Assembly: GCA_009773315.1 (NCBI GenBank)
Contig: WRPE01000035.1
Coordinates: 1-33,435 of the forward strand
Length of the DNA: 33,435 nt
Reading direction: 5' to 3'
Origin: Syntrophaceae bacterium
GTDB taxonomy: Bacteria; Desulfobacterota; Syntrophia; Syntrophales; Smithellaceae
Part shown: one piece after another, positions 1 to 33,435 of the stretch
How the letters are laid out: each line of letters begins with the position of its first letter
Numbering within the stretch: position 1 is the first letter of the stretch
Notes under the pieces: model-generated
What the model saw: only the letters and a program-made list of their open reading frames with translations
Database searches by the model: none
Told to the model about the DNA's origin: nothing
Program-made: the position numbers and the translations under genes

Positions 1-200
1 AGCATCATCTTGAGAATAACGGGCGGTGGTACGGATACATTACCCCTTCCGCCATAACAGTCTTTGACTTTGCGGTAGATAAACTCAAAGTCAATATGCC
101 CTCGAATCTTTCGCAAAATGGAATTGGCAGGAATGCGCTCTTCAAGGTTAAATGAATGATAAAAGAGTTTCGGCTGTGCATCAGGTTGGTAGCCCATCAT
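1..200 (-). mobile_element. IS1182-family (DUF772) transposase, 5' part, cut by window edge
   Basis: Reading the - strand from the ATG at 198-200 gives 66 open codons up to position 3, where the window ends. The protein begins MMGYQPDAQPKLFYHSFNLE, continues with an E-R-I-P-x-N-S-x-L-R-K segment and ends in a P-P-P-V-I-L-K-M stretch. This is the usual N-terminal DUF772 domain of IS1182/IS5-group DDE transposases; the catalytic part lies outside the window. A GGAGA ribosome site sits a few bases upstream of the two adjacent start codons. The element begins within about 110 bp of the outermost integron attC, so it probably inserted in or next to the end of the cassette array. I cannot place its terminal inverted repeat. 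Confidence 0.8.
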
Positions 201-231
201 GGCGGTTTCTCTCCAAGATTGTGTTGCTATT

Positions 232-260
232 TTTATAACCGCTCTTTATAATCTTTGCAA
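232..260 (-). promoter_or_regulatory. Putative promoter of the IS1182-type transposase
   Basis: On the - strand there is TTGCAA (255-260), a 17-bp spacer and TATAAA (232-237), about 30 bp upstream of the transposase start. Recognised by consensus only. Confidence 0.45.
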
Positions 261-306
261 AAGGTATTTGGGCAACAGGCCGTAAAGATTTGACCCCATT
301 TTCACC

Positions 307-367
307 TGCTAACGCAGACATCAGCCGGAGCCGCGTAGCGGCGATCGGCTGTATGGATTTGTTCTCT
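307..367 (-). repeat. Integron attC site of cassette 3 (restriction-modification cassette)
   Basis: Reading the - strand, R'' is AGAGAAC (361-367), followed by a strong imperfect hairpin with CAGCCG/CGGCTG outer arms and a GC-rich inner stem, then R' GTTAGCA (307-313). Length is 61 bp, close to the other attC sites here. R'' begins 6 bp beyond the endonuclease stop codon. AGAGAAC is the exact reverse complement of GTTCTCT at 1993-1999, the first core site of the same cassette, as expected for a cassette once circular. R' departs from the GTTRRRY consensus. Confidence 0.75.
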
Positions 368-373
368 GATTTT

Positions 374-985
374 TTAAGGTGCGATTCCAATAATTACCAA
401 TGGAACAGCAGGGACACCCCGGCCCTGCCGAACAACATTATAAAGTTCACCTTCATAATAGGCAACACCAGAACTCATTTGTGCTTGAAGTGATTTCATG
501 GGTAAAATTTCAATACCGACATCTATGAAGTCGCCGATATAAAATGCCAAGTGCTTAACAAAAAGGTCATACGCGACAAAAGAATACTTACCGAATTGCA
601 CTTCTACAGCAACGCGATCTTTCACGAAATCAGTTTGGTTATAACTGAATATGGGAGCCTCGCCCGCAGCTTCAATCTCTTTCTTTTGCTCCACAGCAGG
701 CATGGCTAGAGTTTTTCTTATTAATTTTTCATTTTTTGTAACCCAATAACTGACCCTGCTTTCTTTCCACTGATTCGCATTAAGTAATTCTGCAAATGCC
801 TTATTCATATCAATGGGGCTATAGAGCAGCTTACCTTGCTTGGTTTTCTCTTTGGATATTTTAGTTTTGCAATTATCAGCACGCACACGCGAAATGACTT
901 TTTTGATTTCATTCCATAATTCAGGTTTGTGTACAATCAAGAACTCCAACCCATTCAAATGTGAATATGTCTCTATGATATTCAT
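374..985 (-). CDS. BglII/BstYI-like type II restriction endonuclease
   Basis: A 203-residue protein resembling the BglII/BstYI endonuclease family; BstYI is, from memory, of very similar length. The visible catalytic signature is Asp119, then Glu128-Val-Gln130 inside the segment VAVEVQFGKYSF. The spacing (D, nine residues on E, then x-Q) equals that of BglII (Asp84, Glu93, Gln95). The last third (VRQGRGVPAVPLVIIGI) also fits the family. BglII cuts AGATCT and BstYI cuts RGATCY, so a GATC-centred hexamer is the natural prediction, not shown by sequence. Its ATG overlaps the stop of the upstream methyltransferase gene (ATGA), so translation is probably coupled. It is the second gene of integron cassette 3. 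Confidence 0.85.
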   Translation of the reverse strand: MNIIETYSHLNGLEFLIVHKPELWNEIKKVISRVRADNCKTKISKEKTKQGKLLYSPIDMNKAFAELLNANQWKESRVSYWVTKNEKLIRKTLAMPAVEQKKEIEAAGEAPIFSYNQTDFVKDRVAVEVQFGKYSFVAYDLFVKHLAFYIGDFIDVGIEILPMKSLQAQMSSGVAYYEGELYNVVRQGRGVPAVPLVIIGIAP

Positions 986-1929
986 TTCACGTGATACCTC
1001 GCTTGTCTTTCCAATAATCGTAATTGATTATCGTCTGATTTTTTTGACCACGGCGCTATTCTTAGGCTATTGCCGGCTTCTACTGGATCATAAACTGGTT
1101 TATCCATTGGACGTGTTTTAAGTGTGCCCGAAAGTTCCTGACTGATTCTCTGTTTGGCAAGGTCTATATACTTACTGCTCATTTCCGCACCGGCACCACG
1201 ACGCTTATGCCGAATGGCAGCGATTATTGATGTGCCGGTACCTAAGAACGGATCTAAAACCCAATCACCCTCATCTGTCATGGATAGTACGAGCCTTTCA
1301 ATAAGCTCAACTGGAAATTGGCAGGGATGATCCGTTTTTTCCACATGATTACTTTTGACATTTGGGATAACCCATAAATCACCCGGATTTTTTCCCAAAG
1401 GATTACAAGAATATTGTCCAGCCTTGGGGCCTTTGAAATATTTTTTTCCGGGATACTTTTGAGGTACCCTAATTGGATCTAAGTTAAATGTAAATTTATC
1501 AGATTTTGTGAACCATATTATTGTTTCGTATCTTCCGGAAAATCTTTGCGTGCAGTGAAGCCCATGTTCAAAATGCCATATAATACGATTTCTCATCTTA
1601 AGACCCAAACCAGAGAAAATCGGATAAAGAATGGTATCAAGAGGAATTATGGCACCATTATCAACGTAATTACCAACCTGCCAGCAAATGCTTCCGTGCG
1701 GCGAAAGGCACCTTACGCACTCATGAATAACCGCTGATTGCTGCTCAATGTATGATTCCAACTTGAGACGCTTTTCATATTCTTTGCCTATGTTGTATGG
1801 TGGTGATGTTACAACGAGTTTTAACGATCCCGAAGGGATAGTTTCCAAAAGCTTTAAACAATCGCCGGGATAAAGGACAATGTTCTCTGAAATACAGAAT
1901 TTATTAGATATTTTTCGTTTTTCAAACAT
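982..1929 (-). CDS. DNA methyltransferase, beta-class (likely N4-cytosine), partner of the BstYI-like nuclease
   Basis: A 315-residue SAM-dependent DNA methyltransferase. The catalytic motif IV TSPPYN is at residues 41-46 and the SAM-binding motif DPFLGTGTS is near 226-234. This order (IV before I) is the beta class. SPPY rather than DPPY favours N4-cytosine methylation, as in M.BglII, though N6-adenine cannot be excluded. HPCQFP at 201-206 is also typical. It should protect the site cut by the overlapping endonuclease gene. There is no Shine-Dalgarno before the ATG. The predicted transcription start coincides with the A of that ATG, suggesting a leaderless message made within the cassette. 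Confidence 0.92.
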   Translation of the reverse strand: MFEKRKISNKFCISENIVLYPGDCLKLLETIPSGSLKLVVTSPPYNIGKEYEKRLKLESYIEQQSAVIHECVRCLSPHGSICWQVGNYVDNGAIIPLDTILYPIFSGLGLKMRNRIIWHFEHGLHCTQRFSGRYETIIWFTKSDKFTFNLDPIRVPQKYPGKKYFKGPKAGQYSCNPLGKNPGDLWVIPNVKSNHVEKTDHPCQFPVELIERLVLSMTDEGDWVLDPFLGTGTSIIAAIRHKRRGAGAEMSSKYIDLAKQRISQELSGTLKTRPMDKPVYDPVEAGNSLRIAPWSKKSDDNQLRLLERQARYHVK

Positions 1930-1935
1930 GGCGGA

Positions 1936-1964
1936 AGCATATCAAGTCATTGGGAAGTAGTCAA
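1936..1964 (-). promoter_or_regulatory. Cassette-borne promoter of the restriction-modification genes
   Basis: On the - strand TTGACT (1959-1964), a 17-bp spacer and TATGCT (1936-1941). The start point 7 bp downstream is position 1929, the first base of the methyltransferase ATG, so the transcript is predicted to be leaderless. It lies in the 70 bp between the cassette core site and the gene, so it would travel with the cassette. Confidence 0.5.
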
Positions 1965-1992
1965 TTGATTCATTATTTTGTCATTTAATTTA

Positions 1993-2067
1993 AGAGAACG
2001 CTCCGCATAACCGGCTGGCAATGGAGCGAAGCGGAATTGCCAGTCCGAGTTGATGCGGTTGTTATGC
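1993..2067 (-). repeat. Integron attC site of cassette 2
   Basis: On the - strand R'' is GCATAAC (2061-2067) and R' is GTTCTCT (1993-1999). Between them the outer stem pairs CCGCAT with ATGCGG, then AAC(T)CGG with CCGGTT, and the inner stem CTGGCAAT with ATTGCCAG, leaving single unpaired bases on one side as in functional attC hairpins. R'' is the exact reverse complement of the first core of its own cassette, GTTATGC at 2920-2926. An inner GTTATGC at 2005-2011 could be mistaken for R', but GTTCTCT gives the longer stem and agrees with the R'' box of cassette 3. Confidence 0.82.
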
Positions 2068-2076
2068 AAATCCTTT

Positions 2077-2481
2077 CTATAGTCCCTTGTTTTGTGCAGC
2101 AATCTTGAACAAAATACCTACGAAAATAAGTTGCCCCATATCCAACCATGGAATCCATCTATAGTGAAAAAATATTGGCACAGCCCTCAACAACAATTCG
2201 CCAAACAAGAAACAAACTAATAGATAACCCAATGGATGAAATTTAACAGAAAGATCAAAGTCACCGTTATATACGGCTACAATGCTTCTGGTTAAGCCAC
2301 ACGTAGCGCATTCTTTTCCTGTATTTTCTTTGACAAAGCAAGAAGGTGGAACAACGTTAATGGGGCTTAAATACTTGTTGACTTCTGGAATATGAAGCGC
2401 AAATGGGGCAAATACTGCCAAAAGGATTAAAAGCAGTAATGCCCCATTCACATATTTGTATTGTGTCCTTATGTCAGGCAT
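2077..2481 (-). CDS. DUF2752-family small membrane protein (integron cassette 2)
   Basis: A 134-residue protein with a hydrophobic N-terminal helix (about 12-32), the motif C-A-T-C-G-L-T-R-S that defines DUF2752 (usual form CPxCGxTR) and two further hydrophobic helices (about 82-105 and 113-130). The family's function is unknown to me; the paired cysteines might bind metal or form a disulfide at the membrane face. It follows the small membrane protein encoded at 2495-2812 by 13 bp, so the two genes form one transcription unit inside a single cassette. There is no convincing Shine-Dalgarno; the start was chosen as the first ATG after the upstream stop. Confidence 0.8.
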   Translation of the reverse strand: MPDIRTQYKYVNGALLLLILLAVFAPFALHIPEVNKYLSPINVVPPSCFVKENTGKECATCGLTRSIVAVYNGDFDLSVKFHPLGYLLVCFLFGELLLRAVPIFFHYRWIPWLDMGQLIFVGILFKIAAQNKGL

Positions 2482-2494
2482 TCTTAGCTCACAA

Positions 2495-2812
2495 CTAACG
2501 TGGTCGTCCCATTTGTTGTAATTCCTGCCGAGCCTTTTCGCCAGCCGAAATGATACTGAAATACTGCCAACCAGAAATTACGACACCAATCAGACTTATC
2601 GTTAGCGCTACAATAGCAAATGTTCTCTTTGCCTTCTGTGAATAGGCGACACCCAACGCTATGGCTGATATGATAGCAGCAGGTATGCCAACGTAAAAAG
2701 CAAGCGAACCGATGCAGGGAATAAATGATCCAAGCATACCAATTAAACCAAAAACCAGACCAACAACAGACAATGCTGTAACTGTTCCAGAATCCTTTAG
2801 CTCTTCAGACAT
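2495..2812 (-). CDS. Small DUF4190-like membrane protein (integron cassette 2)
   Basis: A 105-residue protein: a short polar start, then hydrophobic helices at about 11-28, 33-57 and 65-85 rich in Gly, Ile and Ala, ending in a charged tail (KARQELQQMGRPR). The A-L-S-V-V-G-L-V-F-G-L-I-G opening and the later A-I-V-A-L-T-I-S-L-I-G repeat resemble the two-helix DUF4190 fold often found beside DUF2752 proteins. A strong AAGGAGG lies 6 bp before the ATG. The function is unknown. It is the first gene of cassette 2 and probably cotranscribed with the DUF2752 gene. Confidence 0.75.
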   Translation of the reverse strand: MSEELKDSGTVTALSVVGLVFGLIGMLGSFIPCIGSLAFYVGIPAAIISAIALGVAYSQKAKRTFAIVALTISLIGVVISGWQYFSIISAGEKARQELQQMGRPR

Positions 2813-2887
2813 GGAAAACCTCCTTTTAAATTCAGTGGATAACTTGACTACCTAAAATCAAAGATAATCTTTCTTCGCCAACCCTTT

Positions 2888-2896
2888 TCAGCGCAT
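2888..2896 (-). other. Two-codon mini-ORF with strong Shine-Dalgarno in the cassette 2 leader
   Basis: On the - strand AAAGGAGG is followed by ATG CGC TGA (Met-Arg-stop), about 75 bp upstream of the first gene of cassette 2. It may be chance or a translation-enhancing mini-ORF like those described near attI of class 1 integrons. Confidence 0.25.
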
Positions 2897-2919
2897 TCGC
2901 CACCTCCTTTCGATGTCGG

Positions 2920-2984
2920 GCATAACGAAAAGCTCACCGGGAGCAAGCCAGAGGCTTGCGATCCGGTGTAGCGGCTTGTTATAA
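2920..2984 (-). repeat. Integron attC site of cassette 1 (HNH cassette)
   Basis: On the - strand R'' is TTATAAC (2978-2984), followed by CACCGG, a near-perfect GCAAGCC/GGCTTGC inner stem and CCGGTG, then R' GTTATGC (2920-2926). Length is 65 bp. R'' begins about 7 bp after the HNH stop codon and is the exact reverse complement of GTTATAA at the attI junction (3397-3403). Confidence 0.85.
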
Positions 2985-2990
2985 ATTCAT

Positions 2991-3395
2991 TTAAGAATCT
3001 CTGTACTTCCAGTTTTGAAACTTTTCATATTCAAATTCGTCATCATAGTGATTAGCCCACTCTCCATATTTATTGCGGAGCCATGTTTCATAACCTTTTT
3101 TCGTTGCTCTTATGTCATCACCGACTGGATGGCATGCATTGCATAATATTTCAACGTCCTCAAGACTCTCGTTGAATAGATTTTCATAGTTCAAATGATG
3201 CACTTCCAATTGCTTTGTACTTTTGCAGCTATGACATTTCCTACCAAGATATTTAAAAGCGATTATTCGCTTCGCTTTCCACTCCGGTGAATGAATATAC
3301 GTATCATAATCGGTATAATTACTTTTGGGGCCAAGAGAAATATTAATTACTTGGCTACTTTCAAAAAGAGATGTCTGATTCTTGTTTTTCTTCAT
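2991..3395 (-). CDS. HNH endonuclease-domain protein (integron cassette 1)
   Basis: A 134-residue protein with a zinc-type HNH domain: C54-H-S-C57, then L-E-V-H66-H67-L-N-Y, N75, and C85-N-A-C88-H89. These supply the two Cys pairs and the His-Asn-His metal/catalytic positions. The rest (H-S-P-E-W-K before the domain, a charged Trp/Tyr-rich tail after it) is typical of small stand-alone HNH proteins of phage, mobile or defence context. It is the attI-proximal, so most strongly expressed, cassette. The ATG is only 7 bp inside the cassette boundary, so any ribosome site would have to come from attI, and none is evident. Target and role are unknown. Confidence 0.82.
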   Translation of the reverse strand: MKKNKNQTSLFESSQVINISLGPKSNYTDYDTYIHSPEWKAKRIIAFKYLGRKCHSCKSTKQLEVHHLNYENLFNESLEDVEILCNACHPVGDDIRATKKGYETWLRNKYGEWANHYDDEFEYEKFQNWKYRDS

Positions 3396-3396
3396 T

Positions 3397-3470
3397 TTAT
3401 AACAATTAATCTACCGGCCCGGTAAAACCAGGTTCCCCCGGGCAAAAATAACTTTAAACTCGTTTTTAAC
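3397..3470 (-). other. attI recombination site / attI-cassette 1 junction
   Basis: On the - strand GTTATAA (3397-3403) is the core site where cassette 1 joins attI, the crossover being after the G at 3403. The adjacent attI side carries a 13-bp palindrome (3412-3424, TACCGG-C-CCGGTA) and another GC-rich half palindrome. The outer limit of attI is arbitrary; attI sites are not conserved between integron classes. Confidence 0.65.
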
Positions 3471-3485
3471 TTTTAAAAATACTTC

Positions 3486-3514
3486 TTGAAAATCAGCTAA
3501 TTATGAATTATCGT
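3486..3514 (+). promoter_or_regulatory. Putative intI promoter
   Basis: TTGAAA (3486-3491), a 17-bp spacer and TATCGT (3509-3514), about 100 bp upstream of the intI start. No canonical LexA box (CTG-N10-CAG) was seen near it, so SOS control is not supported by eye. Confidence 0.35.
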
Positions 3515-3614
3515 ATCGGTAAAGGATCCTTATTATTAGCAAATACCACATCGGTTTTTAATGGTTTTTTGTGAAATGCAGTCAAAAATATTTGTTTTTG
3601 ATGGAGGTTCGCAA

Positions 3615-4919
3615 ATGAATCAAATTTTGCCTCAGTTCCAAAAATACATGACTGAGCGAAAGCTGGCTCCGGAAAACCAGATTCCTTTTTTCGCCGGATG
3701 GGCAAGCAAGTTCATTTGTTTTTCCAATGTCCGGCATGATAGTCCATCTGATCTGAAAATTCAATTATTTCTTGATGAGCTAAAGAAAAATCCGAAAATT
3801 CAGGACTGGCAGCTTGCACAGGCCCAAAATGCCATCAAACTGTACGTAGATCATTTTCTGTCGAAAACGAAATTCGTGTCGGCGCCCGAAACGCAGGTGG
3901 AAAATAAACCCGTCTTTCCTGATGCGGCCGCTGTCCACCAGAAAATCTGGGAGGCGTTGCGCATCAAACATTATGCCTACAGCACGGAAAAGACCTATAC
4001 AGAATGGTTTCAACGCTTTTATAACTATCTGACCGAGATCAAGAAGAAAGACTGGGATACCCAGGGGGCCGATGAAGAAGATGTCCGCGATTTTTTGAGC
4101 CATCTGGCGATTAAACAGCATGTTTCCTCTTCGACGCAAAATCAGGCTTTCAGCGCGCTTTTGTTTTTATTCCGGAATGTGCTGCAAATCGATTTGAAGG
4201 ATCTCAGTCAAACCGTGCGGGCCAAACGCGGGCAAAAACTGCCGGTGGTGCTGGCGATCGATGAAGTCGGGCAACTGCTGAGTCATTTATCGGGTCGCGA
4301 CCTGCTCTTGGTTCACATTATTTACGGGACGGGCATGCGGCTGATGGAAGCCGCGCGTCTCAGGGTAAATGACATCGATTTCAGCACGAATGCGATATTC
4401 GTCCGAGGCGGCAAGGGCGATAAAGACCGGACAACCATGCTGCCCCAGGCTGTCATAGAGCCGCTTAAGGCGCATCTGACAGCTGTGAAGCGACTGCATG
4501 AGAAGGATCTGACAAACGGGTTGGGAGAGGTTTACCTGCCAGAGGCACTGGAAAGAAAATACCCGAAAGCGGGGAAAGAATGGTGCTGGCAATACGTGTT
4601 TCCGGCCAATAATCTGTCGGTTGATCCATACGCAGGCAAGGTGCGCCGTCACCATATCAGCGCTGATGTTATTCAGAAAGCCGTTGCTGGGGCGGTTCGA
4701 GCAGCCGGTATTCCCAAACACGCCACGGTCCACACGCTCCGCCACAGTTTTGCGACGCATCTGCTGATGAACGGTGTCAATATCCGCGAGGTTCAAGAGT
4801 TGCTCGGCCACAAGAATGTGGAAACAACGATGATCTACACGCATGTGCTGCGCGATATGTCCCATGCCCCGAAAAGCCCGCTGGATGTGCTGTTAGCCCA
4901 AAATTTATCGCAAAAGTAA
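3615..4919 (+). CDS. intI: Integron integrase (IntI-type tyrosine recombinase), N-terminally extended
   Basis: A tyrosine recombinase of 434 residues. The start was set at the ATG at 3615 because GGAGG lies 7 bp before it. Catalytic residues are visible: Arg242 ([10 protein letters not shown]), Lys267 (RGGKGDKDR), His373 and Arg376 ([12 protein letters not shown]), His399 ([10 protein letters not shown]) and the nucleophile Tyr408 (MIYTH). The IntI-specific insertion (family form L-x-x-A-L-x-R-K-Y-P-x-A-x-x-x-W-x-W-Q-Y-V-F-P) is at about 308-330, which separates IntI from XerC/D. About 100 extra residues precede the usual core-binding domain (which starts near residue 108, [10 protein letters not shown]) and look like a second SAM-like helical domain. 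It is transcribed away from the cassettes, as in classical integrons. Confidence 0.95.
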
Positions 4920-4975
4920 AGACGGTTTGCCCGGTATGGGATGCGGCGCGTTTGGGAACTAACCTAATGACCTAA

Positions 4976-5005
4976 AGGTCACACGAGGTCACACGAGGTC
5001 ACGCG
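4976..5005. repeat. Three tandem copies of a 10-bp repeat
   Basis: AGGTCACACG, AGGTCACACG and AGGTCACGCG follow one another, preceded by a short GACC-TAAA-GGTC palindrome. They lie between the 3' end of intI and the acd operon. Function unknown. Confidence 0.7.
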
Positions 5006-5010
5006 GCGCG

Positions 5011-5046
5011 CCCTACAGCTCGGAACGGTTGGCAACCGTTCCCTAC
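5011..5046. repeat. Palindromic dispersed repeat, copy 1
   Basis: GGAACGGT/ACCGTTCC inverted arms (5022-5042) followed by CCTAC. The right half, CCGTTCCCTAC, is identical to the right arm of the repeat at 28501-28551. It sits downstream of the convergent intI and acdB genes and may act as a shared transcription end. Confidence 0.55.
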
Positions 5047-5089
5047 GTCCCCGCCTTCAGCCTAACAGTCTTCAGCCTATAGCCTATTT

Positions 5090-5776
5090 CTATTTCAGTA
5101 CAATCAGCGCATCCACAACCACCGGTTTTGAGCCGGAAAGAATGACGGGGTTGAGATCGATTTCTGAGATTTCCGGAATTTCCAGACCAATGCGGCCGAT
5201 GTTGATCAGCATGTCGGTCAGACGCTTTTTATCCGCCGCTTCCATGCCACGCACGGCATCCAGGATTTTATGTCCCCGAATCTCCTGCATCATCTCGTGA
5301 GCGTCCCGGACTTCCAGAGGCGCGCGGCGGAAAGAAATGTCCCGCAGGATTTCCGTAAAAATGCCACCCAGGCCGAACATGACGCAGGGGCCGAACTGCG
5401 GATCGCGGGTCAGTCCCATGACCAGTTCGCGCCGGCCTTTGATCATTTCCTGCATTAAAACGCCGCCGTCAAAACCCTCCATGCCGGCCATGATTTCTTT
5501 AAAGGCTTTTTTCGCTTCTGTGGCGGTGCGAATGTCCACATGAATCAACCCTTTTTCCGTTTTGTGAGCGATTTCCGCGGAGCAACCTTTCATGACCAGC
5601 GGGAAGCCGATTTTTTGAATGGCTGCGTCCAGATTCTTTTTGTCCTTGATCAGAATTTCGCGCGTCACCGGGATATCATAGGCAGCCAGGACTTGCTTGG
5701 CCTCATACTCCGAAAGCGCAGTGCGGCCTTTGCGTAAGGCGTTGCCGATCATTTTAATAGCGCTATCTTTTTTCAT
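5090..5776 (-). CDS. acdB: ADP-forming acyl/acetyl-CoA synthetase, beta subunit (ATP-grasp)
   Basis: A 228-residue ATP-grasp protein, the nucleotide-binding half of an ADP-forming acyl-CoA synthetase (acyl-CoA + ADP + Pi = acid + CoA + ATP). Visible family segments are L-S-E-Y-E-A-K-x-V-L-x-A-Y-x-I-P near the start, F-P-L-V-M-K and S-A-E-I-A-H-K-T-E (ATP lid), M-x-G-L-T-R-D-P-Q-F-G-P and E-I-D-L-N-P-V at the end. The start at 5776 was chosen over an upstream in-frame ATG because GGAGG sits 8 bp before it. It overlaps the end of the alpha-subunit gene by 14 bp, so the two should be translated together. The exact acid used is unknown; such enzymes usually conserve energy at the end of fermentation or syntrophic oxidation. 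Confidence 0.9.
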   Translation of the reverse strand: MKKDSAIKMIGNALRKGRTALSEYEAKQVLAAYDIPVTREILIKDKKNLDAAIQKIGFPLVMKGCSAEIAHKTEKGLIHVDIRTATEAKKAFKEIMAGMEGFDGGVLMQEMIKGRRELVMGLTRDPQFGPCVMFGLGGIFTEILRDISFRRAPLEVRDAHEMMQEIRGHKILDAVRGMEAADKKRLTDMLINIGRIGLEIPEISEIDLNPVILSGSKPVVVDALIVLK

Positions 5777-7274
5777 AATTTTTTCCTCCATAATAAGTGT
5801 TGACGTTTGCGATCGCCCGGATGGCATCGTGCAGCTCATCAAAAACGGGGATGCCGCGATCAATATATTCCTGCCTGGCCATGGCAATCATTTCGGTAAT
5901 ATCCAGATTGTCCAACCCCCTTTTCGCGTTGGGGAGAACAGCGACAACCGGCTTGCCGGTCCGGTCCACGACCTCACGAATCGCCTGGGCCAGTTCCCGG
6001 AAAGGCGTGACTTCCGCCACCGGTTTATTGAACATGTTTGCAATTGTTTTATAATGAAAAAGAAGCGAAACGATAATTTGCAGTTCAACCCGTTTATCTT
6101 CCGCCGCGGCGAGCAGAACTTCTTTGAGGGTTGGTGGTGCAACAAACGGATTGGCCACGTCAATAGGGTTGACGGAGCTCGATCCGGGTTTAGGGAGATG
6201 ATCGCCGATGCGCGCCTGAAGCTCGTCAGAAAGTGGCGGGATGTCGATACCGTAAATTTCAGCGGTATCACAGGCAATGACGCCGATGGCGCCGCCGCCG
6301 CCCACAATGGATATTCCTTTGAATGCTTTGCGTGGCAGAAGCGCAAAGGCCATGCTGGTCTGCGCCAGCTCTTCTGTGTCATGGACCTGAATGGCGCCCG
6401 CCTGCTTCAGAACGGACTGCCAGATCACACGACTTCCACCCATGGACGCGGTGTGGCTGGCAACGGTTCTGGCGCCGGCGCGCGAGAGACCCCCTTTGTA
6501 AACGATGACAGGTTTCTTCTTTGCGGCGGCTTTAATTTCGCGGAAGAAAGAGTCGCCATCCTTGATGCCTTCGATATACATCGAGATGACTTTTGTTTCC
6601 GGATCATCCTTTAAGTAGTGCAGAAGATCAGTTTCCCGCAGATCGGCGCCGTTGCCGAAACTGACAACCTTACTGAACCGGACACCCAGCCATTTTCCCG
6701 CATGCGCAAAGTCAATGGACATGCCGCCGCTTTGGGCCAGAAATGCCACCGGCCCGCTCTGGCGCGAAAGATCCGGTCCCGGAAGCAGCGTGAGGCCGCT
6801 CGCGGGGCAATAGATGCCAAAACAATTGGGGCCGACAACGCGGATGCCTTTATCGGCTATTTCTTTGATTTGCCGTTCAAGATCTTTTCCTTCCGGGGTT
6901 CCCAGTTCACTGAAACCGGAGGAAAGAATCTCCGCGCCGGCAGCGCCTTTTTTTCGGCAGGCTTCCAGTGCCTCCGATACGTGCCGGGCCGTCACGGCGA
7001 TGATGGCAAAATCGATTTTTTCCGGAATATCCTCGACGCTCTTGAAAATATTCAGTCCTGCGATCGTGCCGCCTTTCGGATTGACGGGGAATATTTCACC
7101 TTCAAATCCCATGGCCATGATGACCTTCAACATTCCTGCGCCAAAGCCGACGCCGTTTTCTTCAGCGGAAACGCCGATAATCGCAAGCCGGTGGGGATGA
7201 AAAATTCTTTCATAATCCGTTACCGGATAACGGGTCTTTTTGCGGTTGACGGTTTTTCTTGTATTGTCTGACAT
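5763..7274 (-). CDS. acdA: ADP-forming acyl/acetyl-CoA synthetase, alpha subunit (CoA-binding/ligase)
   Basis: About 503 residues. An N-terminal Rossmann CoA-binding domain (L-A-I-I-G-V-S then F-P-V-N-P-K-G) is followed by the succinyl-CoA-synthetase-like ligase region with G-P-N-C-F-G-I near 149-155 and L-A-Q-S-G-G-M near 180-186. The phospho-histidine loop is A-S-H-T-A-S-M-G-G-S, with His at about 275 counted from the first of two ATGs. G-G-G-G-A-I-G-V follows. The second ATG (7274) was taken as start because its distance from GGAGG is better. A MarR-type operator overlaps the predicted promoter and the regulator gene lies just upstream in the same direction, so expression is probably repressed until an aromatic or acyl ligand is present. 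Confidence 0.92.
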   Translation of the reverse strand: MSDNTRKTVNRKKTRYPVTDYERIFHPHRLAIIGVSAEENGVGFGAGMLKVIMAMGFEGEIFPVNPKGGTIAGLNIFKSVEDIPEKIDFAIIAVTARHVSEALEACRKKGAAGAEILSSGFSELGTPEGKDLERQIKEIADKGIRVVGPNCFGIYCPASGLTLLPGPDLSRQSGPVAFLAQSGGMSIDFAHAGKWLGVRFSKVVSFGNGADLRETDLLHYLKDDPETKVISMYIEGIKDGDSFFREIKAAAKKKPVIVYKGGLSRAGARTVASHTASMGGSRVIWQSVLKQAGAIQVHDTEELAQTSMAFALLPRKAFKGISIVGGGGAIGVIACDTAEIYGIDIPPLSDELQARIGDHLPKPGSSSVNPIDVANPFVAPPTLKEVLLAAAEDKRVELQIIVSLLFHYKTIANMFNKPVAEVTPFRELAQAIREVVDRTGKPVVAVLPNAKRGLDNLDITEMIAMARQEYIDRGIPVFDELHDAIRAIANVNTYYGGKNYEKR

Positions 7275-7295
7275 CATTGACCTCCATAATTTCCG

Positions 7296-7325
7296 ATATT
7301 ATCTTGTATGCTAAGCAATCAACAA
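7296..7325 (-). promoter_or_regulatory. Putative acdA promoter
   Basis: On the - strand TTGTTG (7320-7325), an 18-bp spacer and TAATAT (7296-7301). The MarR-type operator fills the spacer. Moderate match to consensus only. Confidence 0.35.
7299..7314. promoter_or_regulatory. MarR-type operator at the acdA promoter
   Basis: TTATCTTGTATGCTAA. It matches 14 of 16 bases of the site at 7823-7838 read on the other strand (TTATCTTGCATACTAA). The imperfect symmetry (CTTG ... CTAAG) fits MarR binding. Its position within the core promoter implies repression. Confidence 0.6.
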
Positions 7326-7387
7326 CCTCGCGAGCTCACTACGGCGAATTAACGCTCGTCCCGCAACAGCGGGATTAAATCAAATAT

Positions 7388-7801
7388 TTACTTTCGAAGA
7401 TCTTTCAGCATTCGTATGAAAAGCAGTCTTTCTTCCGCGCCGAACATGGAAAGAACCTCCTGGTTAACCGCTATGGTGTCTTTCAGAAATTTCTCCCGGC
7501 ATTGGCGCGATTTGTCTGTCAGTTGGATATTCAGGACGCGTCTGTCCGCTTTAACGGCGTTCTTAACAAGCCATCCGCTTTCCGCCATGCGGTCCAGAAC
7601 ACCGGATAAGGTGGCGCTGTCCAGGGCCAGACGCTTTCCCAGTTCTCCGGCGGAAAGACCTTCTTCCTCGTAGAGGGCATGCAGGGCCAGCGCCTGCATG
7701 GGCGTTAAGCCGTAGGGTAGCAGACGGGATTTAAAAGTCCCGTAAACTTTTTGATTGGCTTTACTGAGGATAAATAAAATGACGTCCTGATAACTGATCA
7801 A
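7388..7801 (-). CDS. MarR-family transcriptional regulator
   Basis: A 137-residue winged-helix protein of typical MarR length. The recognition region is L-S-A-G-E-L-G-K-R-L with S-A-T-L-S-G-V-L-D-R-M, followed by the wing K-A-D-R-R-V-L-N-I-Q-L-T. The N- and C-terminal helices would form the dimer interface. Its gene is 113 bp upstream of acdA in the same direction, and both genes carry the same 16-bp site, so it most likely represses itself and the acd operon. The ligand is unknown; CoA thioesters or aromatic acids are common for MarR proteins next to CoA ligases. Confidence 0.92.
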   Translation of the reverse strand: MISYQDVILFILSKANQKVYGTFKSRLLPYGLTPMQALALHALYEEEGLSAGELGKRLALDSATLSGVLDRMAESGWLVKNAVKADRRVLNIQLTDKSRQCREKFLKDTIAVNQEVLSMFGAEERLLFIRMLKDLRK

Positions 7802-7822
7802 GAAAGCCCCTTCTTTATTATT

Positions 7823-7838
7823 TAGTATGCAAGATAAA
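7823..7838. promoter_or_regulatory. MarR-type operator at the marR promoter
   Basis: TTAGTATGCAAGATAA on the + strand, the same element as at 7299-7314. It overlaps the -10 hexamer of the marR promoter. Confidence 0.6.
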
Positions 7839-7860
7839 TAAACAGGCAGGCGAAGTCAAG
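7832..7860 (-). promoter_or_regulatory. marR promoter
   Basis: On the - strand TTGACT (7855-7860), a 17-bp spacer and TATCTT (7832-7837), about 30 bp upstream of the MarR start codon. Confidence 0.5.
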
Positions 7861-8068
7861 AAAATTTTAGTCCATAAAAATGGTGAATCAGGCCATCAAC
7901 CGCTGAGGAACATTCCCGGACGGCCTCCCAGGCGGCACGCTGATTTTCGTTGACTTTCAGAAAAAATTCTGTTTATGTGCCGCACATAGTCATTAAGCTT
8001 TCGCGTAAGTATTTCCATGGATGCAATATTTTGAGAGCCCATTGTAGTGTTACAGAAAGGACATCTCG

Positions 8069-8305
8069 ATGACTCAAGGAATGATTCACCTCGATGGAAT
8101 CAAAAAAGATCCCCGCACTTCTGCTGTTAATTATATCCCTGAATTTGAAGCCTATCAGAACAACCGTTTTAACCGTGCTGTCCGGAAAGTTCTCCACCGT
8201 GCAAGCAATGCATTGCTGATTCTTAATCCTGCTTTTCAAGTTACGAAGCATAACGTATTGACGGTCGGCCGCTCTTCGGCCATGTCCGCCATCATCCGTT
8301 TTTGA
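8069..8305 (+). CDS. Small hypothetical ORF, doubtful
   Basis: A 78-codon ORF with a passable AAAGGA 9 bp before its ATG, lying in the roughly 620-bp gap (7802-8421) between marR and dctP. I recognise no family. It is basic, with a central N-R-F-N-R-A-V-R-K-V-L segment and no membrane helix or cysteines. It could be a small gene, a decayed fragment or chance. Apart from the marR promoter and a GGTTCC/GGAACC inverted repeat near 8334-8354, I see nothing else in this gap. Confidence 0.25.
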   Translation: MTQGMIHLDGIKKDPRTSAVNYIPEFEAYQNNRFNRAVRKVLHRASNALLILNPAFQVTKHNVLTVGRSSAMSAIIRF

Positions 8306-8421
8306 TCGCTGTTCTTTGAGCTTTTTGCCTGGGTTCCGTATTTTTCAAGGAACCGCTATTCTTGGCTATGGAACGGCTTGTTTGTCTTGGCAAATCTAAT
8401 CCATTCTTGAAGGAGGGTGTC

Positions 8422-9483
8422 ATGAAGAAAAAAGGTGCAGGAATTGTAGTGTTGGCTGTAGCTGTTTTGTTTGCCATGTCCTTTACATGTGCGGCAGAGG
8501 AAAAGGTGTTCAACCTGAAATACCAGCAGATGCGGTTGGCTTCCGAACCCGGGATGGCCTACTACACGGAGATGTTTGAAAAGACGCTCCCCGCTATGAC
8601 GAACGGGCGACTCAAGGTCAAGATGTTCTGGGCTGGCGATCTTGTCAAGAGCGCCGATTCCCTTGATGCCGTCAAATCGGGGGTCGTGGATATAATCGGC
8701 ATGCCTTCGATCTATTTCAAAGGCGTCGTTCCGGAAGCGAGTATTGAATACGGTCTCCCCTTCGGCATCCGGACGCCCGGCGAAATGTACAATTTCATGT
8801 ACGGCAAGAAGCTGCCCAATGCCTTCGGTGGCTGGCGAGCCATTGATCTGCTCCGGAAAATATACGCCAAACAAGGCGTGCATTATCTTACCGCTGGCGC
8901 TGACTGCTGGCCGGCATCTCTTATGTTCAACTCCCCCATCAACAAACTTTCCGACCTGAAAGGCAAAAAAGTTCGCGCATCGGGGCTGATGATTACTTGG
9001 GTGGAGCGGATGGGCGGCCAGGGCGTCTATATCCCCGGCGAGGAGGCCTACAGCGCCCTCCAGACGAAAACCATCAACGGTGTGACCTGGGGCAGCGCCA
9101 TGGGCATGTACAGCATGAAATTTCACGAAGTCGCCAAGAACTTCCTCTATCCGCCCCTCATGCCGGTCAATCACCTGACCGTGCTGGTCAACAAGAAAAC
9201 TTGGGATTCACTGCCGCCGGATCTGCAGGTCGCCCTGGAGCAGGCCATGATCAAGGCAGGAATGGATATGACCTATCATCAGAACTGGACAGGCGAGCAG
9301 TGGGGCCTTAACAAGATGGCCCAGAAGGGTGTCAAGATGAATGTGTTGAAAGGCGCCGAACTGGCCAAGGCGGAAGAGGTAGCCTATGCCATCTGGGATG
9401 AAGAAGCCAAGAAGAGTCCCGATGCGGCGGAACTGGTCAAAATGACGAAATCGTACATGAAGGAAATGGGCTATATGAAATAG
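8422..9483 (+). CDS. dctP: TRAP transporter substrate-binding protein, DctP family
   Basis: A 353-residue periplasmic protein. The start at 8422 follows AAGGAGG by 6 bp and gives a clean signal peptide (MKKK..., hydrophobic core, cleavage near C-A-A-E-E). DctP features are A-G-D-L-V-K-S-A-D-S-L-D-A-V-K-S-G-V-V-D, L-K-G-K-K-V-R-A-S-G (the usual G-x-K-x-R region) with the Arg that salt-bridges the substrate carboxylate, and V-T-W-G-S followed by V-L-V-N-K-K-T-W-D-S-L-P. It should capture a carboxylate in the periplasm for DctQM. An intrinsic terminator follows, so the binding protein may be made in excess of the membrane parts. Confidence 0.93.
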   Translation: MKKKGAGIVVLAVAVLFAMSFTCAAEEKVFNLKYQQMRLASEPGMAYYTEMFEKTLPAMTNGRLKVKMFWAGDLVKSADSLDAVKSGVVDIIGMPSIYFKGVVPEASIEYGLPFGIRTPGEMYNFMYGKKLPNAFGGWRAIDLLRKIYAKQGVHYLTAGADCWPASLMFNSPINKLSDLKGKKVRASGLMITWVERMGGQGVYIPGEEAYSALQTKTINGVTWGSAMGMYSMKFHEVAKNFLYPPLMPVNHLTVLVNKKTWDSLPPDLQVALEQAMIKAGMDMTYHQNWTGEQWGLNKMAQKGVKMNVLKGAELAKAEEVAYAIWDEEAKKSPDAAELVKMTKSYMKEMGYMK

Positions 9484-9530
9484 AAAAAAAGGGGGAGAAA
9501 CTGGGCAAAAAAAGTTTCCACCCTTTTTTT
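9484..9530 (+). terminator. Intrinsic terminator/attenuator between dctP and dctQ
   Basis: A-run plus GGG and GAAACT (9484-9502) pair with AGTTTC, CCC and a T-run (9513-9530). It is probably leaky, lowering dctQM and CoA-ligase expression relative to dctP. Confidence 0.65.
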
Positions 9531-9655
9531 ACCTGCCAAAATAACTGATAAAAGCCGAGGTGTTGTGCCCGGGCCAAGCGAATTTTAATCGTTCCGGCAG
9601 GCAATTGAAATTCCATTTTTCAAGAAAATTCATTTCACACGGCTAAGGGGAAGCT

Positions 9656-10162
9656 ATGCGTTCTTTTGTGCGAATAATAAATAAAATCAGTGAAATAAGC
9701 GGTGAGATCCTTATGTGGTTTTCCTGGATACTGACGTTTATTATCATGTGGGAAGTCATCGCCCGAACCTTTTTCAACCATCCGACGACCTGGGCCCATG
9801 AATCAAGCATCATGGTTTTCGCCGCCCTGACCATATTGAGCGGAGCTTATACGTTGCGCTATCGAGGCCATGTCAACATGGACCTGTTCTACGTGAACCG
9901 CTCGGTCCGGGGGAAAGCGATCCTCGATGTGATTTCCTTCCCATTTTTCCTCGTTTTTTGCATCACCATTATCTGGCTCGGTTGGGAGTTCGCCTTCCGC
10001 TCCGTCATGGCCCTGGAGGTGTCCCAGAGCGATTGGGCCCCGCCTCTCTGGCCGATTAAGCTGGCCATTCCCCTGGGTGCTTTTCTGCTGTTGCTCCAGG
10101 GCCTCGCCAACCTGATTTCCGATGTCTATACCGCTGTAACGGGGAAAGGAGTCGAAGCATAA
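9656..10162 (+). CDS. dctQ: TRAP transporter small membrane subunit, DctQ family
   Basis: A 168-residue protein with four predicted membrane helices (about 18-36, 50-67, 88-110 and 130-152), the usual DctQ size and topology. R-Y-R-G-H-V-N-M-D in the loop after helix 2 matches the conserved G-H-x-x-x-D of the family. GGGGAAG precedes the ATG. The stop codon shares one base with the dctM start (TAATG), so translation is coupled. It links the binding protein to the DctM channel. Confidence 0.92.
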   Translation: MRSFVRIINKISEISGEILMWFSWILTFIIMWEVIARTFFNHPTTWAHESSIMVFAALTILSGAYTLRYRGHVNMDLFYVNRSVRGKAILDVISFPFFLVFCITIIWLGWEFAFRSVMALEVSQSDWAPPLWPIKLAIPLGAFLLLLQGLANLISDVYTAVTGKGVEA

Positions 10163-11487
10163 TGGATACTGGACTTGTTACGATTCTGCTCTTTGCCGCC
10201 ATGGCCATCGGGTTGATCTCGGGGCTTCCCATTTCCTTCGTCCTCGGGTCTATCGGCGTCGTTTTCACCTTTTTCCTTTGGGGCCCCCATGCCATGGGCG
10301 TTATTCCCAATCTGATCTTCGGTAAGGCGATGATGTCCTTCGGTCTACTGGCCATACCCCTCTTCATTTTAATGGGGTCTGTTCTCCAGGAATCGGGCAT
10401 GGCCGACCGGCTCTTTTCCGCCGTCCATGTGTGGGCGGGAAAGGTGCGCGGCGGCTTGGCCGTGGCCGCCGTCATCGTCTGTACGATCTTTGCCGCCATG
10501 ACGGGTATCGGTGGCGCCGGAACGATCACGATGGGCCTTATCGCGCTGCCCGCCATGCTGAACCGGGGATATAACAAACGGATGGCCCTCGGTTCCGTCG
10601 GGGCCGGCGGGGCCTTGGGTATTCTCATTCCGCCCAGCATTATCATGATCATCTACGGTATGATCTGCCAGGTCTCCGTGGGCCGGCTTTTCGCCGGTGG
10701 CTTGGGCCCCGGCCTGCTTTTGGCGTTCCTCTACTGCGCCTACATTCTCATCCGCTGCAGGATCCAACCGGATTACGGCCCGATCGAGGAGACGGGTGAG
10801 CGCGAACGGACCTTTACGGAAAAGATGCGCGCCACGATACCGGTCATCCCGCCCCTAGTCCTTATCGTCGTAGTCCTGGGGGCGATTTTCTCCGGTATCT
10901 GCACCGCCACGGAAGGGTCAGCGGTGGGAGCGGCGGGCAGTCTGGGCTTGATGGTTTATAATCGCTCCGTCAACTGGAAGGCCTTCCGCAACGTCTCCCT
11001 CCAAACATTGAAATATACGGGCATGGTCATGTGGATCATTATCGGGGCCTACTGCTTTTCCACTATCTACATGGCCCTGGGTGCAGACGAGTTCATCCGG
11101 AAAGTGATCGAGCACATGCCCGGCGGTTACTGGGGGATCTTCATCCTGATCCAAATTCTGTTTCTGATCATGGGAACCCTGCTGGATCCGGGAGCCATCG
11201 TTATGATTACCGCCCCCCTCACGATGCCCATCGTCGAGGCTATGGGATACGACCCCATCTGGTTCGGCGTCATCTTCGTCATCAATATGCAGGTGGCCTA
11301 CATCTCGCCTCCCTTCGGCTACAACCTCTTCTATCTGAAGGGCATCGCCCCGCCGGGGGTCACCATCCGGGATATCTATATGGCTATTATCCCGTTTGTT
11401 CTGCTGCAGATTCTGGGCTTGATCCTTGTGATGATCTTTCCGCAGATCGCCCTGTTCCTTCCCAATCTTATTTATGGGGTGCCCTGA
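10162..11487 (+). CDS. dctM: TRAP transporter large permease, DctM family
   Basis: A 441-residue integral membrane protein with about 12 hydrophobic segments. Family motifs are F-A-A-M-T-G-I-G-G-A-G-T-I, L-G-I-L-I-P-P-S-I-I-M-I-I-Y-G (scaffold and Na+-site hairpin loop) and Y-I-S-P-P-F-G-Y-N-L-F-Y-L-K-G near the C-terminus. It is the Na+-coupled secondary transporter of the TRAP system. The substrate cannot be read from sequence, but the CoA ligase gene that follows after 27 bp suggests an organic acid that is activated on entry. Confidence 0.94.
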   Translation: MDTGLVTILLFAAMAIGLISGLPISFVLGSIGVVFTFFLWGPHAMGVIPNLIFGKAMMSFGLLAIPLFILMGSVLQESGMADRLFSAVHVWAGKVRGGLAVAAVIVCTIFAAMTGIGGAGTITMGLIALPAMLNRGYNKRMALGSVGAGGALGILIPPSIIMIIYGMICQVSVGRLFAGGLGPGLLLAFLYCAYILIRCRIQPDYGPIEETGERERTFTEKMRATIPVIPPLVLIVVVLGAIFSGICTATEGSAVGAAGSLGLMVYNRSVNWKAFRNVSLQTLKYTGMVMWIIIGAYCFSTIYMALGADEFIRKVIEHMPGGYWGIFILIQILFLIMGTLLDPGAIVMITAPLTMPIVEAMGYDPIWFGVIFVINMQVAYISPPFGYNLFYLKGIAPPGVTIRDIYMAIIPFVLLQILGLILVMIFPQIALFLPNLIYGVP

Positions 11488-11514
11488 GCGGACCAATCCT
11501 GAAAGAGGAACACT

Positions 11515-13110
11515 ATGTTTATTCCATTGTTGACTACAGACTTCATGAAAAGGGCGGTTTCCCAGTATGGGAAGAAGGTCGGCATTATTGATGGAGACAG
11601 GCGATTCACCTATGCCCAGTTTGGCGAAAGGGTGAATCGTCTTTCCAGCGCCCTGACAGCGATGGGGGTGCAAAAGGGAGACCGGGTGGGTGTGATCGAC
11701 ATGAATACCCACCGCCTGTTGGAGCTGCATTTCGGCGTGCCCCAGATCGGGGCAATTCTGCTTCCCATCAATATCCGCCTTTCCCCACGGGAGATTGCCT
11801 ATGTCCTCAACGATTCAGGGTCGCGGGTCCTCGTCATCAACGAAGACCTGGCGGGCCTTGTTGAAAAAGCAAATCTCAAAGGCATTGAGCACACGATTAT
11901 CCTGAGAGGTGACGGGACAGGGACGGCCCTGGCAAATATTGCGGGGATCGATTACGAACGGATGCTGGAGCAGGCTTCGCCTGTTCTGGAACGGGACTTT
12001 GGCGTGGACGAGAATGATCCCGCCGAGATGTTTTACACCAGCGGCACCTCGGGCAATCCGAAGGGGATGCTCCTGACTCACCGCATGCTGTGGCTTGCGG
12101 CAACAAAAGATCTCTTCAACGGCGTCGGTGTGGCCAACGACCGCATTATTTATCTCCAGGCCATCCCGCTTTTCCATGCCAACTGTTGGCGGAAGGCCCA
12201 TATGATTACCGGCGTCTGCGGCCGGCATGTCATGCTGAGACAGTTCCGGCCCGATCTGGTCTGCGAGCTCATTGAAAGGGAAAAGGTGACTTATGTCGAA
12301 CTGGTCCCGACGATGGCCGATACGCTGACCCAGTTCAAAGACCTGGAGCGCTACGATCTCAGAAGTCTCGAGCGCATCGTCCTCGGCGGCGCGCCGCTCC
12401 TTCAGGGCACACAGGAAGCGCTCATCAAAAAATTCCCCTGGTGCATGATCAACGCCGGCTACGGCATGAGCGAAACGGCCTCGTGCGGGACCACGGCGCA
12501 TCTGAAGGATTACCTTCTGGAGGGACTTTCACCTGAAGACCGGAAGAGCCTTCAGAGATGCCAAGGGGTTGAGGACATGCTGACCCGGGTTCGGGTGGTC
12601 GACGGCCGCGGTAAGGATGTAAAGGCCGACGGCAAGGAGATGGGAGAGATCATCATGCGAGGTCATACGGTGATTGACGGGTACTGGCAGCTTCCGGCGG
12701 AGACGGCCAAAACGATTGTCGACGGCTGGCTTTACTCCGGGGACATCGCGACGATGAACGAAGACCGGTATATCACGATCGTGGACCGCAAGAAGGATAT
12801 CATCATCAGCGGCGGGGAGAACATCGGCTCCGTGGAAGTGGAAAACGTTATCTCTTCCCATCCCGCTGTCGCGGAAGTGGCTGTTGTGGCGGCGCCTCAT
12901 GAGAAATGGGGGGAAACCCCGGTGGCCTTTATCGTTCTGGCGGCCGGTTGCACGCTCACGACGGACGATGTGATCGCTCATTGCCGACAAGAGGAATTAT
13001 CGCCGTTTAAGATCCCGCGGACGATTGAATTCCGGGAGGCCCTGCCCAAAGGCGGCACGGGCAAGATTCTCAAAAGTGAATTGAAGCGTTCCCTGTGGGT
13101 GAAGGAATAG
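11515..13110 (+). CDS. AMP-forming acyl-CoA synthetase (ANL superfamily)
   Basis: A 531-residue adenylate-forming ligase (acid + ATP + CoA to acyl-CoA + AMP + PPi). Motifs are the P-loop-like YTSGTSGNPKG (174-184), A5 YGMSET (316-321), Y-S-G-D (407-410), the hinge D-R-K-K-D-I-I (424-430), S-G-G-E-N-I just after it, and the catalytic Lys517 in P-K-G-G-T-G-K. The length is that of medium/long-chain or aryl-CoA ligases. AGAGGAAC precedes the start. It is the last gene of the dctPQM unit, so it probably activates the imported acid. The nature of the acid is open. Confidence 0.93.
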   Translation: MFIPLLTTDFMKRAVSQYGKKVGIIDGDRRFTYAQFGERVNRLSSALTAMGVQKGDRVGVIDMNTHRLLELHFGVPQIGAILLPINIRLSPREIAYVLNDSGSRVLVINEDLAGLVEKANLKGIEHTIILRGDGTGTALANIAGIDYERMLEQASPVLERDFGVDENDPAEMFYTSGTSGNPKGMLLTHRMLWLAATKDLFNGVGVANDRIIYLQAIPLFHANCWRKAHMITGVCGRHVMLRQFRPDLVCELIEREKVTYVELVPTMADTLTQFKDLERYDLRSLERIVLGGAPLLQGTQEALIKKFPWCMINAGYGMSETASCGTTAHLKDYLLEGLSPEDRKSLQRCQGVEDMLTRVRVVDGRGKDVKADGKEMGEIIMRGHTVIDGYWQLPAETAKTIVDGWLYSGDIATMNEDRYITIVDRKKDIIISGGENIGSVEVENVISSHPAVAEVAVVAAPHEKWGETPVAFIVLAAGCTLTTDDVIAHCRQEELSPFKIPRTIEFREALPKGGTGKILKSELKRSLWVKE

Positions 13111-13145
13111 TTTAAAAATCCTCCGGCCATACAGGACAGCACAAC

Positions 13146-13538
13146 TTAACGAGTCTTGTTTTTATTGTTCGGTTTCCGGTTGTAACAGAGCGGGAAGCAG
13201 GGCAAGTAATCCTCGCTGGCTGCGCGCTTCGCTTCTTGGAACGTGCGAGGCCACACGCGACATACCAACGGCTTGTGGCCGGAAATATGTAGTTTGCAGC
13301 CGCGTTCGTCAAGCAGGAAGGTGCAACCGCGCGCGCCTATCCGTGTTCGATACATGATTGTCCCCGTCTTATCAGTCTTTGGCTCCAAGAAATCAGATGC
13401 TGTGGCAATACCTACAGAGATCAAGCTATCCCTCTCATGCGCGAAGACATCGACGCCGTGTTGGCAACAAGAATCTCCGCAGGGAAATGAACAACAGTCC
13501 CATTGAGGCTCTTTTTTTTCTTCTGATTCGTCTTTCAT
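13146..13538 (-). CDS. YkgJ-like zinc/iron-chelating domain protein
   Basis: A 130-residue Cys-rich protein. Twelve cysteines include C-C-S-F-P-C-G-D-S-C-C-Q-H-G-V-D-V near the start, R-G-C-T-F-L-L-D-E-R-G-C-K-L-H, P-L-V-C-R-V-W-P and a C-terminal C-F-P-L-C. The C-x-F-L-x-x-x-G-C-x-x-H followed by P-x-x-C-R-x-W/F-P is the signature of the YkgJ family (putative zinc- or iron-binding). Its role is unknown. It is convergent with the acyl-CoA synthetase gene, 35 bp apart. The Shine-Dalgarno is weak, so the start is uncertain. Confidence 0.8.
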   Translation of the reverse strand: MKDESEEKKEPQWDCCSFPCGDSCCQHGVDVFAHERDSLISVGIATASDFLEPKTDKTGTIMYRTRIGARGCTFLLDERGCKLHISGHKPLVCRVWPRTFQEAKRAASEDYLPCFPLCYNRKPNNKNKTR

Positions 13539-13678
13539 TTTCTGCTGTCGAACAATTTATATGTCATCATGTAAAATATGCAGTTGACGCAAAATCTATT
13601 CTTAAAATGATTTACATCCTACACAGAAGCTTCTTGAAAATCAAAACAATATTACTTTTATCATTCTGGTCACAAACG

Positions 13679-13705
13679 AAAAAAGAAGCCAACCATAAAT
13701 GGCTG
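13679..13705 (-). terminator. Terminator of tRNA-Arg
   Basis: On the - strand AGCCA/TGGCT hairpin (13687-13704) followed by CTTC and six T, 17 bp past the 3' end of the tRNA. Confidence 0.6.
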
Positions 13706-13720
13706 ACTCCTTAATTTGAT

Positions 13721-13797
13721 TGGTGCGCCCAGCAAGATTCGAACTTGCGACATCCAGATTCGTAGTCTGGCGCTCTATCCAGCTGAGCCATGGGCGC
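13721..13797 (-). tRNA. tRNA-Arg (anticodon ACG)
   Basis: 77 nt on the - strand. The acceptor stem GCGCCCA pairs with TGGGCGC, and the 3' CCA is encoded (13721-13723). The D arm has AGCTGGATAGAGC. The anticodon stem CCAGA/TCTGG encloses the loop CTACGAA, so the anticodon is ACG. The T arm has GTTCGAATC. All four arms fold. Confidence 0.96.
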
Positions 13798-13822
13798 GTG
13801 ATTTCTCAAATGACGAGGCAGC

Positions 13823-13851
13823 CCTATAACACATAATTGAACTCGTAGCAA
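13823..13851 (-). promoter_or_regulatory. Promoter of tRNA-Arg
   Basis: On the - strand TTGCTA (13846-13851), a 17-bp spacer and TATAGG (13823-13828), about 26 bp before the tRNA 5' end. Confidence 0.5.
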
Positions 13852-13920
13852 AGTTAAAATATGTGAAAAAAATCTTGTGGTTTATGAATAATTTATCGAA
13901 TGATTCCGTTAAGGATAGGG

Positions 13921-14337
13921 CTAATCTTTTGTTTTTAAGTTTGCCTTAAGATCAGACAAGACATCCTGTAACTTTTCCGTCTTTTTGATGACGACGGTGG
14001 CGTCCGAAGAACCTGCTTGGTTAGCCGTGCCCTTGATGATGCCGGCTTTTTTGCTCCGGTTGACCTGCCAGGAAGAATCACCCGAAGAGGCCACCATCCA
14101 GTTGTTGAGGTCGAAGCGCATATCCCGCACATGGGGCAAGGCCGAAATCTCCCTGGCGATGCTTTCAATCTCCTGCGCAGAAAAATCGCCATTTGTCCTG
14201 ACAAAGTCTCCGTTGAAATAGACTGTGCTACCCATAAAGGAGTAGTCTATTCTTGTCAGGTCTGCATCGTGACGGGTTAATACCATTCTCACATTCCGAT
14301 TAACTTCATATCGGGATATTTTTTCGTCCTGACGCAT
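13921..14337 (-). CDS. BON-domain-like hypothetical protein
   Basis: A 138-residue soluble protein without signal peptide or membrane helix. Residues about 15-85 (R-x-V-L-T-R-H-D-A-D-L-T-R-I-D-Y-S-F then G-S-T-V-Y-F-N-G-D-F, I-A-R-E-I-S-A-L-P-H-V-R-D-M-R-F-D-L-N-N-W) have the alternating pattern of a BON-like fold, with a Gly in the central strand. The C-terminal 50 residues are charged. I do not know its function. The start is supported by AGGGTGA 5 bp before the ATG. It stands alone upstream of the tRNA gene. Confidence 0.6.
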   Translation of the reverse strand: MRQDEKISRYEVNRNVRMVLTRHDADLTRIDYSFMGSTVYFNGDFVRTNGDFSAQEIESIAREISALPHVRDMRFDLNNWMVASSGDSSWQVNRSKKAGIIKGTANQAGSSDATVVIKKTEKLQDVLSDLKANLKTKD

Positions 14338-14427
14338 ATTTCACCCTGTTTTCGGGTTCAATACTTCATAATAATCGTCTGTTGTCAAGAAATGAATGTC
14401 TGCGTTTCTCCTGGGAAAATAACCCGT

Positions 14428-15192
14428 TTAAGAAAATTTTGAAAAATCAGGCTTACGCCGCCCAAAGAAGGCGGCAAACGCTTCTTTGGCTTCCGGCGCT
14501 TGCAGCATGGCGCTGAAGTGCTTGCTTTCTTGCATCATCTGAGTGGTTATCGCATCGGCGTGACGCGCCTTCATCAGGCCCTTGGTGGTGCGTAATGACG
14601 ACGGCGGCAGTGCGACAAGCTTTGCAGCCTGGGCATAAGCATAGGGTAGCAGTTCTTCCGGCGCTAATACTTTATTGACCAGTCCCATATCGAAGGCTTC
14701 CCTGGCGGAAAAGGCTTCGCCGAAAAACAGCAATTCGGCGGTGCGTTGATAACCGATAATTTGCGGCAAAAGCCTGCTTGAGGAAAATTCCGGGCACAAA
14801 CCGAGTTTGGCAAAAGGCATCGAGAATTTGGCGTTATCCGCCGCATAAATCTGATCGCAATGTAAAAGCATTGTGGTGCCGATCCCGATGGCCGCACCTG
14901 CTACGGCGGCGATGACCGGCTTGGCAGCCCCACTGAGATTGCGCATAAATTGCGCCACCGGTCGATCGGTGACATCCTTTTTGTTATTCATAAATTCTTC
15001 CAAGTCGTTCCCCGCAGAAAAAATGTCCGGCTTGCCGCAAAATAATATTACACGCACAGCCTTATCTTCTTCTCCATCCTTGATGGCATCCGCCATCATT
15101 TGATACATGGCGGACGTAATCGAATTTTTCTTTTCCGGCCGGTTAAATTCGATCTTGAGAATGCTGTTTTGCTTACTTGTTAGAATATCCAT
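14428..15192 (-). CDS. Enoyl-CoA hydratase/isomerase family protein
   Basis: A 254-residue crotonase-fold protein. The start at 15192 was preferred to an ATG ten codons upstream because GAGGGAGA precedes it. The oxyanion-hole segments are F-S-A-G-N-D-L and A-A-I-G-I-G-T, and a Glu is present in G-L-C-P-E-F-S-S-S. The S-A-G-N-D-L form and single-Glu arrangement resemble delta3,delta2-enoyl-CoA isomerases (ECI2-like) more than classical hydratases, so double-bond isomerisation of unsaturated acyl-CoA is as likely as hydration. The neighbouring kinase gene (15269-16192) is only 76 bp upstream in the same direction but is functionally unrelated. Confidence 0.88.
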   Translation of the reverse strand: MDILTSKQNSILKIEFNRPEKKNSITSAMYQMMADAIKDGEEDKAVRVILFCGKPDIFSAGNDLEEFMNNKKDVTDRPVAQFMRNLSGAAKPVIAAVAGAAIGIGTTMLLHCDQIYAADNAKFSMPFAKLGLCPEFSSSRLLPQIIGYQRTAELLFFGEAFSAREAFDMGLVNKVLAPEELLPYAYAQAAKLVALPPSSLRTTKGLMKARHADAITTQMMQESKHFSAMLQAPEAKEAFAAFFGRRKPDFSKFS

Positions 15193-15268
15193 ATACTCTC
15201 CCTCTGTGGTAACTTTTATCAATTTTGCATTTAACTAATAAAAAATTGAAATGGTTGTCAGGTTCTTC

Positions 15269-16192
15269 TCAGGAAGAGGTGCACAGCCTTTCGTTGAATT
15301 TTTCGGGGCAGAAGCGGTATTCCTGTGTGCCATAGCACTCTACGGAAAAGGAGGCGCAAACGCTGCCCATTCTGGCGGACTGCTCGATATCCTTGCCCTG
15401 AACCAGGCCGCTTATAAGGCCGCCCCGGAACGAGTCTCCTGCGCCGGTGGGGTCAACCACCCGGCTTGCCTTGCTTGCAGGAATACGCACCTCGTCTTTT
15501 TGTGTGCAGATCTGCGATCCCATTTCTCCCAAGGTGGTGATGATAGCACCTGCGCGGCTCAGTAAGGCCTTTTTGTCTAATCCGGTCTTGCTCATGATCA
15601 GTTCCAGCTCATAGTCATTGGTGATCAGTATCCGGCATCCCTCTATGGCCTGGATCAGGTCTTGTGCATCCAGCATGGGCAAGGCTTGCCCCGGATCGAA
15701 GATATAGCCGATATCCTTTGCCTTGCAAGCGCGTGGATAGTTTACCATATCATCAAGGTTGCCTGGCGAGACGATGAGTAGGGTATCCTTCGGGTCGAGC
15801 TTGTCAAAATCCAGGGCGGAAGTATGCTTCATGGCGCCCGGGTGGAAGCCGGTTATCTGGTTGTCTGCCCGGTCGGTGGTTATGTAGGCGCTAGCAGTGA
15901 AATCGTCCTCGATGATGCGGATTGACTCGGTAGAGATCCCATTCCTGGCAAACCCTTCGAAATACCGTTGGTAATCATGGCCAATAGCGGCAGAGATGAC
16001 AGGTTTCTCACCCATCAGGGTCAGTGCATAGGCGATGTTACCCGCTGTACCGCCGAATTTCTCCTTCATGCTGTCCACCTGAAAACAGATATTCAAAACA
16101 TGTATCTTATCGGGAAGGATATGGTCTGAGAAGTATCCGGGAAAGTCCATAATTCTGTCGTATGCCAGTGATCCGGAGACAATGATTTTCAT
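15269..16192 (-). CDS. PfkB-family carbohydrate/nucleoside kinase (adenosine-kinase-like)
   Basis: A 307-residue ribokinase-fold kinase. The N-terminal PfkB signature is near 46-61 (E-K-F-G-G-T-A-G-N-I-A-Y-A-L-T-L) and the anion-hole/catalytic motif is D-P-T-G-A-G-D-S-F-R-G-G, with catalytic Asp253. N192-D-Y-E is the usual N-x-x-E that handles Mg-phosphate. The substrate is uncertain: adenosine, ribose and fructose-phosphate kinases share these motifs, and overall it reads closest to prokaryotic adenosine kinases. It has its own good promoter 110 bp upstream. Confidence 0.88.
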   Translation of the reverse strand: MKIIVSGSLAYDRIMDFPGYFSDHILPDKIHVLNICFQVDSMKEKFGGTAGNIAYALTLMGEKPVISAAIGHDYQRYFEGFARNGISTESIRIIEDDFTASAYITTDRADNQITGFHPGAMKHTSALDFDKLDPKDTLLIVSPGNLDDMVNYPRACKAKDIGYIFDPGQALPMLDAQDLIQAIEGCRILITNDYELELIMSKTGLDKKALLSRAGAIITTLGEMGSQICTQKDEVRIPASKASRVVDPTGAGDSFRGGLISGLVQGKDIEQSARMGSVCASFSVECYGTQEYRFCPEKFNERLCTSS

Positions 16193-16302
16193 AGTTGTAC
16201 CCCTTTAAATTATTTCTACCGCACCACCGACTAAATGAACCAGCCACTCGTATGCGCAGGGTTCGGTGGATTCAAATGCCATGTGCGTGTTTACCGTTAA
16301 AA

Positions 16303-16330
16303 CATATAGGATTGAGACTTTGTCTGTCAA
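16303..16330 (-). promoter_or_regulatory. Promoter of the PfkB kinase gene
   Basis: On the - strand TTGACA (16325-16330), a 16-bp spacer and TATATG (16303-16308). Confidence 0.6.
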
Positions 16331-16387
16331 GCCCATTATGGGTTACAGAAGATTTTATTTCAATATGTTGTGTCGAGGCAGGAGTAG

Positions 16388-16510
16388 ATTCCGGACCATG
16401 AGGCGCTGTTTGTCATCCTGCTCATGCTCGTGATCTTTATAGCCGTTATCCGGCGCAGAGCAAAGAAGCTGTCCGTGATTGCAGCTGTTGCTTTCAAACT
16501 GCAAAGTCGG
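16388..16510 (+). pseudogene. Possible fragment of a YibE/F-like membrane protein
   Basis: With no start codon, the + strand reads P-D-H-E-A-L-F-V-I-L-L-M-L-V-I-F-I-A-V-I then R-R-R-A-K-K-L-S-V-I-A-A-V-A-F. This is one convincing transmembrane helix followed by a basic loop and the start of another, in the style of YibE/F proteins. It is open on both sides only for a short distance and lies against the cation-efflux remnant. It could be chance. Confidence 0.25.
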
Positions 16511-16596
16511 ATGATCAGATTCATGATCATGGAAGCAACCAGGCGCTTGCCCCAGGATTCCTCTTTATGATGATGGTTATGCTGATTCGTTGTCAT
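16505..16596 (-). pseudogene. N-terminal remnant of a cation diffusion facilitator gene
   Basis: An ATG at 16596, overlapping the last 20 bp of the antiporter gene, opens a protein starting MTTNQHNHHHKEESWGKRLV, then A-S-M-I-M-N-L-I-I. A His-rich start followed by this first helix is the normal beginning of CzcD-type cation diffusion facilitators. One missing C after the second Ile codon shifts the frame; restoring it yields P-T-L-Q, the expected continuation. Similarity then ends. The gene was apparently coupled to the antiporter and later truncated, leaving about 33 codons. Confidence 0.5.
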
Positions 16597-18565
16597 TATT
16601 GTTTCCATCGAGTATGTTGAGCGCCGTATCAATCGCGCTGTGACTGCCGAAGAGAATCAACTGATCGGCGGCTTCCAGAACAAAGTCACCGGGCGGGTGG
16701 GTAATGGTCTGGTCATGGCGAATGATATTGATGATCATCGCGCCCGATTCCGCTTTCAGATTGACGTCCCGGATGCTTTTCCCGATATTCGGATTTCCTG
16801 CGGCAATATAATAGGTTTCAATGGTGCCCTGCGCCAGAATCTGACTGATCTGATCGAAGGCTTCCTGCGTATAACGGACTTCCCGGAAAACGCCGTAAGA
16901 TTTATTGCGGATAATATTTCCCTGCGTCAAAATGATGCTGTTGGGAATGTGAAACATTTTTAAAACCCGGCTGAAGATTTGGATGGACGTTTCAAATTCT
17001 TCGGGAATAACGTCGCTGGCCCCCAGCGCCAGCAAATCCTCGATATCAGAGAGATATTTTGTGCGGACTATGACATGCAGATTCGGATTGATGGCCCTGG
17101 CATTGGACAGGCAGCTCTTGGTCAGAAATCGATCGGAAATGGCAATCACCATGACGCGCGCGGCCTCGACATTCGCGCGCTTCAGGATTTCCACGTTGGA
17201 TGCGTCGCCCCAGATAGTATTTTTATCGCCCTTGCTTTTCGCGTTTTTTATTTTCGAAAAATTAAGATCGATGATCACATAATTAATCGCGGTATCTTTG
17301 AGCACACGGACAAGGTTTCTGCCGTTGAGGCCCATCCCGCAGATAATCACATGGTTGGAGACGTTTGTGCAGGAGTCCGGTTTGACGTCCTGCGCGGGAT
17401 CAAAAACATTTCTGCGGGCTAATACATAGTAAACCAGCGAAACGAGCAGTGGCGTCACGATAAATGTCAAAACGGACGCGCCGATAAAGGTCTGATAGAT
17501 ATAATTGGAAATGATGTTGCTTTTAAAGCCCTGAGAAGCCAGGACAAATGAAAATTCACCGATCTGTGAGAGCAGCACGCCCGAAAGCAGCGCGACACGC
17601 AGGGGGTATTTCTGCAGCTTGACCAGGCCGAAGACGATTGCCGCCTTAATTACAATAATGATCAGAGAGGTCAAAAGAATATAGCCGGTATGCTCTCGCA
17701 GAAAATCAAGATTGAGGATCATGCCGAACGAGACAAAAAAAACGGACAGGAAGACGTCCCGAAACGGGTTGATGTCGCTGATGATTTGATGTGTGAAATC
17801 CGTGTCGGACAGCGCCAGTCCCGCCAGAAAGGCGCCGATGGCGAGCGAAAGGCCCAGGGATTCCGTGATCCAGGCGATTCCCATCGTGATCACCACGGAG
17901 GAAATCACCAGCACGTCGCGCATATTCATGTTGACCAGTTTTTCCAGTACAAGGGGGATGACATAACGCGCCGCGACCAGGATGATGGCAATAATCAGAA
18001 GGGATTTGAGAAGTTTCCAGATGATCATCAGAGCGTCGGGCCCGCTTTCACCGGCCAGAAACGGGATGAGCAGCATCATCGGCACAACCATCACATCCTG
18101 AAACAGGATGACGCCGATGGAAATCCGGCCCTGCGGCGCATCTTCGTCCGACCGGTCTTTGAGAATTTTGAGCACCAGGGCCGACGAACTGTGGGCCAGA
18201 ACGAATCCGATGAAAATGGACTGGCTGACGCTTAACTGCATCGCCAGTCCGATGCACACCCCCACGATAAATGTACACAAAATCTGCAGGCCGCCCGTCA
18301 GAAGAATTTCCGACAAGTGCTTTAAAAAGCGGGAAAGCTGAATTTCGATGCCGATGGTGAAAAGCAGAAAGGCCACGCCGATTTCCGCCAGAAACTGAAT
18401 CCCGGCCGTATCGTCGATCAGCCTCAGGCCAAAAGGACCGATGATAATGCCGGTGATGAGAAATCCGATAATAGAGGGTAGTTTGATTTTATTGAAGACG
18501 TAGATAACCGGAATGGAAAAACCAAGGATGATGATCAGCTGGGAAAAAAAATTTAGTCCGTCCAC
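16577..18565 (-). CDS. KefB/CPA2-type monovalent cation:proton antiporter with RCK domains
   Basis: About 662 residues: a CPA2 membrane domain of roughly 12 helices (1-390) with G-F-L-I-T-G-I-I-I-G-P and F-Q-D, then an RCK-N (TrkA-N) NAD-binding domain from V-I-I-C-G-M-G-L-N-G-R, and a TrkA-C domain over the last 85 residues ending in A-D-Q-L-I-L-F-G. It resembles YbaL/KefB K+/H+ or Na+/H+ exchangers gated by nucleotide. A GTG start at 18565 is chosen because AGGA lies 6 bp before it; the ATG two codons upstream abuts that AGGA. The last 20 bp overlap the remnant of a cation-efflux gene. Confidence 0.92.
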   Translation of the reverse strand: MDGLNFFSQLIIILGFSIPVIYVFNKIKLPSIIGFLITGIIIGPFGLRLIDDTAGIQFLAEIGVAFLLFTIGIEIQLSRFLKHLSEILLTGGLQILCTFIVGVCIGLAMQLSVSQSIFIGFVLAHSSSALVLKILKDRSDEDAPQGRISIGVILFQDVMVVPMMLLIPFLAGESGPDALMIIWKLLKSLLIIAIILVAARYVIPLVLEKLVNMNMRDVLVISSVVITMGIAWITESLGLSLAIGAFLAGLALSDTDFTHQIISDINPFRDVFLSVFFVSFGMILNLDFLREHTGYILLTSLIIIVIKAAIVFGLVKLQKYPLRVALLSGVLLSQIGEFSFVLASQGFKSNIISNYIYQTFIGASVLTFIVTPLLVSLVYYVLARRNVFDPAQDVKPDSCTNVSNHVIICGMGLNGRNLVRVLKDTAINYVIIDLNFSKIKNAKSKGDKNTIWGDASNVEILKRANVEAARVMVIAISDRFLTKSCLSNARAINPNLHVIVRTKYLSDIEDLLALGASDVIPEEFETSIQIFSRVLKMFHIPNSIILTQGNIIRNKSYGVFREVRYTQEAFDQISQILAQGTIETYYIAAGNPNIGKSIRDVNLKAESGAMIINIIRHDQTITHPPGDFVLEAADQLILFGSHSAIDTALNILDGNNNDNESA

Positions 18566-18600
18566 AGGCATTCCTGTTATCTGAAGTCAATGTTCAATGC

Positions 18601-18635
18601 CTGAAGATGGACAAACTTGCGCCGCCCATCTTCAG
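18601..18635. repeat. Ten-bp inverted repeat between the outer-membrane protein and antiporter genes
   Basis: CTGAAGATGG (18601-18610) and CCATCTTCAG (18626-18635) form a perfect stem. It may end transcription of the gene at 18709 or lie in the antiporter leader. There is no clear T-run on the - strand. Confidence 0.45.
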
Positions 18636-18708
18636 AGTTTCTTGCTCTCCTTTCTGAGTATTTACCATTGATGACAAATTTTTCCAAGAAAACATCTTGC
18701 TTTTTTTC

Positions 18709-19554
18709 TCAGAAGGCAAAGCTCGCCATGATGCCGCCGTAAAGAAAAGTAGCATCTTTATCGGCCGGTAAGGCTGCTCCCTGCAGGCCGCGCGCTCTCA
18801 TTTCATATTTTGCGTCGTCGGACAGGGGCAGGACGTAGACCACCATCGGCGTGATCGTCAGATTCTTGGTTACGGAAACCGGCAGAGAAATGGCGATGGT
18901 CGCGTCATGAAAGTTGTTGAACTTATCCGTCGTTGCCAGAGAGCCGCTGTCAAATTTGGGATAAGTTGTTTCGTCTTCACTCTTCAGATAGCTGATCGAG
19001 CCCGCCAGTTTTAACCCGATTTTTTCATGTAGAGCAAATGTGTGCGAAATGCCAAGCAAGGCGTACCATTGATGGTAATGATCAATTTCCTTATAGACGG
19101 TCAGTGTCGGCGCCAGAATCGTATCCAGTCCCAGTGTGACGAAGACTTCCTGAGAATCAGGCAGATCAGGCCCTCCCGGTGCTGCTGCCGCCAGGCCGTA
19201 GTAAATGTAGCCTGCACCTATCTGCACGATACCAAACTTTCGCGAATAAGAAAGGGTGACATCCGTCTCGGTATAATTGGACGCGTATTTTTCGTCCCCT
19301 GCCGCATAGGGTCGGGTATCCATATTTCCCCAGACATTGGCCGTGAAGCCTTTGTAACTTGCCGTCAATGAGGGTTGGACCACAATACTGTGGCGGCTCA
19401 ACTCCTGTCCGCGCCAGATGTAGGCGCTCAAAACACTTGCTGCAACTTCACCCGTCACCTTATCCTCCTCGGCTGCAAAGGCAGACGGCACAAAGCCTTG
19501 CAGCATCAGAGCAACAACCAAAACACCAACTAATCTTTTGAAATGATCTTTCAT
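18709..19554 (-). CDS. Outer-membrane beta-barrel protein, TorF/Gcw_chp-like
   Basis: A 281-residue exported protein. The signal peptide runs to about residue 28 (cleavage at A-F-A-A-E). The mature part alternates short amphipathic strands and turns and ends in aromatic Phe (A-S-F-A-F), the usual C-terminal signal of outer-membrane barrels. The stretch S-A-Y-I-W-R-G-Q-E-L-S, then Q-P-S-L-T-A-S-Y-K-G-F and N-V-W-G-N-M-D, is the start of the TorF family of putative porins (Gcw_chp). The substrate is unknown. AAGGAGAG precedes the ATG. It could also be called an uncharacterised porin. Confidence 0.8.
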   Translation of the reverse strand: MKDHFKRLVGVLVVALMLQGFVPSAFAAEEDKVTGEVAASVLSAYIWRGQELSRHSIVVQPSLTASYKGFTANVWGNMDTRPYAAGDEKYASNYTETDVTLSYSRKFGIVQIGAGYIYYGLAAAAPGGPDLPDSQEVFVTLGLDTILAPTLTVYKEIDHYHQWYALLGISHTFALHEKIGLKLAGSISYLKSEDETTYPKFDSGSLATTDKFNNFHDATIAISLPVSVTKNLTITPMVVYVLPLSDDAKYEMRARGLQGAALPADKDATFLYGGIMASFAF

Positions 19555-19843
19555 AACTTTCTCTCCTTTTCTTCAATAATCTGTCTTTCTCGCGATTATC
19601 TTTTCAGAAGGAGATAAGAACAAAAGTCGTGCCGCTTTCTGCAAGGCACAAGAGATGCTATTCAATGTTTCGTATTATCTACGCTTTTTACTTACCGTTG
19701 ATTGATGTCACAGATGTTATAGGTGAACATTATTGTGTGATTACGGAAATGCTGAACATATTTGATGCCATGAATCACCCCGGCAAACCGCCGGAATTAT
19801 CGCAAGCGACTCTTTCTTTGATAAGGGTTTTTTCTCATCATTA

Positions 19844-20644
19844 CTACATAACAGCGCCGCCATCCACATGAATGGCCTGTCCCGTGATGTTCTTCGCTTC
19901 ATCTGAAGCCAGGTACGCCACAAGACTTGCAATATCCTCCGCCGTCTGTGGTCTTCCCAGAGCGGTTAAAGGCTTGACGCGCTGTTCAAAAATTTGTTCG
20001 GGGGTCAGATCTGCCATGGAAGAATATTTTTCCTTCATCGATTGGGCAAGCTCCTTCCAGCCCGGTGTATATACATACCCGGGGCAAACGGCGTTTACCG
20101 TGATGTCATAACGCCCCAGTTCTTTGGCCATCACCTGCGTCAAGCCGACGACACCAAACTTAGCTGCACAGTATGGACCGATGAGGGATTCACCCAATTT
20201 TCCCGATATGGACGAAATATTGATAATCCTGCCCTGTTTTCTCTTAACCATCTCCTGTGCCACAGTCCGCGAACACAGAAAGGTGCTTTTCAACGTAATG
20301 TCAATTGTCCTGTCCCAATTTGCCGTTGCCGTTTTAATGATAACCGCAGGCCCGCCAACCCCGCCACCGACATTATTGACCAGAATATCAATTTGATCGA
20401 AGGCCTCAAGGGTCTTTTGGACAAGGCGGTTGACATCATCCTCGCTCGTTGCATCCATCGAGACTGCCATCCCGGAACCCTGACGTGATTTAATTTCCGC
20501 AACAACCTTTTCCGCGTCATGAATATTCAAATCCGCTACGACTACTGTCGCGCCTTCCTCGGCAAGGCGCAGGGCAATTGCCCGGCCGATGCCATTGCCC
20601 GCGCCCGTTACGACGGCAACTTTTTTCTTTATTTTTAGGTCCAT
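19844..20644 (-). CDS. Short-chain dehydrogenase/reductase (FabG-like)
   Basis: A 266-residue classical SDR. The NAD(P) motif T-G-A-G-N-G-I-G is at 13-20, followed by N-N-V-G-G at 90-94, catalytic Ser145, Tyr158 and Lys162 (Y-C-A-A-K) and N-A-V-C-P-G-Y-V. Asp38 after the second strand (V-V-V-A-D-L) suggests NAD(H) preference. The likely reaction is 3-hydroxyacyl-CoA or similar alcohol/ketone interconversion. It is divergent from the TetR gene and carries the same operator/promoter block as the nitronate-monooxygenase-like gene at 21601-22713, so the two probably work together. Confidence 0.92.
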   Translation of the reverse strand: MDLKIKKKVAVVTGAGNGIGRAIALRLAEEGATVVVADLNIHDAEKVVAEIKSRQGSGMAVSMDATSEDDVNRLVQKTLEAFDQIDILVNNVGGGVGGPAVIIKTATANWDRTIDITLKSTFLCSRTVAQEMVKRKQGRIINISSISGKLGESLIGPYCAAKFGVVGLTQVMAKELGRYDITVNAVCPGYVYTPGWKELAQSMKEKYSSMADLTPEQIFEQRVKPLTALGRPQTAEDIASLVAYLASDEAKNITGQAIHVDGGAVM

Positions 20645-20739
20645 CTGATTTTACGTTCCTTTCAGTTTTTTGTAGCCATTAATTTGCCGACCCCAGTATA
20701 TTTAGCCATAATCATAGAATCCCTTTTCTAATTTTGCAT

Positions 20740-20756
20740 ACAACGAGCGTTGGTTG
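20740..20756. promoter_or_regulatory. TetR operator, copy 1 (SDR promoter)
   Basis: ACAACGAGCGTTGGTTG, with CAAC/GTTG dyad. It is identical over 17 bp to the site at 22762-22778 and lies about 4 bp downstream of the -10 box, where it would block transcription of the SDR gene. Confidence 0.75.
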
Positions 20757-20760
20757 CGTC

Positions 20761-20789
20761 AGTTAATTTAGCCGGGGTTGTTTTGTCAA
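20761..20789 (-). promoter_or_regulatory. SDR gene promoter
   Basis: On the - strand TTGACA (20784-20789), a 17-bp spacer and TTAACT (20761-20766). The surrounding 50 bp are closely similar to those of the promoter at 22782-22810. Confidence 0.6.
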
Positions 20790-20809
20790 GTATTAGTTTT
20801 GAATTTACA

Positions 20810-20837
20810 TTGACAGCCTGGGCGGTTCTGGTATAGA
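20810..20837 (+). promoter_or_regulatory. tetR promoter
   Basis: TTGACA (20810-20815), a 16-bp spacer and TATAGA (20832-20837). It does not overlap the operator, so autorepression would have to act at a distance. Confidence 0.6.
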
Positions 20838-20873
20838 AGCAGCTATAGTCTTGAAAGGATTGTGATTTAATCA

Positions 20874-21500
20874 ATGAAAAGAAAAACAGCCTCTGAGAAG
20901 GAGTCCGCCCCGAAGAAAAATAACGATCTGTTTCAAAAGAGACAATTGCAGATTGTCAAAAAAGCTACAAAGCTTTTCATGAAGAAAGGTTATGCGCAGA
21001 CATCCATGCGCGAAATTTCCAAGGCAACCGGAATCGATATCAGTAATTTATATTATTTCATTAAAAGCAAGGAGGAGATTCTATTTCGAGTGTTTGAAAT
21101 GATTCATCAGCCGGAAATTGATCTTTTCGAAAAGCAAGGGATCATGGACATTGATGATCCTATAGAACAACTAAGAACCGTTATTCGTGAATTGCTTGAT
21201 TTTGGCTATGACTATGGAGAAGAAATCCTGCTTTTATACCGGGAATCAAAAGTTCTCCCGAAGAGTTTACTCAAAATTATTTTGGCCAGGGAGAGTCATT
21301 TTGTCGCCCAGATCCAAGAAATTCTGAAGAAAGGTCTGGAGAGGAATGTTTTTCATTTCGAAGACGCCTCTTTTACCGCCAACACAATTGTTTACGAATT
21401 ATCAATGCATCCCCTGCGTAGTTGGAATTTGAAAAAATATTCCAAGGAAGAACTGATCAACCTGCTCGAAAAGCATATCATGAAGGCAGTCATATTTTAA
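20874..21500 (+). CDS. TetR-family transcriptional regulator
   Basis: A 208-residue regulator. After a Lys-rich head, residues about 24-70 form the TetR helix-turn-helix (A-T-K-L-F-M-K-K-G-Y, T-S-M-R-E-I-S-K-A-T-G-I, L-Y-Y-F-I-K-S-K-E-E-I-L). The rest is an all-helical ligand-binding domain. AAAGGA is 13 bp before the ATG, rather far. It is flanked by its two probable targets, each with the operator ACAACGAGCGTTGGTTG. FadR/PaaR-type TetR proteins that sense acyl-CoA are the closest functional analogy, but the ligand is unknown. Confidence 0.93.
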   Translation: MKRKTASEKESAPKKNNDLFQKRQLQIVKKATKLFMKKGYAQTSMREISKATGIDISNLYYFIKSKEEILFRVFEMIHQPEIDLFEKQGIMDIDDPIEQLRTVIRELLDFGYDYGEEILLLYRESKVLPKSLLKIILARESHFVAQIQEILKKGLERNVFHFEDASFTANTIVYELSMHPLRSWNLKKYSKEELINLLEKHIMKAVIF

Positions 21501-21540
21501 TTGTCATCTGCTGCGGCACTGCCAAGCATGGATCAACAAA

Positions 21541-21580
21541 AAGAAGCCGGAGCAAATAAACCGCTCCGGCTTCTTTTTTT
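21541..21580. terminator. Bidirectional intrinsic terminator between tetR and the nitronate-monooxygenase-like gene
   Basis: GAAGCCGGAGC and GCTCCGGCTTC form an 11-bp perfect stem with a 9-nt loop. A run of T follows on the + strand, and another on the - strand. Confidence 0.9.
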
Positions 21581-21600
21581 TATTTACTTAATCTAACAAG

Positions 21601-22713
21601 TTATGCCAGAAGTTTTGTCTGGACACCCTTCAAAATGGATTCCGCTTCCTTGACCATGACCTGCACCATGTCATTGACTTTGGGCATATCATTGATCCGT
21701 TGCGCGGCTTCGCCGGCAGCCATGAGGGCCATTTCCTTATTCCCCTCATAAACAGCCTTGATAGATTCAATCTCGTACTGTATCAGGGACATGTCAATGG
21801 TGGTAAAGTCATCGGGAGTTCCCAGGAAAACACCGGGTGATTTCTGCAGGGTGTTTCGGGCATGTTCATCACTGCGGGGAGTCTTCAACCAGCGGGCCGG
21901 TCCCACAAATCCACGGGCCACGAGTGTTCCCCGGTCTCCGGCAGCCACAACAGCTTCTTTCCAGATCTGGTGGAAATCACTTTCCTGTGTTGCCAGGAAG
22001 CGGGTTCCCATTTGAGCGCCGTCAGCGCCCAGAACCAGTGCCGCCGCCAGGGTCTTACCGTCGCAGAATCCGCCGGCGCCGCAGACAAGCGTTTTTTCGT
22101 CCGATACGGCTTCCACAACAGCAGGAAGAAGAATCATGGAGTGAACCGGTTCCCAGGAGGTGTGGAAACCGCCTTCATGGCCCGAAGCCACGATCACGTC
22201 AACACCTGCTTTTTTGCAGCGCAGGGCGCCCTTGACGGACGGAACCACATGCATCCAGGTAAATCCGGCGCCCTTGATTTTGTCTTTCCATCCGACCGGA
22301 TCTCCTGCGGAGGTGAAGATCACCTTGAAGTGATTCTTCATGTCGGGATTCTCTTCCCGAACCCGAATCGCCGCATCAATGATAATCTTTGCTTCAGCGG
22401 CCATTTCCGCCGCCACCATGACATTAATACCGAAAACACCCCCCTTGTCCTTGACGAGACGATAGGTCCGTTTCAACACCTTATCGATGGCGGTGGGTAT
22501 ATCGTCATCCGGATTCGCTTCGGCAGTCTTGATCCAGGCATCGTAAACGAAGGGCTGAATATCCCTGCCGGTCAAACCGCTTGTAGAAAGCAGACCCAAA
22601 ACGCCTGCATTGGCTGCGGCAACGCCAAGATTGTTGTTGCTGAAGGGCCCCATGCCCGCCTGGATAATGGGATATTTAATCCCTATCAGGTCACAAAGTC
22701 TTGATTTAATCAT
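21601..22713 (-). CDS. Nitronate monooxygenase/FabK-like FMN enzyme (TetR regulon)
   Basis: A 370-residue TIM-barrel flavoprotein. Family segments are I-G-I-K-Y-P-I-I-Q-A-G-M-G near the start, V-I-V-A-S-G-H-E-G-G-F-H (the usual G-x-E-A-G-G-H loop) and G-A-G-G-F-C-D-G-K-T-L-A-A-A-L-V-L-G-A-D-G-A-Q-M-G-T-R-F (phosphate/FMN binding). GAGGAGA precedes the ATG. The family contains true nitronate monooxygenases, FabK enoyl-ACP reductases and uncharacterised enzymes. The loop histidine pattern differs from standard class I enzymes, so the name is by family only. It shares promoter and operator with the SDR gene. Confidence 0.88.
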   Translation of the reverse strand: MIKSRLCDLIGIKYPIIQAGMGPFSNNNLGVAAANAGVLGLLSTSGLTGRDIQPFVYDAWIKTAEANPDDDIPTAIDKVLKRTYRLVKDKGGVFGINVMVAAEMAAEAKIIIDAAIRVREENPDMKNHFKVIFTSAGDPVGWKDKIKGAGFTWMHVVPSVKGALRCKKAGVDVIVASGHEGGFHTSWEPVHSMILLPAVVEAVSDEKTLVCGAGGFCDGKTLAAALVLGADGAQMGTRFLATQESDFHQIWKEAVVAAGDRGTLVARGFVGPARWLKTPRSDEHARNTLQKSPGVFLGTPDDFTTIDMSLIQYEIESIKAVYEGNKEMALMAAGEAAQRINDMPKVNDMVQVMVKEAESILKGVQTKLLA

Positions 22714-22761
22714 ACATTATCTCCTCTATTTCAGTTTGCACGTCCCTGTAAATTAATATAT

Positions 22762-22778
22762 ACAACGAGCGTTGGTTG
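22762..22778. promoter_or_regulatory. TetR operator, copy 2 (nitronate-monooxygenase-like gene)
   Basis: ACAACGAGCGTTGGTTG, identical to 20740-20756 and placed the same way just downstream of the -10 box. Confidence 0.75.
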
Positions 22779-22781
22779 TAT

Positions 22782-22810
22782 GAACTAATTTGCCGGTATT
22801 GTTTTGTCAA
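22782..22810 (-). promoter_or_regulatory. Promoter of the TetR-regulated nitronate-monooxygenase-like gene
   Basis: On the - strand TTGACA (22805-22810), a 17-bp spacer and TAGTTC (22782-22787). Confidence 0.55.
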
Positions 22811-22868
22811 GCATTATTTTTTAATTTATAATCCTGGAACACAGGTAAGAAGAGGTCATTAATTTCTA

Positions 22869-22897
22869 TTGACAAAAGTCAGCAAAAAAATTATTGT
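22869..22897 (+). promoter_or_regulatory. cimA leader promoter
   Basis: TTGACA (22869-22874), a 17-bp spacer and TATTGT (22892-22897). It would start transcription near 22904, about 30 bp before the leader-peptide ATG. Confidence 0.55.
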
Positions 22898-22932
22898 ATA
22901 TTACATAAAATAATTAGGTATTTATTGGTGCC

Positions 22933-23013
22933 ATGAACACGTTCCTCATCAGACAAATAATAATTACTTATATCATAATTTGCTTCCCCATAGGAGCCCT
23001 GGCTGTGGAATAG
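22933..23013 (+). CDS. Isoleucine-rich leader peptide of cimA (attenuation)
   Basis: A 26-codon ORF between a promoter and a terminator hairpin upstream of cimA. Eight of 26 codons are Ile, in the pattern L-I-R-Q-I-I-I-T-Y-I-I-I followed by F-P-I; ATA is used four times. CimA makes citramalate, the committed step of the pyruvate route to isoleucine, so the codon bias matches the end product of the pathway. Ribosomes short of Ile-tRNA would stall in the run. A ribosome reaching the stop (23011-23013) would cover the 5' arm of the antiterminator. The Shine-Dalgarno is weak (GGTG close to the ATG, TAGG further off), the main doubt. Confidence 0.7.
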   Translation: MNTFLIRQIIITYIIICFPIGALAVE

Positions 23014-23053
23014 TTTCGACTTGAAATAAACAAATTCCAAACCGCTGCCAGGC
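22996..23053 (+). promoter_or_regulatory. Antiterminator structure of the cimA leader
   Basis: The last codons of the leader peptide (22996-23011: GCCCTGGC then TGGAAT) can pair with 23034-23053 (ATTCC and GCCAGGC at the two ends). This pairing includes AAACCGCTGCC, the 5' arm of the terminator, so the two structures are mutually exclusive. Confidence 0.6.
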
Positions 23054-23074
23054 AAACAAGGTAGCGGTTTTTTT
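23039..23074 (+). terminator. Attenuator terminator in front of cimA
   Basis: AAACCGCTGCC (23039-23049) pairs with GGTAGCGGTTT (23060-23070), 11 bp with one G-T pair, a 10-nt loop and a run of seven T. It ends 17 bp before the cimA ATG. Confidence 0.85.
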
Positions 23075-23091
23075 ATGAAAGAGAGGATTTC

Positions 23092-24669
23092 ATGACAAAA
23101 AACCAGATTTTGATTTACGATACGACATTGCGCGACGGCACGCAGGGCGAGCAAGTCACTTTTTCCGCTGAAGAAAAGCTGCGCATTGCCCAGCGGCTGG
23201 ACGACGTTCACTTCCATTATATTGAAGGCGGCTGGCCCGGTTCCAATCCTAAAGATATGCGCTTTTTTGAAATGGCAAAAACGGTAAAGTTTAAAAACGC
23301 GAAACTGACCGCGTTTGGCTCCACGCGCAAGCCGCACATTCGTCCGGAAGCCTGCCCGAACCTCAAGGCATTGGTCAGAGCCGAAACGCCGGCCGTGGCC
23401 ATCTTTGGTAAGTCCTGGGACCTGCATGTCACCGACATTTTGAAAATCAATCTGGAAGAAAACCTTTGCATGATTCGTGACTCGATTGCCTACTTAAAAT
23501 CTAAAGACAAGGAAGTGCTTTTTGACGCGGAACATTTTTTTGACGGCTATAAGCATAACCCCAGATATGCGACCCGGGTTATAAAAACAGCTTTGGACGC
23601 GGGCGCGGACAGAATTATTTTCTGCGATACAAACGGTGGCGCCATGCCCAACGAGATCACGGATATCATTAAAAAAGTGTCTTCGGTTGTTCCGCAGGCC
23701 ATGTCTGGCATTCATGTTCACAATGACTGCGGACTGGCTGTCGCCAATTCCATTGCGGCTGTCCTAGGAGGCGTGAAAATAGTCCAGGGAACGGTCAATG
23801 GTTATGGGGAGCGGTGCGGGAATGCTGATTTGATTTCATTGATAGGCAATCTGCAAATTAAAATGAAAATGAATTGTCTGCCGCCGGAATCGATTCGTCA
23901 GTTGACTAATCTTTCCCTGTTTATCAGCGACGTGGCCAATATCCCGCCTTTGATGTCCCGGCCTTTTGTCGGACGCAGTGCGTTCGCGCATAAAGGTGGT
24001 GTACATGTCAGCGCCGTCACGAAAAATTCGCTGGCTTATGAGCATATGCAGCCCGAAGTGGTCGGCAATAGCCGGCGCGTGCTGGTTTCCGACATGGCGG
24101 GTAAAAGCAATATTGCCTATAAAGCTAAGGCATTAGGGATCGATCTGGACAAGAAAAATGCGTTGGGCAAAGTCGTTCATCAGGTCAAACTGATGGAAGA
24201 CAAGGGCTATCAGTTTGACGCCGCCGACGGTTCCTTGTCCGTTTTGATGAAAAAAGCGATAGGCGAGTTTGTTGAGCCGTTTAATCTGGAGTGTTTTAGC
24301 GTGGTCACGTCGCGCACGCTCACAAATCCTTGTCTTTCCCAGGCCACGATCAAAATATCAGTGGGGGGCGAGGAGGAATTGACGGCTGCCGAAGGCAACG
24401 GTCCGGTTAATGCCCTGGACCATGCTCTCCGTAAGGCGCTGACTAAATTCTACCCGCAAATCAAGGAAATGCACTTGGTTGATTTTAAAGTACGAACTCT
24501 GGAAGGTTCGGAGGGCACGGCGGCAGGCGTCCGTGTTTTACTGGATTCGACGGATGGCTCTGAAGTCTGGAGCACCACAGGCGTTTCCGAAAACATTATT
24601 GAAGCCAGCTGGCAGGCGCTGATTGACAGTATCGAATACAAGCTCAGTAAGGACAAGAAAAAGAGGTAA
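23092..24669 (+). CDS. cimA: (R)-citramalate synthase
   Basis: A 525-residue member of the LeuA/CimA family, condensing pyruvate and acetyl-CoA to citramalate, first step of threonine-independent isoleucine synthesis. The HMGL-like TIM barrel opens with Y-D-T-T-L-R-D-G-T-Q-G-E (catalytic Arg and metal Asp), and metal-binding H-V-H-N-D and N-G-Y-G-E-R-C-G-N follow. Residues from about 390 form the LeuA-type regulatory domain (V-V-T-S-R-T to the S-W-Q-A-L segment), where isoleucine feedback would act. The length and W-P-G-S-N-P-K-D segment fit the CimA branch (Geobacter type) rather than LeuA. GAGAGGA precedes the ATG. An Ile-codon attenuator lies directly upstream. Confidence 0.93.
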   Translation: MTKNQILIYDTTLRDGTQGEQVTFSAEEKLRIAQRLDDVHFHYIEGGWPGSNPKDMRFFEMAKTVKFKNAKLTAFGSTRKPHIRPEACPNLKALVRAETPAVAIFGKSWDLHVTDILKINLEENLCMIRDSIAYLKSKDKEVLFDAEHFFDGYKHNPRYATRVIKTALDAGADRIIFCDTNGGAMPNEITDIIKKVSSVVPQAMSGIHVHNDCGLAVANSIAAVLGGVKIVQGTVNGYGERCGNADLISLIGNLQIKMKMNCLPPESIRQLTNLSLFISDVANIPPLMSRPFVGRSAFAHKGGVHVSAVTKNSLAYEHMQPEVVGNSRRVLVSDMAGKSNIAYKAKALGIDLDKKNALGKVVHQVKLMEDKGYQFDAADGSLSVLMKKAIGEFVEPFNLECFSVVTSRTLTNPCLSQATIKISVGGEEELTAAEGNGPVNALDHALRKALTKFYPQIKEMHLVDFKVRTLEGSEGTAAGVRVLLDSTDGSEVWSTTGVSENIIEASWQALIDSIEYKLSKDKKKR

Positions 24670-24771
24670 TTTTTTCTTTCTCAAAATCCGTTTGCAGCCA
24701 TTGCTAAATCTACGAATTGCTGGTATAAATCTTTCGATGAAAACGGCAACTGCGAAACGGGGGCTCCACCG

Positions 24772-25377
24772 GTGTTATCAATTAACAGCCAAAATCCTCA
24801 AATGCGCCTCATTAAGAAAGCGGCGGATGTACTAAAGGACGGCGGTGTTATTATCTATCCGACGGACACGGTTTATGGATTGGGTTGCGATTTATCCAAT
24901 AAAAGAGGGATTGAAAGAATTTACGAAATCAAAAGAAGAAATAAGAAACGACCGCTGAGTTTTGTTTGTTCCGATCTGAAACATATCAGCCAGTATGCCA
25001 TGGTTACGGATTACGCCTATAAAACCATGAAACGGTTTTTACCGGGGCCTTACACGTTCATTCTGGAAGCATCGCGACTTGTCCCGAAAATCATTTTACC
25101 GAAAAGGCCGACCACAGGCATTCGCGTACCGGACAGCCAGATTTGTCTTGCTTTAATACGCGAACTTGGACAGCCGATCATCAGCACCAGCGTGCAGACA
25201 CAAGATGGAGAAGATCTCGGTAATCCTTCACTCATCAATGAATACTTCGGACGTATCGTTGATTTAATTATTGATGGCGGAACAATCGTTCCCGAGCCGT
25301 CCAGTATCATCAGTCTGGTTGATGACACGATCGAACTGATAAGAATTGGCAAAGGCGATGTTAGCGCCTTTATTTAA
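24772..25377 (+). CDS. yciO: Sua5/YciO/YrdC-fold protein (YciO-like)
   Basis: A 201-residue YrdC-fold protein. Motifs are G-G-V-I-I-Y-P-T-D-T-V-Y-G-L-G-C-D, K-R-R-N-K-K-R-P-L-S, L-P-G-P-Y-T-F-I-L and T-G-I-R-V-P-D with P-I-I-S-T-S. The family binds ATP and single- or double-stranded RNA; TsaC/Sua5 members make threonylcarbamoyl-AMP for t6A in tRNA. Length and the N-Q-N-P-Q-type head are closer to YciO, whose role is less sure. The GTG start at 24772 was kept because that head belongs to the YciO family pattern; an ATG at 24802 would remove it. The Shine-Dalgarno is poor. Confidence 0.85.
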   Translation: MLSINSQNPQMRLIKKAADVLKDGGVIIYPTDTVYGLGCDLSNKRGIERIYEIKRRNKKRPLSFVCSDLKHISQYAMVTDYAYKTMKRFLPGPYTFILEASRLVPKIILPKRPTTGIRVPDSQICLALIRELGQPIISTSVQTQDGEDLGNPSLINEYFGRIVDLIIDGGTIVPEPSSIISLVDDTIELIRIGKGDVSAFI

Positions 25378-25474
25378 AATATACAAGGTTGTAGCGCGCA
25401 GTTTCGTATCGGTCGGACATTCGGCCGGTCCCTGCATGAACGCGTGATAATGGATGCAGCCGAAAAGGATAATT

Positions 25475-27382
25475 ATGAAACACATTATGCTCGTTAACGC
25501 CGTGCACAAAGAACAGATGCGCATGGCCACAGTTGACGAAAAAGGTAAGCTCATTGAATTCAACATTCAAATGACGGTCCGGGAACCGATCAATGGGAAT
25601 ATTTACAAAGGGAAAGTGCTGAAAGTCGAACGCGGTCTGCAGGCGGCTTTTGTCGATTACGGCGGTGTTAAGGACGGATTCCTTCCGCTGAGGGATGTGA
25701 GCTCAGAATATTTGACCGAACCGGAAAATGGTCAGGCCGGCGGCAAACCGGTTCTCAAATCCGGCCAGGAAATTATCGTGCAGGTCGTCCGGGAAGTTAC
25801 CGGCAACAAAGGCGCACTGCTCACGTCCTATATTTCTTTGCCCGGAAGATATTTGGTCTTGCTTCCCAACAAACTCTGCGGCGGCATATCACGGAAAATA
25901 GAAAGCGAAGAAGACCGGCAGAAAATAAAATCGCTTATGGAGCAGATTAAGGTTCCCGAGGATATGGGTTTCATTGTCCGCACGGCGGGCATCAATCGCA
26001 CCAAGCCTGAAATCCAGCGCGACTACCAGTTCCTAATGCGTCTGTGGAAGGACATCTACAAGAAAGCCGAGAGTGCATCGGCCCCCTATTTTCTCTACCA
26101 GGAAACGGACTTCGGTGTACGCTCGCTGCGTGACTACTTAACCCTGGAGATTGATGAAATTCTGGTGGATGATGTCGAGACCTTCCGCAAAATGCGCGCT
26201 TATTTGAAAGCGGTAGCCCCCCGCCATTTACGAATCTTAAACAATTATAAAGACAAAGTGCCGATTTTTGAACGGTACGAACTGGAAGAACAAATCCGCG
26301 TGATTTACCAGGAGCGCGTGGAATTGAAATCCGGCGGTTACATCATCATCAATCCTACAGAAGCCATGATCACCATTGATGTCAATTCCGGCCGCGGCTC
26401 CAATAAAAGAAATATCGAAGAGACGGCATTCAAAACCAATGTTGAAGCCTGCGAAGAAATTGCGCGGCAGTTGCGCTTGCGCGACCTCGGCGGTCTAATC
26501 GTGATTGATTTTATTGACATGATTGATAAAAAGCATATCGCGGAAGTGGAAAAAGCCTTCAAGAAAGGCCTGAGTATGGATCGTGCGAGAATCCAACTTT
26601 CCCGTATTTCCAAATTCGGTCTTCTGGAATTGTCTCGCCAGAAGAAGCAATCCACCATTCAGGAAATCAGTTACATTACCTGCCCGTATTGCAAGGGCAG
26701 TGGTCTGCGACCCTCTCTGGAATACGCATCTTTGGGCGCGTATCGCAAAATAGAATCGGAAGCGGTTAAAGGCATTTACTCGGAGTTGAAAGTCAGCCTG
26801 CCGCATGAAATCGCCATATATATTCTAAATAATAAAAGAAGTGAGCTCTTGAAGCTGGAAACGAATTTCGGTATTTGTCTGCATATTGAAGGCAGATCGG
26901 ATATGGCGTGGGATAAACTCGAAATTCAGCAATCCATTAAAGAGCAGACGCTGGAAGCAAGCGCCATGCAGGATGTTCCTTTGCTGCAACTGGCGGAAGA
27001 GCCGGAGCCGGATGCTGAGGCTGATGTAGCGGTTGATACAGGTGTAGACGTCGATGGGGTAGTCGATACAGAAACAGTTGATGTGGGTGAAGCTCCCAAA
27101 AAGAAAAGCCGTCGCCGTCCTCGTCATAGAAAAAGAAAATCTCCGGAGACCTCGGCGGAAAATCCATCACCGGATAATCCGGTTCTGGAGACTTCGTCTA
27201 CGGACGAAGCACTGCCGATGGCCATGCCGCCGCCGCGGGTCCAGTCACCAAAATTCCCAGCTAAACCGCTGAAGATTATCAGCGCCCTGCCAGACGAATT
27301 TTTCCCTGTGGAACTAAGCGGGGATATATTCGCGCCGGAACCTGCGCCGGATGAGCCAACAGAAGATAATCAGGATCAGTGA
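25475..27382 (+). CDS. rng: Ribonuclease E/G family endoribonuclease
   Basis: A 635-residue enzyme. The start at 25475 follows AAGGA and gives M-K-H-I-M-L-V-N-A. An S1 RNA-binding domain covers about 35-115 (N-G-N-I-Y-K-G-K-V, A-F-V-D-Y-G). The catalytic Asp residues are in I-T-I-D302-V-N-S-G and V-I-D345-F-I-D-M, almost the numbering of E. coli RNase E (303 and 346). The zinc-link C403-P-Y-C406 is present. The region after about 500 is acidic, then basic (K-K-K-S-R-R-R-P-R-H-R-K-R-K), then Pro-rich: a disordered tail longer than in RNase G and much shorter than in RNase E. It acts in rRNA maturation and mRNA decay. Confidence 0.94.
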   Translation: MKHIMLVNAVHKEQMRMATVDEKGKLIEFNIQMTVREPINGNIYKGKVLKVERGLQAAFVDYGGVKDGFLPLRDVSSEYLTEPENGQAGGKPVLKSGQEIIVQVVREVTGNKGALLTSYISLPGRYLVLLPNKLCGGISRKIESEEDRQKIKSLMEQIKVPEDMGFIVRTAGINRTKPEIQRDYQFLMRLWKDIYKKAESASAPYFLYQETDFGVRSLRDYLTLEIDEILVDDVETFRKMRAYLKAVAPRHLRILNNYKDKVPIFERYELEEQIRVIYQERVELKSGGYIIINPTEAMITIDVNSGRGSNKRNIEETAFKTNVEACEEIARQLRLRDLGGLIVIDFIDMIDKKHIAEVEKAFKKGLSMDRARIQLSRISKFGLLELSRQKKQSTIQEISYITCPYCKGSGLRPSLEYASLGAYRKIESEAVKGIYSELKVSLPHEIAIYILNNKRSELLKLETNFGICLHIEGRSDMAWDKLEIQQSIKEQTLEASAMQDVPLLQLAEEPEPDAEADVAVDTGVDVDGVVDTETVDVGEAPKKKSRRRPRHRKRKSPETSAENPSPDNPVLETSSTDEALPMAMPPPRVQSPKFPAKPLKIISALPDEFFPVELSGDIFAPEPAPDEPTEDNQDQ

Positions 27383-27394
27383 ACATGAGAATAA

Positions 27395-27430
27395 CACCAC
27401 AGACAAAAGCTGCATCATGCAACTGCGGTG
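27395..27430 (+). repeat. Stem-loop between the RNase gene and the MBL hydrolase gene
   Basis: CACCACAG (27395-27402) and CTGCGGTG (27423-27430) pair with one mismatch, with a TGCA/TGCA inner dyad. There is no T-run, so it is more likely an RNA-processing or stability element than a terminator. Confidence 0.35.
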
Positions 27431-27448
27431 GCTTAAGGAGGCTCACCC

Positions 27449-28423
27449 ATGGCAGATGAAATCATGAAAAGGCTCTATCGGATTGTCGTGCCTTTGCCGA
27501 ACAGTCCGCTCAAGGACCTGAATTCTTACGTCATCAAAGGCGAAGACCGCAATCTGATTATTGATACCGGCTTCAATCGCAGTGTCTGCTATGAAGCGAT
27601 GCAGAAGGGATTGGCTGAACTGGGGATTGATTTGAACAAGACCGATTTCATGCTGACCCACATGCACGCCGATCATACCGGACTTGTTTCGCGACTGGCA
27701 TCGGAAACAAGTCGGATATTTTTCAGCCGGATCGATTCTCAGGTTTTTGACGAGGACAACAGCTGGCAACCTCTGGTCGACTTTGCCGAGATTAACGGAT
27801 TCCCTGCCGATGAATTGCAGAAAGCGCTCAACAGCCATCCCGGCTTTAAATACAGTCCGGAGAAAGTGCCGAAATTTCATCTGATAGATGACGGCGATGT
27901 CATCGAATGCGGCGGTTACCGCCTGCAATGTGTGGCCACGCCGGGACACACGCAAGGGCATATCTGCCTGTACGAAAAAGATAAAAAAATCCTCTTTTCC
28001 GGCGATCACGTTCTTTTTGATATCACACCGCATATCGAATCGTGGGCCTATACCACTAATTCTCTTGCCGACTATGTGGCGAGTTTGGACAAAGTGTACA
28101 ATCTGCCTGTTGATCTCGTTTTACCCGGACACAGAAATTTATTTAAAGATCTGAAAGACAGAATTGATGAATTAAAAGTCCATCACCGCGAGCGCGCCGA
28201 TGAAGTGATGGACGTTCTGGGAAGCGAAGCTCTAAACGCCTATGAAATTGCCGCAGGGATGACTTGGGATATTGATTGTGAGACCTGGGAGGATTTTCCC
28301 ATTGCCCAGAAATGGTTTGCCACCGGAGAAGCCATCGCCCATTTACGCTACCTGGAAGGCGAAGGCAGAATCACAAGAAACACGAAGCAGAAGATTATAA
28401 CCTTCCGCGCAATCCGCAACTGA
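27449..28423 (+). CDS. Metallo-beta-lactamase-fold hydrolase (glyoxalase II-like)
   Basis: A 324-residue protein. The zinc motif is T-H71-M-H73-A-D75-H76, followed by T-P-G-H167-T-Q-G-H and S-G-D186-H187, so the binuclear site is complete. Residues after about 230 form a small helical/winged domain often seen in MBL proteins described as acyl-CoA or lactonase-like hydrolases. AAGGAGG lies 8 bp before the ATG. The substrate is unknown; thioester hydrolysis is a family-based guess. Confidence 0.9.
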   Translation: MADEIMKRLYRIVVPLPNSPLKDLNSYVIKGEDRNLIIDTGFNRSVCYEAMQKGLAELGIDLNKTDFMLTHMHADHTGLVSRLASETSRIFFSRIDSQVFDEDNSWQPLVDFAEINGFPADELQKALNSHPGFKYSPEKVPKFHLIDDGDVIECGGYRLQCVATPGHTQGHICLYEKDKKILFSGDHVLFDITPHIESWAYTTNSLADYVASLDKVYNLPVDLVLPGHRNLFKDLKDRIDELKVHHRERADEVMDVLGSEALNAYEIAAGMTWDIDCETWEDFPIAQKWFATGEAIAHLRYLEGEGRITRNTKQKIITFRAIRN

Positions 28424-28500
28424 TGCATACAGATCAGCCTCGACTGCGGATTGTTCCGGACAGCCTTTAAAAACTTTTAAATTTTAGTTGATAAACAGAT

Positions 28501-28551
28501 GTAGGGAACGGTTCTTTAGTCCGGCGTATGCCGGATCAACCCGTTCCCTAC
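28501..28551. repeat. Palindromic dispersed repeat, copy 2 (double hairpin)
   Basis: Outer arms GTAGGGAACGG (28501-28511) and CCGTTCCCTAC (28541-28551) enclose a second hairpin TCCGGC-GTAT-GCCGGA (28520-28535). It lies between two converging genes and shares its right arm with the repeat at 5011-5046. Confidence 0.7.
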
Positions 28552-28560
28552 ATCTTAGAA

Positions 28561-29019
28561 TTAGAAGAAGATCATCCCCAGTGCTTCGGCGATACAGGCC
28601 GGCTTCTCCTGCCCCTCGATTTCGATGGTGTGCGTTTGTGTCATGAGCAATCTGTTTCCCGGCTTTTCTTCCAGCGCGGAAAGAACAATCCGGTCGCGGA
28701 TTTTCGCGCCGGAGATCACGGGATTGAGAAAGCGCACCTTATTCAGACCATAGTTGATCGACATCTGGGCGCCTTCCATTTTCAGCGGTACCTGATAGCT
28801 GAAAAACGGCAGGTGCGAAAGCGTCAAAAACCCGTGCGCGATGGTTTTACCGAACGGCCCCTTGGCTGCTTTTTCCGCATCCACATGAATCCACTGATGA
28901 TCTTTTGTGCTGTCGGCAAATTGATTAATCTGTTCCTGGGTCACCTGTGTCCAATCGGATAGAAATACTTCCTTTCCGATAGACTTCTCCATATCTTTTA
29001 ATACCGATGCGATAGACAT
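28561..29019 (-). CDS. MaoC-like (R)-specific enoyl-CoA hydratase
   Basis: A 152-residue hot-dog-fold protein. The hydratase-2 motif F-A-D-S-T-K-D-H-Q-W-I-H-V-D is visible, with the catalytic Asp and His, followed by G-P-F-G-K-T-I-A-H-G-F-L-T-L-S. The likely reaction is reversible hydration of trans-2-enoyl-CoA to (R)-3-hydroxyacyl-CoA. GGAAGGGAG precedes the ATG. It is the last gene of the MerR-led unit, 70 bp after a nitronate-monooxygenase-like gene. Confidence 0.9.
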   Translation of the reverse strand: MSIASVLKDMEKSIGKEVFLSDWTQVTQEQINQFADSTKDHQWIHVDAEKAAKGPFGKTIAHGFLTLSHLPFFSYQVPLKMEGAQMSINYGLNKVRFLNPVISGAKIRDRIVLSALEEKPGNRLLMTQTHTIEIEGQEKPACIAEALGMIFF

Positions 29020-29089
29020 ATAGAATTACTCCCTTCCATTTTTATGTGAATGCAGCATACCCTTTTTTCGGTCTTTAGGCAATGCCGGA

Positions 29090-30127
29090 TTATTCGAAAG
29101 TCGCGTTTACTTTGGCCTGCGCAGCTTTTGCTTCTTTGACGATGCGTTCAAAGAGCTCGGCGACCGTCGGCTGGTCATGAATCAACCCCTGCACCTGGCC
29201 CACCGGCAACACGCCTGTCTTGGAATCACCGTCTTCAGTGGCCACTTTGATGGCCTTGAAGGCGTTGGCCATAAAAGCCAGTTGTTTGGCATTTGAGTAG
29301 CCGGAAGCGAGCACGCCCAAAAATAGCTTAAAATAGGGCACGTTGACCTGCCTGGCGATTTCCTGAGAGTTGAAAAATGCCGCGGGCCAGCTTAACCCTT
29401 TCTTAATCGCATTTTTAGCCGCATCCGTCTTCATAACCCGGCACAAAATGCCGTCAAATCGTTTGGAAAAAAGCGTGTCGTAAACTTCTTTTTCCTGCGT
29501 CATTTTTTTGTAGTTTTCATGCAGCGGACTTTCTTTGGTTGTCATCAGCCTTGTCCCCATAGCGACGCCTTCCGCGCCCAACGCCAGAGCGGCAGCGAGT
29601 CCCCGCCCGTCGGCAAAACCACCCGCGCCGATGACGGGGATTTTTAGATTTTCCGCCAGATGCGGAATCAAAACCAGCGACGTGACGTCTTCACCGTGCG
29701 CCGCCGCTTCCTGGCCGGTGGCGATAACCGCGTCCGTGCCAAAATCCTGTGCGCGCTTGGCATGTTTCAGATTGACAACCGTGGCAAAAACCTTTCCGCC
29801 GTATTTGTGCGCTTCCTTCACAATCCAATCGCCTTTGCCCAGGGCAAAGTTAATCACAGGCACTTTTTCCTGCAAAAGAACTTTCGCATTTTCCGCCGCA
29901 CCTGGAAACATCAACGACGCATTAGCGCCGAATGGTTTATCCGTCAGCTTCCGAATTTCACGGATGGCCTCCCGGGTTTGCGAACTGGACAGCGGTCCTG
30001 TTGCCAGAATGCCCAGTCCCCCAGCGTTGGATACCGCCGCGACCATTTTCGGCGTGCTGATCCAACTCATGCCGGAGAGCACAATCGGGTACCTGGTGCC
30101 GACCATTTCAGTTAATCGTGTTTTCAT
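29090..30127 (-). CDS. Nitronate monooxygenase/FabK-like FMN enzyme (MerR operon, second copy)
   Basis: A 345-residue flavoprotein of the nitronate-monooxygenase/FabK family: V-G-T-R-Y-P-I-V-L-S-G-M-S near the start, I-A-T-G-Q-E-A-A-A-H-G-E-D at the loop that usually carries E-A-G-G-H, and G-A-G-G-F-A-D-G-R-G-L-A-A-A-L-A-L-G-A-E-G-V-A-M-G-T-R for FMN phosphate. The Gly-Gly of the loop is Ala-Ala here, so substrate or chemistry may differ. AAGGAG precedes the ATG. It follows its paralogue (30173-31165) by 45 bp. Confidence 0.87.
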   Translation of the reverse strand: MKTRLTEMVGTRYPIVLSGMSWISTPKMVAAVSNAGGLGILATGPLSSSQTREAIREIRKLTDKPFGANASLMFPGAAENAKVLLQEKVPVINFALGKGDWIVKEAHKYGGKVFATVVNLKHAKRAQDFGTDAVIATGQEAAAHGEDVTSLVLIPHLAENLKIPVIGAGGFADGRGLAAALALGAEGVAMGTRLMTTKESPLHENYKKMTQEKEVYDTLFSKRFDGILCRVMKTDAAKNAIKKGLSWPAAFFNSQEIARQVNVPYFKLFLGVLASGYSNAKQLAFMANAFKAIKVATEDGDSKTGVLPVGQVQGLIHDQPTVAELFERIVKEAKAAQAKVNATFE

Positions 30128-30172
30128 AGTTTCTCCTTAATTATGATTAAAATCTCGTCAACTCTTTGCGCA

Positions 30173-31165
30173 TCAGTTGCCACAAAGCTTTGCGGCTCTG
30201 GCCGAGCGCTCTTTTGCTTCGGCCGCCATTCTCTCCATCAGTTCTTTGCATGTGGGGATATCGTGGATCAGCCCGATGGATTGGCCGACCATGAGCGGTG
30301 CGTAATTCACATCGCCCGTTTCCCAGGCTTCCTTCACCTTCTGGCCGGACAAAAGAGGGATAAGCTCTTCAAATCCGCCGTGCCTTGCTTCAATGGCCAG
30401 CACTTCTTCAATGACTTTAGATTTCAGACCGCGCCCCTGAAGACCGATGGATTTTCCGTAAATTATCGTATCGAATTCCTGCCGGCGGATCAATTCCTGT
30501 TTGATGTTTTCGTGAACCTCGCATTCCTTTGTGGCAATAAAGCGGCTGGCCATCATCACGCCTTCGGCGCCCAGCGACAATGCTGCAGCGAGCCCCCATC
30601 CGTCCGCGATTCCGCCGACGGTGACCACGGGAATCTTTACCGAAGAAACAATCTTGGGTGTCAGCACCATGGACGTGACATCGTCATTTAACGGGTGGCC
30701 GCCTTCTTCAATACCCGCCGCGTAAATGCCGTCAAAGCCGATTTTTTCCGCATGCATCGCGTGCCGCAACGCGCCAACCTTGTGAAACATTTTTACGTTG
30801 GCTTTCTTGAGCAGTTCAACCGCTTCCATTCCCGCTACCTTATCCAGCGGTGTTCCGGAAAACTCAATGCCGGCAACCCTTTCTTCGGCGCAGACTTTAA
30901 CATACATCTTGTGGTGTTCCGGCGTGATTCGCACCGACGGCAAAAGCGTGATCGCCACAAAGAAAGGCTTATCGGTGAGTTTGCGTGTTTCCCGGATGGC
31001 CGCGCGTAAGTCGTCCGCCGTTTCATAGTTGCCGGCGGTCAGATTGCCGATGCCGCCCGCGTTGGACACCGCCGCGCACAGGTTCGGCTTGCAAAGCCAC
31101 ATCATTGCCCCGCAGATAATCGGATACTTTACGCCGAACATTTCCGTAATTGCTGTTTTAAACAT
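30173..31165 (-). CDS. Nitronate monooxygenase/FabK-like FMN enzyme (MerR operon, first copy)
   Basis: A 330-residue paralogue of the next gene. It shows F-G-V-K-Y-P-I-I-C-G-A-M-M at the start, A-A-G-I-E-E-G-G-H-P-L-N-D-D at the active-site loop and V-G-G-I-A-D-G-W-G-L-A-A-A-L-S-L-G-A-E-G-V-M-M-A-S-R-F. The usual G-T-R-F has become A-S-R-F. GAGGAGG precedes the ATG, 10 bp after the MerR stop codon, so both are cotranscribed. The two genes differ in several active-site positions and probably act on different substrates or form a heteromer. Confidence 0.87.
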   Translation of the reverse strand: MFKTAITEMFGVKYPIICGAMMWLCKPNLCAAVSNAGGIGNLTAGNYETADDLRAAIRETRKLTDKPFFVAITLLPSVRITPEHHKMYVKVCAEERVAGIEFSGTPLDKVAGMEAVELLKKANVKMFHKVGALRHAMHAEKIGFDGIYAAGIEEGGHPLNDDVTSMVLTPKIVSSVKIPVVTVGGIADGWGLAAALSLGAEGVMMASRFIATKECEVHENIKQELIRRQEFDTIIYGKSIGLQGRGLKSKVIEEVLAIEARHGGFEELIPLLSGQKVKEAWETGDVNYAPLMVGQSIGLIHDIPTCKELMERMAAEAKERSARAAKLCGN

Positions 31166-31175
31166 AGATGCCTCC

Positions 31176-31910
31176 TCAGATTGTTTTTTGCCGCCTCATC
31201 TTCGCGGTCTTGTTCTTTGATTGTTTCAAACTCTTTTGAATATTCTGCTCCACCTGCCGCTGAAACAGACGCCGCAGCAGATAATCGCGGTAGAAATCGC
31301 CGATTCTTGTGAGCTCGGCGGTGATCAGAATATTTTCTCTGGTCGATTTACCGGCAACAATTTTGCGCCGGAGGGCCATCTCCTTTTCAACAATTATTTT
31401 ACCCAGTTCAACCAGAAAAGACAGATCATTTTGCACCATTCCCAATCCGGCAAGTTTCCGGATGCCGTCGCGTCCCACACGGACATCGTCTTCATTATAC
31501 AGGGGTTTATCCGCACCTGCCGTAAAAGGGATCAGAATGCCCAGCTTCTCCGCCTGTTTTAAATCTTTTTCCGTCATGCCGGTAACCTCAAGAAAAGTTT
31601 GCCGATCAACCAGTCCGCGGCCAATGCGGTTATTGGAGCCGAAAACGGCGTTTTCGACCGTTTCCGCTTCCGGTAAACTGAGACCTTCGTCCATGCGGCG
31701 CAAAATATTTTTTATGAGGTAAAGCGGGAAGTAACGTTTTTCCTTAAGATCCTGAATGGCGCGCAGTCTGTCAATACAGGCCTCGTCGTAGTAGGCCATT
31801 TTTTCATTGGCCTTTTCGGGCCTTGGCAAAAGTCCCTCTCCGACATAGTAGCGGATGGTCGAGGCCGGAACATTGCTTCGTTTTGCTATTTCGCCGATTT
31901 TTAGTTTCAT
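31176..31910 (-). CDS. MerR-family transcriptional regulator
   Basis: About 244 residues. The N-terminal winged helix starts K-I-G-E-I-A-K-R-S-N-V-P-A-S-T-I-R-Y-Y-V-G-E-G-L-L and ends in a long helix; the remainder is a helical effector domain with a second, MerR-like stretch (L-E-V-T-G-M-T-E-K-D-L-K). No Cys cluster is present, so it is not a metal sensor. The ATG at 31910 was preferred to an upstream TTG since it starts the domain normally. A perfect 8-bp palindrome lies just after the -10 box. It probably controls itself and the three enzyme genes that follow. Confidence 0.9.
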   Translation of the reverse strand: MKLKIGEIAKRSNVPASTIRYYVGEGLLPRPEKANEKMAYYDEACIDRLRAIQDLKEKRYFPLYLIKNILRRMDEGLSLPEAETVENAVFGSNNRIGRGLVDRQTFLEVTGMTEKDLKQAEKLGILIPFTAGADKPLYNEDDVRVGRDGIRKLAGLGMVQNDLSFLVELGKIIVEKEMALRRKIVAGKSTRENILITAELTRIGDFYRDYLLRRLFQRQVEQNIQKSLKQSKNKTAKMRRQKTI

Positions 31911-31923
31911 TCGCCAGACCAAA

Positions 31924-31944
31924 CATTAAAGTTGAGCTTTAATG
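31924..31944. promoter_or_regulatory. MerR operator palindrome
   Basis: CATTAAAG-TTGAG-CTTTAATG, perfect 8-bp arms with a 5-bp centre. It lies directly downstream of, and touching, the -10 box, which suggests repression rather than the spacer-twisting activation of classical MerR sites. Confidence 0.65.
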
Positions 31945-31972
31945 TCATAGTGCGGTTGCTGACCGCTGTCAA
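31944..31972 (-). promoter_or_regulatory. Promoter of the MerR operon
   Basis: On the - strand TTGACA (31967-31972), a 17-bp spacer and TATGAC (31944-31949). Confidence 0.6.
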
Positions 31973-32458
31973 GAAAATAATGAAAAGATAAATAGTGAAG
32001 TAAAAAGAATCCTCATTTAGGTGTTGCATTGTCGTTCTAAAGTTGTAAGATGCGAGAAATTAAAAACATAAAGCCAATGGAAAAAAACTATTTAAACAGT
32101 TCATGCTAACCTGGATGGATCGATACGTTGTCTGGGTAAAAAAGCACACCGTCTGATTTTTAAGGACATTATTGTTCCACTGATTGACCTTCGTGCATGT
32201 TTATGATGACCGGTTAACGGCAGACCTACCCGCACGTCCTTCGAGCTGGACGGGACATAAGTGGCTCCGGATGCAACATTACAAACCGTATTCATTGTTT
32301 TGCAGAAGTCGCATTTTTATTGACTTGTTGGTGAAAACGCGGCCCACAACAATTCATTTCTTCTTCATAAATAAAAATCAAGCGTTGGATGAACCTAAAA
32401 TATTATGGTTCTTTTAATGCTTTTCGGTTACACTGCCATTACAAAAAGAAAATAAAGC
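31973..32458. other. Gene-free stretch between the MerR operon and the toxin-antitoxin cassette
   Basis: No ORF with a recognisable family, no RNA fold and no repeat was found. Base composition is AT-rich in parts. Short ORFs here on both strands lack ribosome sites. Confidence 0.5.
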
Positions 32459-32514
32459 GTTTAACAAGGGCAATACAGCCGATCGCTACGCTCCGGCTGA
32501 TTTTTTCGATACCC
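32459..32514 (+). repeat. Degenerate attC upstream of the toxin-antitoxin pair
   Basis: R'' GTTTAAC (32459-32465), a hairpin with CAGCCG/CGGCTG arms (32476-32499) nearly identical to that of the attC at 307-367, and a decayed R' GATACCC (32508-32514). The expected R' is GTTACCC, the reverse complement of GGGTAAC that follows the toxin gene. Confidence 0.5.
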
Positions 32515-32527
32515 ACGAAATATTATA

Positions 32528-32556
32528 TTGCATTACATTGCATTATGATATATTAT
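32528..32556 (+). promoter_or_regulatory. Toxin-antitoxin promoter
   Basis: TTGCAT (32528-32533), a 17-bp spacer and TATTAT (32551-32556). Confidence 0.55.
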
Positions 32557-32565
32557 GCATCATAA
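32543..32565. promoter_or_regulatory. Toxin-antitoxin autoregulatory operator
   Basis: TTATGAT (32543-32549) and ATCATAA (32559-32565) form a perfect inverted repeat over the -10 box, the usual place for antitoxin binding. Confidence 0.5.
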
Positions 32566-32586
32566 AAGTATTTTGGAGGAAAATAT

Positions 32587-32805
32587 ATGCCTACAGCAGT
32601 TAGAATTTCAGAAGATCTGGTTGATGAGGCGAAGAGATTTAGTCGCATCGATCACAGGTCGCTTGCAGGTCAAATCGAACACTGGGCGCGTTTGGGAAAG
32701 TGTGCTGAAGAAAATCCGGACTTGCCGTATTCTCTTATTAAAGAAATCTTGTTCGGACTAGATGAATTGGATCAGGGCGAGAAAACAGAATACAAGTTTG
32801 GATAG
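32587..32805 (+). CDS. ParD-like antitoxin
   Basis: A 72-residue protein. The N-terminal P-T-A-V-R-I-S-E-D-L-V-D-E-A-K is a ribbon-helix-helix-type DNA-binding start, followed by R-S-L-A-G-Q-I-E-H-W-A-R-L-G-K and a C-terminal acidic tail that would wrap the toxin. This is the ParD_like antitoxin family pattern. GGAGG lies 7 bp before the ATG. It precedes the toxin gene by 6 bp and its promoter carries an inverted repeat for autoregulation. Confidence 0.85.
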   Translation: MPTAVRISEDLVDEAKRFSRIDHRSLAGQIEHWARLGKCAEENPDLPYSLIKEILFGLDELDQGEKTEYKFG

Positions 32806-32811
32806 GTTAAA

Positions 32812-33093
32812 ATGAAAATCTATCAATCAAGCTTATTTGAGAAAAAAGTTAAGAAGATGACTAAAGCCGAAAAAGAAGCTTTAGACCGCGAGGTAAAGAA
32901 TATTGCCGAGAATCCAAATATTGGCGAAGAGAAAAAAGGAGATTTAAAGGGCGTATTTGTCCATAAATTCAAACTCAAAACAAATTTATATTTGTTGGCA
33001 TATCGAAGAGCCGATAAAGATTTGGAACTTGTTATGATTGGCTCTCATGAAAATTACTATCGTGATCTCAAAAGCTACTTAAAAAGCAAATAA
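32812..33093 (+). CDS. RelE/ParE-superfamily toxin
   Basis: A 93-residue basic protein (many Lys) of RelE/ParE size. It has an alpha-helical start (F-E-K-K-V-K-K-M-T-K-A-E-K) and a beta-sheet half with K-G-D-L-K-G-V-F-V-H-K-F-K-L, Y-L-L-A-Y-R-R and L-V-M-I-G-S-H-E-N-Y-Y-R-D-L. The G-x-H-E-N-Y-Y-R-D-L end is typical of RelE-like toxins paired with ParD_like antitoxins. It may be an mRNA interferase or gyrase poison; the sequence does not decide. The stop is 3 bp before an attC-like R'' box. Confidence 0.85.
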   Translation: MKIYQSSLFEKKVKKMTKAEKEALDREVKNIAENPNIGEEKKGDLKGVFVHKFKLKTNLYLLAYRRADKDLELVMIGSHENYYRDLKSYLKSK

Positions 33094-33096
33094 ATC

Positions 33097-33128
33097 GGGT
33101 AACAAGGTCGCTCAAGCCGATCGCTCCG
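33097..33128 (+). repeat. Truncated attC downstream of the toxin gene
   Basis: R'' GGGTAAC (33097-33103), then AAGG and CAAGCCGATCGCTCCG, the left half of an attC hairpin like those elsewhere in the window. No matching right half or R' follows, so the site appears truncated. Confidence 0.5.
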
Positions 33129-33435
33129 ATAGATGAAAAGCCCATCCGGGAATATCTGGCCGAGAATGAAAAAGATGAACGCTTTGTCTTAGCCCGGACG
33201 TAAAGTTCTTCTCATCTGCCAAAGATCGGCACTCAATGGCAGAACGTCTGGCAAACCATTTCCAGAGACTGGCTTTCATGCTCTTTTTCTTCTTCCCGGA
33301 TATGTTGAACTTTTCCCTTGGCAATGCATTCCGGCATCCGGGGCATGAACACTGTAAACTTTATGCGTATCGTTTCTTTTCTGATTGAAAATGGCCCTGG
33401 CGATGTGCAAAACTCTGACTAAGCGTCCTTCTGGA
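33129..33435. other. Right-end stretch without recognisable gene
   Basis: I see no supported gene, RNA or repeat. A 70-codon ORF on the - strand (33112-33324) overlaps the attC remnant, lacks a ribosome site and matches no family I know. The region may hold debris from the event that truncated the attC. Confidence 0.4.

Follow-up and report, generated by a model that had tools for sequence, protein, structure and literature searches.

The 33,435-nucleotide stretch analyzed here, referred to below as the window, carries on its forward strand a cimA gene at 23092-24669 that encodes a citramalate synthase of 525 amino acids (TIGR00977, 727.9 bits with a cut-off of 450). Citramalate synthase starts the threonine-independent isoleucine route of many anaerobes. 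Upstream of this gene, and also on the + strand, lie several features that had been pointed out in a first-pass annotation of the same DNA and that we located where they had been claimed. A sigma-70-type promoter, TTGACA-17-TATTGT, is present at 22869-22897 with a consensus match of 10/12, and a second promoter-like site, TTGTCA-17-TATAAT (11/12), is found further upstream at 22804-22832 and is seen in the closest relatives only. The leader peptide ORF, MNTFLIRQIIITYIIICFPIGALAVE, occupies 22933-23013, with its ATG at 22933 and its TAG at 23011-23013. It has 26 codons, of which 8 specify Ile (4 of these are AUA), and inspection of the sequence shows that the Ile codons are arranged as two Ile-Ile-Ile runs, at 22957-22965 and 22972-22980, and two single codons. 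The runs are the proposed stall sites. An intrinsic terminator follows at 23039-23074, with a stem formed by 23039-23049 and 23060-23070 and a run of seven T at 23068-23074.

The predicted antiterminator has a 5′ arm at 22996-23008, inside the final leader codons, and a 3′ arm at 23042-23053, which is common to the 5′ arm of the terminator. The existence of this helix and its exclusion of the terminator had been correctly anticipated, but the limits first assigned to it (22996-23011 with 23034-23053) were slightly too wide. The calculated energies are -18.0 kcal/mol for the antiterminator and -17.4 kcal/mol for the terminator (z = -4.1), so that the two are equal in strength and the antiterminator would exclude the terminator. 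A simple terminator scan, which allows loops of at most 8 nt, misses this terminator because its loop is longer. Folding of the whole leader as a single sequence gives only a slight advantage over shuffles (z = -1.7). At the Ile frequency of the window, 8.2%, the chance of finding at least 8 Ile in 26 codons is 8e-4. The Shine-Dalgarno sequence of the leader is weak in the window genome, and this counts against attenuation. From the window sequence by itself the case for an attenuator is moderate. It is the comparative evidence, rather than single-sequence folding, that carries the case for this putative attenuator.

We searched 59 genomes, among them that of the window, for CimA and then inspected the upstream regions. 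Fifty-two genomes of the same order, again with the window's own, had enough upstream sequence for the leader to be scored. An alignment of relatives had been suggested as a check by the first-pass annotation, and it bears out the proposal: 52/52 have an Ile-rich ORF, of 20-35 codons with 5-11 Ile among them, and a terminator a short way downstream of its end, and both alternative helices covary, as described below. An automatic detector of leader plus terminator flagged 48/52 of the real upstream regions and 0/208 dinucleotide shuffles; this result, together with the covariation, rules out a chance origin of the leader-terminator pair. A promoter-like match 5′ of the leader was present in 46/51 relatives, nearly always with TTGACA and a 17-nt spacer. 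The element is conserved across an order that is represented here mostly by metagenome assemblies. One genome that carries it, G084, consists of a single contig of 3.2 Mb.

A covariance model of the element (R1) finds matches in 137/155 genomes of the class, a number that counts model matches whatever gene adjoins them, many genomes having a second match before ilvB. Of the 18/155 genomes that lack a match, the assemblies of 16 yielded no CimA match, one (G080) has its cimA truncated by a contig edge and one (G063) is a true loss. In G063 (L283) cimA has no leader ORF: a degenerate terminator comes straight after the promoter, and the switch seems to have been deleted naturally. A hairpin kept without the Ile-rich ORF had been named beforehand as an outcome that would speak against attenuation; G063 is one such case, in which the terminator is degenerate as well, whereas 52/52 others keep the leader. 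The window genome has a single match to the covariance model in total, with no second copy of the element. Elsewhere, a second cimA with an attenuator of its own was seen in G068 (L173), and G090 (L187) carries two near-identical inverted copies of the cimA leader region on one contig.

The leader alignment shows that the Ile codons are preserved as codons. The six core Ile columns contain 275 instances of ATA, ATC or ATT and 3 of ATG (3/278). About 60 ATG would be expected of a neutral third position, because G makes up 22% of the bases in the region upstream of cimA. The presence of A, C or T and almost never G in the third position of conserved Ile codons indicates that the ORF is under coding constraint. 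AUA accounts for 137 of the 428 leader Ile codons (32%) as compared with 8.6% in the related cimA genes, an enrichment of about 4-fold.

Structure statistics were derived from an alignment of 49 leaders (A1), and in the comparisons with shuffles relatedness is ignored. For the terminator, 98.0% of cells are paired and 5 pairs show two-sided changes, with 56 two-sided-change cells as against 21.5 in such shuffles. In the antiterminator 89.6% of cells are paired, two-sided changes occur in 5 pairs, and there are 44 two-sided-change cells against 12.5, relatedness again being ignored in the shuffles. When either arm is slid by 1-3 columns, pairing drops to 31-58% for the terminator and to 32-71% for the antiterminator. 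Columns 130, 132 and 133, in the terminator arm, covary both with the terminator 3′ arm and with the leader arm, and changing together with both partners is what a switch requires. A candidate pause hairpin (22982-22987 with 22993-22998) pairs weakly in the same alignment; 77% of its cells are paired, there is little covariation and it is poorly conserved, a point that speaks against attenuation.

Based on these observations, we consider it highly probable that the element is a ribosome-mediated transcription attenuator tying cimA expression to charged isoleucine tRNA. In the proposed mechanism, transcription would start at about 22905 and the Ile-rich ORF would be translated behind the polymerase. 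With isoleucine plentiful, the ribosome would reach the TAG at 23011 and cover the last leader codons, so that the antiterminator could not form; the terminator at 23039-23074 would then fold and transcription would end before cimA. With isoleucine scarce, the ribosome would stall in the Ile-Ile-Ile runs between 22957 and 22980 and leave 22996-23008 free to pair with 23042-23053, which would block the terminator and allow cimA to be transcribed. The conservation of an Ile-rich leader and a hairpin switch throughout the order suggests that an ample supply of isoleucine very probably switches cimA off. Translation of the leader in vivo, the stalling of ribosomes and the response to isoleucine are what we infer from this arrangement.

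The geometry of the relatives fits this model of stalling and stop-codon masking, which had been put forward in the first-pass annotation. A ribosome covers about 12 nt downstream of its A-site codon. With this cover assumed, in 49/49 aligned leaders a distance of 17-22 nt separates the antiterminator arm from the last Ile codon upstream of it at which a stalled ribosome would leave it free, and in 45/49 a ribosome on the stop codon would mask the arm as far as its end. In the other four (G043, G045, G047 and G049) the leader ends about 18 nt short of the arm end, so that a ribosome there would cover the arm only partly, and this argues against attenuation.

If the leader codons were chosen to match the end product of the adjoining gene, as had been suggested for Ile and CimA, then leaders of other branched-chain genes should be rich in other residues, and this was found. 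In the window genome, leuA (TIGR00973) is preceded by a Leu-rich leader, MFSFTATTIMASALLTLLLGLALLSLLLKAVCPSFSGRH, and a terminator (L002 1156-1330, C69), and ilvB (TIGR00118) by a Val-rich leader containing VVVVV, MFLKDLDSGRIQIQAYVRLLVVVVVLMGSAARYL, and a terminator (L215, within 1101-1500, C69). With ties counted, the dominant leader codon is Ile in 52/52 cimA leaders, Leu in 26/26 leuA leaders and Val in 22/28 ilvB leaders. The cimA leaders were selected for at least 4 Ile, and those of leuA and ilvB for their content of Ile plus Leu plus Val, whichever residue was involved. Because of this unequal selection the fair contrast is provided by the leuA and ilvB leaders, which were chosen free of preference and come out as Leu and Val, not Ile. 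The match of Ile, Leu and Val leaders to cimA, leuA and ilvB shows that the codon follows the gene product and is not due to a general hydrophobic or AT-rich effect. These leaders form a clean natural set for the study of amino-acid specificity in leader codons, including the enrichment of AUA. The ilvB gene of other families in the order has instead an Ile leader similar to that of cimA. The odds seem to us evenly balanced that the order places the three branched-chain amino acids under three separate attenuators (Ile at cimA, Leu at leuA and Val at ilvB), with the ilvB leader alternating between Val and Ile from one lineage to another and the rare AUA codon tuning the cimA switch. The window genome also has a threonine-dehydratase-like frame of 343 amino acids that falls below the family cut-offs; an absence of threonine deaminase was rejected on this ground, and CimA may not be the sole route to isoleucine.

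Three other explanations of the cimA element were weighed. The ORF might be the gene of a small hydrophobic (membrane) protein, to which the terminator would belong, cimA being expressed by readthrough or from another promoter with no control by isoleucine. The peptide is indeed very hydrophobic and the terminator could equally end a small gene. However, the leader peptide has no Pfam match, and it is the Ile runs that are conserved and not the N-terminal half. In addition, the last leader codons covary with the terminator arm and the leuA and ilvB leaders are analogous in form with Leu and Val instead of Ile, all of which makes a membrane protein highly improbable. The lack of any aptamer-like conserved block in the alignment, outside the leader ORF and terminator, bears on a second idea, that the switch is set by a riboswitch ligand, by T-box-like binding of tRNA or by a protein, with the ORF incidental. 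Alternative helices by themselves would suit any expression platform, but the third-position pattern is that of a constrained Ile reading frame and the position of the antiterminator arm is tied to those of the Ile codons and the stop. No Rfam family reached its gathering threshold (the best leader match, Phe_leader, scored 18 bits with 55 needed, E 1.1), none did so in the relatives scanned, and the T-box covariance model had no hit, whether at its gathering threshold or with E values of up to 10 admitted. Identity with a known RNA family or a T-box was rejected on these results, and control by something other than a ribosome has, in our estimation, very little probability.

It might also be argued that the leader and hairpins are left over from a former attenuator, or have only a weak effect, and that cimA is now controlled mainly by enzyme feedback or from another promoter. 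A similar-looking ilvB leader of Streptomyces coelicolor is reported to be unresponsive to codon changes (PMC1262725), a precedent that counts against attenuation here, and the loss of the leader in G063 points in the same direction. A relic is nevertheless unlikely, given that 52/52 relatives have kept both helices as well as the Ile codons and that the covariance model matches more than 100 genomes.

Attenuation by a translating ribosome thus remains the preferred reading, and the element can be compared with known attenuators of the trp, his, ilv and leu type. It has a leader ORF rich in codons for the end product (8/26 Ile, with Ile dominant in 52/52), an intrinsic terminator that separates the leader from the structural gene, and a mutually exclusive antiterminator that shares one terminator arm; the stop codon is placed to mask the antiterminator (45/49) and an Ile stall to free it (49/49). 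A promoter 5′ of the leader is present by consensus match (46/51 relatives), with a predicted start site. As judged from sequence, the element has each defining feature of ribosome-mediated attenuators that was tested, the pause hairpin (77% paired) aside. The E. coli ilvGMEDA, ilvBN and leuABCD attenuators, with their leader peptides IlvL, IvbL and LeuL, likewise have runs of end-product codons and exclusive antiterminator and terminator helices, with the structural gene directly downstream. The present element differs from these in that its predicted target is cimA, the way into isoleucine from pyruvate, which is absent in E. coli, and in that Ile codons dominate alone, with no mixture of Ile, Val and Leu and no match to an Rfam leader family. 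The ilvB leaders of Actinobacteria (Corynebacterium ilvBNC and others; PMC1262725, PMC11857589) also consist of a short ORF with Ile, Val and Leu runs and a terminator before a branched-chain gene, but the gene and phylum are different, and here the last leader codons covary with the terminator arm. An attenuator peptide of Staphylococcus aureus (PMC5794164) is described as an amino-acid-matched leader controlling branched-chain synthesis and in this resembles the present one; it is leucine-rich, whereas here separate Ile, Leu and Val leaders stand on separate genes.

The mechanism is classic and its assignment here is well supported, and what appears to be new is its predicted occurrence on cimA, a gene for which we found neither an earlier report of attenuation nor an Rfam family. 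This agrees with the first-pass annotation, in which no description of attenuation for cimA was known. The literature searched was mainly that which is openly accessible, and a prior mention is possible; in one paper (PMC13158618) the relevant terms co-occur in contexts unrelated to cimA attenuation.

Among 80 CimA loci across phyla the detector flagged 6, of which 4 have the same leader and a terminator with the CCG arm. These 4 show 60-91% CimA identity and are all labelled deltaproteobacterial or Syntrophaceae, and the idea that the cimA leader has spread to other phyla was rejected on this sample. The flagged loci L094 and L105 look like chance. Outside the class, the covariance model matched in 33/379 sampled genomes of the phylum. 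Fourteen of these out-of-class loci were inspected, and the gene downstream of the match was of ilvD type in 8 (a dehydratase label that comes from our reading of the sequence), cimA in 2 (L202 and L205), leuA in 2, ilvB in one and an acyl-CoA dehydrogenase gene in one. The leaders of the ilvD-type dihydroxyacid dehydratase genes (L201, L203, L204, L206, L208, L209, L211 and L212), which occur in other families of the phylum, are mixed in Ile, Val and Leu and are followed by a similar terminator. An acyl-CoA dehydrogenase gene, not an obvious gene of isoleucine biosynthesis, lies behind an Ile-leader attenuator of the same type at two loci, L172 (G022) and L214 (G456).
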